This document shows positions 1 to 64,000 of a stretch of 64,000 bases of DNA, piece after piece. The DNA is from Haladaptatus sp. QDMS2 (lineage in GTDB: Archaea > Halobacteriota > Halobacteria > Halobacteriales > Halococcaceae), in the NCBI RefSeq assembly GCF_029338295.1, contig NZ_CP119791.1, positions 2,790,001-2,854,000 on the forward strand. The letters are read 5' to 3'. Made by a program: the position numbers and the translations under genes. The notes below the pieces were generated by a model. That model did not search any database. It was not told where the DNA came from and saw only the letters and a list, made by a program, of their open reading frames with translations. Each line of letters opens with the position of its first letter. Position 1 is the stretch's first letter.

Positions 1-889
1 GGTATCGGAAGCGGTCCATGTCGACGCCGATGCGCTCGTACCAGCCCTTCGCGACGCCGAGGTAGTAGCCGACCCACGGACTCTCGATGACGCCCTGTTC
101 GACGGCGTCTGCGACGGTCATCGTGACGTACTCCGTGCCGTCTGCTTGCTGCTGTGCTGCGGGGTAGAGTTTGAGTTCGACGTCTGCGACGCGGTGCAGC
201 GGCGGTTCGTCCTCCTCGGGGTCGATGAAGTGTTCGAGTTCCGCCTGCGTGAACTCCCGGACGCGAATCAGGCCGCGCCGCGGGCTAATCTCGTTGCGGT
301 AGGCCGCGCCAATCTGGGCGACGCCAAACGGCAATTGGTTGCGGGCGTACTCCTTCAGCCGCGGGAACTCGACGAAGATACCCTGGGCCGTCTCGGGGCG
401 CAGGTAACCCGGCGAGGAACTGCCGGGGCCGATGTTCGTCGCGAACATGAGGTTGAACTCAGAGACGTCCGTGCCCGCGAGTTTCGCGTGACAGTTCGGA
501 CATTCGATGTCGTACTCGGCGATGAGTTGGGCCACCTCTTCGGGCGAATAGCTCTCTGCCTCTTCGATACCCGTGTTGTCCTCGACGAGGTGGTCTGCCC
601 GATGATTCTCGCCACACTCGGGACACTCGACGATCATGTCGTCGAAGCCGTCCAAGTGGCCGGACGCCTCGAACACCGGTTCTGGCATGATGTTCGGCGC
701 GTCGATTTCCTGATGACCCTCTTTGACCACGAACTGGTCGCGCCACGTCTCCTCTAAATTACGCTTCAGCGCCGCCCCCTGCGGGCCGTAGACGTAGAAA
801 CCGGCGACACCGCCGTAGGCACCGGCCGCGGGGAAGTAGAAACCACGTCGCTTCGCGAGTTCCGAGAGTCGTTCTGTGTCGTCGCTCAT
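1..889 (-). CDS. glyS: Glycyl-tRNA synthetase (5' part, runs off the window)
   Basis: Class II aminoacyl-tRNA synthetase that charges tRNA-Gly with glycine in the cytoplasm. About 296 N-terminal residues are visible; the C-terminal anticodon-binding part lies beyond the left edge. Seen: an N-terminal GFYVYGPQGAALKRN stretch typical of archaeal/eukaryal GlyRS, two zinc-type Cys pairs (CPECGENH near residue 85, CPNCHAK about 45 residues later), and class II motif 2 in YRNEISPRRGLIRVREFTQ. The ATG at 889-887 overlaps the stop of the upstream CBS gene by 4 bases (ATGA), so the two are probably cotranscribed and translationally coupled. Family assignment is firm; the missing C-terminus is only a window effect. 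Confidence 0.95.
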   Translation of the reverse strand, partial: MSDDTERLSELAKRRGFYFPAAGAYGGVAGFYVYGPQGAALKRNLEETWRDQFVVKEGHQEIDAPNIMPEPVFEASGHLDGFDDMIVECPECGENHRADHLVEDNTGIEEAESYSPEEVAQLIAEYDIECPNCHAKLAGTDVSEFNLMFATNIGPGSSSPGYLRPETAQGIFVEFPRLKEYARNQLPFGVAQIGAAYRNEISPRRGLIRVREFTQAELEHFIDPEEDEPPLHRVADVELKLYPAAQQQADGTEYVTMTVADAVEQGVIESPWVGYYLGVAKGWYERIGVDMDRFRY

Positions 890-1737
890 TGGAGACAGGC
901 TACGAGGAGGTCCATATCGCGGACGATGCCGACGAGTTCGTCACCGCTCATGACCGGAATCTGTTCGATGTCTTCGTTGCGCATCATCTTGGCCGCGTCC
1001 TGTGCGGTTCGGCGGCGACCGATGGTCTTCAGGTCGCTGCTCATGAACTTGCTGACAGGGCCGGAGGGCAGTTCGACGTTGCGGGTCGGCAGGTAGCGGT
1101 TACCCGTCGCCTTGATGCCCTCCCACATCCACTCGTCGTCCTCGTTGGCGATGGAACTGCCCGTGTCGTCCTCGCCCTCGACGACGCGAGCGACGTTCAG
1201 GATGTCCACTTCGGTGATGATACCCGCGACTTCTGCTTCCTCATCTAAGACGACGCCGTAGGCCTCGTCGGCGTAGGAGAGTTCGCGCTCGCAGACGCGC
1301 AGTGGCGCACCCGAAAACACGGTGTTGACGCGGTACTCGTACAGTTCGCCGACCTCCATGTCGCCGGGGGCGTCGCCGGCGGCGATGGCGCGAACCACGT
1401 CGGTCACGGTGATGATGCCCTCGAGTTGGCCGTCGACGACGGGGACACGGCGTGCGCCCTCCGCAATCATCAGTTCTGCAACCTCGGTGATGTCTGCGTC
1501 CGCCTCGGTCGAGGGGACTTCTTCGACGAGCAGCGCGAGCTGGTCTTCGTCCGGGTCCGCAATCAGGGATTCACGAGAGACGAGACCGCGAAACTCCTCA
1601 CCGTCGTCGGTCTGCTTGATGACCGGAACCGAGGAGAACTTTCGCTCCTGGAGATATTCGAGCACGTCGTCTCGCGTGCCGGGTAACTCCACCGTCACGA
1701 GCGAGTCACGCGGCGTCATCGCATCAGAGACTTTCAT
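886..1737 (-). CDS. Four-CBS-domain protein
   Basis: A 283-residue soluble protein built of four CBS repeats (starting near residues 1, 70, 140 and 220), each ending in a GI(I/V)xxxDxxx-type strand-helix (GIITVTDVV, GIITEVDIL, GIVRDMDLL). CBS pairs commonly bind adenine nucleotides; no catalytic domain is attached, so a nucleotide-sensing role is inference. An in-frame start 20 codons further upstream exists, but the start beginning MKVSDAMTPR is preferred because a TATA-like box sits 28 bases before it and the family normally begins at this CBS strand. It overlaps glyS by ATGA; whether it affects GlyRS is unknown. Confidence 0.85.
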   Translation of the reverse strand: MKVSDAMTPRDSLVTVELPGTRDDVLEYLQERKFSSVPVIKQTDDGEEFRGLVSRESLIADPDEDQLALLVEEVPSTEADADITEVAELMIAEGARRVPVVDGQLEGIITVTDVVRAIAAGDAPGDMEVGELYEYRVNTVFSGAPLRVCERELSYADEAYGVVLDEEAEVAGIITEVDILNVARVVEGEDDTGSSIANEDDEWMWEGIKATGNRYLPTRNVELPSGPVSKFMSSDLKTIGRRRTAQDAAKMMRNEDIEQIPVMSGDELVGIVRDMDLLVACLQ

Positions 1738-1759
1738 TGCCCTTACTTGCGCCATGCAG

Positions 1760-1770
1760 GTACTAAGTAC
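1760..1770 (-). promoter_or_regulatory. TATA-like palindrome before the CBS-glyS operon
   Basis: The 11-base palindrome GTACTAAGTAC (5-base arms, one central base) is centred 28 bases before the chosen ATG of the CBS gene, at the spacing of a TATA box for a leaderless transcript. It could serve both as TATA element and as a repressor site; the promoter role is inferred from position only. Confidence 0.45.
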
Positions 1771-1832
1771 TTCCACCTTGTGCCACCGGGGCTGCATACG
1801 CCGAAGAAAACCCTTCCGTTTGACTGGAACCC

Positions 1833-2483
1833 TTACTCTTCTAACTGGTCGTTTAGCTGCTCTTCTTTTTCTCGAAGTTGCCCTTCTACTTCGGCGCTGC
1901 TGACCGCGCGGCCACTCACGTCTCCTTGATTCTGCCCCATCGCCGCGCCGTAGTGCTCCTTGAAGTCTTCCGCGTGCGGGAAGAACTTGGCGGGGTCGTC
2001 GTGTTTGAACGACCCGAGCATCGTCCCGTCGAGTTTCTGGACGTGGGTGAAGATGTGGCCCACCTCCATCGCGTGGCTCACGGTGTTCGCGGCGTTCCAG
2101 AGTTCGTACTGCCCGGCGATGAAAATCGCGTTCTTCGAGTCTTCGTCTACGAGTTTCGTGACGAAGAAGACGTGCCCGTCTGCCTCCTGACGGAAGACGT
2201 CGTACTCGGGGAACTCGCCCTGTTCGAATGCCTTGACAAAGTCATCTGCGTAGTTGCCCGGGATGACGTGCACGATACCGAACCGACCTTCCGGCCCGAC
2301 GCTTGGGGGTTCGGTGGCCGTGTGGCCCGACGCGACGTAGTAGGCGTTCCAGCCCTGTTCTTCGTACTCCGCCGCCATTGCCTTCATCTCCTCTATCGTG
2401 GCCGTCCAGCCACTTTTCAGGACGTCTGCATCCTGCGCGAGGCGCTCTGCATACTCCTGCTCGTCGTCCGCATGTTCAGGCAT
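1833..2483 (-). CDS. Conserved haloarchaeal protein of unknown function
   Basis: A 216-residue acidic soluble protein without signal peptide or membrane segment. Its core (about residues 25-170) alternates strands and helices with conserved-looking patches such as GPEGRFGIVHVIPGNYAD, FFVTKLVDEDSKNAIFIAG and SFKHDDPAKFFP; the last 40 residues form a charged helical tail rich in Glu and Gln. I recognise the pattern as one widespread in haloarchaea (I believe it is catalogued as a DUF, possibly DUF7529, from memory) but know no function. A TATA-like ACTTTTACC lies about 28 bases before the ATG, suggesting its own leaderless promoter. Confidence 0.75.
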   Translation of the reverse strand: MPEHADDEQEYAERLAQDADVLKSGWTATIEEMKAMAAEYEEQGWNAYYVASGHTATEPPSVGPEGRFGIVHVIPGNYADDFVKAFEQGEFPEYDVFRQEADGHVFFVTKLVDEDSKNAIFIAGQYELWNAANTVSHAMEVGHIFTHVQKLDGTMLGSFKHDDPAKFFPHAEDFKEHYGAAMGQNQGDVSGRAVSSAEVEGQLREKEEQLNDQLEE

Positions 2484-2522
2484 ACCATTCCTCGTTTCTG
2501 CTCGCGGTAAAAGTTGTTGACT

Positions 2523-2915
2523 CTAGGCACCAATCCCCAAGCCAAACTCCATCACGAGCGAGATGGCGAGCGTGAGGAGGCTCGCGAGAAACAACTTCGT
2601 CGAGCTTCGCATCCGGTCGTTTACGGGGAGGTGCATCCCCCCGAGCGGCGTGATGCGGTCGAGGAGTCGCTCGAAGGGGGTCGCGTCGCGACTCGGATTC
2701 TGGTCCTTCCACGGCGCGGTTGGCCGTAACTGGAAGGCGGCGACGCCAAACGCGAGAAAGCCGAGGACGAACAGCATGTTCTTCACACCTGGCCAGCCAC
2801 TGCCCAGGACGAATCCGAGGACGTACGAAACCGCGAACAGGACGAACGTCACGGCGAAGATGTACACCAGTGCGTCGAGCGTTTGCTGGCGTCGCAGTGA
2901 CGGGTCGCCGTTCAT
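2523..2915 (-). CDS. Small haloarchaeal membrane protein at the end of the ABC operon
   Basis: A 130-residue protein with three likely membrane segments (about residues 13-35, 43-62 and 107-127) and a charged cytoplasmic loop containing APWKDQNPS. It looks like a conserved haloarchaeal DUF membrane protein (possibly DUF7555, from memory). Its ATG overlaps the stop of the upstream ABC ATPase by 4 bases, so it is the last gene of the transporter operon, but nothing in its sequence ties it to transport. Confidence 0.75.
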
Positions 2916-4294
2916 CGAGTGAAGACGTGGTTTTCTAAGTACTCAGACGGCTCTTCGTACTCCGGTTTGTGCCGGTGACAGAGGCTCACGCGACCGGATT
3001 CGCTGACGCGCAGTTGCTCCGGTTTCACGATTTCGCCTTCTGCGTACTCTCCGTCCATGCCCTCTGGCACGACGCCGTCACAGATGCTACCGAACTCTGC
3101 TCTGAGATAGGCGGCGGCCTCTTTCTCGTTGCCGTTCGCCACGAGTTCCTCGGCTTCGTCCAGATGCTCGCGAATCTGTGCTGGTACGGTCAGGTCGCCG
3201 AACACCTCGCGGTTTATCTCCTCGATGTTCGAGAAGCGCGTCTCCATGCCGAGGATTTCGCGCGCTCGTTCGCCGATGGATTTGTCAGCGCGCGTGCGCT
3301 CGCGAACGATTTCGCGGAGCAACTCGACGCCGTCCCAGATGTCGTCGTCAAGGTCCTGGTACTTCGGCGGGCGAATCTTCGTCGGACAGCGCGTGCTGAA
3401 CGGACAGCCTTTCGGCGGGTCACGCGGACTCGGCGGCGTGCCGCGAAGCGTGATGCGCTGGCGTTCGACCGTCGGGTCCGGGTCCGGAATCGCAGAGAGC
3501 AGCGACAGCGTGTACGGATTCGCCGGGTCGTTGAACAGCTCTTCCGTATCGCCGATCTCCATGATGTGGCCGAGGTACATCACGGCCGTCCGGTCGCAGA
3601 TGTGCCGGACCACCGAGAGGTCGTGGGCGATGAACAGGTAGGTCAGTCCGAACTCCTCCTGGAGGTCTTCGAGCAGGTTCAGAATCTTCGCCTGCACGGA
3701 GACGTCGAGTGCGGAGACCGGTTCGTCGAGGACGACGAACTCCGGTTCGAGCGCGAGCGCGCGGGCAATGCCGATGCGCTGGCGCTGACCCCCGGAGAAC
3801 TGGTGGGGATACCGGTAGTAGTGTTCCTCGCGCAGGCCCACGGTTTCGAGCAGGTTCCGAACCTTGTCCCTACGGTCTCGGGGTGTTCCGATTCCGTGGA
3901 CGTCGAGCGGTTCGCGGATAATCTCCCCGACCGTCATGCGGTCGTTGAGGCTCGATTCTGGGTCCTGAAACACGATCTGAGCGTTGCGCCGCCAGTTCTT
4001 CAGGTCGTCGCCGGACAGTTTCGTGATGTCCGTGCCCTTGTACTTGACTTCGCCACTCGTCGCCTTCTCCAGGCGGACGAGCGTGCGCCCGAGCGTGGTC
4101 TTCCCACAGCCCGATTCGCCGACGAGACCGAGAGTCTCGCCCTTCTTGATTTCGAAGTTGACGCCGTCGACTGCCTTGACCGGGTTGCCTCCGAGAAGCC
4201 CGCTGCTCTCGTAGTAGGTCTTCAGGTTGTTCACCTCGACCAGCGTCTGGCCAGTGGCGACGGTCGTCTCGAACTCACTTGCGGATTCGCTCAT
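2912..4294 (-). CDS. Peptide/solute ABC transporter ATPase, DppF/OppF type
   Basis: A 460-residue cytoplasmic ATPase that would power import through the permease pair encoded upstream. Walker A is GESGCGKTT (about residue 59), the signature is [14 protein letters not shown] and Walker B FVVLDEP. The oligopeptide C-terminal region begins with GCPFSTRCP (two Cys), but between this and the final Cys of LCHRHKP there is an unusual insertion of roughly 110 residues, mostly acidic helix; normal DppF proteins are about 320-350 residues. It overlaps the DppD-type gene by ATGA. The substrate of the system cannot be read from the sequence. Confidence 0.92.
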
Positions 4295-5373
4295 TGTTCA
4301 TACTCCCCGCTTCGTGCGCGGTGGGTTTCGACTGCGTCCTCCGTCGTCTCGTCTTCGGGATAGAGGAGGCAGGCGGCGGTGTGATTGGTTGCCGATTCGT
4401 CCACGGGGACGGAAACCGGGTGCACCGAGTTGCACTCGTCGAACGCCTTCGGACACCGCGGGGCGAACCGACAGTACGTCGCCGGTTCGTTCGGCGTCGG
4501 CACCTCGCCCTTGATGGTGCGCAGGCGCTTTTCGCCGGGGTGTCGTCCCGGAATGCTCTCCAGTAACCCCTCCGTGTACGGATGCTTGGGGTTCCCGAAC
4601 AGTTCGACAGACGGTGCGGACTCGATAATCTCGCCCGCGTACATCACGTTCACGCGGTCTGCAATCTCCGCGATGACACCCATGTCGTGGGTGATGAACA
4701 TGATAGAGAGGCCGCGTTCTTCCTGAATCTCCTCTAAGAGTTCCAGAATCTGGGCCTGAATCGTCACGTCGAGTGCAGTGGTCGGTTCGTCGGCGATGAT
4801 GAGTTCGGGTTTGGACGCCAGTGCCATCGCGATGACGGCCCGCTGGCGCATCCCACCGGAGAACTGGTGTGGATACTCGTCGATGCGGCGGCGGGCGTCC
4901 GGAATACTCACGGCTTCGAGCAGGCGGATTGCCTCCTCGGTCGCCTCGTGGCCTCGCAGGCCACGGTGGAGGCGCAGTACCTCCTTTATCTGGTTCCCGA
5001 CGGTGTACACCGGGTTGAGCGAGGTGAGCGGGTCCTGGAAAATCATCGAGATGCCGCGTCCGCGAATCTTGCGGTACTCGGCCTCGGTCTTCCCGACCAG
5101 TTCCTCGCCCTTGAAGCGAATCGACGACCCGTCCAGGATTTTGCCCGGATTATCGACGATGCCCATAATCGAGCGGGCGGTCACCGACTTCCCGGAGCCA
5201 GACTCGCCGACGATACCGACGGTCTCACCCTCACGGATATCGAAGCTGATGCCGTCTACGGCGCGGATGACCTCCTTGTCAGTGAAGAAGGCCGTGCGCA
5301 GGTTGCTGACCGAGAGGACGGGTTCGCCCGTCTCTCGCTGGCGGGTGTCCTGGAGTTCGTCCATGGAGCTCAT
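4291..5373 (-). CDS. Peptide/solute ABC transporter ATPase, DppD/OppD type
   Basis: A 360-residue ATPase, partner of the DppF-type subunit. Walker A GESGSGKS (about residue 55), signature [14 protein letters not shown], Walker B LIIADEP and switch His in FITHDMG are intact. The C-terminal oligopeptide-transporter extension has the usual Cys pattern [14 protein letters not shown] plus a later AACLLYP, which in this family can hold an Fe-S cluster. It overlaps both neighbours by ATGA and is of normal family length. Confidence 0.93.
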
Positions 5374-6845
5374 CCACCACCACCTCCGGCAGCGGCAGCA
5401 GCCTCACCACCAGTCTCGCCAACACCACTCTTCGGGTCAAGCGAGTCGCGGATGCCGTCGCCGAGGGCGTTGAACGCCGTCACGACGAGCACGATGAGGA
5501 TGCCGGGGATGAGCGAGACGTGCCACGCCTGAGTGGTCACGTAGTCCTGCCCGGCGTTGATGGCACTGCCCCACTCAGGGGTCGGCGGCGAGATGCCGAG
5601 CCCGAGGAACGAGAGGGCGGACGTGCCGATGATGATGCCACCGAGGGTCATCGACCCGTAGATGAGCAGGTAGCCGAGGATGTACGGCAACATGTGTTTT
5701 TTCATCGTCACGGTCGAGCGTTGGCCGTAACTGCGGGCGGCGTCCACCCACTCCTGCTCGGAGACCTGGAACGCTGGCCCACGGATGGCACGCCAGAGGA
5801 ACGGCCAGCCCGTCCCGGCGAAGATGAGCGCGATGAGCAAGCCACCGTTGTAGATGCTCGATAGCCAGTGGTCTGAGAACACCACAGAGAGCAAGATGAG
5901 GATGAGCAACTGTGGCAGGCTCATGATGGAGTCACTCGCCACCACAGTCGCAAGGTCCACGAGGCCCTTGTAGTACGCCGTCAGCAGGCCGAAACTGGCC
6001 GCGAGGAACGTACTAATGGAGATGGACAAGAGGCCGATGAATAGCGACACCCTTGCCCCATGGACCATGAAGGTAAACAGGTCTTGCCCGGGTGTCGGCA
6101 TCGTGCCGAACGGGTGGAACCGGCCATAGTCGTCGTACTGCCACGGCTGGATGTTCGTACTGCCGGCACCGCGCGAGGCGGTCATCAGGTTCGCGTCTCC
6201 GACGAAGACCTCCTGGACCGACTGCGTGTCTTCGTTGAAGTATTTGAACTGGTTCTGGTACGGCCGGTCGATGTTCGCGTCGAACGTCGTCGGGCCGAGG
6301 GTCGGCGCGAAGATGGCCATGACCACGAAGAGGAACACGATGGTGAAGCCGAACTGACCCCATCGGTGGCTCTTCATCCGCCGGACGACGTCGTCGCGTG
6401 GCGTCCAGTCGGCGTAGCGGTAGTTGTCACGGAACACTTTGTAGCCCATGAGCACCCATCCGAGGAATGCGAAGGCGTAGGTGTAGGTCAGGAGGACGCG
6501 AATCAGCCAGGCCCACTTGGGTTCGAGACCCATGAAGGTGTTCACCCACGGGCCGTTGGCCGATTCTTGCCACCCCTGATTCGGGATGAGTTCCCGAGAG
6601 GTGAGCGTTGGAATCTCTGCTGTCTTCGCCGCCGTGTCCATGAGAGTGGCGGCAATGGAAGCGCCCGTATCACCCGGAATCGCGTCGAAGAGAGAGCCGA
6701 TGAACCCGATTAGCGTCGTTGCGAGGGCACCGAATTCGAGCGCGATAAGGAGCGCCATGATGGCCCCCCAGATGAGCGCAGGACGTGGATTCTCCTGAAT
6801 TCGCTGGAGAAGCGGTACGTCTTCTGTTACGCTGTTTTGGCTCAT
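5370..6845 (-). CDS. ABC transporter permease, DppC/OppC type with long N-terminus
   Basis: A 491-residue inner permease subunit. The C-terminal 260 residues hold the BPD transport fold with the ATPase-contact EAA loop around EWVDAARSYGQRS. The N-terminal 200 residues are longer than in bacterial DppC (about 300 in total) and include two extra hydrophobic segments (about residues 27-55 and 130-150) before the usual first helix and periplasm-facing insert. The protein ends in a low-complexity Ala/Gly run. Two bases separate it from the upstream permease gene. Confidence 0.9.
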   Translation of the reverse strand: MSQNSVTEDVPLLQRIQENPRPALIWGAIMALLIALEFGALATTLIGFIGSLFDAIPGDTGASIAATLMDTAAKTAEIPTLTSRELIPNQGWQESANGPWVNTFMGLEPKWAWLIRVLLTYTYAFAFLGWVLMGYKVFRDNYRYADWTPRDDVVRRMKSHRWGQFGFTIVFLFVVMAIFAPTLGPTTFDANIDRPYQNQFKYFNEDTQSVQEVFVGDANLMTASRGAGSTNIQPWQYDDYGRFHPFGTMPTPGQDLFTFMVHGARVSLFIGLLSISISTFLAASFGLLTAYYKGLVDLATVVASDSIMSLPQLLILILLSVVFSDHWLSSIYNGGLLIALIFAGTGWPFLWRAIRGPAFQVSEQEWVDAARSYGQRSTVTMKKHMLPYILGYLLIYGSMTLGGIIIGTSALSFLGLGISPPTPEWGSAINAGQDYVTTQAWHVSLIPGILIVLVVTAFNALGDGIRDSLDPKSGVGETGGEAAAAAGGGGG

Positions 6846-6847
6846 TG

Positions 6848-7879
6848 TTAGTTGTTATCGTAGCCGACTCGTGGGTCGATGATGGTGTACAGGAAGTCCT
6901 GCAGGATGTTCACGGAGAGCGTGAGCAGGATGAAGATGTACATCAGCGACCCCACGAGTGGGAGGTCGCCTTGGACGGTCGCGTCGAAGAACAGTTTGCC
7001 GATGCCGTTGATGGCGAACACTGTCTCGACGAGCACGGACCCGCCGATGAGGAGGAACGCTTCACCCGTGATGATGGGCACCAGCGGGATGAGCGCGTTG
7101 CGGAACACGTGCTTCCAGACGATTGCGCGGCGAGGCAGGCCCTTCGCGCGGGCCGTCTCGACGTAGTTCGAGTTGATGGTTTCGAGAACCGCCGTCCGGC
7201 CGATACGCATCTCGTTACCCATCGACGACGACCCGAGCACCAGTGCTGCGGGCATGATTTGCTTTATCGCGGTGAGCAGTCGCTCTGGGTCAGAGAGGTT
7301 GGTGAGTGGTGGTGCCCGAATGATGTCTGTTTCGACGATCCACGCACTCCAGTTGAAGCCGAACAATACTTTCTGTGACTGCGTGAGCAAACTCACCAGA
7401 ATGACGGCGAGCCAGAAGTTCGGCATCGCACGCCACACAATCCCACCGAAGGAAGCGACGTAGTCGCTCCAGGTGTTGGGGTGGAGGCCGGCGTAGAAGC
7501 CGAGCGGGATGCCGATGAAGATGGCGATGAGAACAGACCAGAAGCCGAGCCAGATGGTGCGAGGCGCACGCGTGGCGATAACTTCGTAGACGGTCGTGTC
7601 GGGGGAGATAACCCACGACTGGCCGAGGTTGAACGTGAAGAGGTCCCAGAGGAATTGGAAGTACTGTTCCCAGATGGGGACCGGCGCACCGCTCGGTGTT
7701 TCGAGACCAAGGCGGACGGCAATTTCGTGATACGCTTCCGCGGACCCGGTCGGGCCGAGAATCGACGCGACTGGGTCGACCGGACCAACCCGGATGATGA
7801 GGAAGGTAATCGAACTCGAGAACACGAGGATTGGAATTGCGAGCAGTACCCGTCGGAGGAAGTAACTCCAGCGGCTCAC
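6848..7879 (-). CDS. ABC transporter permease, DppB/OppB type
   Basis: A 343-residue membrane permease with the standard family beginning (SYFLRRVLLAIPILVF), six expected membrane spans and an EAA loop around YVETARAKGLPRRAIVWKH. It pairs with the DppC-type permease to form the channel. The start codon is GTG at 7879-7877, supported by a GGGGGTGA ribosome-binding-like run just upstream; no in-frame ATG fits the family start. A 149-base gap with a T-tract and a TATA-like ATTAATTATG separates it from the binding-protein gene. Confidence 0.93.
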   Translation of the reverse strand: MSRWSYFLRRVLLAIPILVFSSSITFLIIRVGPVDPVASILGPTGSAEAYHEIAVRLGLETPSGAPVPIWEQYFQFLWDLFTFNLGQSWVISPDTTVYEVIATRAPRTIWLGFWSVLIAIFIGIPLGFYAGLHPNTWSDYVASFGGIVWRAMPNFWLAVILVSLLTQSQKVLFGFNWSAWIVETDIIRAPPLTNLSDPERLLTAIKQIMPAALVLGSSSMGNEMRIGRTAVLETINSNYVETARAKGLPRRAIVWKHVFRNALIPLVPIITGEAFLLIGGSVLVETVFAINGIGKLFFDATVQGDLPLVGSLMYIFILLTLSVNILQDFLYTIIDPRVGYDNN

Positions 7880-7912
7880 AATCTGTCACCCCCGTGCCAT
7901 GCTGTGTAAGTC

Positions 7913-7922
7913 ATAATTAATG
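7913..7922 (-). promoter_or_regulatory. Possible internal promoter for the permease/ATPase genes
   Basis: ATTAATTATG on the minus strand lies about 38 bases before the GTG start of the DppB-type gene, in the gap after the binding-protein gene. It would allow transport genes to be expressed separately from the more abundant binding protein. Position and AT-richness are the only evidence. Confidence 0.35.
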
Positions 7923-8002
7923 CTGTAGGCTATTGTTTCGTTACCTGTTACGGCAATTATCTCTTTCGTTCCCGAAGCGCTCTATCGGCGCTCAGCCGTG
8001 CG

Positions 8003-8008
8003 AAAAAA
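8003..8008 (-). terminator. T-tract after the binding-protein gene
   Basis: Six consecutive T on the minus strand begin 21 bases after the stop of the solute-binding-protein gene. Archaeal RNA polymerase terminates at T-tracts, so this may partly end transcription and reduce the permease mRNA relative to the binding protein. It is short and unproven. Confidence 0.35.
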
Positions 8009-8028
8009 CGGAAACGAGTGGACGAAGA

Positions 8029-9858
8029 TTACTGCTCTTTCCAGGTGCGGTTAAGCATCTGACGCGAGGTCCCCATGCCGCCGAACACTGGCACGTGGAC
8101 GTTGTTGTAGTAGAAGCGCTCGCGGAGGTTGTGGAACGTGTTGACGAACACGACGTCCTCCCAGTTCGCTTCTTCCATCTCGACGTAGGCTTCGTTGCGG
8201 ATGTCCTGTGCTTCCTGCGTCGGTGCCCGGTTGTCGAGGACGCGCTCGAAGGCTGCTTTTGCACGGTCTGAGGCTTCGGTGCCGCTCCAGTTCGTGTAGG
8301 ACAGTGGGCCTTCCTGTGAGGTGTCCGTGCGTGGTGGGTAGATGAGCTGCAGGAAGTTGTCTGCACCTGGCCAGTCAGCGATCCAGCCGAGGGTGTAGGC
8401 TTCTAAGTTGCCGTTGCGACCGCGCTCGAGCATCGCTGCGAACTCTGCCTGCTCGATTTCTAAGTCGATGTAGGCAGCGCCGAGGCGACCCTGGAGAATC
8501 TGTGCGATCTGGCTCCACGTGTTGGAGGTGTAGTGGGTGAAGGTCAGGCTGTAGCGGTTGTCCTCGCCGTAGCCGGCCTCTTCCATGACCTGCTGTGCGC
8601 CCTGCACGTCGGCCGTGTTGTACCCGTACGGGTAGCTCTCTTCAGCGTGCTGGTTGTACGCGTTCCCTGCACCTGGGTAGATGAGCGGCGGCGTCAGGTG
8701 GTACGCCGGTGCGACGCGGCTCTTGAACACTTGCTCTGCGAACTCCTTCTGGTTGGTCACGTAGGCGACTGCCTGACGGACTGCCTTTGGCACGTTAGCC
8801 GTGTTGAAGCCGAAGTAGAACGTCGAGATTTCCGGCACGCGGACGTAGTTGACGGTCTCGCCGTTGCGGACCGGTCCGTAGGTACCGATGTCGCGGCCGA
8901 GGTCGTCCGTGGTGTCCACGGAGACGAGGCCTGGGTCGTACTGCGCCGTCGGGATGGAGAGGAAGTCGGACTTCTTGTCCATCGACCACTCGTAGGCGGC
9001 GTTGTCGTCCTCGATGATTTCCCACTTGATGCTGTCGAGGTACGCCTTGTCGCCGTGGTAGTCGTCGTAGCGCGTGACCGTCGCGTTCGAACCCTGGTCC
9101 CAGTTCCCGAACGTGAATGGGCCACAGCCGATTGGGTTGGACGTCGCGAAGTCGGACTGGGACATCTCGCCGTCGTAGCCTTCGATGTCGCCGACGATGC
9201 CCTCTGGGATACACGCGAACGAGGAGTACGCGAGCATCGCGAGCGTCGAAGCGAATGCCTGTTCGAGTTCGAAGGTGAGTTCCGTCTCACTGCTCGCCTC
9301 TACGGCCATCGAGCCGGGCGAGTAGTTCCCGTCGCCGTCGGTCTCGTGAACGACACCGAGCGAGTCGAGGATGAAGTAGGTACGACGCGAGTTCTCGGAG
9401 GCTGCGAGGCGCTCCCAGGAGTAGACGAAGTCACTGGCCGTCACCGAGTTGCCATTGTGGTACGTGGCGTCCTTGAGGGTGAAGGTATACTGCGTGAAGT
9501 CGTCGTTGGTCGTATAGTCTTCTGCGAGACTCTGGACAACCGCAGTCTCCCCGTTCGGGTAGAGCATGAGGTTGTCGAAAATCTGGCGAATGACGCGACC
9601 CGAGGCCGTGTCCGTGGCCTTGATTGGGTCGAGCGTCGTCATCGTGGAGTTGATGAGGTTGAGGGTGCCACCCGTCTGTGGCTCCATCGTGGCGGTCGTC
9701 GTGGTGTCGCCGCCACCCGTGGTCGTCTGACCGTCGCCGGTCGTCGTCGTATCGTCTTCGCCGCCACCACCGGTACACCCAGCGAGTGCCGTTGCGGTCG
9801 CAGCTGCGCCCGTCGCTTGCAGGAAGCGACGTCGGTTGAGGCTGTTACTGTCTGTCAT
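8029..9858 (-). CDS. Solute-binding lipoprotein of the ABC transporter (family 5, peptide type)
   Basis: A 609-residue extracellular substrate-binding protein. The N-terminus has a Tat motif (LNRRRFLQATG) and a lipobox ALAGC, so it should be exported folded and lipid-anchored. Residues 30-60 form a Gly/Thr/Asp linker, typical for keeping haloarchaeal binding proteins off the membrane and a possible O-glycosylation site. The remainder is an SBP family 5 fold (family signature region around DATYHNGNSVTASDFVYSW). It is the first gene of the operon. The specific ligand (peptide, sugar or other) cannot be told. A GGAG lies 6 bases before the ATG. Confidence 0.93.
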   Translation of the reverse strand: MTDSNSLNRRRFLQATGAAATATALAGCTGGGGEDDTTTTGDGQTTTGGGDTTTTATMEPQTGGTLNLINSTMTTLDPIKATDTASGRVIRQIFDNLMLYPNGETAVVQSLAEDYTTNDDFTQYTFTLKDATYHNGNSVTASDFVYSWERLAASENSRRTYFILDSLGVVHETDGDGNYSPGSMAVEASSETELTFELEQAFASTLAMLAYSSFACIPEGIVGDIEGYDGEMSQSDFATSNPIGCGPFTFGNWDQGSNATVTRYDDYHGDKAYLDSIKWEIIEDDNAAYEWSMDKKSDFLSIPTAQYDPGLVSVDTTDDLGRDIGTYGPVRNGETVNYVRVPEISTFYFGFNTANVPKAVRQAVAYVTNQKEFAEQVFKSRVAPAYHLTPPLIYPGAGNAYNQHAEESYPYGYNTADVQGAQQVMEEAGYGEDNRYSLTFTHYTSNTWSQIAQILQGRLGAAYIDLEIEQAEFAAMLERGRNGNLEAYTLGWIADWPGADNFLQLIYPPRTDTSQEGPLSYTNWSGTEASDRAKAAFERVLDNRAPTQEAQDIRNEAYVEMEEANWEDVVFVNTFHNLRERFYYNNVHVPVFGGMGTSRQMLNRTWKEQ

Positions 9859-10036
9859 CCGTCTGCTCCTTTTTGTTGTTACCCGATAAATTTACCGCTG
9901 TTTCGCTGTTGCGTCCCATGCCTTCCGGTAGCACGGTTTTGGTATACTTTGACATGGCAATCAGCACAGAATGGAGTTAACCCTTTTTACGAATATAACT
10001 GTCGTAGACTGAAATTTGCGTTTCACCTATCAATCT

Positions 10037-10059
10037 CGCTGAAAGCAGCCATTTCAGCG
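10037..10059. repeat. Inverted repeat (8-base arms, 7-base loop)
   Basis: CGCTGAAA and TTTCAGCG flank a 7-base spacer. It lies about 180 bases upstream of the ABC operon and 124 before the small rightward gene, so it could be an operator for the transporter or an RNA hairpin on a longer transcript. Only the symmetry is observed. Confidence 0.6.
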
Positions 10060-10152
10060 ACGTGCGCGCGCGTAATGACACAATTAAAAATGCAAAAAGC
10101 TGCAGACGCTGACCCCATCAGGGCGCGCCGCCAATCGTCCCGATTCGGAGAC

Positions 10153-10160
10153 TTTATATT
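10153..10160 (+). promoter_or_regulatory. TATA box of the 57-residue gene
   Basis: TTTATATT is centred 26 bases before the ATG at 10183, the exact spacing expected for a leaderless haloarchaeal transcript. It supports both the small gene and its start. Confidence 0.7.
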
Positions 10161-10182
10161 CTTTGTTATGATATAGCATAGT

Positions 10183-10356
10183 ATGGCACCGGACATTACG
10201 GCTCGGTCGGAACCGGTCTTTGACGAAGCCGAGGTTATGGCCTCGGTCGATGAATCGGGGAGCGTCGCCCGACTCATTATTGCCGACATTTGCCGTGATG
10301 ACGCATGGGTATCCTGCCGCGCAGAAGAGGCCGTCACACTCTCTGCCTGGGCCTGA
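10183..10356 (+). CDS. Small acidic haloarchaeal protein (57 residues)
   Basis: A short protein beginning MAPDITARSEPVFDEAEVMA and ending LSAWA. The patches EVMASVDE and LIIADICRDDAWVSC followed by EEAVTLSAW match a family I remember as a small haloarchaeal DUF (DUF7556, from memory); its function is unknown. It has an excellent TATA box at -26 and no Shine-Dalgarno, consistent with leaderless translation. The family resemblance and promoter make it a real gene despite its size. Confidence 0.75.
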   Translation: MAPDITARSEPVFDEAEVMASVDESGSVARLIIADICRDDAWVSCRAEEAVTLSAWA

Positions 10357-10406
10357 CCCACACGCCACTCGTTCTCTCGAACCGCACTGTCACGAGGACA
10401 GACCTG

Positions 10407-10415
10407 TACACTTTT
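10407..10415 (+). promoter_or_regulatory. TATA-like element before the DP2 leader frame
   Basis: TACACTTTT is centred 29 bases before the ATG at 10440. It could drive a leaderless transcript starting at the 47-codon frame and continuing into DP2. Confidence 0.4.
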
Positions 10416-10439
10416 CATCGCGCCCACCGTGGCCAGCGT

Positions 10440-10583
10440 ATGCACTACTGCGACGTCTCCCTCGACGACAGTCCCGTGTCGAACGCTGAGACGGCGCTTT
10501 TCTTCGGGCTAGCCGCGCAGGGAGCAGCCGCGGCCGGCCGAACCGCCGCCGAACCGCGCACCCCGACCCACTGGCTACGATGA
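10440..10583 (+). CDS. Candidate 47-residue protein overlapping the DP2 start
   Basis: An open frame beginning MHYCDVSLDD and ending HWLR, whose TGA overlaps the ATG of DP2 by 4 bases (ATGA). A TATA-like element stands at the leaderless distance. The overlap pattern is the one seen between coupled genes elsewhere in the window, which favours translation; the middle is Ala/Gly-rich and I recognise no family. It may be a real small protein or a translated leader of DP2. Confidence 0.4.
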   Translation: MHYCDVSLDDSPVSNAETALFFGLAAQGAAAAGRTAAEPRTPTHWLR

Positions 10584-13500
10584 GACCGGAGGACGAACGC
10601 TACTTCGAGACGCTCGAAACCCGGCTCGACGAAGCGATGGCTCTCGCGACGAAAGCCAAAGAGCAAGGTAACGACCCGAAACCGGAAGTCGAGATTCCCA
10701 TCGCGAAGGACATGGCAGACCGCGTCGAGAACATCCTCGGCATCGAAGGCGTGGCCGCCCGCGTCCGCGAACTCGAAGACCAGATGAGCCGCGAGGAAGC
10801 GGCCCTCGAACTCGCCAAGGACTTCGCTGCTGGCGACGTCGGTGACTACGAAACCCGAGAAGGCAAAGTCGAAGGCGCGGTCAGAACGGCTGTCGCACTT
10901 CTCACCGAGGGCGTCGTCGCCGCGCCCATCGAGGGCATCGACCGCGTCGAAATCGTTCCGAACGACGACGGCACGGAGTTCGTCCGCGTCTTCTACGCTG
11001 GCCCCATTCGCTCCGCCGGGGGGACTGCACAGGCGCTCTCCGTGCTCGTGGCCGACTACACCCGCGCACTCATCGGCATCGACCAGTACAAACCGCGAGA
11101 CGACGAGGTCGAACGCTACGCAGAAGAACTCGAACTCTACGACAAAGAGACGGGCCTCCAGTACACGCCGAAGCCAAAGGAGACGAAGTTCATCGCCCGC
11201 AACTGCCCCATCTGCCTAGATGGGGAAGCCACCGGGAGTGAGGAAGTCTCCGGTTTTCGCGACTTAGAGCGCGTCGGCACCAACAACCCTCGTGGCGGGA
11301 TGTGTCTCGTCCTCGGCGAAGGGATTGCCCAGAAGGCACCGAAAATCAAACGCTACACCTCCGCCCTCGACGAAATCGACTGGCCGTGGCTCGACGATCT
11401 CATCGACGGGACCATCGGCAAGGAAGACGGGGAGGAACCCGAGGCCGACGAAGACGCACCCGACGAAGCGGAGGCGACCGAGGCCGAACCTGCGGCCGAC
11501 GAGCCAGAACCAGCCGTCGAAGTCGAAGGCCCACCGCGGGCCGAACCGAAGACCAAGTTCCTGCGCGACCTCATCGCCGGCCGTCCCGTGTTTTCACACC
11601 CGAGCATGCCCGGCGGCTTTCGCCTCCGCTACGGGCGCTCTCGCAACCACGGGTTCGCGACCGCTGGCGTCCAACCGGCGACGATGCACGTCGTGGACGA
11701 CTTCCTCGCAACCGGGACCCAAATCAAGACCGAACGCCCCGGAAAAGCGGGCGGGGTCATCCCGGTAGACTCCATCGAAGGCCCGACGGTCAAACTCGCG
11801 AACGGCGACGTTCGCCGCATCGACGACCCGGCCGAGGCGCTGAAACTCCGCAATGGAGTCGTCGAAATTCTAGACCTCGGCGAGTACCTCGTCAACTTCG
11901 GCGAGTTCGTCGAGAACAACCACCCGCTGATTCCCGCCTCGTACGTCTTCGAGTGGTGGGTCCAGGACTTCGAGCACGCCGGCGCGGACGTCCAGGCGCT
12001 CGCCGACGACGCCCGCGTTGACCTCGAACATCCCAGCCCCGAGCAGGCACTCACCTGGGCGCGAGAGTACGACGCGCCGCTTCACCCCGATTACACCTAC
12101 CTCTGGCACGACCTCTCGGTCGAGCAGTTCGAGATGCTCGCCGACGCCGTCGCCGAGGGCTACGTCGAAGACGGGGCTCTCTACGTCCCGAACGAAGACG
12201 ATCCTCGTCAGTCCCTCGAATGGCTTCTCATCGAACATTCACAGGGTCCCGAAGAAATCCGTATCCCGGTCTGGAAACCGCTCGTCGCCTCGCTTGGCCT
12301 CTCCGAATCGCTCGACAAACAGTGGGATGACCTCTCAGCCACGTCGCGTGCGTGGCCGAACGCGCACAATGCAGTAAACGAAGTCGCTCCGTTCTCCCTG
12401 CAGGAACGCGCCCCGACCCGCATCGGAAACCGGATGGGACGCCCCGAAAAGTCGGAGAAACGCGACCTGAGCCCGGCGGTCCACACCCTCTTCCCCATCG
12501 GCGAGGCCGGCGGCAGCCAGCGCTCCGTCTCAGAAGCCGCGAACCACTTCGCCGACCGCAACGCGACTCGGGGCGAAGTCGAAGTCACCGTCGGCAAACG
12601 AAAATGCACCGCCTGCGGTGAAATCACATTCAAGAACAAGTGCCCCGACTGCCAGGGCGCGACCGAGCCACAGTACGAATGCTGGTCCTGTGAAATCGAG
12701 GTCGAACCCGACGAGGGGGGCCGCGCCGAGTGTCCACGCTGTGGCAAAGCAGCCTCCACCGAGTGGCGTCGTCCGGTCAACATCCGCGAGGAGTACCGCA
12801 ACGCCCTCGCGAACGTCGGCGAGCGCGAAACCGCCTTTGACATCTTGAAGGGCGTGAAGGGCTTGACCTCGAAACACAAAACGCCCGAACCGATGGAGAA
12901 GGGCATCCTCCGGAGCAAAAACGGCGTCTCCGTGTTCAAAGACGGCACCGTCCGCTACGACATGACCGACCTGCCCGTGACCGCCATCCGCCCGGACGAA
13001 CTCGACATCACCGTCGGGCAACTCCGCGAACTTGGCTACAACGAGGACGTAAACGGCGACCCCTTAGAACACGACGACCAGGTCGTCGAACTTCGCGTCC
13101 AGGACATCGTCCTCTCGGACGGCGCAGCAGAGCACATGCTTCGCATCGGCGGCTTCGTCGACGACCTCCTGACCCAGTACTACGACCTCGAACCGTTCTA
13201 CGAGTTCGAAGACCGGCAGGACCTCGTGGGCGAACTCGTCTTCGGGATGGCTCCCCACACGAGCGCCGCCGTCGTCGGGCGCGTGATTGGGTTTACGAGT
13301 GCGGCCGTCGGCTATGCGCACCCTTATTTTCACGCAGCCAAGCGGCGGAATTGCTTCCATCCGACGACCAAGGTGTGGTACAAAGATGAGGGAGAGGAAT
13401 GGCATTACGACGAGATTGAATCACTCGTCGAGGAGCGTCTCAATGACCCACGCGAGGACGACTTTGGCGCACTCGTCTCTGAACTTGATGGTGATGTGTA

Positions 13501-15574
13501 TGTGCCCTCTGTGACTGAGGACGGTGAGGTCGTGAGAAAACGGGTCGAAGCGGTCTCAAAACACCCCTCGCCTGACCATCTGATTCAGATTGAGACGCGA
13601 AATGGTCGCTCTCTGAAGGTCACGCCAGAGCATTCGATGCTACGATGGGCAGAGGGAATTGACAGAGTCGATGCCCACGAGTTGGAGGTTGAAGACTCGA
13701 TTCCTGCGCCTAAGGAGATAGAGTTTGGGGGCGTTTCGACTCAAATCGATCTACTCGCCAAATTTGTGGAGAACGATTCGCTTCCAAATGAAGACCTTAT
13801 GGTCCGTGGACTCGGCGCAGACCGAATCAAGAAACTCTTCGATGAATCTACTGAGGGTGTAGGTTACCTGAAGCCAGTTGCTACAATCCTTGGATGTAGC
13901 AAGTCCACCGTTTACAATTGGGTGTCTAGAGACAGTGTCCCTGTCTCTGTTCTCATCATACTCCTTGGCCAAGAAGAGGTACTCACACGAGTTCCTGCAG
14001 AGGTTCATCTTTCGATTCGAAGAGATACAGCGACAGTCAATCGGCATCTCGCAATCGACGAATCATTTGCTATTCTCCTTGGATATTATGCAGCAGAAGG
14101 ATTCACACGTAGAGAGTCGGGTAGTTTCTACCAAACCACGATTTGTATCCCAGACGAAAAAGCTAGAGAGCACATCATCGAAACCTTCGCCGATGCGCTC
14201 TCGGTCGATGCTTTCGAAGAGAACGAGTGGGAAGTGACTGCTTCAAGTCGTCTTGTCGCGACGCTATTCGCAGATATCCTAGAAACGGGCTCTCGCGCCG
14301 AGAGTAAACGCATTCCAAATGCAATACTTAGTGCTCCTAACCCACTGCTTCGTGCGTTCCTTGCGGCATACTTCAGTGGGGATGGCAGCACGTCTGCTGA
14401 CCGTCTTGATATTCGAGCTCACACGATTAGCGATGAACTCAAGGAGGACTTGGTTGCGTCTCTGAAGCGCTTTGGAATCTCTTCGAAAGTAGCTCAAGAG
14501 ACTCGAACCATTGAATCTGGAATCGTTGCAGAATTCTACGAAGATGAATCGCCAGAATTCGAATCGTGGGTTTTGAAAATCTCGTCTGAGAACGCAGTCA
14601 GGTTTGCTAAACAAATCGGATTCCATCTCGACCGAAAACAATCGACGCTCCAGTCCGTGGTCAAATCGGCTGATGTCCGTTCTCAACGCATTCTTGGTGA
14701 CGGTGGAGAAGTCTGGCTTGACGAAATAACCTCCATCGAAATCGTCGAATCTGACACGGAACACACCTACTCCGTCACCGTCGAAGACACGAACACACTC
14801 GTCGCCAACGACCTCTTTACCGGTCAATGCGACGGTGACGAGGACTGCGTCATGCTCCTCATGGACGGCCTGCTCAACTTCTCGAAGCAGTACCTCCCGA
14901 ACAAGCGCGGCGGCCGCATGGACGCCCCGCTCGTGATGTCCTCGCGCATCGACCCCTCGGAAATCGACGACGAGGCCCACAACATGGACATCGTGGACCG
15001 CTACCCGCGCGAGTTCTACGAGGCCACCCGCGAGATGGTGGACCCCGGCGAGGTGGACATCAAACTCGCAGAGGACACCCTCGGGACCGACCGCGAGTAC
15101 ACCGACTTCCGCCACACCCACGAGACGTCGAACATCGCGCTCGGGCCGGACCTCTCTGCGTACAAGACCCTCGGGTCGATGATGGACAAGATGGACGCCC
15201 AGCTCGAACTCGCCCGAAAGCTCCGGGCTGTGGACGAAACCGACGTCGCAGAGCGCGTCATCGAGTACCACTTCATGCCCGACATCATCGGCAACCTCCG
15301 GGCGTTCTCCCGCCAGGAGACGCGCTGTCTCGACTGTGGCGAGAAGTTCCGCCGGTTCCCGCTCTCTGGGGACTGTCGGGAGTGTGGCGGCCGGGTCAAC
15401 CTCACCGTCCACGAAGGCTCAGTCAAGAAGTACGTAGACACCGCCATCAGGGTCGCAGAGGAGTACGGGGCCCGCGAGTACACCAAACAACGCCTCGACA
15501 TCCTCGACCAGTCGATTCGCTCGGTGTTCGAGAACGACAAGAACAAGGCGTCGAAAATTTCTGACTTCATGTGA
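10580..15574 (+). CDS. polC: DNA polymerase D large subunit DP2, with intein
   Basis: Catalytic subunit of the archaeal replicative family-D polymerase, which works with the small exonuclease subunit DP1 and PCNA. The precursor is 1664 residues; removing the intein (residues 925-1416) leaves 1172, normal for DP2. Seen: conserved GPIRSAGGTAQALSVLVADY near residue 140, a Cys-containing RNCPICLDG, a very acidic haloarchaeal insertion (about residues 278-325), a double zinc-ribbon region at about 676-730 (CTACG, CPDC, CWSC, CPRC), the catalytic-Asp motif CDGDED immediately after the intein, and a C-terminal zinc finger (CLDCG, CREC, about 1584-1605). The gene ends at the structured element described below. 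Confidence 0.97.
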   Translation: MRPEDERYFETLETRLDEAMALATKAKEQGNDPKPEVEIPIAKDMADRVENILGIEGVAARVRELEDQMSREEAALELAKDFAAGDVGDYETREGKVEGAVRTAVALLTEGVVAAPIEGIDRVEIVPNDDGTEFVRVFYAGPIRSAGGTAQALSVLVADYTRALIGIDQYKPRDDEVERYAEELELYDKETGLQYTPKPKETKFIARNCPICLDGEATGSEEVSGFRDLERVGTNNPRGGMCLVLGEGIAQKAPKIKRYTSALDEIDWPWLDDLIDGTIGKEDGEEPEADEDAPDEAEATEAEPAADEPEPAVEVEGPPRAEPKTKFLRDLIAGRPVFSHPSMPGGFRLRYGRSRNHGFATAGVQPATMHVVDDFLATGTQIKTERPGKAGGVIPVDSIEGPTVKLANGDVRRIDDPAEALKLRNGVVEILDLGEYLVNFGEFVENNHPLIPASYVFEWWVQDFEHAGADVQALADDARVDLEHPSPEQALTWAREYDAPLHPDYTYLWHDLSVEQFEMLADAVAEGYVEDGALYVPNEDDPRQSLEWLLIEHSQGPEEIRIPVWKPLVASLGLSESLDKQWDDLSATSRAWPNAHNAVNEVAPFSLQERAPTRIGNRMGRPEKSEKRDLSPAVHTLFPIGEAGGSQRSVSEAANHFADRNATRGEVEVTVGKRKCTACGEITFKNKCPDCQGATEPQYECWSCEIEVEPDEGGRAECPRCGKAASTEWRRPVNIREEYRNALANVGERETAFDILKGVKGLTSKHKTPEPMEKGILRSKNGVSVFKDGTVRYDMTDLPVTAIRPDELDITVGQLRELGYNEDVNGDPLEHDDQVVELRVQDIVLSDGAAEHMLRIGGFVDDLLTQYYDLEPFYEFEDRQDLVGELVFGMAPHTSAAVVGRVIGFTSAAVGYAHPYFHAAKRRNCFHPTTKVWYKDEGEEWHYDEIESLVEERLNDPREDDFGALVSELDGDVYVPSVTEDGEVVRKRVEAVSKHPSPDHLIQIETRNGRSLKVTPEHSMLRWAEGIDRVDAHELEVEDSIPAPKEIEFGGVSTQIDLLAKFVENDSLPNEDLMVRGLGADRIKKLFDESTEGVGYLKPVATILGCSKSTVYNWVSRDSVPVSVLIILLGQEEVLTRVPAEVHLSIRRDTATVNRHLAIDESFAILLGYYAAEGFTRRESGSFYQTTICIPDEKAREHIIETFADALSVDAFEENEWEVTASSRLVATLFADILETGSRAESKRIPNAILSAPNPLLRAFLAAYFSGDGSTSADRLDIRAHTISDELKEDLVASLKRFGISSKVAQETRTIESGIVAEFYEDESPEFESWVLKISSENAVRFAKQIGFHLDRKQSTLQSVVKSADVRSQRILGDGGEVWLDEITSIEIVESDTEHTYSVTVEDTNTLVANDLFTGQCDGDEDCVMLLMDGLLNFSKQYLPNKRGGRMDAPLVMSSRIDPSEIDDEAHNMDIVDRYPREFYEATREMVDPGEVDIKLAEDTLGTDREYTDFRHTHETSNIALGPDLSAYKTLGSMMDKMDAQLELARKLRAVDETDVAERVIEYHFMPDIIGNLRAFSRQETRCLDCGEKFRRFPLSGDCRECGGRVNLTVHEGSVKKYVDTAIRVAEEYGAREYTKQRLDILDQSIRSVFENDKNKASKISDFM
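13352..14827 (+). mobile_element. DP2 intein with LAGLIDADG endonuclease motifs
   Basis: A 492-residue protein-splicing element in phase within DP2. It starts with Cys (CFHPTTKVWY, block A), has block B GRSLKVTPEHSML, LAGLIDADG motifs LLGYYAAEGF (about residue 1166) and FLAAYFSGDGS (about 1260), a helix-turn-helix-like VATILGCSKSTVYNWV (about 1098-1113), and a C-terminal splicing region HTYSVTVEDTNTLVANDLF ending FTGQ before extein Cys1417. The C-terminal residue is Gln rather than Asn, and the penultimate residue is Gly rather than His; a Gln ending is known for the Pyrococcus abyssi PolII intein at this site. The coding DNA is visibly richer in A and T than the flanking exteins, which suggests transfer. 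Both endonuclease motifs look intact. Confidence 0.95.
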
Positions 15575-15669
15575 GCGCACCTTTTTCTGCGTCGGGGTCG
15601 CTTCGCGACCCACTCCTTGAAAAACGCGCCCGAAAAAGGCCGAATGCGCCGACGGCGCATTCGGGTGCG
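15575..15669 (+). repeat. Nested hairpin element, copy 1 (3' of DP2)
   Basis: It begins on the base after the DP2 stop. Stem A pairs CGCAC (15576-15580) with GTGCG (15665-15669). Inside it, stem B pairs CTTTTTC (15581-15587) with GAAAAAG (15632-15638) and encloses a perfect hairpin GGGTCGC/GCGACCC (15595-15611, loop TTC). Next to B stands an 11-base-pair hairpin (15640-15664, loop GAC). The same layout recurs at 54623-54715. It is probably a 3' UTR or terminator element; function is inference. Confidence 0.7.
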
Positions 15670-15885
15670 ATGCTTGCTGGTTTCCGCAACCGCACCGCAA
15701 CCGCATTATTTTACTTTCTTTGTACTCAGTGGCCTTACTTCCGGTTGATTTCTACCAGTTGTGTAGAGTAGTCCCTGACCGCACCGAAACCGCACTGCTC
15801 ATCGTTCCTGACTTCCGTTTCGTCTCTCCGCAGTCCGTGACTTTTCGTTCCGTTTTCGTTGACTGTTTTCGAAAATGGCGAGGAG

Positions 15886-15893
15886 TTTTATCT
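15886..15893 (+). promoter_or_regulatory. TATA box of the rubredoxin-like gene
   Basis: TTTTATCT is centred 28 bases before the ATG at 15918 and decides that start against an upstream in-frame extension of 66 codons that has no family-like sequence. Confidence 0.65.
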
Positions 15894-15917
15894 GGTTTGC
15901 GAACCAATAGCTCGGGC

Positions 15918-16226
15918 ATGGGTGACAGTTCACAGAATTACATCGAGAAGGAACTCCCGTTCGGGCTCGACGTGTTCGACGAGGGTGGCAACAAACTCGG
16001 GACAATCCGTGGATTCGACGAACACGGCTTCTACGTGACAACCGAGGAAGGGGTCGAGAGCCTCTCTATCCAGCACATCCGCGCCGGTCACGAGTTCGGT
16101 GAGGGTGAACTGATGTGGCGGTGCTGGTCGTGTGGCGAGATGGGTGACATCGAGGACGACCTACCCGACGCGTGCCCGTCCTGTGGCTCGCCGAAAGAGG
16201 ACCTCTACTACTACACGGAAGACTGA
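15918..16226 (+). CDS. Small rubredoxin-like zinc-ribbon protein
   Basis: A 102-residue protein. The N-terminal 65 residues form a small beta domain (FGLDVFDEGGNKLGTIRGFD); the C-terminal part has two CxxC pairs, CWSCGE and CPSCGS, spaced as in rubredoxin or zinc ribbons, followed by a Tyr-rich tail DLYYYTED. This fits a haloarchaeal rubredoxin-like DUF family (DUF7130, from memory). It may bind iron or zinc; partners are unknown. It stands alone with its own promoter, directly before panE. Confidence 0.75.
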   Translation: MGDSSQNYIEKELPFGLDVFDEGGNKLGTIRGFDEHGFYVTTEEGVESLSIQHIRAGHEFGEGELMWRCWSCGEMGDIEDDLPDACPSCGSPKEDLYYYTED

Positions 16227-16251
16227 TTTTCCCCGCCGAACCACTTCCCGT

Positions 16252-17145
16252 ATGAAGATTGTCGTGTTCGGCGCGGGTAGCCTCGGAAGCCTCGTTGGCG
16301 GCCTCCTCGCTCGCGAACACGACGTGACGCTCGTCGGTCGCGACCCACACATGCTGGCAGTTCGCGAGTCGGGCCTCCAGGTCGGCGGTGAGTTCGACTT
16401 CACCGTTTACCCGAAGGCAGAGACGACGGTCCCCGACAGCGCTGACCTCGTCATCGTGACGGTCAAGGCGTTCGACACCGCGGAGGCAGCCCACGCCCTC
16501 GCAGACTGTCCCGCAGACGCAGTTTTGACACTCCAGAACGGGATGGGGAACGAGGAGACGCTTGCGGCGACGCTCGGGTGCTCCATTCTCGCCGGGACCT
16601 GTACCTACGGCGCGGTCCAACCAGAACCCGGTCACGTCTTTTGTACCGGCGTCGGCGACGTCGTCCTCGGCCTGCCAGAAGGTGGTTCCTCGACGCTCGC
16701 AGACCGAATCGGCGAGGCGTTCTCGGCCGCCGGCATCGTCACCACCGTCGCAACCGACATGCCGCTTCGCCGCTGGGAGAAACTGGCCGTGAACGCGGGC
16801 ATCAATCCGGTGACGGCGCTCACGCGGATAGAGAACGGTGACATCCTCGACGGCCCTGCCCGCGAGACGGCGGTGGCGGCCGCCCGCGAGACTGCTCGCG
16901 TCGCGCAGGCACAGGGCGTCAACCTCTCCGAAGCCGCTGCCGTCGAGGCCGTCGAAGCCGTCGCCCGCGCCACGGCCGAAAACACGTCCTCGATGTTCCA
17001 GGACATTCGCATCGAGCGCCGAACGGAAATCGACGCCATCAACGGCTACGTCGTCGCGCACGCAGGTGCGGTTTCGGTTCCGGTGAACGCGACGCTCGCG
17101 AACCTAGTAAAAGCGTGGGAGAAGCATCACGCACGGCGTGCGTGA
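16252..17145 (+). CDS. panE: 2-dehydropantoate 2-reductase
   Basis: Reduces 2-dehydropantoate to pantoate with NAD(P)H, a step toward coenzyme A. The 297-residue protein has the Rossmann motif GAGSLGSLVGG at its start, the NGMGNEE turn near residue 95 and the catalytic-Lys region EKLAVNAGINPVTAL near residue 180, followed by the helical dimer domain. The chosen ATG gives the normal MKIVVFGAG beginning; longer in-frame extensions upstream overlap the previous gene. Other members of the ApbA/PanE superfamily act on different ketoacids, so exact substrate is likely but not certain. Confidence 0.88.
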   Translation: MKIVVFGAGSLGSLVGGLLAREHDVTLVGRDPHMLAVRESGLQVGGEFDFTVYPKAETTVPDSADLVIVTVKAFDTAEAAHALADCPADAVLTLQNGMGNEETLAATLGCSILAGTCTYGAVQPEPGHVFCTGVGDVVLGLPEGGSSTLADRIGEAFSAAGIVTTVATDMPLRRWEKLAVNAGINPVTALTRIENGDILDGPARETAVAAARETARVAQAQGVNLSEAAAVEAVEAVARATAENTSSMFQDIRIERRTEIDAINGYVVAHAGAVSVPVNATLANLVKAWEKHHARRA

Positions 17146-17161
17146 GCCAGAAATCGAGTCG

Positions 17162-17518
17162 TTAGAACGGGGCCTGCGGGCCTTCGTTGTCCTCGCTCTC
17201 GTCGTCGCCGGGGAAGTTCGGCGTCATGCCGTGGCCCATCCCCTCGTCCATGCCGTCCATTCCGGTGGTGGCGTGGACCTGGTTGATTTCTGGGATCTCC
17301 TTGACCATGCGGCTCTTGATGGCCTGAATCGTCATCGGCGAGATGCCACAGCCACTGCAAGCACCGCCGAGGGCGACCGTCACGGACCCCTCCTCGCGGT
17401 TGATGTCCTGAATCGCGGCACTCCCGCCGTGCATCTGAATCTGCGGGAAGTTGCGTCGCAGGAAGTTCATGACGCGCTCTTCTAAGTCGTCTTCTGGCTC
17501 TCTGGATTCCGTGCTCAT
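17162..17518 (-). CDS. NifU-like iron-sulfur scaffold/carrier protein
   Basis: A 118-residue protein consisting of one NifU C-terminal (Nfu) domain, residues 10-80, with the cluster-binding motif CSGCGISPMT and preceding GGSAAIQDI strand. Two such subunits usually hold one 4Fe-4S cluster and pass it to client enzymes. The last 35 residues are a Met/Gly- and acid-rich tail, probably disordered. It converges on panE with a 16-base gap and stands 44 bases downstream of the next leftward gene, so it may be cotranscribed with it. Confidence 0.88.
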   Translation of the reverse strand: MSTESREPEDDLEERVMNFLRRNFPQIQMHGGSAAIQDINREEGSVTVALGGACSGCGISPMTIQAIKSRMVKEIPEINQVHATTGMDGMDEGMGHGMTPNFPGDDESEDNEGPQAPF

Positions 17519-17562
17519 GTTCGCGGCTATGGGGTGATTCTCCTTAGGTGTTTGGTCTTCGG

Positions 17563-17883
17563 TTATTCGCGAAGGTCGAAGACGGCCTGCAATTCCGCTT
17601 CGATTCGCTCTACGTAGACCGCGAGGACGGCGTCCAGTTTCTCGTCGTCTACGACGACTGCCGTGAGCCGCTCGTGGGGATTGGGTGGCAGTTCGATACG
17701 AAACTTGCCGTCACCCTCGTAGAACGGTTCACTCTCGTTCAGAATCTGTTGGTCGATGCCATGGACGAGCTGTGAGTCGTACTCGTCGTTCATGCTGTTG
17801 AACGCGGACTTGTACGCCTGCTGGAGTTGTGGGAAGTAGTGGACGTACTTGTCCTCGAACTTCTTCGGGTCGAACTCGCTCAT
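17563..17883 (-). CDS. Conserved haloarchaeal protein of unknown function (106 residues)
   Basis: A small acidic protein beginning MSEFDPKKFEDKYVHYFPQL, with a helical first half, a central strand pair (KFRIELPPNPHERLTAVVVD) and a C-terminal helix. I recognise it as a conserved haloarchaeal family (I believe DUF5783) with no known function. Upstream of the NifU-like gene and in the same direction. Confidence 0.75.
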   Translation of the reverse strand: MSEFDPKKFEDKYVHYFPQLQQAYKSAFNSMNDEYDSQLVHGIDQQILNESEPFYEGDGKFRIELPPNPHERLTAVVVDDEKLDAVLAVYVERIEAELQAVFDLRE

Positions 17884-17934
17884 GTCTGGTCTGTGGAGAA
17901 CGGTGAATAAAAAGTGGCCGAATCAGCGAACCCG

Positions 17935-18579
17935 TCACTCGTTTCGCAAAATCAGCGAGGGGTCGTCCTCGTGGTGGACGACGAGTTGCCCGTCGAACAG
18001 CTGCGTGTTGACCGTCTTCTCGTCGCGGGACCCGGGATTGAACCCGAACAGGCTGAGGCCGTCTGCCTGCCGAACGCGGTTGGTGAGGACGTGCACGAAC
18101 CGGAACACCCGCGCGAGGTCAGCGTACATCAGCATCGAGGAGAGCGAATCGACGCCGAATCTAACCCCCGCTGTCGCGTCGTCCTGCTCGAACCGCGTGA
18201 ACCATCGAGCCACCTCGATGCCGATGCCCGTGAGGTCTGCCGGCGTGGCGACCTGACTGACTTGAGTGGGCATCCCGTCGCTCGCCTGTCCGCCGTTACG
18301 GTCGATGATTCCCATGCGCGGAACCTCGCCGATGCGCGAGTGGAACTCGGCGAGGACTTCGCTACCGCCTGTGGTCACGCTCGCCAGCACCACGCCCTGG
18401 TCGCTGACCAACCCCTCACAGAGCAGCGTCTTCTGGAGGGCAACCTCCCGCTCATCAGCGGGCCACGAACGAGCAGATTCGTCCCCGCAAGGACGGTAGC
18501 AGCGAGCGCGTCGAGCGTGTAAGACGAGTCGTCGTTCGTCCCGCCGTCGGTCCTGAACTCGCGCTTCGTCCGCGTTCAT
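17935..18579 (-). pseudogene. Frameshifted RecA/RAD55-like ATPase-family gene
   Basis: From 18446 to the TGA at 17935 the frame encodes a RAD55/KaiC-like haloarchaeal protein (I believe DUF7504): REVALQKTLLCEG, DLTGIGIEVARW, VRFGVDSLSSMLMYADLARV. Before that, the same frame becomes Arg-rich nonsense, while the +1 frame reads SSYTLDALAATVLAGTNLL then VRGPLMSG, which is the expected Walker-loop region. The two join if one CGGG unit is missing at about 18447-18452. The +1 frame has no start codon after its upstream stop at 18576-18578, so a second lesion near the N-terminus is likely. This is a decayed gene or a sequencing error; an uninterrupted open frame masks it. Confidence 0.65.
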
Positions 18580-18844
18580 CTGAACCCGTAACTGTCCGGT
18601 GTCGAGCCCGGAACCGTCCTCGATGGGCCTCCAACCCGTCTCGCGTTCGTGGCGCTTTCTCTCCTTCAGAATATATCTATTATTCAGATAGTTCACATCG
18701 CGTATATAAATTCTCGCTACAGTTAGAGAAATAGATATTTGGACTCGACTGAAACGAAATGGCGAACGGTTTCGTATCGTCACATAGAGTGTACGTATGT
18801 GAAGTGGCCAGTTTTCGAACATCCGCCGGGAGCGGCTGTCTCGC
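18580..18844. other. AT-rich spacer between the frameshifted gene and coxA
   Basis: The 265-base gap contains a run of A/T-rich sequence (about 18670-18745) with several leftward TATA-like strings, including TTTATATACG near 18701-18710 and AGATATAT near 18670. These probably belonged to the promoter of the frameshifted gene. The part next to coxA shows no clear signal. Confidence 0.5.
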
Positions 18845-20557
18845 CTATTTTCGAGATAATTTCCGCTCGAACCACTCCCACTCCCGCGAGAACTGGCCCG
18901 TCTCGCGGAGATCCCACACGTCTGCATCGGTCACGACTGCGCCAACGCGATAGGACTGTATCATGTTCCAGAGCCACATCCCAACGCCGGCAAAGAGGAT
19001 GAGTGCGCCGACAGTCGAGACCTGCTGAAGTGGCGCGAACTCGGCGGGATAGGCGGCGTACCGGCGCGGAAGCCCCATCATTCCGAGGAGCAACATCGGG
19101 CTGAACGTGAGGAACGTCCCGACGATGCTCACCCAGGCGTGCGCCCGGGCGAGACGCTGGTTGAACATCCGCCCCGTCAGGATTGGATACCAGAAGTAAC
19201 TCGCGGCGAACATCGCGAAGACGATGATGCCCACCAGAATCAGGTGGAAGTGGCCGACGACGTAGTAGGTGTCGTGGAGCAACAGGTCGATTGGAATTGA
19301 GGCGAGGAACACGCCGGTCACGCCGCCGACGATGAACGTCGAGATGCCACCGACACAGAATATCATCGGCGCGGTCAGGCGAATTTTTCCGTTGTAAATC
19401 GTCGTAATCCAGTTGAACGTCTTCACCGCGCTTGGAACCGCGATGGCGAGCGAGACGGCCATGAACGAGGCCTTCAACCGCGGGTCCATCCCGGTGGTGA
19501 ACATGTGGTGGGCCCAGACGCCGAACGAGAGGACGCCGATGGCGAGCGTCGAGTAGACGACGAACTTGAAGCCGAACAGTTTCCGGCCCGTGAACTTCGG
19601 CAGGACGTAACTCACGATACCGAACGCCGGCAGCACGAGGATGTACACCTCGGGGTGGCCGAAGAACCAGAACAGGTGCTGCCAGAGGGCTGCGCCGCCC
19701 GCTTCGAGCGAGTAGAAGAACGTCCCGAAATTCCGGTCGAGCAGGAGCATTATCATCGCGCTGCCGAGCATCGGGAACGCGAAGATGATGAGACCACTCG
19801 CGGTGAGCATCGTCCACGAGAAGATGTCGAGATTGGCCCAGTTGACCGACGAGTCGCGTTCGGTGAAGATGGTGACGATGATGTTGCTCGCCGCAAGCAC
19901 CGTCGCGATACCCGAAAGGTGGAGGCCGAGCAGGAACAGGTCAACCTCGGGATTCGTCGCCGCGCGCGACAGCGGCGTGTACATCGTCCAGCCGATCGCC
20001 GGCGGTTCGATGGCGAACAGGGCGCGCGTCGGCAGGCCGAGCGGCGTGATGACCTTGGCGATGACTTCGGTAATCAGTCCCGCTCGAACGAGGAACAGCG
20101 ACGGAGGCAGCAACCAGAACGCGATGGCGTTGACCCGGGGGAACGCCATGTCGTCTGCGCCGACCAGCGGCGGGATGAAGTAGTTGGCGAGGCCGGTGAA
20201 CACGGGCGTCGCGAAGAAGAACAGCATCGTCGTCCCGTGGACGGTGAACAGCGCGTTGTACGTCTCTGCGGTCCACACCGTCGCCTCGGGGGTCACCAGT
20301 TCGGTGCGCATCATCATCGCGTCGATGCCGCCCCAGAGGCCGGTCACAGTGGCCAGAATCAGGTAGAGCAACCCGATGTCCGCGTGGTCCACGGTGGTTA
20401 TCCAGCGAAGGATACCGGCCGGTTTCTCGCGGGTCGTCGTCTCTACACCCTCGATGTAGCCGCCGTCTGCGAGCAGGCGTTTCGACCCGGTGGTTCGGAG
20501 GAGGGCGAGCGTCACGAGAGAGATGAGCACGGCGACGAACAGGACGGTTGGATTCAT
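18845..20557 (-). CDS. Cytochrome c oxidase (heme-copper) subunit I
   Basis: A 570-residue integral membrane subunit that reduces O2 to water and pumps protons. All heme and CuB ligands are visible: low-spin heme His in FTVHGTTMLFF, CuB His with crosslinked Tyr in HPEVYILVLPAFG, CuB His pair in WAHHMFTTGMDP, and the two heme His in YYVVGHFHL. About 12-13 membrane helices are expected plus an extra N-terminal segment. Its ATG overlaps the stop of the small upstream membrane gene by 4 bases. No subunit II or III gene is in the window. Confidence 0.95.
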   Translation of the reverse strand: MNPTVLFVAVLISLVTLALLRTTGSKRLLADGGYIEGVETTTREKPAGILRWITTVDHADIGLLYLILATVTGLWGGIDAMMMRTELVTPEATVWTAETYNALFTVHGTTMLFFFATPVFTGLANYFIPPLVGADDMAFPRVNAIAFWLLPPSLFLVRAGLITEVIAKVITPLGLPTRALFAIEPPAIGWTMYTPLSRAATNPEVDLFLLGLHLSGIATVLAASNIIVTIFTERDSSVNWANLDIFSWTMLTASGLIIFAFPMLGSAMIMLLLDRNFGTFFYSLEAGGAALWQHLFWFFGHPEVYILVLPAFGIVSYVLPKFTGRKLFGFKFVVYSTLAIGVLSFGVWAHHMFTTGMDPRLKASFMAVSLAIAVPSAVKTFNWITTIYNGKIRLTAPMIFCVGGISTFIVGGVTGVFLASIPIDLLLHDTYYVVGHFHLILVGIIVFAMFAASYFWYPILTGRMFNQRLARAHAWVSIVGTFLTFSPMLLLGMMGLPRRYAAYPAEFAPLQQVSTVGALILFAGVGMWLWNMIQSYRVGAVVTDADVWDLRETGQFSREWEWFERKLSRK

Positions 20558-20973
20558 GGGGATTCCTCTGAGAGGCGGGCGTACACCGCACCGAGCGTGA
20601 AGCCGTAGGCGAGGTGTGCGAGCAGGGTCGTGATACCGTACATGATGAGGATGGGGCCGGAGAGGCTCCCCCTACCGAGGATGATGAAGCCGACCCAGAA
20701 GGCGGCGGCGAATCCCATCCCGCGGACGGCGGGGTCGGGCCACAGGGGGAGGTAATTCTCGAGTGAGATGAACAGCAGCGGCCAAGCGAAGATGCCGGCG
20801 AGCGCGAACAGGATGAACCCGAGCGCGGTCTGCCCGGGGAGGCCGACGAACCGGGCGATGACGTCGAACAAGCCAATCTGCGACCGCGTTTCCACTTCGA
20901 ACATAACGAGCATCACCGAGAGCAGTGCCATGCCAGCGGCACCGCCCGCGATGGCGCTCAACGGTCGGTTCAT
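20554..20973 (-). CDS. Small membrane protein coupled to oxidase subunit I
   Basis: A 139-residue protein with four predicted membrane helices (starting near residues 5, 43, 73 and 97) and the conserved-looking patch DVIARFVGLPGQTALGF. It matches a haloarchaeal family found beside cytochrome oxidase genes (I believe DUF6789). The start beginning MNRPLSAIAGG is chosen because a TTTTTAA box lies 27 bases before it and the upstream 77 in-frame codons look non-coding. Coupling by ATGA to subunit I suggests an accessory or assembly role. Confidence 0.8.
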   Translation of the reverse strand: MNRPLSAIAGGAAGMALLSVMLVMFEVETRSQIGLFDVIARFVGLPGQTALGFILFALAGIFAWPLLFISLENYLPLWPDPAVRGMGFAAAFWVGFIILGRGSLSGPILIMYGITTLLAHLAYGFTLGAVYARLSEESP

Positions 20974-20996
20974 TGGTTGGGCGTCCGAACCCCGGG

Positions 20997-21003
20997 TTAA
21001 AAA
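20997..21003 (-). promoter_or_regulatory. TATA box of the oxidase operon
   Basis: TTTTTAA on the minus strand is centred 27 bases before the ATG at 20973 and implies a leaderless transcript for the small membrane protein and subunit I. Confidence 0.65.
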
Positions 21004-21242
21004 CTCTCGCGGCCGTCCTATCACTTGTCCAACCCTTCTTGCGTGAGTCACTTCAATCCTCGCCGACTCGGTGGATTTCGAGCGAATCGACCGCCAGTGG
21101 GGTGGTGGTCTGTGGAAGTTCACCGCGGAATAAACTGCATGCCGCGATACAAAATTCGCTTCGTCACCCGAACGTCCCTCCTGAGGCGCACCTTCCGCGC
21201 CCAATCGACGGACTTTCGAACGTTTCCGTCGCGGGACTGTCT

Positions 21243-21839
21243 ATGACTGTCGTCTATTTCGTCCGCCACGCCCACTCACCCTGGCTTCCGAACCAGGAAG
21301 CGACGCGCCCGCTCTCTCAGGAGGGTCACGCCGCCGCCCGCGCAGTTGCCGCGTCGCTCAGTGACCGCCCGCCTGCCGCCATCTACGCGAGCCCCTACGA
21401 GCGGGCGGTGCAGACGGTCGAACCAATCGCCGCGGACCACGGCCTCGACATCGAGCTCGTTCCCGAGTTTCGCGAACGGACGCTGACCGACGGGCCAGCC
21501 GAGAATATCGGCGAGACGTTCGAGAGCGCAATCGACGCCGTCTGGTCCGACTGGACCGTTTCGTGGCCGGGCGGCGAGTCCAACTGGGAGGCACAGGCCC
21601 GAGGCGTCACTGCCCTCGAACGAATTCTCGACGCCCACCCCGACGACCACGTCGTCGTCGGGACCCACGGCAACCTCCTGACTCTCATCCTGAACCACTA
21701 CGACGACCGGTTCGACTTCGCCTTCTGGCGTGACGAGCTCCGGACGCCAGATTGCTTGCGCGCAGTATTCGAGGATGGTGTGCTCGCTACCACTGAGCGA
21801 ATCGACACTGCTTCACCGACGGACCGACGGACAACCTGA
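21243..21839 (+). CDS. Histidine phosphatase (phosphoglycerate-mutase superfamily)
   Basis: A 198-residue cytoplasmic protein. The catalytic motif is YFVRHAHSPW (the RHG motif with Ala for Gly), the second Arg is in YASPYERAVQTVEP, and the late catalytic His is in VVVGTHGNLLTLIL. The acidic region EFRERTLTD supplies the general acid. The superfamily covers mutases and phosphatases of many substrates; this short stand-alone form is more likely a phosphatase. Upstream 269 bases hold the divergent oxidase promoter and no other clear gene. Confidence 0.85.
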   Translation: MTVVYFVRHAHSPWLPNQEATRPLSQEGHAAARAVAASLSDRPPAAIYASPYERAVQTVEPIAADHGLDIELVPEFRERTLTDGPAENIGETFESAIDAVWSDWTVSWPGGESNWEAQARGVTALERILDAHPDDHVVVGTHGNLLTLILNHYDDRFDFAFWRDELRTPDCLRAVFEDGVLATTERIDTASPTDRRTT

Positions 21840-21928
21840 CGCCACGCTGGCGCTTGCCGGCGAAACAGAGACTTTCGTCCGTCGCGTAGGTAGCACCAAC
21901 CGAGTGGTCACGCTCGGCAGGGGGCCTC

Positions 21929-22264
21929 ATGCACCAGACACCGAAGCCACGAATTCTCATCGTGGGGCGTGACTTCGACATCACTACCTCGCTCGTGAGA
22001 AATCTCAGAAGAGCCGGCTACGACGTGGACGGCATCCACGGAGACGGCGACATCGACGCCATCTGGAAACCGGGACGCTTCGACGCCATCGTCCTCGGGT
22101 CCGGGCTCGACGAGCCACATCGAGAAGCCTGGCTCACGACGCTCGAATCGCTCGCACCAACGACACCGATCTACACGAAGGGACACGACGGCATGACTGG
22201 CGGGATGGCGACGTATCTCGCCTCCGTCGTCGTCGAACTCCGTTCTCCTGAACGCGTCACATAG
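21929..22264 (+). CDS. Receiver-like small protein without a normal phosphoacceptor
   Basis: A 111-residue single-domain protein with a CheY-like beginning (ILIVGRDFDITTSLVRNLRRAGYDVDG split over two elements) and FDAIVLGSGLDEP where a receiver would carry the phosphorylated Asp at the end of strand 3. Here that place holds Gly/Ser, so ordinary phosphorylation is unlikely. The conserved Thr and Lys positions could correspond to TPIYTKG. It may be a pseudo-receiver or bind another ligand. AGGGGG precedes the ATG by a few bases. No neighbour suggests a pathway. Confidence 0.6.
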   Translation: MHQTPKPRILIVGRDFDITTSLVRNLRRAGYDVDGIHGDGDIDAIWKPGRFDAIVLGSGLDEPHREAWLTTLESLAPTTPIYTKGHDGMTGGMATYLASVVVELRSPERVT

Positions 22265-22294
22265 CCTACGTCGCCAATACGACCCTCATTTTTC

Positions 22295-23575
22295 CTACTG
22301 TCTGTACCGTTCCTGTTCGACGTACGTAATCTCGACGACGATTTTCTGGTCGGTGTGTCCCTTGACCGCGTCCGCGATGGTCGGAGCGAGGGACGGATAG
22401 CTCCTGTCGGGAGGCCGGCGAACCACGACGCTCACCCGCTGTTCGTCGGTGAACACTCCCTCGTCCGCGATGGAGGTATCGACCCGGACGAGTTCGAGCT
22501 CGTCGTACGCGGGTTGCGAGAGGATGTCCTCGACTTCGCTGTTCACGGTATTCTCGAAGGATACTTGCTGGCTGGTGACCGCACCGGCGGCGCCGAGCGA
22601 CCCAACCACGATGAGGACGGCGGCGATTGCGCCGAGCGACGGGCCGCTGTGGCCATCGTTGTCCACACGCCCGGACTTGTACCCCAGATATCGGAGCACG
22701 CTGAAGCCCGCGAGGTTGATGGCCGCCGCGTTCATCACGAGCAGGACGAACGCCCCCGCCGCCACGGTCGGATAGCCCCACGCCACGCCGATGCCGACCG
22801 CCGCGGCCGCCGGAATGAGGGCGGCGGCAATCATGACGCCGACGAGCGAGGCCGGGAGCGCCGTCGCGAGGCCGAACGCCCCGGCCGCCCCCGCACAGAT
22901 GCCGACGGCGAGCGACAGGAAGCCCGGCGAGATACGTCGACTGATCTGGTCAACCGTCGAAACGTCGAGCGTGGTCGGGATGAACGCGGCTGTCTTCAAT
23001 AGCCAGCCGAACACCGCCGCGCCGACGATGGCGAGCGCGAGACCGTAGCTCTGGGCCCGCAACCCCTGCCAGAGCATCTTGCGGTCGTTGAGGACACCAC
23101 CGACGCTCGCGGTCAGCGCGGACCCAACTTGCGGGGCGATGACCATCGACCCGACCACGATTGCCGGCGAGTTGAGTAACAGCCCGGCGGTCGCGACGAA
23201 CGCAGAGAGCAGCGTCATCGCGTAGTACGTCACCGGATTCGGGTGCATATTCCGGGCCTTCGTCCGTATCTCTTCGCTCGCGATTCGGTCGTTCTCTTCG
23301 GTCCCTTCGACGTACCGGTTTTCGAGTTCGCCAAAGCGCGGCGTGTGGACCGTCTCCGCGTTTAAGACGACGGTGTAGTTGTCGCGGTCGAGCCCGGCTT
23401 CTTCGAGTCTGTCGAGAACGTGTTCGACAGCCTGTGGTGGCAGTGGGAAGTGGAAAATAACGCCTTCGCCCGTGCCCTCCTCAGCAGTCGAGATAGAGTC
23501 GATGTTTTCGTCGTCGAGGATTTCCTCGACTGACGTGCGGTGTCCGTCGGGGACGAACACCTGAACGAGACGCAT
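22295..23575 (-). CDS. DUF389 (TIGR00341-type) membrane protein
   Basis: A 426-residue protein with a cytoplasmic ACT-like N-terminal domain (residues 1-75, MRLVQVFVPDG...), then about eight hydrophobic segments between residues 115 and 345 (for example TYYAMTLLSAFVATAGLLL and NSPAIVVGSMVIAPQVG), then an extracytoplasmic or cytoplasmic alpha-beta tail. The NSPAIVVGSMVIAP block is the hallmark of DUF389 proteins, whose role is unknown although transport has been proposed. The second ATG is chosen, after a GTGAGGGG run, because family proteins begin MRLVQV. Confidence 0.85.
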   Translation of the reverse strand: MRLVQVFVPDGHRTSVEEILDDENIDSISTAEEGTGEGVIFHFPLPPQAVEHVLDRLEEAGLDRDNYTVVLNAETVHTPRFGELENRYVEGTEENDRIASEEIRTKARNMHPNPVTYYAMTLLSAFVATAGLLLNSPAIVVGSMVIAPQVGSALTASVGGVLNDRKMLWQGLRAQSYGLALAIVGAAVFGWLLKTAAFIPTTLDVSTVDQISRRISPGFLSLAVGICAGAAGAFGLATALPASLVGVMIAAALIPAAAAVGIGVAWGYPTVAAGAFVLLVMNAAAINLAGFSVLRYLGYKSGRVDNDGHSGPSLGAIAAVLIVVGSLGAAGAVTSQQVSFENTVNSEVEDILSQPAYDELELVRVDTSIADEGVFTDEQRVSVVVRRPPDRSYPSLAPTIADAVKGHTDQKIVVEITYVEQERYRQ

Positions 23576-23627
23576 ACCCCTCACTTCGTGTGAGGATGGA
23601 TATCAGTTATGCGGCCCCGGCGCGGCC

Positions 23628-25040
23628 TCAGCCCAGTTGTTCACCGACCAATCGGTCCACTACCTCGATGAATGCCTGCTCTTTGCCCTTCGGAATCGTC
23701 GCGCCCGCCGCGACGTTGTGGCCGCCGCCGTCGCCACCCACCGACCGCGCCGCCTCTCCGATGACCGCAGAGAGGTCGAGTCCCTTGCGGACCAGCGCCG
23801 GTGACCCGCGTGCAGAGACTTTCACCTCGTCTGGTTCGTCGGTCTTCTCCGCGAAAGCGAAAATGGGCACGCCGCGGTCGATGCCGTCCGCGCCGACGGC
23901 CATCCCCGCGATGATGCCGACGATGGTCTCGCGGATGCGGTCCCCCGCGTGGAACCACTGGACGTGCTCCTCGTGGGTCACGCCCTCCTCGGTGACCCAG
24001 CGCAGTCCGTCGGAGAGGTTTCGTCGGTGGTTTGTGAGCAGTTTCCGCGCTCGGTCGAGTGCGCCTTCGCGGTTGCCGAGACAGACGGCGAGACCCACGT
24101 CCGCCCGGTCGTAGCGCGCGGTGGCGTTGAGCAGCGTCGAGAACTCGCTCGGGTCGCGCAGTTCGGTGCCCTCGTCCTCTGCAGCGAGTGTGTAGGAAGT
24201 CCCGACGAGGCTCTGAATCCGGGTGGCCGGAACGCCGCGGCTGATGGCGTGTTTGAGCAGCGCGCTCGCCACCGTCTGGCGCTCGTCGAGCGAGAGGTCC
24301 ACCCAGCGTCGCCACTCCGTGCCGTCTTTCAGGTCGAGGTCGAGGTTCAGGAGGAACTTTACGGCACCGCTCTCGGAGTTCGAGATACCGGGGATGTGCA
24401 CGTCGCTCGCGTATTCGAGCAGTTTCGGCAGCGGACGAGTCTGCTTGCCGTAGAAGGTGAGGTCCGTGCCGGTTTCGAGGACGCCGACTTCGACGCCCTC
24501 GGTGACGATGTTCGCGTTCGCGCCGAGGAGTTCGCCGTCGGTGGCTTGCATGTCGCCAACTGCGCCGACGACAGCGAGCGCGGCGAGGTCACGATTATCT
24601 TCGCCGCCCAGCGCACGCGCGAGAACGTACGACGCGCCCGCCCCCGAAAGCTCAGACGCCCCATCCAGCCCGAACAGCAGCGGGTTCAGGTGGAACTCGG
24701 TGTCCGTCTCCGCTGGCTGGTGATGGTCCGCGATGACGGGCGTGAAGTCGCCTCTCTCTTCGTGTTTGCCAATGATGTCGAGTTGCCCGCTGCCGAAGTC
24801 GGTGAAGAGAACCGTCTCGTAGTCGCAGGCGGCAATCGACGCGATTTCGGTCTCGTCCAGTTGCTTCTTGAACACCGTCTCGAAGGGAATCCCGGCGCGG
24901 TCGAGTGCGAGTGAGGCGATGGCGGCGCTCGTGAGACCGTCGGCGTCGATGTGGGACGCTAACAGGACTTCGTCTGCCTCACGGAGGCGCTCTGCGCACT
25001 CCACAGCGCGAGCTTCGAGTTCGGGGACGGGACCGGCCAT
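23628..25040 (-). CDS. RecJ-like DHH-family phosphoesterase/exonuclease
   Basis: A 470-residue protein of the archaeal RecJ/GAN group. DHH motifs are SHIDADGLTSAA (residue about 29), FTDFGSGQ (about 80), VIADHHQP (about 102) and AVVGAVGDMQ; the C-terminal DHHA1 domain ends in SVGGDGGGHNVAAGAT. These bind Mn2+ and hydrolyse single-stranded nucleic acid 5' to 3' in characterised members. Haloarchaea carry several paralogs, so whether this one acts in replication (with GINS) or RNA decay is unclear. It stands 57 bases before hemD, read in the same direction. Confidence 0.85.
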   Translation of the reverse strand: MAGPVPELEARAVECAERLREADEVLLASHIDADGLTSAAIASLALDRAGIPFETVFKKQLDETEIASIAACDYETVLFTDFGSGQLDIIGKHEERGDFTPVIADHHQPAETDTEFHLNPLLFGLDGASELSGAGASYVLARALGGEDNRDLAALAVVGAVGDMQATDGELLGANANIVTEGVEVGVLETGTDLTFYGKQTRPLPKLLEYASDVHIPGISNSESGAVKFLLNLDLDLKDGTEWRRWVDLSLDERQTVASALLKHAISRGVPATRIQSLVGTSYTLAAEDEGTELRDPSEFSTLLNATARYDRADVGLAVCLGNREGALDRARKLLTNHRRNLSDGLRWVTEEGVTHEEHVQWFHAGDRIRETIVGIIAGMAVGADGIDRGVPIFAFAEKTDEPDEVKVSARGSPALVRKGLDLSAVIGEAARSVGGDGGGHNVAAGATIPKGKEQAFIEVVDRLVGEQLG

Positions 25041-25097
25041 TATCAGCAGTTGGGTCGGTATGCCGTTTAAAGTCTCGCTTGCTGGAGATTGAAAATC

Positions 25098-25817
25098 TCA
25101 GTTCGCCTGCGTCGCTTCCACGACCGCCCGCGCGAGCGACTTGAAATCGGCCTTCTCTGGAACCACGCCCACCTCGATGCCGAGTCCCTCGGCCGTCGAT
25201 TTCGTCGGTTCGCCGATGACGCCGACGACCGCCTCGTTGAGGCCCGCGAGCGCCTCGTCGCGAATCCCTCGCTCTTCTGCGGCGTCGAGGAAGTGCTGGA
25301 CCATCAGCGACGAGGTGAAAATCGCGCCAGTGAGGTCGCCTGTGGCGGCCGCCTCCGCCGACGCGCCAGCGCCCTCGGGACGAACGAGTTCGTAGAGAAC
25401 CGTCTCGTGAACGTACGCCCCCGCTTCTTCGAGGCCGTCGGTCAGCACGGGGCTGCCGTGGTCGCTCCGGGCGACTTCGACGCGCGCGCCGTCTACGTCG
25501 TCGGCCAACGCTTCGACCAGTCCGGCCGAGGAGTATTCCTCGGGAATTCGGTGGACCGGGTACTCGAAATCACGGAGTCGGTTGGCGGTTCCCTCACCCA
25601 CGGCGCAGATGGTTCCCTGTGCGTTCCACCCAGCCTCGGCGGCCAGTTCGACGCCGGTCTTGCTCGTCAGAACTGTGAAGTCGCCATCTTCCCGCGGTGC
25701 GTTCCCGGTCGGGCGAACTTCGAGCATGGCGTCGCCGATGGCCTCTGCACCGAGTGATTCGATGAACGCAACGGCTTCTGCGAGTCGGCCGTCGTCCGGG
25801 CGGAAGACGGCAATCAT
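25098..25817 (-). CDS. hemD: Uroporphyrinogen-III synthase
   Basis: Closes and inverts ring D of hydroxymethylbilane to give uroporphyrinogen III. The 239-residue protein has the two-lobed HemD pattern: FTVLTSKTGVELAAEAG near residue 55, the ICAVGEGTANRL strand-helix, and IFTSSLMVQHFLDAA plus VVGVIGEPTKSTAEGLG in the second lobe. The ATG overlaps the cobA stop (ATGA), and it is the last gene of hemC-cobA-hemD. HemD is poorly conserved, and operon position is a large part of the case. Confidence 0.9.
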   Translation of the reverse strand: MIAVFRPDDGRLAEAVAFIESLGAEAIGDAMLEVRPTGNAPREDGDFTVLTSKTGVELAAEAGWNAQGTICAVGEGTANRLRDFEYPVHRIPEEYSSAGLVEALADDVDGARVEVARSDHGSPVLTDGLEEAGAYVHETVLYELVRPEGAGASAEAAATGDLTGAIFTSSLMVQHFLDAAEERGIRDEALAGLNEAVVGVIGEPTKSTAEGLGIEVGVVPEKADFKSLARAVVEATQAN

Positions 25818-26557
25818 CGCAGGAACTCCTTGACTCGCTCGCGGGTCGCGGCCACTTCGCCGATGACGGTGATTGCGGGCGGTTCGATGCCTTCTACATC
25901 TCGCACTTCGACGATAGTGTCGAGCGTGCCCGTCGCCACGCGCATGTCGGGCCACGTCGCCCGCTCGATGAGCGCGACGGGCGTGTCAGGGGCCATCCCC
26001 GCATCCAGTAGCGCCTGCGTGTAGTTCGGCAACTTGCCGACGCCCATCACGACGACGATGGTCCCGCCGGTTTCGGCGAGCGCCTTCCAGTTGACCGCCG
26101 ACTCGTCTTTCGTGGGGTCCTCGTGACCCGTGACGAACGAGACGCTTGAGGCGTAATCGCGGTGGGTGACGGGGATGCCTGCGACGCCCGGCCCGCCGAT
26201 AGTCGAGGTCACGCCGGGGACGATTTCGAAGGGAATCTCGTTTTCGGCGAGGTGTTCCATCTCCTCGCCGCCGCGTCCGAAGACGAACGGGTCGCCGCCC
26301 TTCAGGCGGACGACGGTCTTACCCTCCCGGGCGAGTTCGACCAGTCGATTGTTCGTGTACTCTTGAGGGGTCCACTCGCCGCCGGCACGCTTGCCCACGT
26401 CCTCCCGGCGGTCCTCGGGAATCAGGTCGATGATTTCGGGGCCGGGAAGTTTGTCGTGAAGGACGACGTCGGCTTCGTTGAGCAGACGACGAGCTTTGAC
26501 GGTGAGCAGGTCTGGGTCGCCCGGGCCGCTCCCGACGAGGTAGACTTTCCCGACCAT
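25814..26557 (-). CDS. cobA: Uroporphyrinogen-III C-methyltransferase
   Basis: SAM-dependent methylation of uroporphyrinogen III at C2 and C7 to precorrin-2, the branch to siroheme, cobalamin and the archaeal heme route. The 247-residue protein has VYLVGSGPGDPDLLTVKA at the start, VVRLKGGDPFVFGRGGEE near residue 80, PGVTSTIGGPGVAGIPVTHR and a C-terminal IGEVA strand, all typical SUMT motifs. The start gives MVGKVYLVG; the ATG is one base after the hemC stop. No siroheme-type Rossmann domain is attached. Confidence 0.95.
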   Translation of the reverse strand: MVGKVYLVGSGPGDPDLLTVKARRLLNEADVVLHDKLPGPEIIDLIPEDRREDVGKRAGGEWTPQEYTNNRLVELAREGKTVVRLKGGDPFVFGRGGEEMEHLAENEIPFEIVPGVTSTIGGPGVAGIPVTHRDYASSVSFVTGHEDPTKDESAVNWKALAETGGTIVVVMGVGKLPNYTQALLDAGMAPDTPVALIERATWPDMRVATGTLDTIVEVRDVEGIEPPAITVIGEVAATRERVKEFLR

Positions 26558-26558
26558 C

Positions 26559-27662
26559 TCACTCCTCGTCCAGCGCCCGTTTTGCTTCCTCAACCAGTTC
26601 GCGCGCGCCGCGCTCTGCGAGTTCGTGGGCGAGATCGCGCGCTTCCGTCGGGTGGCGTTCGACCCTGAGGTCGCGGGTCACTGAAATCGTGTCCTCGCCG
26701 TCCTGGCTCAGGACGCGGACGGTCGTGTGGACGTGAGCTCCCTGGACGATGGCGTTCACGCCGATGGGGGCGATACACCCGCCGTTCAACTCGGCGAGAA
26801 TCGTCCGCTCGACGGTGGTCTCGACGCGGGTGCGCGGGTGGTCGAGTTTCTTGTGGAGGAAGTCGCCGAGTTCGCCGTCGATTGCGGTGACTGCGATGGC
26901 TCCCTGTCCCGGCGCGGGGACGAACTCGCTGGCCGGAAGTCGTTTCATCTCGACTTTCTCGTCGAGTCCCGAGCGGACGAGGCCCGCTTCGGCCATCACG
27001 AGTGCGTCGTACCGCGGGTCGGGGTCGTATTCGAGGACGCCCTTCTCGAACTCAGAGAGGTCGTTGAACCACTGTTCGAAGGTGCGCCGGTACTCGGGTT
27101 CGTAGTCGGGGTTGTCGGCGTTGCCTTTCCGGGCGTGTTCTGCTTCCATCCGGCGTTCGTGTTCGGGCTGGAGGGTCGTCGCGAACAGCTTCTGGATGCG
27201 CGTATCGACGTTCCCGCGGATGGGTTCGACCTGCAAATCGGGGCGGGCGGCGAGCAACTGCGCCTTCCGGCGCAGGCTCGACGTGCCGACGACGGCCCCG
27301 TGGGACAGGTCTTTGAGCTCGCTGCCGTCCTCGGTGACGAGCACGTCGCCTGGGTGGGTGCGCTGGGGGACGCCCGCGACGACGAGTTCGTCTGGCATCT
27401 CCGTCGGCATGTCCTTCATCGAGTGGACTGCGCCGTCCACCTCGCCGTCCAGTACCTTCTCGTCCAGACTGCGGACGAACGCGCCGGTCTTCCCGAGCTG
27501 GTGGATGAGCGCGTCTTCGAGTTGGTCGCCCGTGGTCTCCACCTCCACGAGTTCGACCGCGTGACGGCGGTCTTCGAGCGCCGCCTTGACGATGCTCGCC
27601 TGTCGCATCGCGAGGTCAGAGCCACGCGTCGCGAGGCGAATCGTCGTCTTCTCGGTAGTCAT
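26559..27662 (-). CDS. hemC: Hydroxymethylbilane synthase (porphobilinogen deaminase)
   Basis: Polymerises four porphobilinogen molecules into hydroxymethylbilane. The 367-residue protein starts TTIRLATRGSDLAMRQA, has the dipyrromethane-cofactor Cys in LNGGCIAPIGV (about residue 275), and VGTSSLRRKAQL. Compared with bacterial HemC (about 310 residues) it carries an extra charged segment of some 50 residues around 165-215 (including EHERRMEAEHARKG), which I believe is usual in haloarchaea. First gene of hemC-cobA-hemD. Confidence 0.95.
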   Translation of the reverse strand: MTTEKTTIRLATRGSDLAMRQASIVKAALEDRRHAVELVEVETTGDQLEDALIHQLGKTGAFVRSLDEKVLDGEVDGAVHSMKDMPTEMPDELVVAGVPQRTHPGDVLVTEDGSELKDLSHGAVVGTSSLRRKAQLLAARPDLQVEPIRGNVDTRIQKLFATTLQPEHERRMEAEHARKGNADNPDYEPEYRRTFEQWFNDLSEFEKGVLEYDPDPRYDALVMAEAGLVRSGLDEKVEMKRLPASEFVPAPGQGAIAVTAIDGELGDFLHKKLDHPRTRVETTVERTILAELNGGCIAPIGVNAIVQGAHVHTTVRVLSQDGEDTISVTRDLRVERHPTEARDLAHELAERGARELVEEAKRALDEE

Positions 27663-27707
27663 TGGTGGCTCTCTGCGTTCGACGTCCAAAAGCACATTCG
27701 TTCGTGG

Positions 27708-28133
27708 TCAGGGCACGCCCACGTACCGGCGGCGCTGGTAGAGGTAGTAGAGGGCGACGACCACGCCGAGGACGTTCACGAAAATCGACGCCACGCCGAG
27801 CAACCCGTACACCAGCGGGTCAGGTTGCCACTCCAGTCCAGCCGCAGTCACCGCCTGCGAGTCGAAATAGAGCGCGACCGGAAACACGAGCGTGACCATG
27901 AGCGCGGGCAGCGCGACGAACAGGCCGAGCACGAGCAGGAAGGCAAAGCCGACGCCCATGCCGACGCCGCCAACCCCCGGTCCCATGCCGACGCCGTTCA
28001 GACCGACGACGCCGACGAGCGCGAGCGGAAGGACGATGAACAGCGACACGAGCAGGGCGATGAGCGCGAACACCGGCACGGCCGCGACCCAGAGCCACCA
28101 GCGAGAATCAACCGACTGCGAGGTGGATGCCAT
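27708..28133 (-). CDS. Haloarchaeal membrane protein, unknown function
   Basis: A 141-residue hydrophobic protein with four likely membrane segments: about residues 13-43, 56-90 (long, possibly two passes) and 108-130, broken by a Gly/Met/Val-rich loop (GMGPGVGGVGMGVG). No motif tells function. It lies 45 bases upstream of hemC in the same direction and could share its transcript. Confidence 0.65.
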   Translation of the reverse strand: MASTSQSVDSRWWLWVAAVPVFALIALLVSLFIVLPLALVGVVGLNGVGMGPGVGGVGMGVGFAFLLVLGLFVALPALMVTLVFPVALYFDSQAVTAAGLEWQPDPLVYGLLGVASIFVNVLGVVVALYYLYQRRRYVGVP

Positions 28134-28155
28134 TGACCGATGGTTGCGTTCGCAC

Positions 28156-28317
28156 TCACAAGTACCCTGCGTAGGTCAGCAGAACGATGGCGGTGGCGGC
28201 GAAACAGATGAGACTGAAAATGAGCATGACGCTGAGTCGTACTAGCAGCCCGAGCGGGAACCCACCCTCTCGCTCGATAACTACTGGTTCTCCGTTGTTC
28301 ACTGGTTCACCCTCCAT
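28156..28317 (-). CDS. Small single-span membrane protein (53 residues)
   Basis: The frame starts MEGEPVNNGEPVVIERE and then has one hydrophobic segment (about residues 22-51, including MLIFSLICFAATAIVLL) ending AGYL. The polar acidic head followed by one helix is a common form of small haloarchaeal membrane protein. It sits 22 bases before the next membrane gene, in the same direction, between hemL and hemC. Codon use is consistent with coding; the function is unknown. Confidence 0.6.
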   Translation of the reverse strand: MEGEPVNNGEPVVIEREGGFPLGLLVRLSVMLIFSLICFAATAIVLLTYAGYL

Positions 28318-28402
28318 CCCAACCCCGTTCGTTTCAAAAATAGAACCAGTTCGCCCTAACCTTGTCCCCTGAGTATTCAGGCTCCCGCGCCGAATTCAGG
28401 GT

Positions 28403-29740
28403 TCAGAGCGCGTGTTTGTACGCTTCGAGCGTCTTCTCGATGTCCGCTTCGGTGTGGGCGTAGCTCACGAACTGCGATTCGAACTGATTCGCGGTGAGGA
28501 AGACGCCCTGCTCTTTCATCTTCGGCCAGAACAGGCGCTCCCAGCGGTCGGTTTCTGCGGCCTTCACGTCGCCGCCGTCTTTCGGGCAACTCCCGTAGCG
28601 CGGACAGTCGGGGTCCTGCGTACACCCGGCCTCGCAGTGACCCTCCCACGAGTCGGGCGCGTCGCGGGTGAAGATGACCTTGAACATGCTGTCTGTCCCG
28701 GCCACGGTGTAGCCGGGGGCCTGGTCACGAACGATGTCTGTGAGGCCTGCCCGGAGCTGCTCGCCGAGATCGTTTACGTGGTCGTACACCTTGTGCTCCG
28801 CCGCAAATTTGAGCGTCTCGAGGCCGGCGGCCATCGTCACGGGGTGGCCCGAGAACGTCCCGGCCTGGAAGACGTCGCCCGACGGGGTGAACTGCTCCAT
28901 GATTTCGACTTTCCCGCCGATGGCTCCGACGGGGAACCCGCCGCCGACGACCTTGCCGAACGTCGTGAGGTCCGGTTTGATGCCGTACTTGCCCTGGGCA
29001 CACTGGAGGCCGCCGACGCGGAAGCCGGTGATGACCTCGTCGAAAATCAACAGACTGTCGTGGTTTTCGGTTATCGAACGCAGTGCTTCGAGGTAGCCGT
29101 CGACGGGCGGGACGATGCCGTAGTTCCCGAGAATCGGTTCGGCGATGACCGCCGCGATGTCGTCGCCGTGTTCGTCGAATACCTCGCGCAGGGTTTCTTG
29201 GTCGTTGAAGGGGACCGGAATCGACTTCGCCGCGAACTCAGCGGGAATGCCCGGACTCGACGGGGCCGTCCCCGAGGGGTCGCCCTGCACGAGCGTCGAT
29301 TCCTGTGCCCCGTGGTAGCCACCTTGCATGACGACGATTTTGTCGCGCCCGGTGTAGCCGCGGGCCAGTCGCACCGCCGACACGGTGGCTTCGGTGCCGC
29401 TGTTGACGAACCGCACCATCTCGACGCTCGGGACGTGGCGGGTGATGAACTCCGCGTGCTCGACTTCCACCTCGGTCGGCGCGCCGTACATCGGCCCTTC
29501 GGAGACGGTGCGCTGGATGGCCGCCGTCACCTGTTCGGGCATGTCGTGGCCGAGTAACAACGGGCCGTAGCCGTTTACGTAGTCGATGTAGCGGTTCCCG
29601 TCCGCGTCGATGACGTGGCCGCCGTCACCGCGTTTGACGAAAAACGGGTACGGTCGGGTGGCTCTGACTGGCGAGTTTACGCCGCCGGGGAGGACTGACA
29701 GTGCCCGGTCGTAGAGTTCGCGCGAATTCGACTCGTTCAT
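28403..29740 (-). CDS. hemL: Glutamate-1-semialdehyde 2,1-aminomutase
   Basis: PLP enzyme converting glutamate-1-semialdehyde to 5-aminolevulinate in the C5 tetrapyrrole route. The 445-residue protein has [13 protein letters not shown] (PLP Asp), the Schiff-base Lys in [17 protein letters not shown], and [19 protein letters not shown] near residue 110. Near residue 370 there is an insertion with four Cys ([17 protein letters not shown]), absent from bacterial HemL and able in principle to bind a metal. It converges toward no gene and belongs functionally with hemC, hemD and hemB in this window; hemA is not present here. Confidence 0.95.
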
Positions 29741-29845
29741 GCACGGGCGTTCTCACTCCGGGACGAAAGAACTGCCCCTCTCTCAGCGCCGTTTCTAGAA
29801 TCGAGCCAGAACGTGTAGAAAAGTGCGAGTCAAAGCTAGCCCAGT

Positions 29846-30313
29846 ATGTCGAACCAGCAATCCACTCGCCGAACCGTTCTGAAAACGACCGCGACGCTCG
29901 CCGTCGGCGCAGCCGGCGTCGGCGCGTTCACCGGGTCTGCGGCCGCCCACTTCCCCGACGACCTCTCCATCGACGTGAAACCGGGGAGCGACCAGAACAC
30001 CATCAATCCGAACAGCAACGGAATCACCAAGGTCGCCGTCCTCCAGACCGACGACTTCGACCCGACCAGCGCGGACGTTCGCTACCGGTTCGGCCCTCAC
30101 GACGTGTTCGCGGCTGGCGAGGGTGCAACACAGGTCTCCTCGAAGGTAAAAGACGTAAACGGCGACGGTCGCGACGACCTCGTTCTCTGTTTCCGGACCG
30201 ACGAGGCTGACTTCGCGGGCGACGAGGACGAAGCAGAAGTTCGCTGGGACCGCGACGACAGCCGCGAACACGGCCTCTCGGGGCGCGATGCGGTGCGATT
30301 CGTCGGGAACTGA
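29846..30313 (+). CDS. Tat-exported protein, unknown function
   Basis: A 155-residue precursor. The N-terminus STRRTVLKTTATLAVGAAG is a twin-arginine signal followed by an Ala-rich segment ending SAAAH, a likely signal-peptidase I site; there is no lipobox Cys. The mature part has IDVKPGSDQNTINPNSNG, found near the beginning of many secreted bacterial domains, and VKDVNGDGRDDL, a dockerin/EF-like calcium loop. It is very acidic. A secreted calcium-binding protein is a reasonable inference, function unknown. Divergent from hemL. Confidence 0.75.
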   Translation: MSNQQSTRRTVLKTTATLAVGAAGVGAFTGSAAAHFPDDLSIDVKPGSDQNTINPNSNGITKVAVLQTDDFDPTSADVRYRFGPHDVFAAGEGATQVSSKVKDVNGDGRDDLVLCFRTDEADFAGDEDEAEVRWDRDDSREHGLSGRDAVRFVGN

Positions 30314-30826
30314 TTACTCCGCAAGCAACGAGTCGACGAGTCTGACGAACCGGTCGACGAGCGAGTCCGGGAGCGACGGCGTGATTTTGCCGAGCAAACG
30401 CGCCGTCTCCTCTGGCCGACACAGCGCAAGGGTTACGCGCCCGCGCTCGTCGCGGCGCTTTTCGACGATTTCTGCCTCGACCAGGTTGTCGAGGTGCCAC
30501 TCCAGCGTGCTCCGGGCGATGGTGAGTGCGTCTGCCACCGCTCCCGGCCGTTCGGGGCCGTGTTCGAGCAGGTAGATGAGCACGTCACGCGCCGTCTCTC
30601 GCCGGAAGAGCGCGAGCGTCTTTCGCTCCCACGCGGTGAACGCTGGCGGATAGTAGTGGGTCTGGCCGAACAACGACTCTGCGACGATTCGCTCTTGGCG
30701 CTCCAGTTTCCGTGTGTGGTACTGCACCTGCCCCGGAGCCAGGTCGAGTTGACGGGTGAGTTCGTTAAAGTGGAGTCCGGCGTGAGCGTCGATGTGTGCG
30801 TAAATCCGCTCGCGTTGGTGGGTCAT
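30314..30826 (-). CDS. Tandem winged-helix transcription regulator
   Basis: A 170-residue protein with two winged-helix-turn-helix domains: residues 1-60 (HFNELTRQLDLAPGQVQYHTRKLE) in two parts and residues 75-140 (RPGAVADALTIARSTLEWHL). This pairing is common in haloarchaeal regulators. It is the downstream partner of a four-helix membrane protein; TGATG couples the two, so the membrane protein may sense a signal and this protein act on DNA. Targets are unknown. Confidence 0.8.
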   Translation of the reverse strand: MTHQRERIYAHIDAHAGLHFNELTRQLDLAPGQVQYHTRKLERQERIVAESLFGQTHYYPPAFTAWERKTLALFRRETARDVLIYLLEHGPERPGAVADALTIARSTLEWHLDNLVEAEIVEKRRDERGRVTLALCRPEETARLLGKITPSLPDSLVDRFVRLVDSLLAE

Positions 30827-31164
30827 CAGTCGAACTCAGCCTCCCTGGAAACCGACCGCGCGTAGTAGATGGCCCCGATGACGAGTGCGACGAGCGCGAC
30901 GTCGAGACCGTGTTCGAGCAGGTGGTGAACGTTCGCTTCGAGAGACCCCACTATCGAGAGGCCGGCGACTACGGACTGGGCCAGTAGTGCCCCGAGCGCA
31001 AGGACCACGAACAGGTATGGCCTCGACTGCCGACGCAAGAACGCAGCGATTGCGAGTCCGAGCAAGACCGCCGCACCCACCGACGCCACGGCGACAGCCA
31101 CGAGCAGCGGGATGTCTATTACTGGCGAGGATGCGTGCAGTACGTGCGAGGTCACCCAGTCCAT
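30826..31164 (-). CDS. Membrane protein paired with the regulator
   Basis: A 112-residue protein with three to four hydrophobic segments (about residues 17-43, 48-72 and 84-105) and several His (HVLHASS, VHHLLEHG). It looks like a haloarchaeal DUF family (DUF7471, from memory) that stands beside winged-helix regulators. Its stop and the start of the regulator share one base (TGATG), implying coupled translation. A sensory role is inferred from the pairing only. Confidence 0.7.
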   Translation of the reverse strand: MDWVTSHVLHASSPVIDIPLLVAVAVASVGAAVLLGLAIAAFLRRQSRPYLFVVLALGALLAQSVVAGLSIVGSLEANVHHLLEHGLDVALVALVIGAIYYARSVSREAEFD

Positions 31165-31496
31165 CTACCCCCTATTTCGGCGTTGAACACCTTGAGCACT
31201 GTCCTTTCGTGAGGTCTGCGGATCAGCATAAATCACACCGAGACAGATTTCGTATCTCAATATGTGGTTTATCAATGTTGGGCGGTTGTTTCGACCACCG
31301 CTGCGTATTCTGACGGTGCGGGTCCTGTTGGGCCAATTTCATACAGATGCAAGAGTTTCTTCAATGGTCACACTCGTAGAACCTTTCGTAACACTCATAA
31401 TTAATTTAGACGAGTCTAAAAATATGGTTCGGCATCAACCGTCAACTCAGGGAACCAGAATCGATTCCACGCACAGCCCCTCGAAACGGAGTGAAA
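31165..31496. other. Intergenic region before the DoxX gene
   Basis: This 332-base gap is less GC-rich than its neighbours. It contains the palindrome at 31405-31420, a TATA-like TAAAAATAT (31417-31425) and a GGAG (31488-31491) five bases before the DoxX ATG. An open frame across 31262-31507 has no recognisable sequence and overlaps the DoxX start, so I do not call it a gene. Confidence 0.55.
31405..31420. promoter_or_regulatory. Palindromic operator-like site over the DoxX promoter
   Basis: TTTAGAC and GTCTAAA are separated by two bases, and the right arm overlaps the TATA-like TAAAAATAT. A repressor bound here would block TBP. The form resembles sites of DtxR-type metal-dependent repressors, but that assignment is a guess. 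Confidence 0.55.
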
Positions 31497-32009
31497 ATGA
31501 CGTCTGAGAGCTCGACAGCGACTACACTGTCGCAATTCGATACGAACCGCCTCGCGACGCCAGCACTCGTGATTCTTCGAGTGACGCTCGGCTGGGTATT
31601 CTTCTATGCGGGCATCACAAAGGTCATCGACCCGACGTGGACGGCCGCCGGCTACCTGGAAAACGCCGTCCCCGCGGGCAATCCCTTCGCATTCATCTGG
31701 CCGACTCTCGCCGGACTACCCGCCGTTGATTTGCTCGTCCAGTGGGGCCTCACACTCACTGGTCTCTGTCTCATCCTCGGTGCGTTCGTTCGATGGAGTG
31801 CCCTGTGGGCCAGCGTGATGATGGCGACGTTCTGGGCGAGTAGCCTCCCGCTCTCCCACGGCATCGTCGTCGACGAACACATCGTGTACATCCTCTCGCT
31901 CGGGTGTCTGTCCGCCTTCGGTGCGGGTCGTATCGCAGGCCTCGATGGGAAACTTGAGCAATCAGCAGTGGTTTCCGAAAATCGGTGGCTCCGCTATCTT
32001 CTCGGCTAG
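31497..32009 (+). CDS. DoxX-family membrane protein
   Basis: A 170-residue membrane protein with four predicted helices (about residues 27-45, 72-88, 90-112 and 130-150) and the DoxX-like VILRVTLGWVFFYAGITKV. DoxX proteins are quinone-linked or terminal-oxidase-associated subunits in a few cases; most are uncharacterised. The ATG at 31497 is chosen because GGAG lies 5 bases before it; an in-frame GTG two codons earlier is possible. It converges with the first glycosyltransferase gene, ending at the adjacent base. Confidence 0.8.
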   Translation: MTSESSTATTLSQFDTNRLATPALVILRVTLGWVFFYAGITKVIDPTWTAAGYLENAVPAGNPFAFIWPTLAGLPAVDLLVQWGLTLTGLCLILGAFVRWSALWASVMMATFWASSLPLSHGIVVDEHIVYILSLGCLSAFGAGRIAGLDGKLEQSAVVSENRWLRYLLG

Positions 32010-33233
32010 TTACGACAACGATTCGTACGTTTTCTGGAGGGTCTCTGCGTCCGACTCCCAGTTGTATCGGTCTTCGACCGCGCTTCGGCCGTTTTCTCCT
32101 CGCTTGCGTGCTATCTCAGGGTCTGCGAGTTTGAGCAGTGCCTCCCCCATCTCGCTCGCATCGTCGGCCGTCGCCACGGCGCCAGCCTCGTTTTCGCCAA
32201 CCACTCGCGCGAGTGGTGGGACATCGGAGACGAGTACTGGCTTTTTGAGCGCCATGTACTGGAAGAGTTTGTGCGGGATGGTCGTGTTCGTGTGGGGCGT
32301 CGACGCGTGTGGTACCAGACACACGTCGCTCGCCGCCATGTACCGCGGGACGTCCTCGAAGTCGACCCAGCCGGTGAAGGTCATCGCGTCGGTCACGCCA
32401 TGGTCTTCACAGAAGACGTCGAACTTCCTGCCATATTCCTCGCTTCCGGGTGCGCCGACGATGAGCAGGCGCGCGTTCGGGAGCAGGTCGCGGACCGCAG
32501 CGAACCCGGCAACGACGGATTCGAGTCCGCGATGTGGGGCAAACTTTCCCACGTACGAGATGACGAACTCGTCTTCGAAACCAGAGACTGGTTCTGGGTC
32601 GGTGTCGAAGTGTGTCCGGTCGACAGTGTTGCCGACGATTGCCACCGATTCTGGCGCTGCTCCACAATCTTCTACGTAGTGGTCTCGCGCCTCTTCGCAT
32701 ACTGCGAGAACACGATTTGCTTGCTGGACGCAACTTCGCTCCAGTCGCTTCCACCGCCGCACTGGCAGAGCTGCGTACTTCGTGAGCAAGCCAACGTTCG
32801 TCACTACGTCTTCGAGGCTGTGCATCAGTCGCCACTGCCGAATCGCTTCGGGATAGTTTTCGTGGAGGTCCGCGACCACGGGAATGTCGAATTCGTCTCC
32901 CGCCGCAAGCCCCGTTCCCACGAGTGGCAGGTCGTGGACGTGAATCACGTCGATTTCTGACGCGTCGTTGACCGATTCGATGGCCGATTTCCAGAAGGGA
33001 TGGACGAACGTCGTGAGGTACGAGAGGGTCTGTCTCTGTCGCTTCAACGTCGGGTGGTCGTGCTCAGAAAACCGCCACACGTCGATGTCCGCTATCGTCT
33101 CCCTTCGCGGTCGGTCGCCGTCTACGGTGCAGACGAGCGTAACATCGTGTCCCGCAGACTGCAAGGCTCTCGCCTCTTTTTCGACGCGGATGTCCCGGGG
33201 AAACGCTTTCCGGAGCACCATGCAGACGTGCAT
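32010..33233 (-). CDS. Glycosyltransferase family 4 (first paralog)
   Basis: A 407-residue retaining GT-B enzyme transferring a sugar from a nucleotide donor, probably on the cytoplasmic membrane face. The N-terminal acceptor lobe begins MHVCMVLRKAFPRD with IDVIHVHDLPLVG and VVADLHENYPEAIR; the donor lobe starts FVISYVGKFAPHRGLES and carries CLVPHASTPHTNTTIPHKLF with the donor-binding E/K region replaced by this His/Thr-rich loop. The start is supported by TTATTATG 27 bases upstream. A close paralog lies at 39415-40650. The sugar is unknown. Confidence 0.9.
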   Translation of the reverse strand: MHVCMVLRKAFPRDIRVEKEARALQSAGHDVTLVCTVDGDRPRRETIADIDVWRFSEHDHPTLKRQRQTLSYLTTFVHPFWKSAIESVNDASEIDVIHVHDLPLVGTGLAAGDEFDIPVVADLHENYPEAIRQWRLMHSLEDVVTNVGLLTKYAALPVRRWKRLERSCVQQANRVLAVCEEARDHYVEDCGAAPESVAIVGNTVDRTHFDTDPEPVSGFEDEFVISYVGKFAPHRGLESVVAGFAAVRDLLPNARLLIVGAPGSEEYGRKFDVFCEDHGVTDAMTFTGWVDFEDVPRYMAASDVCLVPHASTPHTNTTIPHKLFQYMALKKPVLVSDVPPLARVVGENEAGAVATADDASEMGEALLKLADPEIARKRGENGRSAVEDRYNWESDAETLQKTYESLS

Positions 33234-33255
33234 TTTCTGTGTGCTATGGTGGTGA

Positions 33256-33263
33256 CATAATAA
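33256..33263 (-). promoter_or_regulatory. TATA box of the first GT4 gene
   Basis: TTATTATG on the minus strand is centred 27 bases before the ATG at 33233, fixing this start over longer in-frame extensions. Confidence 0.6.
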
Positions 33264-33382
33264 CTCTGTTGCCCGCTGTCGGATGCGGATTTTCTCCGTC
33301 GCGCGGACGAAAGAACAAAGGCCCCAGTCCGCTGAGATTGCGCCGATGACTGACCTGGGCACCCACACACTGGTGAGACCCG

Positions 33383-34798
33383 ATGGGTAGCGTAGACCGC
33401 GCGAGTCTCGCCCTCTTTGGCTCTCGCATCCTCTCGCAACTGCTCGGGTTCGTGAGCGTCATCTACTTTGCCCAGCAGATTGGCGCAGAGGGACTCGGTG
33501 TCTACTTCACCTTCGTTACTGTCGTGAGCGTGACGGGTGTCTTCTCTAAGTTCGGATTGCCAGGTGCCGTGGTCAAGCGAATGAACCAGGCGACGAACGC
33601 CCACGACCGCGGCAAGTACCTGTCTGGCTCCTTCGTCTTGCTCACCGTCCCGTTCGTCATTACGGGTGGGTTGTTGTTGCTGTTCGGTCCGCATCTCACC
33701 GATTACGTCGGTCTCGCGGCGGCCGCCCCGCTCGCCGTCGCCGGCGTCGCCATGGCGGTGAGTTCGAACCTGCTTAGCTCCGCACTCAGGGGGGAAAACC
33801 GCGTGGCGACGACCGCGGTTCTCGAACTCCTCGACCAAGTAAGCCGCCTCACGATTAGCGTGGGATTGCTGTTGGCAGGGTGGGGCGTCCTGGCGCTCGT
33901 CCTCGGGCGTATCCTCGGAAACGTCATCAAGGGCATCGCCTCCTACGTCGTCCTGGAGACCTCCTTCTCGATTCCGACGCTCGAGACGCTCACGAGTCTC
34001 TTCGACTTCTCTAAGTACACCGTCGGGATGAACGTGAGTTCACTCGCATACAACTGGGCCGACACCCTCGTCCTCGCCGCCTTCGCCACCAAGGCAGCGG
34101 TCGGTATCTACGAAACAGTCTGGATGGTGAGTGCAGTCACGCTCCTCGCCGCGCAGGTAATCGGTATCTCACTTGCCCCGTCGATGACGCGGTGGCACGA
34201 GGCTGGCCAACTCTACCGCGTCGAACGCGGGTTCACACAGGGGCTCTCGTTCGCGCTCATCCTCGTCTTCCCAGCCCTCATCGGCGCATACCTCATCGGT
34301 GACTCGCTGCTTCAGACGCTGTACGGGTACAGCGCGGGAACCACCATCCTCCTCATCCTCCTCACCGGACAGATCTCTGAGGGGGTAAAGAACATCACGC
34401 AGAACACGCTGTTCGGTATCGACCAGCCAGAACACGTCTTCTGGACCAACATCCTCACGCTCGGGGCGAACGTCGTCCTCAACCTAATCCTCGTCCCGCC
34501 GTTCGGGATGCTTGGCGCAGCCGCCGCAACGTTCACGACCGCGACCGTTGCTGCCGTCTCACAGGTCTATTACCTTCGCCAGTACATCGAACTCCGCGTC
34601 GACCACACGACGCTCGTGTGGCAAGCTGGCGGTGCGATTGTGATGGGGGTCGTCGTCGCCGCGCTGACCGGCGTCTTCCCACTCGGAACCGAACTCGGCC
34701 TGTTCGCCCTCGTCGGGATTGGTGGGCTCGTGTACGGTGGCGTCATCCTGACCAACGACACGATGCGAGAACGACTTCTCGGAGCTGGCCCGTTCTGA
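33383..34798 (+). CDS. Lipid-linked glycan flippase (Wzx/MATE-type)
   Basis: A 471-residue membrane protein with about 14 predicted helices and the polysaccharide-export start pattern ASLALFGSRILSQLLGFVSV, similar to Wzx and the archaeal AglR group. It would move lipid-linked oligosaccharide across the membrane. It is the first rightward gene of the cluster flippase, sulfatase, methyltransferase fusion, dehydrogenase. Distinguishing a flippase for N-glycans from one for secreted polysaccharide is not possible from sequence. Confidence 0.88.
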   Translation: MGSVDRASLALFGSRILSQLLGFVSVIYFAQQIGAEGLGVYFTFVTVVSVTGVFSKFGLPGAVVKRMNQATNAHDRGKYLSGSFVLLTVPFVITGGLLLLFGPHLTDYVGLAAAAPLAVAGVAMAVSSNLLSSALRGENRVATTAVLELLDQVSRLTISVGLLLAGWGVLALVLGRILGNVIKGIASYVVLETSFSIPTLETLTSLFDFSKYTVGMNVSSLAYNWADTLVLAAFATKAAVGIYETVWMVSAVTLLAAQVIGISLAPSMTRWHEAGQLYRVERGFTQGLSFALILVFPALIGAYLIGDSLLQTLYGYSAGTTILLILLTGQISEGVKNITQNTLFGIDQPEHVFWTNILTLGANVVLNLILVPPFGMLGAAAATFTTATVAAVSQVYYLRQYIELRVDHTTLVWQAGGAIVMGVVVAALTGVFPLGTELGLFALVGIGGLVYGGVILTNDTMRERLLGAGPF

Positions 34799-34810
34799 CC
34801 TGCCAGAGTG

Positions 34811-34820
34811 CTTATACGAG
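34811..34820 (+). promoter_or_regulatory. TATA-like element before the sulfatase gene
   Basis: CTTATACGAG is centred 32 bases before the ATG at 34847 and would allow a promoter inside the cluster with a very short leader. Confidence 0.45.
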
Positions 34821-34846
34821 TCGCCCCCTTTTCGCTGAGTAGCTGA

Positions 34847-36253
34847 ATGACACGAAACGTCGTCCTGCTCTGTCTCGACACCGTCAGAAAGGACTTTTTC
34901 GACCGCTTTGCCACGCGGCTCAGAGACCGGGCAGACGTCACCTTCGAGCAGTGTCGGGCGGCGAGTTGCTGGAGCGTCCCGAGTCACGCGAGCATGGTTA
35001 CGGGCGAACTGCCATCTGAACACGGAATCCACGCGAAGAACCCGCGACTCGACGCGCTCACCGACCGCGAAACCATTCGCGACGACCTTCCAGACCACCG
35101 ATTTCTGGGCGTGAGTTCGAACATCTACGCCGGGTCGAACTATGGATTCGACGTCATCTTCGACGAATTCGTGGACATCGCCCGCGACCACCGCTATCCC
35201 GACGCCCTCGACGCCTCTACGTTCATCTCAGAGGAAACAGACTCGGGACTGTCACGATATTCCGCTATCCTTCGCGCCTGTCTTTCTCACCCCGAGACGG
35301 GAAAGAGTTTCGTGAACACAATCGCTGCGCAACTCCAACATCTCTCTCGCAACGGCCCGCTCGCTTCCTTCCCCGCATTCTTCGACGACGGGGCCGTGTC
35401 CGCTCGACGGGCGGCACTCGACCTCGTCGCGCGCACCGACGACCCCTATTTTCTGTTCGTGAACTTCATGGAGGGTCACGAACCGCACCGCGATACGTGG
35501 CAGTACGACCGCGACAGCTACGACGTGCCAACTGGCTGGTCGTCTCGCCCACTCCAGACGTGGGATGCCGTCGACCCCTCGACCGAAATCGACCAGCAAC
35601 TCGGCTGGTATCGCGACCTCTACGGCGCGTCGATTTCCTACCTCGACGAAGCGGTCGACGAGTTCGTCACCGACCTGCTCGCGGCCACAGACCGTGAGAC
35701 GACCGTTGTCATCACCGCAGACCACGGCGAGAATCTCGCCCGCCCTGAAGACGACGGCCACCTCGGACACACCACGAGTCTCACCGAGGGCGTGTTGCAC
35801 GTCCCACTGCTCGTCATCAACCCGCCAGACGGCTACGACCCCGCCGAGACGGACTACGTCTCCCATCGCGAACTCCGTCGCCTCCTCGCGGGCCTCGCGA
35901 ACGGCGAGACGCCCGACGTGACCGCAGACCGCATCCCGGCGGAGGTGCTCGCCATGACGCCCGGAAACGACCCTCTTCGGGAGACCGACCCCGAGTACTG
36001 GACCCGGCGTATCCGCTGCGTCTACGACGGCGAGACGAAGTACGAGTGGGACAGCCTCGGGACACAGCGTGCGGTGAAACTCGACCACACCAATCCGTGT
36101 TGGCAGGCTGCGCGTACCGACACAACGGTGCCTTCGTGGGCGACAGCCGAGTTCGGAACCTCGCTCGACGCCGTTTCCGTGGTCGAGAGGGAACCGACAA
36201 ACCAGATGGACGACGCCGTCCTCGACCGACTCGAAGACCTCGGCTACCGCTGA
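34847..36253 (+). CDS. Sulfatase-superfamily hydrolase or transferase
   Basis: A 468-residue alkaline-phosphatase-fold protein. Metal ligands are LLCLDTVRKDFF (residue about 10) and VVITADHGENL (about 292). At the nucleophile position the motif is CWSVPSHASM (residues 41-50), with Ser43 in place of the Cys that becomes formylglycine in classical sulfatases (CxPSR). Such Ser/Thr forms are frequent among phosphodiesterases and phosphotransferases of surface glycans, so it may transfer or remove phosphate rather than sulfate. No signal peptide is seen. Confidence 0.8.
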   Translation: MTRNVVLLCLDTVRKDFFDRFATRLRDRADVTFEQCRAASCWSVPSHASMVTGELPSEHGIHAKNPRLDALTDRETIRDDLPDHRFLGVSSNIYAGSNYGFDVIFDEFVDIARDHRYPDALDASTFISEETDSGLSRYSAILRACLSHPETGKSFVNTIAAQLQHLSRNGPLASFPAFFDDGAVSARRAALDLVARTDDPYFLFVNFMEGHEPHRDTWQYDRDSYDVPTGWSSRPLQTWDAVDPSTEIDQQLGWYRDLYGASISYLDEAVDEFVTDLLAATDRETTVVITADHGENLARPEDDGHLGHTTSLTEGVLHVPLLVINPPDGYDPAETDYVSHRELRRLLAGLANGETPDVTADRIPAEVLAMTPGNDPLRETDPEYWTRRIRCVYDGETKYEWDSLGTQRAVKLDHTNPCWQAARTDTTVPSWATAEFGTSLDAVSVVEREPTNQMDDAVLDRLEDLGYR

Positions 36254-36343
36254 CCCGTCGTCAATTTATTGCGCGATTCTGGTGACGGTTTGAAGTAGTA
36301 TCGGCCGTGACACTTACGGTTCGCGACGCCACTGTCGAAACGA

Positions 36344-38146
36344 ATGCGAGACAAAGTCCTCCAGCGGTGGGTCAAGCAACCGCCGGCGAGTCCGGAAATC
36401 CAGTATCTCAGGGATGCAGAGCGACTGAACGCGTGGGAGCAACTCGGTGAGCGAACGCGAGTGCTCGATATCGCCTCCGAGTCGAACGTCACCGCCGGAT
36501 TGCAAGCAGAGGAAGTCGCCCGCGTGGACTTTTCAGCCGACGCCATCGACCACGCCCGAGACATCCTCGGCGAGAAGGTCGGCCAGTACGAAGTGGCGGA
36601 CCCCGAAAAACCGGACCTCCCGTTCCCGGACAATCACTTCGACGCGGCCGTGTCGATTGGCCCGTACGACTGGAAATTCCTCGATATCGACCACCTCACC
36701 GCAGAGGTCAATCGAGTGCTCGAACCAGACGGGCTCTTTTCGTTCTCTGTGCCGACGCCGCGCTCTCCGTACGCCACACGTGGGCGCAATCGGTTTCGCT
36801 ACTACGAACCAGAAGAGGCACTCGACATCATCGCGCCGGACTGGCAACTCGTCGACTATGACCTCGTGTTCCAGTATCCAGACCGCATCCACCGCATCGT
36901 GAAGTCGCTCCCGAACACGATGCAAGAACCGTTCGTGGACTTTTCGTGGCGCGTCACGGAGGAACTCACCGAACGTGACCGGTGGAACGAGGCAGCCTAT
37001 CTCGTCCTCGGGGCAAAACCGATGGAGTACGACGACTCGCTCGACACTGCCCTCGAGTGCCTGTTCCGGCCGGCCGAGGAGAACGGTTTCTGGGACGAAC
37101 ACGAGTCGAAGTTCATCCGTGGGCTCGACTACTCCATCGACACCGGCGAACACGCCGTAAGCGACCCGTCCGACCTCTCGTGGACGCGTGACGACACCAT
37201 CCAGTGGCGCTACGCACCGTTCGCCCTCATGGGGTCGATGCAGTGGCGCGTCTCGGAACTCGGCACCGACCAATTCGACGAGCAACTCCGCGACGAACTC
37301 GCCTACTTCGAGGACAAACTCGCAGACGACCCGGGCCGAATCGGAATGCCGAGTTACGGCATCGGCCCACTCATCCTGAGTTACGCGCTCGCCGACTCGG
37401 TGTTCGAGGAGGACTATACCGAGATGGCGCGCACTCTGTTCGAGTACTCTCGCGAGGCGTTCGACTTCTCCCACGCAGAGGACAGTCTGCTCGCCTACGG
37501 ATGGTCGTACCTCTACGAGCAGACGGGCGACGAAGACGTGCTCGCAGCAATCGAAGACGCGCTCTGGAAAATCAACGAACGCCTCGACCCACCGTCGGGA
37601 ACGTTCCAGTTCGAAAACGGCACGACGCGCCGCCACCAGAACCAGATGTACACCATCTGGGGGATGGCTCGCGCCATCGAGGTGACCGGGAAGACGGGCT
37701 ACCTCGACAGCCTCGAACTCGTCCTCGACCACACCATCGACGAGCGCATGCAGGCCGACGGCGCGTTCATCTGGGAAGACGTGAGCCAGCCGATTCGCGG
37801 TTGGACGGAGTTCGTCATCGACTTTTTCGACCGGCGGCCGCCACATTGGGATTTCCTCTACGAATGCCACCAGACGTTCTTCGTGAACGCCGTCTCCCAC
37901 TACTACGCCGCCGGCGGCGAGACCGACTACGACCGCGAGGTCGGCCAGGCGATGGCGTGGATTTTCGGCGACAACGTTCACGGTGAGGACCTCGTCGAAC
38001 TGAGCGGTCTCGGCGTCCCATTGCGGTTCATGACCCGAGACGGCCGGATGGACGTGCCCGACCAGATGTACAAGGGCGCCTACGAGGTCGGTTCCTACGT
38101 CATGGCGCTCACCAACCTCCTCGACGGAGACGGCCAGTTCAAATGA
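36344..38146 (+). CDS. Methyltransferase-like domain fused to an alpha-barrel domain
   Basis: A 600-residue soluble protein. Residues 35-170 resemble a class I methyltransferase (RVLDIASESNVTAGL, then LPFPDNHFDAAVSIGPYD and VNRVLEPDGLFSFSVP), but motif I lacks the usual GxGxG, so SAM binding is uncertain. Residues 225-595 are helical repeats with paired aromatics (LLAYGWSYLYEQTG, NQMYTIWGMARAIEVTGKTG, AFIWEDVSQPIRGW), resembling the (alpha/alpha)6 toroid of some glycoside hydrolases and epimerases. It overlaps the dehydrogenase gene by ATGA and lies in a glycan cluster, which suggests glycan modification. Confidence 0.65.
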   Translation: MRDKVLQRWVKQPPASPEIQYLRDAERLNAWEQLGERTRVLDIASESNVTAGLQAEEVARVDFSADAIDHARDILGEKVGQYEVADPEKPDLPFPDNHFDAAVSIGPYDWKFLDIDHLTAEVNRVLEPDGLFSFSVPTPRSPYATRGRNRFRYYEPEEALDIIAPDWQLVDYDLVFQYPDRIHRIVKSLPNTMQEPFVDFSWRVTEELTERDRWNEAAYLVLGAKPMEYDDSLDTALECLFRPAEENGFWDEHESKFIRGLDYSIDTGEHAVSDPSDLSWTRDDTIQWRYAPFALMGSMQWRVSELGTDQFDEQLRDELAYFEDKLADDPGRIGMPSYGIGPLILSYALADSVFEEDYTEMARTLFEYSREAFDFSHAEDSLLAYGWSYLYEQTGDEDVLAAIEDALWKINERLDPPSGTFQFENGTTRRHQNQMYTIWGMARAIEVTGKTGYLDSLELVLDHTIDERMQADGAFIWEDVSQPIRGWTEFVIDFFDRRPPHWDFLYECHQTFFVNAVSHYYAAGGETDYDREVGQAMAWIFGDNVHGEDLVELSGLGVPLRFMTRDGRMDVPDQMYKGAYEVGSYVMALTNLLDGDGQFK

Positions 38147-39414
38147 GCCAGCAAGCGGTGGCCACCGAACAGCAAGTCTGCGTCCTCGGCCTCGGTCACG
38201 TCGGCCTTCCGACGGCGCTGCTCGCGGCGAACTCACACGACGTGATTGGTGTCGATATCGACCAAGACCACGTCGACGCGCTCAACGCAGGCGACCTGCC
38301 AATCGAGGAACCGGGGATGGACGACCTGTTCGACCGGGTCAACGGCCAGTTCGCCGCCCAAACGACGGTTCCCGACGCAGACATCTACGTCATCGTCACG
38401 CCGACGCCCGTCCGTACGGAGAGCGGCATCGCAGACATGAGTTACATCCGGGCGGCCGCAGAGATGCTCGTCCCGACGCTGGATGCGGGGGACCTCGTCA
38501 TCCTCGAATCGACGGTTCCACCAGGAACGACAGAGCGCCTCATCGCGCCGATTCTCGAAGAGAGCGGCCTCTCAGTCGGCGACTTCCACCTCGCCTATTG
38601 CCCGGAACGGGCGAGTCCGGGCGACACGCTCACCGAAATCACACAGAACAACCGTGTCGTCGGTGGCGTCGACGAGTCGTCGGTCGCCCACGCCGTCGCC
38701 TTTTACGAGTCGTTCGTCGAGGGGGCTATTCGAACCACGACGCCCCGAACCGCCGAGTTTGTAAAACTCATGGAGAACACGTTCCGCGACGTGAACATCG
38801 CCCTCGCGAACGAGTTCGCGCTCATCGCAGAGGAGTTCGAGCTCGACGTCCACGAAGCGACGAGTCTCGCAAACGAGCATCCGCGGGTGAACGTCCACCA
38901 CCCTGGCCCGGGCGTCGGCGGTCACTGTATCCCAGTGGACCCGCAGTTCCTCTCTCAGCATGCGACCCACGATCGCCTCATCTCGCTCGCTCGCGAGGTG
39001 AACAACTCGATGGCGGGCCACGTCATCCGCACGATTCGAAGCGCGCTCTGCGACGACCGCAAGGCCACGATTACGCTGTTTGGCGTGGCCTACAAGGCAG
39101 ACGTCGAAGACACGCGAAAGACACCAGCCAACCAGCTAGTCGAACTCATGGAGAGCCTCGGTTACGAGGTACGAGTTTACGACCCGTTCGTCACAGAATT
39201 CGCGGTCGACCCAGAGTCACTCGACTCGGCAGTCAACGGGAGTGACTGCATCGTCGTGGTCACCGACCACAGCGAGTTTGCGACGCTCGACCCAGAATCG
39301 TTCGCCTCGAAAATGGCGACGAAAACCGTCGTGGATACCCGTGACGTTATCGACCGAAAACGCTGGCAACAGGCCGGCTTCAGCGTCTCCGTGCTCGGTG
39401 ACGGGACGGTCTGA
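38143..39414 (+). CDS. wecC: UDP-N-acetyl-D-mannosamine dehydrogenase (nucleotide-sugar dehydrogenase)
   Basis: Oxidises C6 of a UDP-hexose twice with NAD+ to give the uronate. The 423-residue protein has the Rossmann start VCVLGLGHVGLPTALLA, the ESTVPPGTTE strand, the CPERASPGDTLTE region and the catalytic Cys in GPGVGGHCIPVDP (about residue 260). The best fit is UDP-ManNAc to UDP-ManNAcA because an epimerase (WecB) gene lies 1.3 kb downstream; UDP-glucose dehydrogenases are close relatives. Its start overlaps the upstream fusion gene by ATGA. Confidence 0.88.
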   Translation: MSQQAVATEQQVCVLGLGHVGLPTALLAANSHDVIGVDIDQDHVDALNAGDLPIEEPGMDDLFDRVNGQFAAQTTVPDADIYVIVTPTPVRTESGIADMSYIRAAAEMLVPTLDAGDLVILESTVPPGTTERLIAPILEESGLSVGDFHLAYCPERASPGDTLTEITQNNRVVGGVDESSVAHAVAFYESFVEGAIRTTTPRTAEFVKLMENTFRDVNIALANEFALIAEEFELDVHEATSLANEHPRVNVHHPGPGVGGHCIPVDPQFLSQHATHDRLISLAREVNNSMAGHVIRTIRSALCDDRKATITLFGVAYKADVEDTRKTPANQLVELMESLGYEVRVYDPFVTEFAVDPESLDSAVNGSDCIVVVTDHSEFATLDPESFASKMATKTVVDTRDVIDRKRWQQAGFSVSVLGDGTV

Positions 39415-40650
39415 TTACTCGCTCTCGACGAGCGACTCGTACATCGCCACGAGTTTCTGGCCGTCGTGCTCCCAGTTGTAGCGGTCTTCGACTGCCTGTC
39501 GACCATTTTCCCCCAGTTGGGCGGCTGTCTCTGGGTTCGTCGCGAGGTCGATTGCTGCCTCGGCGAGGTCGGTTTCGTTTTCTGGTTCGATTACGTGGCC
39601 AACGTCGGTGTCTGTCACCACCCGGGAGAGCGGCGGGAGGTCGGTGACGATGACTGGCTTGCACATTGCCATGTACTGGAAGAGTTTGTGTGGGATGGTG
39701 GTGTTCGTGTGGGGCGTCGAGACGTGCGGAACCAGACACACATCGCTCGCCGCCATGTAGGCGGGGAATTCGTCGAAGTCGACCCAACCAGCGAACGTCA
39801 CGTGGGCTTCGACGCCGTACTCACTCGCGAGGTCGCGCAGTTGCCGTTCGTACGGTTCGGACCCTGCGCCGACGAGTAGGAGGCGCGCGTTCGGTACCTC
39901 GGCGACGATGTCGGCCATCGCTTTCACGGCCGTCGTCAATCCCCGATGCGTCCCGAACGTGCCGACGTAACTGATGACGAAGTCGTCTTCGTAGCCTGCA
40001 ACCGGGTCAGCTTCACCAGTAAATCGGTCCAGGTTCACCGTGTTCGAGACGACGGTGGACCGAAACGGCGAGAGGGCACAGTCGTGGTGGTAGTGCGTCG
40101 CCGCCTCTTCGGTGACGGTCACGACTCGGTCTGCGGCCTTCACACAGCGACGTTCGATGCGCTTGTAGCGCGAGACGGGCTTGAGCGCCCAGTGGATGGC
40201 GAATTCGGGGTCGTCGAGCACGGTGGCGAGTGAGTGCGGTTCGCGCCACAGTCTGATTGCCTCCGGATAGTTCTCGTGGAGGTCTGCGACGACGGGGATG
40301 CCGGTGCGTTCACCGACCACGACTCCCTCGCGGACGAGCGGGAGGTCGTGGACGTGGATGGCGTCTGCGTCTGTTTCCTCGACCAGTGCTTCGAGCTCGC
40401 GCACCCAGAGTGGATGGACGTTCGCGAGCAAGTTTACGGCCGCACTCGACAGACGTCGGGTCTTTTCGCGGATTGATTCTTCTTCGATTCGGACGACGTG
40501 CATGCCATCGAGGTGTTCTCGCGTCGGCGCATCGAGACTCCCTCGACAGAGCAACGAGACGGTGTGCCCTGCTGTGCGGAGCGACTTGACCTCTTTCTCG
40601 ATACGCACGTCTGGTGGGTACGTGTGCGCGAGAACCATGCAGATGTGCAT
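39415..40650 (-). CDS. Glycosyltransferase family 4 (second paralog)
   Basis: A 411-residue GT-B enzyme clearly paralogous to the gene at 32010-33233: MHICMVLAHTYPPDVR at the start, AIHVHDLPLVREG, VVADLHENYPEAIRLW, then FVISYVGTFGTHRGLTT and CLVPHVSTPHTNTTIPHKLF. The different N-terminal acceptor lobe suggests a different acceptor. It converges with wecC without a gap. Upstream, a TTATACC string lies about 33 bases before the ATG. Confidence 0.9.
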   Translation of the reverse strand: MHICMVLAHTYPPDVRIEKEVKSLRTAGHTVSLLCRGSLDAPTREHLDGMHVVRIEEESIREKTRRLSSAAVNLLANVHPLWVRELEALVEETDADAIHVHDLPLVREGVVVGERTGIPVVADLHENYPEAIRLWREPHSLATVLDDPEFAIHWALKPVSRYKRIERRCVKAADRVVTVTEEAATHYHHDCALSPFRSTVVSNTVNLDRFTGEADPVAGYEDDFVISYVGTFGTHRGLTTAVKAMADIVAEVPNARLLLVGAGSEPYERQLRDLASEYGVEAHVTFAGWVDFDEFPAYMAASDVCLVPHVSTPHTNTTIPHKLFQYMAMCKPVIVTDLPPLSRVVTDTDVGHVIEPENETDLAEAAIDLATNPETAAQLGENGRQAVEDRYNWEHDGQKLVAMYESLVESE

Positions 40651-40688
40651 TGGGGAGTTGTCTCTCTGTTTTTCTCGGTGTGGTATAA

Positions 40689-41807
40689 CTATCTCGGCGA
40701 AGCGGACGCGCTTAGCGCCGAACAGATGTGGGCGACGATTTGCTCACCTGCCGTGCCATCGCCGTAGATGTCAGTGTGTCCCTGCATCGACGCTCTCGTC
40801 GCCGCGTCGCTGAAGACTGCGCTCAGCCGCGGACGGACTTCAGCGGGAGTCAGCAGTTCGTTCACGCCTGCTTCGACGGTTTCTGGGCGTTCGGTGTTTG
40901 GCCGGACGGTGAGACACGGCACTTCGAGAATCGAGGCTTCTTCCTGAACGCCACCGGAGTCGGTGACGACGACGCGGGCGTTCGAGAGGAGTTTGAGAAA
41001 GTCGAGGTAGTCGAGTGGTTCGATGACCGTGAGCGACCGCTTTGGACCCTCGTCCCACGCCTCGATTTTCTCTGCGACGCGTGGATGGGCCGGGAGCAGG
41101 ACAGGAAAGTCCACACCGTCGAGCGCGTCGAGGATGGTCCGGAGGCGCGCTTCAGTATCGGTGTTTCGCGGTCGGTGAATCGTGGCGACGGCGTAGGGTT
41201 CTTCGAGGTCGAGGTCGTCGAAAATTGTCGATTCACGGGCGGCGATTTGCACGTTGTTCTGGCAGGCATCGACTACTGTGTTCCCGGTCACGAACACGCC
41301 TTCGTCGATGCCTTCTGCGTGCAGATTGTCACGCGCCGTCGCTGTAGGTGCGAACAGCAGGTCGGAAACGTCATCTGCAATCTCGCGGTTTACCTCCTCT
41401 GGCATCTCCTGGTCGTCGCTTCGAATCCCCGCTTCGATGTGGGCGAAAAGCGGCTTGCGCTTGCTCGCCGCGAGCGCAGCGGCGAGAACGGCGTTCGTGT
41501 CTCCCTGTGCGAGGACGACGTCGGGTTCGTATGCGTCGATGAGAGCGTCAATCTCGGTGAGTCCGGTTGCTGTCTGGTCGGCGTGTCCACCGCTACCCAC
41601 ACCCAGATTCTCGGCTGGCTGCGGAAGGCCGAGGTTCTCGAAGAATACAGCACTCAACTCTGCGTCGTAATGCTGGTTTGTGTGGCAAACGGTCAGCGCT
41701 ACTGCGTCGTTTTCCTCGGCTGCCCGAATGACCGGGGCCATCTTGATGATTTCAGGACGAGTACCGACGACGAAGAGGAATTGCCATCGGGGAGGGGTTT
41801 CTGTCAC
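40689..41807 (-). CDS. wecB: UDP-N-acetylglucosamine 2-epimerase
   Basis: Interconverts UDP-GlcNAc and UDP-ManNAc. The 372-residue protein has FLFVVGTRPEIIKMAPV at the start, CHTNQHYDAELS, HIEAGIRSDDQEMPEEVNR, TIHRPRN and VTDSGGVQEEASILEVPCL, all diagnostic. The start codon is GTG (41807-41805), with AGATAACT 27 bases upstream supporting a leaderless GTG start. With wecC it would supply UDP-ManNAcA to the glycosyltransferases of this cluster. Confidence 0.93.
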   Translation of the reverse strand: MTETPPRWQFLFVVGTRPEIIKMAPVIRAAEENDAVALTVCHTNQHYDAELSAVFFENLGLPQPAENLGVGSGGHADQTATGLTEIDALIDAYEPDVVLAQGDTNAVLAAALAASKRKPLFAHIEAGIRSDDQEMPEEVNREIADDVSDLLFAPTATARDNLHAEGIDEGVFVTGNTVVDACQNNVQIAARESTIFDDLDLEEPYAVATIHRPRNTDTEARLRTILDALDGVDFPVLLPAHPRVAEKIEAWDEGPKRSLTVIEPLDYLDFLKLLSNARVVVTDSGGVQEEASILEVPCLTVRPNTERPETVEAGVNELLTPAEVRPRLSAVFSDAATRASMQGHTDIYGDGTAGEQIVAHICSALSASASPR

Positions 41808-41830
41808 TACTCGTCCATGCTTGACGACCG

Positions 41831-41838
41831 AGTTATCT
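41831..41838 (-). promoter_or_regulatory. TATA box of wecB
   Basis: AGATAACT on the minus strand is centred 27 bases before the GTG at 41807 and supports that start and a leaderless message. Confidence 0.5.
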
Positions 41839-41891
41839 GTTTTGGCTGACGTATCGTCGAACCGCCACCTCGAAAAAAGCGAAGTGCTGTC

Positions 41892-43529
41892 TTAGACCGC
41901 ACCCATGCCGCTGTTGCCGGTCCGCACCTGCAGTGCGTCCTCCACGGGGATGACGAAGATTTTCCCGTCGCCCGGTTCGCCCGTGTTCGCGGCGTTGCGA
42001 ATCGCTTCGACGACCTCCGCGGCGGGCACGTCTGCGACGACGCACTCGATTTTCACCTTCTGGTGGAGGTCGACCGTGTACTCTTCACCGCGCCACTGGC
42101 TCTTCTTCGCGGGCTGGCTGCCCCGTCCGCTCACGTTCGTGACGGTAAGACTCGGGGCTCCGATTTCTGCGAGTGCTTTCTTCACTTCCGCGAGGCGGTC
42201 AGGGCGGATGATGGCCATGACCAGTTTGATGCCGCTGTTGCCGGCGGGGGTCACCCCACCGTCGGTGAGCATCGGTTCGTCCCCGATGTTGAATTCGGGG
42301 TACGTCTCGACGCCGTGTTCGGAGATGTCCAGTCCTTCGCGTTCGTGTTCCGGCGAGACGCGCGCCTGGCCGAAGGCTCTCGCGACGCCGAACACTGCCA
42401 TCGTCGCGGCGACGGTCCAGCTGCCGATGACGACGACGCCGACGACCTGCGCGACCAGTTGGTCCATCGAGAAGCCGCCGACGGCGACAAACGGCAGCGC
42501 GATGGTTCCGAGAATCCCGGCAGAGCCGTGGACGGGGAACACCGCACACACGTCGTCGATTTTGAGCCGCTTCTCGACGAATTCGAAGACGATTGGCAGC
42601 TGAATCCCGGCGAGCAGGCCAACCGCGAGGCCGCCCCACCAGGTGATGCCGTCCGCGATGGCCGTGACGCCGACGAGGCCGGCGAGCAGGCCGTTGGCGA
42701 CGTAGAGTGTGTCGACTTTGCCCGTCTTGTACATCGAGGCGAGGCCGGCACCCATCGCACCCGCAGCCATGCCGAGGGTGGTGATGACCGCCACGCGCCC
42801 GACGTAGGCGAAGTCACCGAGGGCGAGCGCGCCGTCTTCGACGGTGAGGACCGTCGCGGCTGTTCCGACGTTGAAGCCGTACCAGCCGAAGGCGAGGATG
42901 AGCGTCCCGAGTACCGCGAATACGAGCGAGTGGCCAGGGATGACGTTCACCGACCCATCTTCGTTGTACCGCGACATGCGGGGGCCGATGACCCACGCGG
43001 CGGTGAGGCCGGCGATACCGCCCATGCCGTGGACGATCATGCCGCCGGCGAAGTCAGAGAATCCCAGGGTGTCCAGGAACCCGCCGTCCCAGGTCAGGCC
43101 CGTGACGACCGGGTAGATGACCGCAGAGAGCAACACCGTGTACGCGAGGTAGGTGCGAAGGCGTGCCCGCCCGGCGACGGCCCCGCTCACGATGGTCGCG
43201 GCGGTCATGGCGAACACCGCGCCGAACAGCCAGTACACCCAGCCCGTCGAATCGAGCCCGGGAGTCGCGAAGATGTCTCCGACGGCGAAGGAGCCGCCAC
43301 CCGTCAACCCACCCACGAAGGCCGAGACGCCCGCTCCCACGAGGAAGAAGACGCTCACGCCAATCGACCAGGTGAGAAGGTTCTTCGTCAACTGGTTTGC
43401 GACGTTCTTTGCCCGTACCTGCCCTGCCTCCAGCATCGCGAATCCCGCGTGCATGAAGAAGATGAGGAAGGTGACGATGAGCACCCACATCATGTTGATG
43501 CCCTCGACCAGCACTTCGAGGTCGCTCAT
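41892..43529 (-). CDS. Ammonium transporter fused to a P-II (GlnK) domain
   Basis: A 545-residue protein. Residues 1-395 are Amt: 11 expected helices, [33 protein letters not shown] and the second pore His in [17 protein letters not shown]. After the Amt tail ([18 protein letters not shown]) and a linker of about 20 residues comes a full P-II domain (about 430-545): [21 protein letters not shown]-loop with [12 protein letters not shown] (the uridylylation-site Tyr position), and [19 protein letters not shown]. Haloarchaea normally encode GlnK separately next to Amt. Start ATG 43529 follows GGAGGT by 6 bases. Confidence 0.9.
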
Positions 43530-43535
43530 TGCCAC

Positions 43536-43541
43536 ACCTCC
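43536..43541 (-). promoter_or_regulatory. Strong ribosome-binding site of the Amt-GlnK gene
   Basis: GGAGGT lies 6 bases before the ATG at 43529 and selects it over an in-frame GTG two codons upstream. Together with the TATA-like element about 110 bases before the ATG it implies a message with a leader, unlike most genes in the window. Confidence 0.7.
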
Positions 43542-43631
43542 ACAGCATTTGCCCCCTCATTTGGCCGTTTGTCCACATCTGCGCGGTAATCCGCACGAAT
43601 CGAATCCAATTTCACGGATAAGTGGGATGAT

Positions 43632-43656
43632 AACCTACTATAAAAAACGATAGGTT
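43632..43656. promoter_or_regulatory. Inverted repeat around the amt TATA box
   Basis: AACCTA (43632-43637) and TAGGTT (43651-43656) flank a 13-base spacer that contains TATAAAAAA (read leftward TTTTTTATA). It fits an operator straddling the promoter of the Amt-GlnK gene, as expected for nitrogen control. A weaker CCAAT/ATTGG pair lies further upstream (43688-43705). Confidence 0.5.
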
Positions 43657-43825
43657 GACAAACGAAACTTATAATTGAATATTATGGCCAATCGTACAAA
43701 ATTGGTGATAATATTATCTGTAATAGGTTGTACTCTGTCCAGATTCTGGACGTTCGCCACGTTTATTTCGTGACGTATGTCAACCGCTCTCGTACAGGGT
43801 TCGCCCCAAAATCCGGCCTGCGCGT

Positions 43826-44806
43826 TCAGAGACGGTCTGCGAGGTCTTCGGCGAAGTAGGTGAGAATCAGGTCCGCGCCCGCCCGCTTTACCGACAGGAG
43901 CGATTCGTAGGCCACTTCTTCGAGATTCAGCCAGCCCTTCTCGGCGGCGGCGTGGAGCATCGCGTACTCGCCACTCACGTTGTAGGCGGCAATCGGATGG
44001 TCGAACTCGCGGCGCAGGTCCGTCACGATGTCGAGATAGGGGAGCGCGGGCTTCACCATCAACACGTCTGCGCCCTCGTCTGCGTCCAGTCGCGCCTCGC
44101 GCAGTGCCTCGCGCTTGTTCGCGGGGTCCATCTGGTAGTGTCGCCGGTCGCCGAAGGAGGGTGCGCCATCGGCAGCGTCGCGAAACGGCCCGTAGAAGGC
44201 GCTCTTGTACTTCGCCGAGTAAGCCATGATGGCCACGTCCGAGTGCCCGGCCTCGTCCAATCCCTGGCGAATCGCGCCGACCATCCCGTCCATCATCCCA
44301 CTCGGCGCGACCATCTCCGCGCCGGCCTCGGCGTGCGAGACGGCGATTTTCTGTAACAGGGGTAGGGTCGCGTCGTTGTCCACCGTCATGTGCTGGTGGT
44401 CCGGCGCGCCGTCTTCGAGGGGGCCACAGTGGCCGTGGTCGGTGTACTCACAGAGACAGATGTCGGTCATGACGTAGGCGTCCGTCTCGGCGGTAATCCG
44501 CCGGGTGGCTTCCTGAATCACGCCGTCTTCGGCCCAGGCGCGAGAGCCCTGGGGGTCTTTCGACTCGGGGATACCGAACAGCATGACGGCTTGGACGCCC
44601 GTTTCGCGTACCTCCTCGACGCGGCTTACGACGTGGTCTATCGGCACGCGCTCGTGGCCGGGCATCGACTGAATCGAGACGCGCTCGTCGATGGTCGCAT
44701 CGACGAACACGGGCGTGATGAGGTCGCTCGCAGAAAGCTCAGTTTCGCGGACGAGCGGGCGCACGCCGTCGGTTCGCAACCGGCGTGGGCGATGAGTGAG
44801 GTCCAT
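43826..44806 (-). CDS. hemB: Delta-aminolevulinic acid dehydratase (porphobilinogen synthase)
   Basis: Condenses two 5-aminolevulinate molecules to porphobilinogen. The 326-residue protein begins MDLTHRPRRLRT, has the zinc-type Cys cluster DICLCEYTDHGHCG (about residue 120), the Schiff-base Lys in MVKPALPYLDIV (about 250) and the second active-site Lys in AYSAKYKSAFYGPFRDA. The start is fixed by CTTTTAGC 26 bases upstream; open frame continues far upstream but is antisense to the next gene. It is separated from the other hem genes by 14 kb. Confidence 0.96.
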   Translation of the reverse strand: MDLTHRPRRLRTDGVRPLVRETELSASDLITPVFVDATIDERVSIQSMPGHERVPIDHVVSRVEEVRETGVQAVMLFGIPESKDPQGSRAWAEDGVIQEATRRITAETDAYVMTDICLCEYTDHGHCGPLEDGAPDHQHMTVDNDATLPLLQKIAVSHAEAGAEMVAPSGMMDGMVGAIRQGLDEAGHSDVAIMAYSAKYKSAFYGPFRDAADGAPSFGDRRHYQMDPANKREALREARLDADEGADVLMVKPALPYLDIVTDLRREFDHPIAAYNVSGEYAMLHAAAEKGWLNLEEVAYESLLSVKRAGADLILTYFAEDLADRL

Positions 44807-44827
44807 GTGCGGACGTGGGTGAGGAAT

Positions 44828-44835
44828 GCTAAAAG
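44828..44835 (-). promoter_or_regulatory. TATA-like box of hemB
   Basis: CTTTTAGC on the minus strand is centred 25-26 bases before the ATG at 44806 in the 90-base gap between divergent hemB and the acetyltransferase gene. Confidence 0.5.
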
Positions 44836-44896
44836 GGTTCTCGGAAATGACGGCAAATCTCGTAACGGCTTTCACCGGTCTCGTCAATCGTTCGAT

Positions 44897-45430
44897 ATGC
44901 CTGGCGACCCGTTTCTGTACGGCGACGGCGTGGTCCTCTGTGCCGTCGACGAAGACGACTTGCCGTTCCTGAATCGCAACATCAACAATCCGGCGGTGCG
45001 CCGCCCACTCACGTCCTCGATTCCGCGGACGATGACCGAGACGCGCCGCTATTTCGAGGAGGTCATCACGAAGGAGGAAGACGACTTCCACCTCCTCATC
45101 TGCACGCCCGAGGACCACACTCCAGTGGGAATGATTACGCTGTTCAAAGTTGCCCGCCGAGAGGGCCACGGCGAGCTCGCCATCTGGGTGGACCCCGAGT
45201 TCCACGGCAACGGCTACGGCACCGCCGCCGCCCGCTGCATCGTCGACTTCGCGTTCGACGAACAGCGCCTCCATCGCATTCAGGCCCGCGTCTTGGAGAC
45301 GAACCCTGCCTCCCAGCGCATCTGGGAGAATCTCGGCTTCACCCACGAGGGCACCCACCGTGACGAAGAGTACGACGACGGCCAGTTCGTGGACATGTTG
45401 TACTACGGCCTGCTCGAAGACGAGTGGTAA
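44897..45430 (+). CDS. GNAT acetyltransferase, RimJ/RimL type
   Basis: A 177-residue protein that would transfer acetyl from acetyl-CoA to an N-terminal or small-molecule amine. The GNAT core is visible: VGMITLFKVARREGHGELAIW, the CoA loop FHGNGYGTAAARC and RVLETNPASQRIWENLGF with the family Asn and Tyr/Phe positions. The ATG giving MPGDPFLYGD is chosen because longer in-frame sequence is antisense to hemB. Substrate unknown; divergent from hemB. Confidence 0.85.
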   Translation: MPGDPFLYGDGVVLCAVDEDDLPFLNRNINNPAVRRPLTSSIPRTMTETRRYFEEVITKEEDDFHLLICTPEDHTPVGMITLFKVARREGHGELAIWVDPEFHGNGYGTAAARCIVDFAFDEQRLHRIQARVLETNPASQRIWENLGFTHEGTHRDEEYDDGQFVDMLYYGLLEDEW

Positions 45431-45505
45431 CACACCTCACTTTCAGTGAAATCGGTCTTTGACATTTCAACACCTATTACTGAACGAAACGGGAAGGTGT
45501 CAGCA

Positions 45506-46672
45506 ATGCAACGTCGGGGGTTTCTCTCTTTGGTGGGTAGCGCGGTACTCGGTGGGTGCGTTGGCGGACGAACGACGACGCCGCCACCCGACCCGATCGC
45601 AGAGTTCACCGCCACCGCACCGTGGCCCATGGCGGGGTTCGACGCATCGGGAACCGGCCGGAACCCGACGACCGAACCGCTCCAAAATCAGGCCGAGGCC
45701 TGGAACCGTGACCTCTCCCCGCACGTCGCCGGGCCGGTTTCGGTCTCCGTGGTCACTGACGAAACGTCCGTGTTCACTGGTGCGCACTCGCGTGTGACGG
45801 CGTTCGCGGCCCGCGACGGAGACCACCGCTGGTCGTACGACTTCACCCACCGCACGGTTGCCGGCCTCGCCGTCGCGGACGACGCGCTCGTCGCGACCGC
45901 CACCGGACCGGCGGGTCCTGCTCTCGCGAAGTTCGACACCGAGTCGGGCGAGGTGCTGTGGAGCAGACTCCTCAACGCCGCCGCCCGCGGTCCGCCCGTC
46001 GTCACCGAAAACCGCATCTTCGTCCTCACTGCCGCACCCGACGGGGGGATTCGGTCGTTCAACCACGACGGGGAACTCCTGTGGGGAAAGAGCGTGGTCG
46101 CCCGAAACGAGGGCCCGCGACCCACCGTCGTCGGCGACTCGGTGTTCGTAAACGACGGCGGGGAGTTGCTCGCACTCGAGGCGAAAACCGGCGAGATTCG
46201 CTGGCGTAGACGGCTCGAATCGCCGCTCACCCAGCCGCCGGTCGCCACCGACTCGCGGGTGTACGCGACCACCGCGAGCGGCCTGAGCGCGTTCGACGTG
46301 GACAGCAACGTCGTTTGGGAACACACCCTCGGGGAGACTGTCGAACTGACCTGCCCCTGTGTCGCTGGCGAAACCGTCGCCGTCGCAGACGAACGCGGCC
46401 GGGTGACCGGACTCCACGCCGACGACGGCGACCTCTCGTGGCGTTCGCTGCTCTCTGGAAGCGTCACCTCGCCGCTCATCGCCGCAGACGAGACGGTCAC
46501 GCTCGCGACCGAATCGGGCCTGCTCACGGCAATCGTAGACGGCTCGACGCGGTGGACGCGCGAACTCCCCCTTCGCGAGCGGTTCGACGCCCCGCTCCGC
46601 GTGACGCTCGTGCCCGCCCACGACCGGCTCTACGTCGCGCTCAACGACGGCTGGCTCTACGCGCTGGGTTAG
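45506..46672 (+). CDS. PQQ-type beta-propeller lipoprotein
   Basis: A 388-residue surface lipoprotein. The N-terminus MQRRGFLSLVGSAVLGGC has an RR pair, a hydrophobic core and lipobox LGGC, then a short Thr/Pro linker. The rest is a series of about seven blades with PQQ-like repeats (ALAKFDTESGEVLWSR, LLALEAKTGEIRWRRRL, VTGLHADDGDLSWRSLL). There are no evident PQQ-dehydrogenase catalytic residues, so it is probably a binding scaffold similar to BamB-type propellers. ATG 45506 is used because it starts the signal peptide. Confidence 0.82.
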   Translation: MQRRGFLSLVGSAVLGGCVGGRTTTPPPDPIAEFTATAPWPMAGFDASGTGRNPTTEPLQNQAEAWNRDLSPHVAGPVSVSVVTDETSVFTGAHSRVTAFAARDGDHRWSYDFTHRTVAGLAVADDALVATATGPAGPALAKFDTESGEVLWSRLLNAAARGPPVVTENRIFVLTAAPDGGIRSFNHDGELLWGKSVVARNEGPRPTVVGDSVFVNDGGELLALEAKTGEIRWRRRLESPLTQPPVATDSRVYATTASGLSAFDVDSNVVWEHTLGETVELTCPCVAGETVAVADERGRVTGLHADDGDLSWRSLLSGSVTSPLIAADETVTLATESGLLTAIVDGSTRWTRELPLRERFDAPLRVTLVPAHDRLYVALNDGWLYALG

Positions 46673-46687
46673 GCAGCAAGGAGACGA

Positions 46688-47335
46688 CTACTTGATCACG
46701 GCGAAGGCGTGTTTGTACGTGTTGAGCGTTCCCCCCGCCCGCACCCAGAGGGGCACGAGTGCCTCCAGATACCGCGCCGATTTGATGTCGCCCATGTCGA
46801 ACGCCCCCGGCCAGCCGAGTTCCGAAAGCAACGCGTCGGTTTCTGCTTTCGCCGCCTCGTCGTTCCCGCAGATGAGCATCGGCGGCGTTTCGGCCTCGAA
46901 CACGGGGTCTATCATCTGCGAGTTCGTGACCGTGTTGAAGCACTTCACGACGTGCGCGTCGGGGAGTTTTGCCTGAATTCGCTCGCCGAGTGAATCCTGT
47001 GCCCCAGTGAAGAGGTGCGGGGGCATTCCCTCTGAGAAATCGAGCGGGTTCGTCGCGTCGAGGACGAGTTTGCCCGCGAAGTGCGCCGGCCCGGCGAGGT
47101 CGAGGGCGTTCTCCGCGCCCTTCCCGTTCAACGCGAGCACCACGATGTCGCCGAATTCGGCGGCGTCCGCGAACGACCCAACCGACCCGCTGTCGCCCAC
47201 GTCTTCGACCCATTCGGCGAGTTTCTCCGGGCTACGCGTTCCAAGTTTGACCTCGAAGCCGTGTTTTACGAACCCACGGCCGAGCGCCTGTCCGACGTCC
47301 CCGCTGCCGAGTATCCCCACTCGTTTCGCGTCCAT
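46688..47335 (-). CDS. F420-dependent NADP reductase-family protein
   Basis: A 215-residue Rossmann protein. It begins MDAKRVGILGSGDVGQALGRG and has KLGTRSPEKLAEW, where the Arg/Ser after strand 2 favours NADP over NAD. Later motifs are VLDATNPLDFSEG and VKCFNTVTNSQM, the pattern of NADPH-dependent F420 reductases (Fno/NpdG-like). It would move hydride between F420 and NADP; the wider family also contains other NADP-binding proteins, so substrate is uncertain. It stands 37 bases downstream of an M29 peptidase gene. Confidence 0.78.
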   Translation of the reverse strand: MDAKRVGILGSGDVGQALGRGFVKHGFEVKLGTRSPEKLAEWVEDVGDSGSVGSFADAAEFGDIVVLALNGKGAENALDLAGPAHFAGKLVLDATNPLDFSEGMPPHLFTGAQDSLGERIQAKLPDAHVVKCFNTVTNSQMIDPVFEAETPPMLICGNDEAAKAETDALLSELGWPGAFDMGDIKSARYLEALVPLWVRAGGTLNTYKHAFAVIK

Positions 47336-47372
47336 ACCGACAGAAGGCGGCGGCGGAGCAAAAGGATAGGTC

Positions 47373-48452
47373 TCAGTTCTCGAACCGGAAGTTCCCATCT
47401 CGCTGGACGACCTGTCCATCGACTTTGATTAACGAGTCCTCTCGCATGTCCACCAGCATGTCGGTGTGAACCACCGAATCGTTGTACTCGATTTCCGCGC
47501 CGACGCATTCCGCAAGCGCGTGGCCCACCGCGAGATGGACGGTCCCGCCCATCTTCTCGTCGAAGAGCATGTTCCCGGTAAAGCAGTCGATACCGCGGTT
47601 CATGCCGATACCGAGTTCGCCGACCCGTCGCGCCCCGTCGTCGGTTTCGAGCAGCGAGGCGAGGGCGGCTGCGTTCTTCGCCGCGCCGTGAGCGACGACG
47701 TCACCGCCCTCGAATTCGAGCCACGCCCCCTCCACCTCGCGGTCGTGGACGAGCACGGGAAAATCGAACCGGACGCGCCCCTCGACACTGTCGGGGACGG
47801 GAACCGTGGCCACCTCACCGCCCGGGAGGTTGTTCTTCCCGTGGTCGTTGAGCGCGTGGTTCCCCGCAATCGACATGGTGAGGTCCGTTTCCTCGCCTGC
47901 CCGGATACGGACCGTCTCGCCCACCTCCAACACTTCGGCCACCTTCTCCTGGCGCTCGCGCTGGGCCTCCCAGTCGCGGTTCACGGCGTTCCAGACGAAC
48001 TCCTCGTACGCCGCAGTCGCCATCTCTGCCTGCTGTGCACTCGCCTTCGTGGGATACTGCGTGAGCACCCAGCGGGTGTCGAGGTACGCCTCACGCACCG
48101 CCGCGTCGGCCTGCGCCTTTCGCTGAGTCACCTCGGTGGGCACGTCGCTCTGTTCGAAGACGTTCCCGGGCGCGCGAATCAGAATCAGTACGTCCGCCGC
48201 CTCGAACTGGGCGCGCGTCATCTCGTCTTCGACGATGTCCGCCTGGTCGATGGCCCGCTTGTACGCTCGCTGGGCGCGATAACTCGCCAGTCGGGTGACG
48301 GTCGTCGCACCGCGCTTGCCGCACAACTCGGCGATGGCGACGACGAGGTCTTCGGATTCCGGCGTTCCGCTCACGATGACGTTGTCGCCGCGCTCGATTT
48401 CGGTGGCATGCGAGACGATGACTTCTGCGTGCGTTCTGATGCGGGGGTCCAT
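47373..48452 (-). CDS. M29-family aminopeptidase (downstream copy)
   Basis: A 359-residue metal-dependent aminopeptidase of the AmpS/AmpT type. The C-terminal metal-binding half shows LGIGMNRGIDCFTGNMLFDEK split by GGTVHLAVG and then SVVHTDMLVDM with the His-x-Asp ligands. It removes N-terminal residues from peptides in known members. It is a tandem paralog of the gene immediately upstream, and both share the beginning MDPRIR followed by GDNV(I/V)V. Confidence 0.88.
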   Translation of the reverse strand: MDPRIRTHAEVIVSHATEIERGDNVIVSGTPESEDLVVAIAELCGKRGATTVTRLASYRAQRAYKRAIDQADIVEDEMTRAQFEAADVLILIRAPGNVFEQSDVPTEVTQRKAQADAAVREAYLDTRWVLTQYPTKASAQQAEMATAAYEEFVWNAVNRDWEAQRERQEKVAEVLEVGETVRIRAGEETDLTMSIAGNHALNDHGKNNLPGGEVATVPVPDSVEGRVRFDFPVLVHDREVEGAWLEFEGGDVVAHGAAKNAAALASLLETDDGARRVGELGIGMNRGIDCFTGNMLFDEKMGGTVHLAVGHALAECVGAEIEYNDSVVHTDMLVDMREDSLIKVDGQVVQRDGNFRFEN

Positions 48453-48524
48453 ACGAAACCTGCACCCGGACGCTCATTAAGCGACGGCCACGGGTGGAGT
48501 GAAAGTAAAAGTGAAACCTGTCGA

Positions 48525-49616
48525 TTACCCTTCGAAGCCGTCTTCGAACCGGAACGTGCCGTTGCGCTGGACGACTTCGCCGTCAACCTTGATGAACGAG
48601 TCTTCGCTCATGTCTACAATCATGTCCGTGTGGACGACGGAGTCGTTGCGCTCGTTGCCCTCGCCGACGGTGTCGTCGTAGGCGCGGCCGACGGCCATGT
48701 GGACGGTGTCGCCCATCTTCTCGTCGAACAGCATGTTGTACGTGAACTGGTCGATGTCACGGTTCATGCCAATCCCTAACTCGCCGAGGCGACGTGCGCC
48801 GTCGTCGGTTTCGAGCAGGGCTTCGAGCATCTCCTCGTTCTTCTCGGCGGAGAACTCCACGACTTCGCCGCCTTCGAATTTGAGCCACGCGCCGTTGATT
48901 TCGCGTCCTTGCACCATCACCGGTTTGTCGAAGAGGACTTCGCCCTCGACCGAATCGGGGACGGGCGCGGTGAACACCTCGCCGCCGGGCATGTTGTGCT
49001 CGCCCCAGTCGTTGATGACGTGGTTGCCCGCGATGGACATGGACACGTCCGTCGTGTCGCCGGATTTGATGTGTACTTCGTCCGCACCGTCGAGGATTTC
49101 GACGAGTTGAGCCTGGTGTTCTTCGACGGCGGTCCAGTCCTTGTTGACCGCGCTCCAGACGAAGTCCTCGTAGGCGTCGGTGCTCATCTCTGCCTTCTGT
49201 GCGCCACCCTTCGTCGGGTACTGGGTGAGGTTCCAGCGTTTCTCCAGATATGCTTCCTGCAGGTCGCGGTTTTCTGCCGCTTTCTTCTGGTTCTTCTGGG
49301 GCGAGACGTCGCTTTGTTCGTTTACGTTCCCCTGTCCACGAATGGCGATGAACACGTCCGCGGCCTCGATTTCGGCGAGTGCCATCTCGTTGAGGTCGAT
49401 GTCGTCCTCGTCTATAGCCCGCATGTACGCTCGCGTCGCCCGCTCTGAGGACATCTTCGATTGCACTGTCGCACCGATTTCGCCGCACAACTCGGCGATG
49501 GCGACGACGAGGTCCTCGGATTCCGGCGACCCGTTCACCACGACGTTGTCGCCTCGTTCGACGCCCGTGGAGTGCTCTACGATGACTTTTGCTTGCTCAC
49601 GAATGCGAGGGTCCAT
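48525..49616 (-). CDS. M29-family aminopeptidase (upstream copy)
   Basis: A 363-residue paralog of the gene at 47373-48452, in the same direction with a 72-base gap. Motifs are LGIGMNRDIDQFTYNMLFD, GDTVHMAVGRA and SVVHTDMIVDM. Near-identical blocks such as PESEDLVVAIAELCG and MSIAGNH in both proteins show a tandem duplication that was kept; the two diverge most in the central third, suggesting different substrate preference. Confidence 0.88.
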   Translation of the reverse strand: MDPRIREQAKVIVEHSTGVERGDNVVVNGSPESEDLVVAIAELCGEIGATVQSKMSSERATRAYMRAIDEDDIDLNEMALAEIEAADVFIAIRGQGNVNEQSDVSPQKNQKKAAENRDLQEAYLEKRWNLTQYPTKGGAQKAEMSTDAYEDFVWSAVNKDWTAVEEHQAQLVEILDGADEVHIKSGDTTDVSMSIAGNHVINDWGEHNMPGGEVFTAPVPDSVEGEVLFDKPVMVQGREINGAWLKFEGGEVVEFSAEKNEEMLEALLETDDGARRLGELGIGMNRDIDQFTYNMLFDEKMGDTVHMAVGRAYDDTVGEGNERNDSVVHTDMIVDMSEDSFIKVDGEVVQRNGTFRFEDGFEG

Positions 49617-49732
49617 GCTCTACACTCGGGGCAGCGTTCACTTAAAAACGGGCAGAACAACTTTTCTGTAAGCAATCGGACAACGGGAGTCGAATTGCGT
49701 CCGATAATTCCCGAAAAAGTTCCGCAAACAGC

Positions 49733-51823
49733 CTACAGATTCGCTTTATCCATCGCCCCAAGCGCCTCGACGACGAGCTCCGAGACGTCCACGATGTCGA
49801 TGTCTTCCTCGTAGTCGCCGGTCTTGCGGCCGTCTTCGTACATCGTCATGCACATCGGGCAGGCGACGACGAACTTCTCGACGGCGCTGCCGGTTTCGGT
49901 GTCTTCGAGTGCTTCGCGGATGCGTTCCTCGCTCGGTTTCGACGTCTCCTCGAAGTCCATCCAGAGGCCGCCGCCGCCACCGCCACAGCAGAAGGAGTTG
50001 CTGCGGTTGCGGGGCATTTCGTCGAGCATGACGCCCGTCGCGCGGATGACCTCGCGGGGAGCCTCGTACTCGTCGTTGTACCGGCCGAGGTGACACGGGT
50101 CGTGGTACGTGACGGTGTAGTCGAGTTCGTTGCCGCGGAGGCCGAGTTTCCCGGAGGTGACGAGTTCTTCGACCACCTGCGTGTAGTGGTAGACCTCGCC
50201 GCCCCAGCCGAAGTCGGGGTACTCGTTTTTGAACGTGTTGTAGGAGTGGGGGTCCGTACAGACGACCTTCTCGAAGTCGCAGTCCTCGAAGGCGGCGATG
50301 TTGTCCTCGGTCAGCATCTCGTAGAGGCCTTCCTCGCCGACGCGGCGCACGTCGTTGCCGTCGTTTTGCTCGTCATCGTAGAGGATGCCGTAGGAGACGC
50401 CCGACTCGTGGAGGATAGTGGCGAGCGCGCGAGCGACGCGCTTGTTGCGCTCGTCGTAACTCGGGTAGTCGCCGACGTACCAGAGGTACTCGACCGACTC
50501 CTCGCGGGCGTCCGGAATCTCGAAGTCCAACTGGTCGGTCCAGTCTGCGCGCTTGCGCTGTGGGTCTCCGAAGGAGTTCCCGTTCGAGAAGATGTTCATC
50601 ATCGCTTCCTGGACGTTCTCGTCCATCTGGCCGGACTCGGTGAGTCGGCGGTTCATCTCCGTAAACGAAGAGAGATGCTCGATTTCGACGGGGCAGGCGT
50701 CCATGCAGGCCATACACGCCATGCACGATTCCATCGTGTGGCTGTCGATGACGCTCGTCCCGCCGTCTGCGATGATTGGCATCTCTTCGGTGCGACCCGC
50801 GTCGAGGTCCTCGCGGTAGGTCTTCAGGTCGAGGATGACGTCACGGGGGTCGAGCGGTCGACCGGAGGCCTTCGCCGGGCAGACCGACGAACAGCGACCA
50901 CACTTCGTACAGGCGTCCTGGTCGAGCAGTTGTTTCCACGAGAAGTCGTCGATGGAGGACGCGCCAATCTCGTCCGGGCTCGCATCTGCTGGAACGCCCG
51001 GAAGCCGCTTGCCGGCCAGCTCGTCGCGGGTGACGACGTTGGCGAAACTCGAAATCATGTGGAACGGTTTCGCGTACGGGACGGCGGCGACGAACGCGAG
51101 CGCGAGCAGGGCGTGGCTCCACCACGTCATCGGGTAGAGTGCGAGCGCCATCTCGGGCGTCACGCCCGCGAACTGGAGGACGTCGGCGACGAACCAGCCG
51201 ACGAAACTCACGGTCTCGAACTCGGGGAAATCTTGGGCGAGGATGCGGACGCCTTCAGTGAGGTACCCGCCCACGCCGAGCAAGAACAGCGTCCAGATGA
51301 AGAGGTCGTCTTCCAGCGAGGTGTGTTTGCCCCAGAGACGGTCGGTGCGGACAGCGTAACGTCGGTAGAGCGCCATCCCGATGCCCACGACGAACAGGAA
51401 GCCGAGGGCGTCCATCACGAGCGAATACGAGAGGTAGAACTCGTTTACGAAGAACGAGGGCTGGCCGAGCGCCTTCGTCCAGATGTCCATGTCGATGGCG
51501 AGGATGGTGGTCCCGATGAGCAGCGTCAGGAAGCCCCACATGATGAACGCGTGCATCACCCCGCCGTAGAGGTCTCTGTTGAACTGTTTCTCGTTCGAAC
51601 CGACGATTTTCACGGCGGACACGATGCGACTCGACAGGTCGTCGAGGCGCTCGAACCAGTCGTCCGTACCCCGTGAGTAGCGGGCGAAGCGGTCGTAGAC
51701 GCCGTAGGTGAAGACGGCGATGACGACGGCCGCGAGGTAGTAGAACAGCACCTCACCGACGGGGCTGATCTGCCAGAACGTGGGCCGCGTCTGCGTCGCT
51801 CCTGCCTGCAGGAGGAAGGTCAT
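49733..51823 (-). CDS. Membrane HdrD-like iron-sulfur protein
   Basis: A 696-residue electron-transfer protein. Residues 20-270 contain five or six helices resembling a nitrate-reductase-gamma/HdrE cytochrome b unit (YGGVMHAFIMWGFLTLL, HALLALAF). Then two 4Fe-4S motifs: CTKCGRCSSVCPA (about 305) and CMACMACMDACPV (about 365). The C-terminal CCG domain is complete (DPCHLGRY, SFCCGGGGGG, ACPMCMTM), but the preceding CCG domain has lost its Cys (YDDEQNDGND, CTDPHSYNT). It probably passes electrons to menaquinone; partner unknown. Confidence 0.88.
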   Translation of the reverse strand: MTFLLQAGATQTRPTFWQISPVGEVLFYYLAAVVIAVFTYGVYDRFARYSRGTDDWFERLDDLSSRIVSAVKIVGSNEKQFNRDLYGGVMHAFIMWGFLTLLIGTTILAIDMDIWTKALGQPSFFVNEFYLSYSLVMDALGFLFVVGIGMALYRRYAVRTDRLWGKHTSLEDDLFIWTLFLLGVGGYLTEGVRILAQDFPEFETVSFVGWFVADVLQFAGVTPEMALALYPMTWWSHALLALAFVAAVPYAKPFHMISSFANVVTRDELAGKRLPGVPADASPDEIGASSIDDFSWKQLLDQDACTKCGRCSSVCPAKASGRPLDPRDVILDLKTYREDLDAGRTEEMPIIADGGTSVIDSHTMESCMACMACMDACPVEIEHLSSFTEMNRRLTESGQMDENVQEAMMNIFSNGNSFGDPQRKRADWTDQLDFEIPDAREESVEYLWYVGDYPSYDERNKRVARALATILHESGVSYGILYDDEQNDGNDVRRVGEEGLYEMLTEDNIAAFEDCDFEKVVCTDPHSYNTFKNEYPDFGWGGEVYHYTQVVEELVTSGKLGLRGNELDYTVTYHDPCHLGRYNDEYEAPREVIRATGVMLDEMPRNRSNSFCCGGGGGGLWMDFEETSKPSEERIREALEDTETGSAVEKFVVACPMCMTMYEDGRKTGDYEEDIDIVDVSELVVEALGAMDKANL

Positions 51824-51849
51824 ATATAATCACCGTGGAACAATACGCG

Positions 51850-51856
51850 CTTAAAT
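51850..51856 (-). promoter_or_regulatory. TATA box of the HdrD-like gene
   Basis: ATTTAAG on the minus strand is centred about 29 bases before the ATG at 51823, compatible with a leaderless transcript. Confidence 0.55.
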
Positions 51857-51918
51857 CTTGCCACCGACGCAAGCATCACGAGACTGCAGTCTGCGTAAAT
51901 GAAAAACTAGATGTCCGT

Positions 51919-52623
51919 TTAGATGAGTGCTGTGGCCACCAGCCCACAGGCGGCGAGGAGCGGAACCGCGTCGAGTCGGGAAAACCGCAAGCGGGGAAGG
52001 GTGGGGTTCCACGCGAAACACCGCGCCTGCATGGCGAGCGAGAGTGTGTCCGCTCGGGAAAACGCCCGCGACAGTCCAGAGAGCGCGAGGATGCTCGCCC
52101 GTTCTGGAATGGAGCGTTCGGTTCCCAGCCGTGCCTGCATCGCCATTCGCATCCGGCGGACGTCGGCCAGCAATACCGGCAGAAACCGGAACACGAGCGA
52201 GACACCCATCCCGAGCACCTGTCCCGGTTTGCCGGGAATCACGCGCTGGATGGCCGCCCGCGAGGCGCGGGCCGGCGTCGTCCGGACGTACGTGGCCGCG
52301 ACGAGGACGATGATAACCGCTCGATAACTTGCGAGTGCAGGGGGAACCGCCTCCGCGACTGAGAACCAGGGCGGTCCGAGCACGAGGCCTTCGAGAATCG
52401 GAGCCATGAGAAGCACCGCCAGCACGACGCGAAGTTCGCGGAGCGCGGTCCAGAGCGGCGTCGCGGCTACCCAGAGCGCGAGCAGCGCGACCAGCGAGAG
52501 CACGGCCAGCCCCCGCGGCGTCGTGTGGGCGAACGCGGCGACGGCGAACGCAATCTGGAACGCCAGTTTCGCCCGCGGGTCGAGACGGTGTGCGACTGAC
52601 GAACCGGGTTCGTACGTCAGCAT
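51919..52623 (-). CDS. bioN: Biotin ECF transporter membrane subunit (EcfT)
   Basis: A 234-residue membrane coupling protein. It has the family start SSVAHRLDPRAKLAF, four to five helices, and the coupling-helix motifs ARASRAAIQRV and ADTLSLAMQARCF that contact the ATPase. It works with the ATPase and BioY encoded just upstream; its ATG overlaps the ATPase stop by 7 bases. Specificity for biotin comes from BioY, not from this subunit. Confidence 0.9.
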   Translation of the reverse strand: MLTYEPGSSVAHRLDPRAKLAFQIAFAVAAFAHTTPRGLAVLSLVALLALWVAATPLWTALRELRVVLAVLLMAPILEGLVLGPPWFSVAEAVPPALASYRAVIIVLVAATYVRTTPARASRAAIQRVIPGKPGQVLGMGVSLVFRFLPVLLADVRRMRMAMQARLGTERSIPERASILALSGLSRAFSRADTLSLAMQARCFAWNPTLPRLRFSRLDAVPLLAACGLVATALI

Positions 52624-53318
52624 GGGGGTCTGACACCGAGTTCAGGAAGGTCATCGAGAACCTCCTGCGGCGTCCCGTCTAGGCCGATTTGGCCGTCACG
52701 CATCACCACCACGCGGTCGGCCAGTTCGAACACGTCGCGCAGGTCGTGGGTCACGACGATGATGCCGGTTCCGGCCTCCTGAAGCGCCCTGAGCCGCGAG
52801 AGTACGGACTGACGGGCAGGTTCGTCGAGGCCCGTAAACGGCTCGTCGAGGACGAGAAAGTCGGGTTCCATCGCGAGTGCGCCGGCGATGGCGACGCGCT
52901 CCTGTTCACCTCCAGAGAGGCGGTCGAGGCGTTCTGCCTCGCGACCGGCCATGTTGACCGCCCCAAGCGCAGTCTCGATTCGGCGGTCTATCTCCGCGTG
53001 GGAGAGGCCGAGATTTTCGGGGCCGAAGCGAACGTCTTCACCAATCGTCGCGGCGACGAAACAGTCGCGCGGGTCCTGAAACACCATTCCAACGGCCATG
53101 CGGGCTGCCACGAGGTCGTCCTGAACGGCTCGCCCGCTGACCTCGACGCAACCCTCGTCAGGTGTGAGCAGGCCGTTCAGGTGGCGAACAAGCGTCGTCT
53201 TGCCAGAGCCGTTCGGTCCGGCGAGGATACAGAACTCGCCGTCGTCGATGGCGAGTGAGACGCCGGCTACAGCAGCGACGCCCTCGTATCGGTGGACGAG
53301 ACCGCTGACCGAAATCAT
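52617..53318 (-). CDS. bioM: Biotin ECF transporter ATPase (EcfA)
   Basis: A 233-residue ABC ATPase powering biotin uptake. Walker A is GPNGSGKTT (about residue 35), Q-loop FQDPRDCF, signature LSGGEQERVAIAGAL, Walker B FLVLDEPFTGLD and the switch His in VVTHDLRDV. The GMVFQDPRDCFVA block is typical of ECF ATPases. It overlaps both bioY (ATGA) and bioN, forming a tight three-gene operon with a single ATPase gene, so the ATPase is probably a homodimer. Confidence 0.93.
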   Translation of the reverse strand: MISVSGLVHRYEGVAAVAGVSLAIDDGEFCILAGPNGSGKTTLVRHLNGLLTPDEGCVEVSGRAVQDDLVAARMAVGMVFQDPRDCFVAATIGEDVRFGPENLGLSHAEIDRRIETALGAVNMAGREAERLDRLSGGEQERVAIAGALAMEPDFLVLDEPFTGLDEPARQSVLSRLRALQEAGTGIIVVTHDLRDVFELADRVVVMRDGQIGLDGTPQEVLDDLPELGVRPPC

Positions 53319-53896
53319 GCCGCGACGAGGCGGTCGCTCCTGACGATTGCCACCGCGGCAGCGATTTTCAGGAGTTCACCGGGAATGAACACGAGCGCAC
53401 CGGCGGTCAGCGCCGCCATCGGTCCGAGGTTCGCGATGAGGATGAGCCCGAGAACGCCGAGGCCGTAGATGACCACTGTCCCGACCAGCAGTCCGGTGAC
53501 GATGCGTGGAACCGGCAGTTTTTGGGCTGGCTTGACTTCGAGCCCGCCGTGGGCGATGAAGCCAATGACGATGGCTGCGAACAGGTACGACCAGAGATAG
53601 CCCGCTGTGCTGCCAAAGAGGTGCCCGATGCCCGCCGCGCCCCCCTGGAACACCGGCGCACCGACCGCGCCAGCGAGTAGATAGAACGCAATCGAGATAC
53701 CGCCCCAGACGGGGCCGAGCAGGAGACCGGCGAGGAAGATGCCGAGCACCTGCATCGAAAACGGCACTGTCGAGAACGGAATCGGGAACGAAATGTACGC
53801 GAACGCCCCCGTCAGCGCGGCCATGAGTGCCGCCCGCGCTACGTTCAACACCACTTCGTCGCCAACGAGGTCGACGTCGCCCGTATCGACGCTCAT
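53315..53896 (-). CDS. bioY: Biotin-binding S-component BioY
   Basis: A 193-residue integral membrane protein that binds biotin with high affinity. Motifs: ISFPIPFSTVPFSMQVLGIFLAG split across two helices, GPVWGGISIAFYLLAGAVGAP, and FGSTAGYLWSYLFAA, all diagnostic of BioY. Six helices are expected. The operon is preceded by an operator-like inverted repeat and a short leader frame whose TGA overlaps this ATG. Confidence 0.95.
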   Translation of the reverse strand: MSVDTGDVDLVGDEVVLNVARAALMAALTGAFAYISFPIPFSTVPFSMQVLGIFLAGLLLGPVWGGISIAFYLLAGAVGAPVFQGGAAGIGHLFGSTAGYLWSYLFAAIVIGFIAHGGLEVKPAQKLPVPRIVTGLLVGTVVIYGLGVLGLILIANLGPMAALTAGALVFIPGELLKIAAAVAIVRSDRLVAA

Positions 53897-53928
53897 TCAC
53901 CGTCACCCGGTTTGCTAACTGCTGTCAT
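53893..53928 (-). CDS. Candidate 11-residue leader frame before bioY
   Basis: ATG at 53928 opens MTAVSKPGDGE and ends in TGA that overlaps the bioY ATG (ATGA). The ATG lies about 30 bases from the TATA-like CATTAACT inside the operator, so a transcript could begin at it. Translation of this frame could control bioY by coupling. It is very short, so chance occurrence cannot be excluded. Confidence 0.35.
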   Translation of the reverse strand: MTAVSKPGDGE

Positions 53929-53943
53929 CACGTGATTCCTTTC

Positions 53944-53973
53944 CGTCAACCACAGTTAATGCTTCGGTTGACG
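53944..53973. promoter_or_regulatory. BirA-like operator overlapping the bioY promoter
   Basis: CGTCAACC (53944-53951) and GGTTGACG (53966-53973) form perfect 8-base arms around a 14-base spacer. Known BirA operators have the form TTGTAAACC-N14/15-GGTTTACAA, so arm ends (AACC/GGTT) and spacing match closely. The spacer holds TTAA, which would be the bioY TATA box. The assignment to a biotin ligase/repressor is inference supported by the biotin operon downstream. Confidence 0.7.
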
Positions 53974-54032
53974 ACCTCAATCAGCAACAGCTATTTACCT
54001 TCACGGGGTCTCAGATTCCCGATATCGCAGCC

Positions 54033-54623
54033 ATGGACGAAAAAACAGAATCCCTCCGAAACCTCTTCCTCGAAGTCGCCGGGGACGCGACGGTTACCGA
54101 ACAACAGGAGGAGGGGCGCGGGTCGCTCACGCCCAAACAGAGCGTCGACGAGCGCCTGCGCGCGGTCATCGCGAAGATGCGCGACCGCTACGAGTTCACC
54201 ACCGACCTCTCGGACGGTGACCTCGCCGCGCTCGTCAACGCCTACTACGACGAGGTGAAAGACGCCACCATCGCAAAACAACTCGACGTGTCGCCCGCCA
54301 CCGTCTTCCGCGCTCGCATGGATCTCCACCTCATTCGTGAACGCGACCTCGACGCCTCCTTCGAGGTGGACGCCCTCCGAGCGGCGCTCTCCGACGGTAA
54401 ATCGGTCGCCACCATCGCCGACGAACTCGACATCGCCGAATCCACCGTGCGCCGCCACCGCCGCATCATCGAAACGCAGGCGGCAATCCGCCGCGTCAGC
54501 CAGCGGTTCGTGAGCGAGTTCGAAGAAATCCTCGACGCGACCGGTTCCTCGATGACGAAATCCGCCCGCGAAACTGGGCTGGAGGACGCCACCGAAGGAA
54601 TGGAGTCGAACGTCTCGTTCTAG
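54033..54623 (+). CDS. HTH protein similar to conditioned-medium-induced protein 4
   Basis: A 196-residue acidic protein. Residues 85-110 (ATIAKQLDVSPATVFRARMDL) and 130-150 (SVATIADELDIAESTVRRHR) are two helix-turn-helix segments, and the beginning MDEKTESLRNLFLEVAGDAT matches the haloarchaeal family named Cmi4 (from memory). DNA binding is likely; targets and physiological role are unknown. It is divergent from bioY, and its TAG stop is the first base group of the nested hairpin element. Confidence 0.7.
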   Translation: MDEKTESLRNLFLEVAGDATVTEQQEEGRGSLTPKQSVDERLRAVIAKMRDRYEFTTDLSDGDLAALVNAYYDEVKDATIAKQLDVSPATVFRARMDLHLIRERDLDASFEVDALRAALSDGKSVATIADELDIAESTVRRHRRIIETQAAIRRVSQRFVSEFEEILDATGSSMTKSARETGLEDATEGMESNVSF

Positions 54624-54715
54624 CACCTTTTTGCTTCGGGGGGGATCGCTTCGCGACCCCGCTTGCAAAAACGTGCGCGAAAAAGGCCGAACTCGCGGTT
54701 GGAGAGTTCGGGTGC
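54623..54715 (+). repeat. Nested hairpin element, copy 2 (3' of the Cmi4-like gene)
   Basis: Same layout as at 15575-15669. Stem A: GCACC (54623-54627, including the G of TAG) with GGTGC (54711-54715). Stem B: TTTTT (54628-54632) with AAAAA (54680-54684). Hairpin 1: GGGG-A-TCGC/GCGACCCC (54641-54660). Hairpin 2: CCGAACTC/GAGTTCGG (54687-54711), where both sides of the stem differ from copy 1 yet still pair. Confidence 0.7.
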
Positions 54716-54727
54716 CGCGCTGGACAA

Positions 54728-54802
54728 CCTCCCAACCGCAACGCACTGCACTGCAACCGCAACGCACTGCACCGCAACCGCACAGCATCGCAACCGCAAC
54801 CG
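54728..54802. repeat. CCGCAAC/GCACTG repeat tract
   Basis: About 75 bases made of CAACCGCAAC and GCACTGCA units, imperfectly repeated, lying between the hairpin element and the TATA box of the Cas4-like gene. A shorter version follows copy 1 of the element at 15684-15705, so tract and element travel together. No known function. Confidence 0.65.
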
Positions 54803-54810
54803 CCCTGAAC

Positions 54811-54819
54811 TTTATATAT
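54811..54819 (+). promoter_or_regulatory. TATA box of the Cas4-like gene
   Basis: TTTATATAT is centred 27 bases before the GTG at 54842. It is the strongest TATA box in the window and supports leaderless initiation at a GTG codon. Confidence 0.75.
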
Positions 54820-54841
54820 CAACCCGGGACCAGAGCGACCC

Positions 54842-55486
54842 GTGCCGACGTTCCGAGACCTCGCCATCGCCGCCTACTGCCCACGACAACTGTACTACGA
54901 GCGCCGCGAAGACGACCGGTCGCCGCCGCCTGAGGTAGCGCAGAAACGCCAACTCGCGTTCGAGTACCCGAGGCTGCTCGACGCGGAGACGCTTCCCGAT
55001 GAAATCGAGGTGACGCCCACACAGTTTCGGACGAATCTCAACTGCGCTCGCGCCAAATTCGACCGGTTCGAGGAGTTGGCCGACCCACCGACAGAAATGG
55101 CTCTGCTCTCCGGAAAAGACGCCCGCGGCATCGCGCACAAAGTGCTCACTGACCCACCAATCCCGTCGCTCGTCTTCACCGGGTCGCCGCCGGATTCGGG
55201 CGTCTGGTATCCACAGACCGTCCACGCAGTCGCCGCCGCGAAGGCACTCTCGTGGGAGCGCGAGACGCCGGTCGAACGGACTTTCGTCGAGTATCCCACT
55301 CACGGCATCGTCCGCGAGGTACGACTCACGACGCGCAGAAAAGCCGCCTACCGAACCGCACTTCGGGCGGTCAGGGAGCTCGACGGCCCACCACCGCGAC
55401 TCAAAAACAGCGACAAGTGCGGAGCGTGTGACTTTCGCACGAAATGCGGGGTGAAAACGCGCTCGTTGCGCTCACTCCTCTCGTAG
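54842..55486 (+). CDS. Solo Cas4-like PD-(D/E)XK nuclease
   Basis: A 214-residue protein with the Cas4 pattern of an early Cys (IAAYCPRQLYYERRE, residue about 13) and a C-terminal Cys cluster CGACDFRTKCG that would hold a 4Fe-4S cluster with it. The nuclease core between is weakly conserved; TFVEYPTHGIVREVRL may hold part of the active site. No cas1, cas2 or CRISPR repeat is in the window, so it is a stand-alone homolog and need not act in CRISPR adaptation. The GTG start is fixed by the TATA box. It overlaps the YrdC gene tail-to-tail by 15 bases. Confidence 0.72.
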   Translation: MPTFRDLAIAAYCPRQLYYERREDDRSPPPEVAQKRQLAFEYPRLLDAETLPDEIEVTPTQFRTNLNCARAKFDRFEELADPPTEMALLSGKDARGIAHKVLTDPPIPSLVFTGSPPDSGVWYPQTVHAVAAAKALSWERETPVERTFVEYPTHGIVREVRLTTRRKAAYRTALRAVRELDGPPPRLKNSDKCGACDFRTKCGVKTRSLRSLLS

Positions 55487-56065
55487 CCACGCTTCGATGT
55501 CGTCTGCGAGCGTGCCACGGCGGTGGATGACGCCCGCTTCCACGTCCACCACGGTGCTCTCGGTGCCTCGGGTCTCGCCGTCGTCGAGGACGACCGCCAC
55601 CGCGTCACGCAAGTCGGGGCCGATGTCGGTGACGACGTGTGCACTCGGTTGGCCGCTCACGTTCGCGCTCGTCGCCGTGACCGGTTCGACTTCGCGAAGC
55701 AGCGCGAGCGCCACGTCGTGGTCGGGAATCCGGATACCCACTCGGTCGAGGCCGCCGGTGAGTTCGTCCGGCACGGCTGGTTTCCGTTCGACGATGACCG
55801 TCACCGGGCCCGGCAGGAACTCGTCCATGAACCGACGTTCGCGGTCGGTCGGGTTCGTGTACGTGAGTGCCGTCTCTACGTCGGGCACGCCGAGCGAGAG
55901 CGGTTTGTCCCGACTGCGCCCCTTCAGCGCGAAGACCCGCTCGATTGCCTCGGGGTCGAGTGCGTCCGCGCCGAGTCCGTACACCGTCTCCGTCGGGAAG
56001 ATGACGGCGTCGCCCGCACGAATCGCCCGGGCGGCCCGTCGAATGTTGGCTTCGTCGACGGCCAT
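55472..56065 (-). CDS. Sua5/YciO/YrdC threonylcarbamoyl-AMP synthase
   Basis: Makes threonylcarbamoyl-AMP from threonine, bicarbonate and ATP for the t6A modification of tRNA position 37. The 197-residue YrdC domain has FPTETVYGLGADAL, KGRSRDKPLSL, LPGPVTVIVE, RVGIRIPDHDVALALL and VTATSANVSGQPS, all diagnostic. The extra Sua5 C-terminal domain is absent, making this the short form. It is three bases from the next leftward gene upstream and probably cotranscribed with it. Confidence 0.92.
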   Translation of the reverse strand: MAVDEANIRRAARAIRAGDAVIFPTETVYGLGADALDPEAIERVFALKGRSRDKPLSLGVPDVETALTYTNPTDRERRFMDEFLPGPVTVIVERKPAVPDELTGGLDRVGIRIPDHDVALALLREVEPVTATSANVSGQPSAHVVTDIGPDLRDAVAVVLDDGETRGTESTVVDVEAGVIHRRGTLADDIEAWLREE

Positions 56066-56068
56066 CGT

Positions 56069-56572
56069 TCAGTTCGAGATGGCGTCTTCGACGGCGTCGT
56101 AGTCGGGGAACTCCGGCCACTCGGATGCGACCCACGCGAAGTCGATGGTGCCGTCTTCGTCGATGCGGAAGATGGCCGGGCGCGGCTCCTCGATGCCCGT
56201 CATGCCGTCTAAGTCGTTCACGATGCCGTAGGCTTCAGCCACGTCGTTCGCCGGGTCCGAAAAGAGCGGGTAATCCATCCCGCGTTCGGCGATGAACGTC
56301 TTGTGCTCGTACGGCGAGGAGATGGAGAGGCCGACGACCTGCAGGTAGTCGCCCCACGCGCGGTCACGAATTTCGTTCCAGATGTACGTCGAAGGGAACG
56401 CGCCGTCCATCGTGTGAAAGACCAGCAGGACGGGACCGTCTTCGAGCAGCTCGGAGAGCGCTACGTCCTCCCAGAACTCCTCGTTTACGAGCGGTCGGGT
56501 GAAGTCAGGGGCCTCGTCGCCCACGTCCACGTGGTCCGTTTCGGGCAGGTCCACGACGTCGAAGTCCACCAT
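56069..56572 (-). CDS. Peroxiredoxin-fold protein lacking cysteine
   Basis: A 167-residue thioredoxin-fold protein of the AhpC/TSA type: VGDEAPDFTRPLV at the start, GPVLLVFHTMDGAFPSTY at the peroxidatic site, VVGLSISSPYEHKTF, PLFSDPANDVAEAYG and RPAIFRIDEDGTI. Where peroxiredoxins have the reactive Cys (about residue 60) it has Ser, and the whole protein contains no Cys. It cannot be an ordinary peroxidase. It shares one base with the upstream glutaredoxin-like gene, so they probably act together. Confidence 0.75.
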   Translation of the reverse strand: MVDFDVVDLPETDHVDVGDEAPDFTRPLVNEEFWEDVALSELLEDGPVLLVFHTMDGAFPSTYIWNEIRDRAWGDYLQVVGLSISSPYEHKTFIAERGMDYPLFSDPANDVAEAYGIVNDLDGMTGIEEPRPAIFRIDEDGTIDFAWVASEWPEFPDYDAVEDAISN

Positions 56573-56838
56573 CAGGCAGCCTCCTCGCCGTAGACGCGGT
56601 CGAGATACGCGACGATGTTCGCGCTTTCGGACATCGTGACGCCCGTGTTCTCGTCGACGATAGCGGGGACGGTTCGCTTCCCGCTGATGCGTTTTACCAC
56701 GTTTCGCTCAGCGTGCATCGCTTCGACGAACCGCGAGTCGTATTCTACGTCGTACTCCTGTAACTTGCGCACCACGCGCTCGCAGTACGGACAGGCCTGC
56801 AAGCGGTACAGCGTTATCGCCGATTCTGACTCCGACAT
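56572..56838 (-). CDS. Glutaredoxin-like protein (CPYC)
   Basis: An 88-residue thioredoxin-fold protein with the active site YRLQACPYCERVVRKL (Cys16/Cys19), the cis-Pro in KRTVPAIVD and a GST-N-type ending SESANIVAYLD. Such proteins reduce disulfides or handle low-molecular thiols; haloarchaea use gamma-glutamylcysteine rather than glutathione, so that is a likely partner by inference. It is first in the operon with the cysteine-free peroxiredoxin and YrdC genes. Confidence 0.85.
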   Translation of the reverse strand: MSESESAITLYRLQACPYCERVVRKLQEYDVEYDSRFVEAMHAERNVVKRISGKRTVPAIVDENTGVTMSESANIVAYLDRVYGEEAA

Positions 56839-56930
56839 ACCCGGTCGTTAGGAGGTCACGGAAAAGAGCGCTTCGCTCATCCGTGGTATGACAACTCTTA
56901 ATCCCGCACCCCTGCAATAGCGACACGTTA

Positions 56931-58319
56931 ATGGGTATATCTGCGGCTACGGTGCCAGTCGTCGCATCTGCGATCGGACCTCTCGACGTCGGGGTGTTCG
57001 GGTTACAGATGTCAGATGGGACCTTCATCGGTCTCGGCGTCGTAGCAATCATCGGGCTCATCGCGCTGTCGGCATTCTTCTCCTCGTCGGAGATTGCAAT
57101 GTTCTCGCTCGCGGCCCACCGTGTGGACTCGCTGGTCGAAGACGGCGCATCAGGCGCAGCCGTCCTCAAAGACCTGAAAGACGACCCGCACCGGCTGTTA
57201 GTGACGATTCTGGTTGGGAACAACATCGCCAACATCGCCATGTCCTCGATCGCGACGGGGCTGCTGGCGCTGCTTGGTTTCTCGGGCGGCGAGTCGGTTC
57301 TCATCGCCACCTTCGGCATCACCGCGCTCGTGTTGCTGTTCGGCGAGAGCGCACCAAAATCCTACGCGGTGGAGAACACGGAGAGTTGGGCGCTCAGAAT
57401 CGCCCGTCCGCTCAAACTCTCGGAGTACATCTTGCTGCCGCTCGTCGTCACCTTCGACTACCTCACCAGATTGGTGAACAAGGTGACCGGTGGGCGCTCT
57501 TCGATCGAGACGTCCTACATTACCCGTCAGGAGATTCAGGACCTGCTCGAAACCGGCGAGCGAGAGGGGGTACTGGAGGAAGAAGAACACGAGATGCTCC
57601 AGCGCATCTTTCGGTTCAACAGCACCATCGTAAAGGAGGTCATGACGCCGCGCCTCGACATCACGGCGGTGCCGATGCACGCGGGCCTCGAAGAGGCAAT
57701 CGAGACGTGTGTCCAGAGCGGCCACGCCCGCATCCCGGTGTACGAGGGCGGCCTCGACAACATCGTCGGCGTGGTCCACATCCGCGACCTCGTCCGTGAC
57801 CTGAACTACGGCGAGGGCGGTGAGAACCTCACGCTCGAAGACCTGCTCGAACCTGTCTTGCACGTCCCCGAGTCGAAGAACGTAGACGACCTGCTCGCGG
57901 AGATGCGCAAAGAGCGCATGCACATGGTCATCGTCATCGATGAGTTCGGGACCACCGAGGGGCTCGCGACGACCGAGGACATGACCGAAGAAATCGTCGG
58001 CGAAATCTTAGAGAGCGAAGAGGAGGAGCCAATCGAGTTCGTCGACGATACCACCGCGCTCGTCCGCGGCGAGGTCAACATCGACGAGGTGAACGACGCC
58101 CTCGACATCGACCTTCCCGAAGGCGAGGAGTTCGAGACCATCGCCGGCTTCATCTTCAACCGCGTCGGCCGCCTCGTCGAGGAGGGCGAGGTCATCACCT
58201 ACGATGGCGTCCGGATTCAGGTCGAGAAGGTGGAGAACACGCGCATCATGAAAGCTCGCGTCTCCATCACACCCGAGGAAGAACGCGAGGAAACCGACCC
58301 AGAAGAAGTCTCCTCATAG
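56931..58319 (+). CDS. CNNM/CorC (hemolysin-type) membrane protein with CBS domains
   Basis: A 462-residue protein: signal-anchor and DUF21 membrane domain (about residues 28-180, with SAFFSSSEIAMFSLAAHRV and LLFGESAPKSYA), a CBS pair (about 225-355, VKEVMTPRLDITAVP, GVVHIRDLV, VIDEFGTTEGLATTED) and a CorC_HlyC C-terminal domain (about 375-450, FETIAGFIFNRVGR). The family includes Mg2+ and Co2+ exporters regulated by nucleotide binding at CBS; 'hemolysin' is a legacy name. It converges with the phosphate transporter and overlaps it by 6 bases. Confidence 0.92.
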   Translation: MGISAATVPVVASAIGPLDVGVFGLQMSDGTFIGLGVVAIIGLIALSAFFSSSEIAMFSLAAHRVDSLVEDGASGAAVLKDLKDDPHRLLVTILVGNNIANIAMSSIATGLLALLGFSGGESVLIATFGITALVLLFGESAPKSYAVENTESWALRIARPLKLSEYILLPLVVTFDYLTRLVNKVTGGRSSIETSYITRQEIQDLLETGEREGVLEEEEHEMLQRIFRFNSTIVKEVMTPRLDITAVPMHAGLEEAIETCVQSGHARIPVYEGGLDNIVGVVHIRDLVRDLNYGEGGENLTLEDLLEPVLHVPESKNVDDLLAEMRKERMHMVIVIDEFGTTEGLATTEDMTEEIVGEILESEEEEPIEFVDDTTALVRGEVNIDEVNDALDIDLPEGEEFETIAGFIFNRVGRLVEEGEVITYDGVRIQVEKVENTRIMKARVSITPEEEREETDPEEVSS

Positions 58320-59504
58320 GAGGCTCGCGGCCTGAAAGAGGCCAAAGCCCGCGGCCAGCGCGAGGACGAGCGACCCGACCCACGCGAGGACGGTGTACAC
58401 CATCTTTTTGCGACTGACGCCGGCGTTCTGTGCTGCGTAGCCGCTGCCGATGATGGCGCTCACGATGATTTCGTTGAACGAAACGGGGACGCCGAGGAAC
58501 ACGGCGACCTGCGCGATGGCGAACGAGGGGATGAGCGCCGCGATGGAACGGCGCGGCCCGAGCGAGGAGTAGTCCTGTGCGAGCGCCTTTATCATGCGCG
58601 GAGCGCCGGTCCAACTGCCAAGCAGGAGGCCGAGGCCGCCGCCGACGAGCGTCGCGGTGAGAGGGATGGTGTAGGGTTCGAGCAACGGGAGCATCGGGCC
58701 GATGGCGAGGCCGACCTGACTCCCGCCTGCGGAGAAGGCGACGAGTGCGCCGAGAGCGAGCAGGAAGTGGCGCTGGCCCCGCTCTTTGTTTCCGCGGATG
58801 TCCCGAGCGAGCAGGAGGCCGACGACGAGCGCGACGGCCAGCGACGCGAGGATGTGGACGAGTGGCACGCCGAACACCGGCGGACTCGGCGTTTGCTGGG
58901 CGAGCAGTCCAGCGAACGAATTGGCGAATCCGGGCGGCCCGAACACGGCGAACTCGACGTTCGCGAGGATGAGGCCGATGAGGCCGGCGAGAACCGGCAC
59001 CGCCACCTCCTCTCTCACGTTCGGATTGCGGAGCAGTCGCGCGGTGGCGTAGGCCGTCCCGCCGCCGACGAAGGGGACGAGCACCCAGAGCGTGACGATT
59101 TGTTCGTACTTGGCCCAGGCTGGATTGCCGCCTGCGGCGAGGCCGACGCCGACGACCGCACCGGTCACGGTGAACGCAGTGGCGATGGGGTAGCCGGCGA
59201 ACACGCCGATTGCGACCAGCGTGGCGGCGGTCAACAGGGCGACGGTCGCCGCGAGTGGCGAGAGCGAGACGCCCGTGATGAGTTCGCGACCAACGGCTTC
59301 GGAGACGTTCGCCCCCTGTAACACCGCCCCGGCGAGGCCGAGGAGGCCGACGATGAACCCGGCGCGCATGACGGAAATCGCATTGGCTCCGACGGCGGGC
59401 GCGAAGGGCGTCGACCCGGAAGACCCGGCACCAATCGCCCACGCCATGAAGAAACTCGCGCCGCCGGCGACAAGAACCGTCAAGAGTGTCCCTGCATCGA
59501 CCAT
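58314..59504 (-). CDS. PiT-family inorganic phosphate transporter
   Basis: A 396-residue membrane transporter that moves phosphate with a cation. The two PiT signatures are visible as MAWAIGAGSSGSTPFAPAVG (variant of the GxNDxxNxxG repeat) near residue 20 and FNEIIVSAIIGSGYAAQ near residue 332, in inverted-repeat halves. About 10-11 helices are expected. Asn/Asp of the first motif are changed to Gly-Ser, common in haloarchaeal members. Confidence 0.88.
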   Translation of the reverse strand: MVDAGTLLTVLVAGGASFFMAWAIGAGSSGSTPFAPAVGANAISVMRAGFIVGLLGLAGAVLQGANVSEAVGRELITGVSLSPLAATVALLTAATLVAIGVFAGYPIATAFTVTGAVVGVGLAAGGNPAWAKYEQIVTLWVLVPFVGGGTAYATARLLRNPNVREEVAVPVLAGLIGLILANVEFAVFGPPGFANSFAGLLAQQTPSPPVFGVPLVHILASLAVALVVGLLLARDIRGNKERGQRHFLLALGALVAFSAGGSQVGLAIGPMLPLLEPYTIPLTATLVGGGLGLLLGSWTGAPRMIKALAQDYSSLGPRRSIAALIPSFAIAQVAVFLGVPVSFNEIIVSAIIGSGYAAQNAGVSRKKMVYTVLAWVGSLVLALAAGFGLFQAASLL

Positions 59505-59554
59505 CTGGGCAGGCCTACAGGTGGTGTCCGTATTAGCCTACCGTTCGCGACAGG

Positions 59555-60025
59555 TCAGAGACGCTTTGCCATCCGCCGACAGTCGAGTTCGACGCCGCCG
59601 GTGGTCTCGTGGACGACGCCACCCTCGTCGCGGTACCCCTTCGCCTCGTAGAACGGGACTGCGTTGAGCGACGCAGAGAGGGTCACCGCGTCGAAGCCAG
59701 CCTCGCGGGCGAGGGTTTCGAGCCGGGCGAGCAGGGCGTTGCCGACGCCGCGTCTCAGGTAGTCCCCGTGGACGTACACGGCCTCTATCTCCCGTGATTC
59801 CGTGTTGAGATGGCCAAACCCTACGACGGTTTCGTCCACTTCGGCGACGAGATACTCCTGTCCGGCTTCGCCAATCGCGTAGCCCTCGGGGCCATGGTCT
59901 CTGGTCGCCCAGGCTTCGACCTGCGCCGACGAGTAGGAGTGCGGGCCGTCGCCAAAGATGGCGGCCTGGTGGACGTCGAGGATTCGTGCTGCGTCCTCTC
60001 GACGTGCCCGCCGAACGTGAACCAT
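59555..60025 (-). CDS. GNAT acetyltransferase
   Basis: A 156-residue acetyltransferase. GNAT motifs are VRRARREDAARILDVH at the start, EIEAVYVHGDYLRRGVGNALL (acetyl-CoA loop RRGVGNALL) and LSASLNAVPFYEAKGY, with the Tyr that commonly acts as general acid. A Ser/Tyr-rich N-terminal insertion (DGPHSYSSAQVEAWA) is typical for one GNAT subgroup. Substrate unknown. Confidence 0.85.
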   Translation of the reverse strand: MVHVRRARREDAARILDVHQAAIFGDGPHSYSSAQVEAWATRDHGPEGYAIGEAGQEYLVAEVDETVVGFGHLNTESREIEAVYVHGDYLRRGVGNALLARLETLAREAGFDAVTLSASLNAVPFYEAKGYRDEGGVVHETTGGVELDCRRMAKRL

Positions 60026-60077
60026 GGCTCACTATTCGTGCAACGGGTGGAAAAATAGGTGTGGTGCGACAGGTCGC

Positions 60078-60758
60078 TCAGTTCGTCGTCGAACGCGAGC
60101 GCCCCTCCGATTCGGGGGCTTCGACGCCCTCTGCGGCTTCGACCGTCTCGGTTTCCTTCTCGATGTCGATGTGCCACCGGTCGATGGTGTCCTCGTACTC
60201 GCCGAGCAGCGTGGAGACGTCCTGTTTCAACGCGTCGTCGTTGACGTTCACCTCGAAGACGAACGTCTCCTCTTTTTCGAAGCGGGCAACTTGCTGGAGG
60301 TTCGCGCTCACGAGTTCGTTGTCGAAATAATACGGCGCGAGTTGGGTCATGACCTTGCGGTAGACGGCGTCCTCGACCTTGCGGATGGCCTTCCGCCCGG
60401 CGGAATCGGCGGCGCGCGCGACGTAGTCGATAGATTCGTTCCACCGGCCCATCGCCTCGTCCGGGTCGTCCAGTTTCTCGTAGGACTCGGCGAGTTTCTC
60501 ACCCGCCGTCCGGATGTCGTCGTTCGGATTTTTGCCCGCTTTCTCGCCCCGGCCCTCGCCGATGGAGGCCTGTTTTGCGGTCTTCTGGCTCACGTCTTCG
60601 TCGAGTCGTTCGTGGCTTTTGGGTCGCCACTCGTCCCAGGCGTCGAATGCGTCACCCTCCACCCCGAGGTCGCGAAGCGCGCGCGTGATGCGCTCGCCGT
60701 GTTCGACGATGTCCCCCCACGACCCCCGACGTTTGAATCCGGAGATACTCTCTTCCAT
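60078..60758 (-). CDS. Conserved haloarchaeal protein (226 residues)
   Basis: A charged soluble protein starting MEESISGFKRRGSWGDIVEH. It has a helical first half with long acidic and basic stretches, a central Ala-rich helix (DYVARAADSAGRKAIRK) and an alpha-beta part (TFVFEVNVNDDALKQDVSTLL), ending in an acidic tail. I believe this is the haloarchaeal DUF5828 family; no function is known. Codon use is normal. It stands 52 bases before the GNAT gene in the same direction. Confidence 0.75.
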   Translation of the reverse strand: MEESISGFKRRGSWGDIVEHGERITRALRDLGVEGDAFDAWDEWRPKSHERLDEDVSQKTAKQASIGEGRGEKAGKNPNDDIRTAGEKLAESYEKLDDPDEAMGRWNESIDYVARAADSAGRKAIRKVEDAVYRKVMTQLAPYYFDNELVSANLQQVARFEKEETFVFEVNVNDDALKQDVSTLLGEYEDTIDRWHIDIEKETETVEAAEGVEAPESEGRSRSTTN

Positions 60759-60819
60759 CGCTTAGAACAGGCCTTAGGCTGGTCAGTATATTAACGTCAC
60801 CCCTGATTCAGCAACCCAC

Positions 60820-61038
60820 TTATTTTCCGTAGGTCAGGCGCGTCGCGAGGTCGTCGAGTCGAGCCTTGAATCCAGCGAGCCACGCACTTGGCGAGAGCGC
60901 GCGCAACTCCGCGTCGTCGACTTCGATTCGCGCGCCGGCGAAGGGGTCTGTCCGTGCCGCGTCGTCTCCGTCCGCGGCCGTCGAGACGACCGAACTCATC
61001 GCGCATCGGCCACACGCTTCGCTCCTGTCACTGTCCAT
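60820..61038 (-). CDS. Small hypothetical protein with CxxC-type Cys
   Basis: A 72-residue acidic protein beginning MDSDRSEACGRCAMSS with two Cys three apart, then a disordered acidic stretch and a C-terminal helix (SPSAWLAGFKARLDDLATRL). Start and length are unsure. The CGRC pair and the helical tail suggest a real protein, possibly metal-binding. I recognise no family. Confidence 0.5.
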   Translation of the reverse strand: MDSDRSEACGRCAMSSVVSTAADGDDAARTDPFAGARIEVDDAELRALSPSAWLAGFKARLDDLATRLTYGK

Positions 61039-61172
61039 GGCGTAGGTGGAAGCATTCGGGAACTGCCGTGTTAAGTGTTGTCTCCCGACGACCCGACGGA
61101 TTTTTCACCGGTTCATCCTGTCTCCTTTCGTATGGAGCGATTGGGCAACGCACGACACACGGGTAGGGCCAC

Positions 61173-61757
61173 ATGAGCGAGGCCGAACCTCCCGACATCC
61201 CGACGTGGGACGACGACTACTACGACGACGTCGCGAAGCGGCTCATGTACAACTACGACCTGGAGCGCGACTATCGGGCGGGCGGCGAGTCGTTCGACCT
61301 CTACGGCAAACTCGACATCGACGTCCACAAGCAGTTTCTCACCTCGGCGCTCTCCTACGGCCACCAGGAATCGACCGAACACCTGTTCGCCCGCCGCGAG
61401 TCGTCAGTGTCGGTGGCCAGCCTCGAACGCCTCGTCGAACTGGGTCACGACCTCGCAGACGAGTGGATCGAACCCGACGAACGCCACTTCGGAACGGACT
61501 TCGTCTTCGTCGTGGTCGCCCCCGAGATTCCGGACGAGGTTCGAAGCTACGTTTCCTCGTTCAGCGACCGCACGCTCATCAAGTACGGCTACCACGGCCA
61601 GTACCAGTTGCACCTCGTCGTCGTCGCCCCCGAGGCGGAGGACATCGTCCAGAGCAAGGAGGCGGACGTGTCGCTCGCGTTCGCACTGTGGGAGTCACTC
61701 GAATCGCGCAAAAAGCGTGGAGTCGTGGGCCGACTCCGGTCGTTGTTCGGTCGCTAG
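61173..61757 (+). CDS. Conserved-looking haloarchaeal protein of unknown function
   Basis: A 194-residue soluble acidic protein. The first 80 residues are helical and Tyr/Asp-rich (PTWDDDYYDDVAKRLMYNYD); the second part has strands GTDFVFVVVAPEIPDEV and YQLHLVVVAPEAEDI in a repeated alpha-beta layout, with a basic C-terminal tail (ESRKKRGVVGRLRSLFGR) that might bind membrane or nucleic acid. No family recognised with certainty. It overlaps the cstA gene tail-to-tail by 4 bases. Confidence 0.7.
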   Translation: MSEAEPPDIPTWDDDYYDDVAKRLMYNYDLERDYRAGGESFDLYGKLDIDVHKQFLTSALSYGHQESTEHLFARRESSVSVASLERLVELGHDLADEWIEPDERHFGTDFVFVVVAPEIPDEVRSYVSSFSDRTLIKYGYHGQYQLHLVVVAPEAEDIVQSKEADVSLAFALWESLESRKKRGVVGRLRSLFGR

Positions 61758-63607
61758 TCGTCGGTCACTTCGCCACCGTCCGCTGCGACGCGGCCGGTGG
61801 CAGAACTACGGACGTTCTTGATGTTCTTGTAGCCCATGAGCGCAATCGATATCGCCAGATAGGCGAGCACGAGCGAGATGAGCGACTGCATCCCGAAGGA
61901 TACCATCTGGAACGTTCCGTCGGCAGAGAGCATCGAGGTTGGGGCCCGATACAGGCCAATCCACAGCAGCGCCGTGAGCGTCACGCCGAGCATGATGACC
62001 ATCGGCGCGCCGGTACTGAACAGCTGTTTCTTGTCGTCCCAGTTAGCCAGCCACAGGGTCGCTGCGAGCAGCGCGAGCGCGGCGAGCGTCTGGTTCGCGC
62101 CACCGAACAGCGGCCAGAGGCTCGACCACGTCCCACTCGAGACGAGCACGTAGCCACCGACACACTGGATACCGGCGTTGACGTAGCGGTTCGTCGCCGT
62201 CTTCTCGACCGAGGTTTCGGGGACGCCGACGATTTCGTCGAACATGTAGCGTCCGAGACGGACCGCAGTGTCCGTACTCGTGAGCAGGAAGCTCACGAAC
62301 ACGAGGCCGATGAAGGCCATGCCGATGGCGACGGGGATGCCGAAGCCAGCGGCGAGCATGACCGCACCGCCGGTCGGGAAGTTGGCGAGTGCCCCGACCA
62401 GTCCCGAGTCACCGAGGAACGCCGTCGAAGCGACCAGCGAGAGGGCGGCGACGGCCGTCGTCGCGAGCAGTCCCTCGCCGAGCATCGCGCCGTAGCCGAT
62501 GGCGCGGGCGTCTTTTTCGTTGTTGAGCTGTTTCGCGGTCGTGCCCGAGGAGACCAGCGCGTGGAAGCCCGAAATCGTCCCACACGCGATGGTCACGAAC
62601 AGGAATGGGAAGATTGGCCCGAGGACGGGACTCACGAAGCCTTTGAACGCAGACATGCGCGTTTCGAGCGTCGTGAACGTCAGTTCCGAGCCGCCCGAGC
62701 TGATGGTGACGGGGTCAAAGCCGAGGACGGTGGCGACGATGACGCCGAGCAGCATCCCGCCGACGCCGGTGTAGAGCAGGCTCGACGTGAGGAAGTCACG
62801 GGGCTGGAGCAGCACCCAGACCGGCAGGACGCTCGCCACGAATCCATAGATGACGACCACAGGGACCCAGGCGGCGACGTTCGCGCCGAGGTCGGATTGG
62901 GCGAGCGGGAGCCAACTCCAGGCTTCTGGACTGCCGAGCAGGACGATTGCACCAGCGTCAGCACCGCCGACGAGCATGATTGGATACTGGATGCCGACCC
63001 AGACACCGCCGAACACCATCGCGATGAAGGCGATTGCGCCGGGCAGGAACGGCAAATTGAGCTGGTACAAGTAAATCCCGAACACGATGGCGAGGCCGAT
63101 GTAAATCAGACTCGCGGTGGCCGAGGAGGGGAACGCGTTGAACACCACGGCCACCACGAGTGCGAACACCGCGATGACGAGGATGATGGTGAGAAACGCG
63201 AACCACAGCAGCATGTTCTTCCCCCGCTCGCCGACGTACTCGCCGATGATGTACCCGATTGACTTTCCGTCGTGGCGGAGACTGGCCGACAGCGACATGA
63301 AGTCGTGGACCGCGCCGAACAGCGGATTCCCGATGGCAATCCAGAGAATCGCTGGGAGCCATCCGAACGCTGCGCCGGCGGTGATTGGCCCGACAATCGG
63401 TGCGCCGCCCGCGATACTCGAATAGTGATGCCCGAGGAGGACGGGCTTTTTGGAGGGAACGTACTCCTGGCCGTCCTCGTATTGGTGCGCTGGCGTGTCG
63501 GTCGACTCATCCAGTTCGACGAACTGGGCGAGGTAGCGCGAATACGCGAGATACCCCACCGTGAACGTAATGAGTGACAAAACCACCAGCACGGCAACTT
63601 GTACCAT
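61754..63607 (-). CDS. cstA: Carbon starvation protein A (CstA) transporter
   Basis: A 617-residue membrane protein with about 16 helices. CstA motifs visible are YVPSKKPVLLGHHYSSIAGGAPIVGP split over two elements, GNPLFGAVHDFMSLSASLRHDGKSIG and TIACGTISGFHALVSSGTTAKQ, diagnostic of the family. In bacteria CstA and its relative BtsT take up peptides or pyruvate; the substrate here is unknown. The ATG giving MVQVAVLVVL is chosen because the longer in-frame start runs through the promoter region. Confidence 0.9.
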   Translation of the reverse strand: MVQVAVLVVLSLITFTVGYLAYSRYLAQFVELDESTDTPAHQYEDGQEYVPSKKPVLLGHHYSSIAGGAPIVGPITAGAAFGWLPAILWIAIGNPLFGAVHDFMSLSASLRHDGKSIGYIIGEYVGERGKNMLLWFAFLTIILVIAVFALVVAVVFNAFPSSATASLIYIGLAIVFGIYLYQLNLPFLPGAIAFIAMVFGGVWVGIQYPIMLVGGADAGAIVLLGSPEAWSWLPLAQSDLGANVAAWVPVVVIYGFVASVLPVWVLLQPRDFLTSSLLYTGVGGMLLGVIVATVLGFDPVTISSGGSELTFTTLETRMSAFKGFVSPVLGPIFPFLFVTIACGTISGFHALVSSGTTAKQLNNEKDARAIGYGAMLGEGLLATTAVAALSLVASTAFLGDSGLVGALANFPTGGAVMLAAGFGIPVAIGMAFIGLVFVSFLLTSTDTAVRLGRYMFDEIVGVPETSVEKTATNRYVNAGIQCVGGYVLVSSGTWSSLWPLFGGANQTLAALALLAATLWLANWDDKKQLFSTGAPMVIMLGVTLTALLWIGLYRAPTSMLSADGTFQMVSFGMQSLISLVLAYLAISIALMGYKNIKNVRSSATGRVAADGGEVTDD

Positions 63608-63626
63608 GTTTGTAAGCCTCACAACT

Positions 63627-63645
63627 GTGTGTGGGAAACACACAC
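63627..63645. promoter_or_regulatory. Inverted repeat at the cstA promoter
   Basis: GTGTGTG (63627-63633) and CACACAC (63639-63645) flank 5 bases, directly next to the TATA-like TTTAAG (63645-63650 on the minus strand). It lies between TATA box and the expected transcript start, a good place for a repressor. Confidence 0.55.
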
Positions 63646-63789
63646 TTAAACATTAGGAAAGTTGACGGACTAATGATGGAAAAATAAGGTATGTCTGACG
63701 GCTGAGACGGCTGATTATTCCACCCTCACTGCAGATGTTAATCTATCTGAAATATGTCTGCGGGAGATATTCTTGCCGGAACCACAAAC

Positions 63790-64000
63790 TCACCGCGCCG
63801 CTGGTTCGTCCGTCACGGCGATGTCGAGGTCGACCGCGACGGCCGCGAGCAGGTCGCCCTTGATTTCAGAAATTCGGGTTTCGAGTTCGGCGACGACCGG
63901 CTGGTCGTAGGCGTCTTTCGCCTCCTGCAGACGGGTGCGCTCGGTTTCGACGCGGTCTCTGAGGAATCGTGCGCCCCGCCCCGATTCGTCCGGGTCTGGC
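63790..64000 (-). CDS. C-terminal part of a coiled-coil haloarchaeal protein
   Basis: Seventy codons of a gene that continues past the right edge. The visible part is a charged helix (FLRDRVETERTRLQEAKDAY followed by ELETRISEIKGDLL) with coiled-coil spacing, ending in DEPAAR. It resembles the tail of a conserved haloarchaeal family but too little is present to name it. It is upstream of cstA in the same direction, with a 182-base gap. Confidence 0.6.
   Translation of the reverse strand, partial: PDPDESGRGARFLRDRVETERTRLQEAKDAYDQPVVAELETRISEIKGDLLAAVAVDLDIAVTDEPAAR

Follow-up and report, generated by a model that had tools for sequence, protein, structure and literature searches.

Two-hairpin palindromes at haloarchaeal gene ends form a widespread family of candidate two-way transcription terminators

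The window, a stretch of 64,000 nucleotides from the genome of Haladaptatus sp. QDMS2 (contig NZ_CP119791.1, positions 2,790,001 to 2,854,000), contains two copies of a folded DNA element of about 95 letters, each located at the end of a gene on the plus strand. Copy 1 (15575–15670, plus strand; covariance-model match at C1:2805575-2805670 of the host) lies directly after the TGA stop codon (15572–15574) of the gene for the large subunit of DNA polymerase D (DP2; 10580–15574, plus strand). Copy 2 (54621–54717, plus strand; covariance-model match at host C1:2844621-2844717) overlaps the TAG stop codon (54621–54623) of the gene for an HTH-domain protein (54033–54623, plus strand) and uses the G of this codon. 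The placement of both copies at gene ends, including the start of the first at 15575, had been claimed in the original prediction and is confirmed here. In addition, the DP2 gene apparently carries an intein, judged by the translation only: several hundred residues are inserted in frame between AAKRRN and CDGDED.

The element is composed of a 4-nt arm, one C, a run of five T, an inner stem that carries a GC hairpin (hairpin 1), a run of five A (A-run 1), an 8-nt linker, a second run of five A (A-run 2), GG and a second hairpin (hairpin 2), and all positions given here are on the plus strand. In copy 1, the left arm GCAC (15577–15580) is followed by the T-run (15582–15586), which is located 7 nt past the stop codon and is followed by C. 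Hairpin 1 (15595–15611) reads GGGTCGC-TTC-GCGACCC, and A-run 1 (15620–15624) is the partner of the T-run. The linker (15625–15632) contains the right arm GCGC (15626–15629), which forms three of four pairs with the left arm; the left arm was assigned from the covariation of columns 3–6 with columns 53–56 across 80 copies. A-run 2 (15633–15637), which on the antisense strand would be the first U-tract met by an incoming polymerase, is followed by hairpin 2 (15640–15664), with eight covarying pairs and, on the antisense strand, CCTTTTT directly after it. Copy 2 repeats this arrangement, with the left arm GCAC (54623–54626) paired with GTGC (54673–54676), the T-run (54628–54632) 4 nt past the stop codon, A-run 1 at 54667–54671, the 8-nt linker at 54672–54679, A-run 2 at 54680–54684 and hairpin 2 at 54687–54711. 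Linker bases 2–5 are complementary to the 4-nt arm in both window copies. The T5/A5 stem enclosing a GGG..CGC hairpin, as originally described, is likewise present in both. Hairpin 2 reads CCGAATGCGCC-GAC-GGCGCATTCGG in copy 1 and CCGAACTC-GCGGTTGGA-GAGTTCGG in copy 2, in line with the earlier claim of compensatory change, because the letters differ between the copies while the pairing is retained. The folding energies are better than those of dinucleotide shuffles, with z-scores of -3.8 for copy 1 and -2.8 for copy 2.

Compensatory change is abundant in the wider family of copies. In a MAFFT alignment made with no structure imposed, both partners change in 12 of 28 pairs, giving 41 double-change cells compared with 12 in shuffles and 2–7 in slid controls. 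The alignment of 80 copies, which was fitted to the covariance model and is hence biased towards it, yields 419 double-change cells over 23 pairs, compared with 141 in shuffles and 48–80 in slid controls. Mutual information calculated from the same model-fitted alignment with no pairs assumed ranks the helix pairs at the top, and column pairs 70–88 (CG/AT/GC/TA) and 4–55 exchange through four states. Covariation over the 80 copies is therefore strong, whereas its absence had been set beforehand as the outcome that would speak against the original prediction. The true partner of the outer arm is formed by the four bases located one base past A-run 1, with the combinations GCAC/GTGC, GAAC/GTTC, CGAC/GTCG and CCAC/GTGG. 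An outer stem GCACC ... GGTGC had been proposed earlier; it can be written in both window copies, yet only 35% of its cells pair across the 80 copies, compared with 94% for the helix holding the arm and the T-run, and it was rejected as the closing helix.

The T-run and both A-runs correspond in length (4, 5 or 6). The length of the T-run correlates with that of A-run 2 (r 0.73, reached in 0 of 20000 permutations), and where sister species carry the element at the same gene end, T4 forms bear A4 twice and T6 forms bear A6 twice. Of 85 instances of the linker between the A-runs, 80 measure 8 nt. Linker positions 1 (column 52) and 8 (column 59) covary strongly in combinations that are not standard pairs (C..G, T..C, C..T and G..C), and this covariation is linked to the letter preceding the T-run. 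At three loci (L148 and L149, the DP2 ends of G001 and G002, and L043), one or two extra palindromes interrupt the linker; since the outer parts stay intact around the interruption, the A-run 2 box acts like an independent module.

The two strands of the element are not equivalent. The long hairpin is predicted to be stabler on the antisense strand in 74 of 80 copies and in 41 of 43 copies (115 of 123 in total), with an advantage of about 5.5 kcal/mol under RNA parameters and 3 kcal/mol under DNA parameters. The mismatches contribute to this preference: where conserved positions are unpaired, the gene strand carries pyrimidines and the antisense strand correspondingly purines (tandem G-A, G-G). 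G-U and A-C cells are about equally frequent (27 versus 30, and 23 versus 21), so selection on the sense RNA is not indicated; the G-U excess considered as a signature of a sense-strand RNA is absent. Beyond the noisy inner stem A-C is slightly commoner, to which no weight is given as the lineages are not independent. The earlier reading of the element as an RNA fold under selection in 3' UTRs is thus unsupported as stated, and the T-run that should end transcripts precedes the fold on the sense strand.

These elements constitute a family previously unlisted in haloarchaea. The host genome contains at least 13 relatives by blastn. A covariance model (R1) built from 11 host copies matched 45 of the 60 genomes searched, the host among these, and a model built from 80 copies (R2) matched 159 of 195 genomes of the haloarchaeal order at a cut-off of E 1e-6. 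In a phylum sample of 148 genomes, 16 matched, all within the order, and the covariance-model search found no element in the approximately 124 related genomes of this sample from outside it. The order and phylum runs scored 21–68 candidates per genome, hence their copy counts are lower bounds; four genomes that were scored more fully contain 15, 30, 32 and 44 copies (E 1e-4). All host copies found are located on the main chromosome, which makes up 76% of the genome, and none was found on the secondary replicons, two of which have plasmid counterparts in Haladaptatus sp. DYSN1 and YSMS36 (matches of 98–99.9%). The listed copies of G105, G062 and G099 are each confined to one contig. Among 80 viral contigs selected for the T5/TCGGGT motif, the covariance model gave 0 matches, which doubles as a control of its specificity, and plasmid and phage collections gave no matches by blastn, a weak method for so short and variable a query. 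An origin from haloviruses or plasmids was rejected on the grounds of these searches. Rfam returned no match at the gathering score for the whole window or for elements at 20 other loci, the sub-threshold matches being attributed to chance, and no match to the family was found in the open-access literature.

Gene positions around the copies were assigned with a codon model trained on the element loci. Among 127 copies, 79 start at a same-strand stop codon, and in 78 of these 79 a T-run of at least four T is located 2–11 nt past the stop. This sharp anchoring agrees with the tie to gene ends on which the original prediction also depended. Five copies abut the 3' ends of tRNA genes predicted by ARAGORN, with the element start 0–3 nt away, and five further copies follow duplicated tRNA 3' ends. 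The copies that follow partial 3'-end duplications (L120, L121, L141 and L143) look as though the sequence originally downstream of the tRNA, palindrome included, had been pushed away by an integrative element. Two copies follow a putative ribosomal protein L40e, which was missed by the gene caller and identified by eye. A further 17 copies are located upstream of divergent genes, and for 11 of the 17 the distance to the start codon is 36–56 nt, which places them immediately beyond a leaderless promoter. About 20 of the 127 copies have no assigned placement. The right edge of the element is unanchored, as the gene starts to its right are mostly more than 100 nt off.

The genes upstream of the copies are housekeeping genes. 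In the window, T5 occurs within 150 nt of 14 of 56 gene ends and within 10 nt only at the two genes that end with an element. Convergent gene pairs are not enriched (26 of 58 copies versus 60 of 147), and terminators specific to convergent genes were rejected on this 58-copy set; in two further genomes, 14 of 21 copies lie between convergent genes. Most Haladaptatus copies are followed on the gene strand by C-rich, G-poor CCGCA repeats (15690–15703, 15780–15795 and 54738–54800 in the window), which recall rut-like sites. CCGCA occurs 1.57 times per 120 nt after 30 copies, compared with 0.16 expected from the window, and almost never on the other strand.

Copies have been retained at the same genes over long distances. 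The DP2 gene ends with the element in each of the three Haladaptatus genomes as well as in G003, G016 and G041, and with a T4-like form in G039, whereas others lack it. At the ends of genes for a PAPS-reductase-like protein, the element is present in some form in about half of 30 examined. Carriers of the element among named species are Halostella pelagica, Halobacterium sp. CBA1126, Haloferax profundi, H. marinum and four Halorientalis species. The same gene ends thus keep the element across species and families despite changed letters. With 15–44 copies and an assumed number of about 3000 genes, approximately 1% of genes are occupied, so this recurrence at the same genes is not due to chance. 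Two genomes also hold dispersed near-identical copies with different flanks, at 95% identity over 172 nt in G172 and at 95–99% over 150–240 nt in G048, which indicates that the unit can spread; several of the dispersed copies in both genomes lie away from stop codons. In the genus of G048 and G037, recent dispersal is visible as near-identical copies (L330-L335 and L338-L340), some with tandem CCACCTTTTTCTCGTCGG starts. Moreover, a unit of about 90 nt is present in some Haloferax species and not in others, the element-free species being about 87 nt shorter, with flanks too diverged for placement of the junction. The arm sequence is common within a genus and different between genera.

Taken together, the left end at a gene 3' end or outside a promoter, combined with a single T-run towards the gene and two towards the outside, fits a two-way terminator. 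We consider it about an even prospect that the element is a haloarchaeal gene-end palindrome terminating transcription in both directions and so insulating the gene to its left. On the sense side, RNA polymerase that has passed through a protein or tRNA gene would stop at the run of 4–6 T located 2–11 nt past the gene end, leaving nearly no 3' UTR. In the antisense direction, a polymerase arriving from the right would transcribe hairpin 2 and then two U-tracts that share one length and are separated by 8 nt, a layout that should be the one best bound by the archaeal termination nuclease aCPSF1/FttA. Antisense or read-through transcription would then halt before the gene, or before its promoter where the left gene points away. 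The long hairpin between the runs may contribute to this. The fold with its covariation, the runs, the placement and the distribution are observed directly, whereas termination and the part of aCPSF1 in it are inferred. The proposal agrees with what is known of archaeal U-tract terminators, which likewise place a run of 4–6 T just past the gene (PMC7237163, PMC8716108); in Haloferax volcanii, T5C terminates transcription with 95% efficiency in vivo (PMC7237163). Strong aCPSF1 terminators resemble the antisense strand of the element, where two U-tracts also lie close together, and work in Methanococcus has shown that aCPSF1 needs two U-tracts of at least four U for efficient binding (PMC8716108). 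Two such tracts occur on the antisense strand only, the sense strand having one run. While archaeal terminators require no hairpin (PMC8716108), the runs of the element are arms of a conserved, co-evolving, multicopy palindrome. On the antisense strand, a GC hairpin directly followed by a T-run recalls bacterial intrinsic terminators, but in the direction of the gene the T-run of the element precedes the hairpins. A terminator scan of the minus strand flagged copy 1 (hairpin 2 followed by T5) and did not flag copy 2, whose loop of 9 is over the limit of the scan.

Termination alone does not explain the covariation of the hairpin, since efficient T-run stops in both directions would leave it rarely transcribed. 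Nor does it account for the tracking of the T-run by A-run 2 or for linker positions 1 and 8 covarying without pairing. The lack of enrichment between convergent genes, the dispersed near-identical copies of G172 and G048, and the failure of the scan to flag copy 2 also count against the proposal. A more elaborate form of the terminator proposal, which we put forward only tentatively, holds that the elements are archaeal insulators throughout the order, in which the gene-side T-run ends sense transcription, the outer hairpin and tandem U-tract are offered to aCPSF1/FttA on antisense RNA, and the T-run can pair with either A-run as a switch between alternative folds, hence the co-evolution of run lengths.

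The main rival is mobility, and of the options listed originally a terminator fits best, while a mobile palindromic unit fits some genera. A small non-autonomous palindrome, like REP or the SMR of Haloquadratum, could have been moved by some enzyme as folded single-stranded DNA and have inserted at, or survived best at, gene ends, with compensatory changes arising from the need for a DNA hairpin in movement or from templated palindrome correction. We regard this as a plausible alternative, though short of probable. It is favoured by the differently flanked copies of G172 and G048, the genus-specific arms, the unit present or absent between Haloferax species, and pairs that are almost all Watson-Crick with no G-U excess, as expected for DNA. 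Insertion alone, however, gives neither the 2–11 nt distance from the stop codon nor the same spacing after tRNA genes, and the model sits poorly with the many orthologous gene ends that retain the element across genera and families and with the lack of finds on the host secondary replicons and in the plasmid, phage and viral collections. Furthermore, the Y1 domain was not found in G001, G041, G048, G052, G059 and other copy-holding genomes, several of them, including G048, rich in copies; judged by distribution, mobilisation by an IS200/IS605 Y1 transposase is not needed. Bacterial REP/BIME are similarly multicopy extragenic palindromes, many of which have a stop codon no more than 15 nt away (PMC12306157), but the haloarchaeal element, with 15–44 copies in each of four genomes, has a larger two-hairpin structure, a fixed gene-side end and copies kept at orthologous gene ends, and the cognate Y1 (TnpA-REP) transposase of REP/RAYT systems is missing from many copy-rich genomes. 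The SMR/PATEs of Haloquadratum share a length of about 80–110 bp, inverted terminal arms, a haloarchaeal host and the lack of an internal transposase gene; SMR-A target IS605 palindromes or PATEs, and their copies are commonly more than 95% alike (PMC3119063). In contrast, the neighbours of the element are housekeeping and tRNA genes, and most copies differ strongly, except in G048 and G172. Integron attC sites are imperfect palindromes right after stop codons, with a variable centre and a bottom strand that folds better. The element resembles them in all three respects, whereas its outer boxes vary by lineage, its copies stay at orthologous housekeeping genes, and no cassette array was seen. 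Perhaps the true history joins both readings, with a mobile DNA palindrome later retained as a terminator.

Two further explanations appear weaker. An RNA element in the 3' UTR of the sense strand, shielding messages from 3'-5' decay or marking a processing site, would accord with the strong covariation, the conserved internal loop and the position at gene 3' ends. It is nevertheless unlikely, as copies also lie at the ends of tRNA genes and behind promoters, the fold is less stable on the sense strand, G-U is not favoured over A-C, and with the T-run before the fold most transcripts should end ahead of it (PMC7237163). Palindromes with A/T runs at gene 3' ends, confined in the host to the main chromosome, could also suggest a binding site at which a protein, such as gyrase or one of the nucleoid, acts on supercoiled DNA that may be in cruciform shape. 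Gyrase binding by the REP/BIME elements of E. coli would speak for such a site. The stem letters vary freely, however, which a sequence-reading protein would forbid outside the runs and internal loop, and we hold this explanation to be very improbable.

The usual description of an archaeal terminator is a plain U-tract with no structure. If the two-way terminator proposal is true, a structured element at the ends of housekeeping and tRNA genes would mean that structure plays a part in archaeal termination, as does a second signal facing the other way. The elements would provide defined sites for testing the action of aCPSF1/FttA and the shielding of genes from antisense transcription, and the covariance model can be used directly for Rfam and genome annotation. 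Moreover, the family would then bear on how repeats turn into built-in parts of genes.
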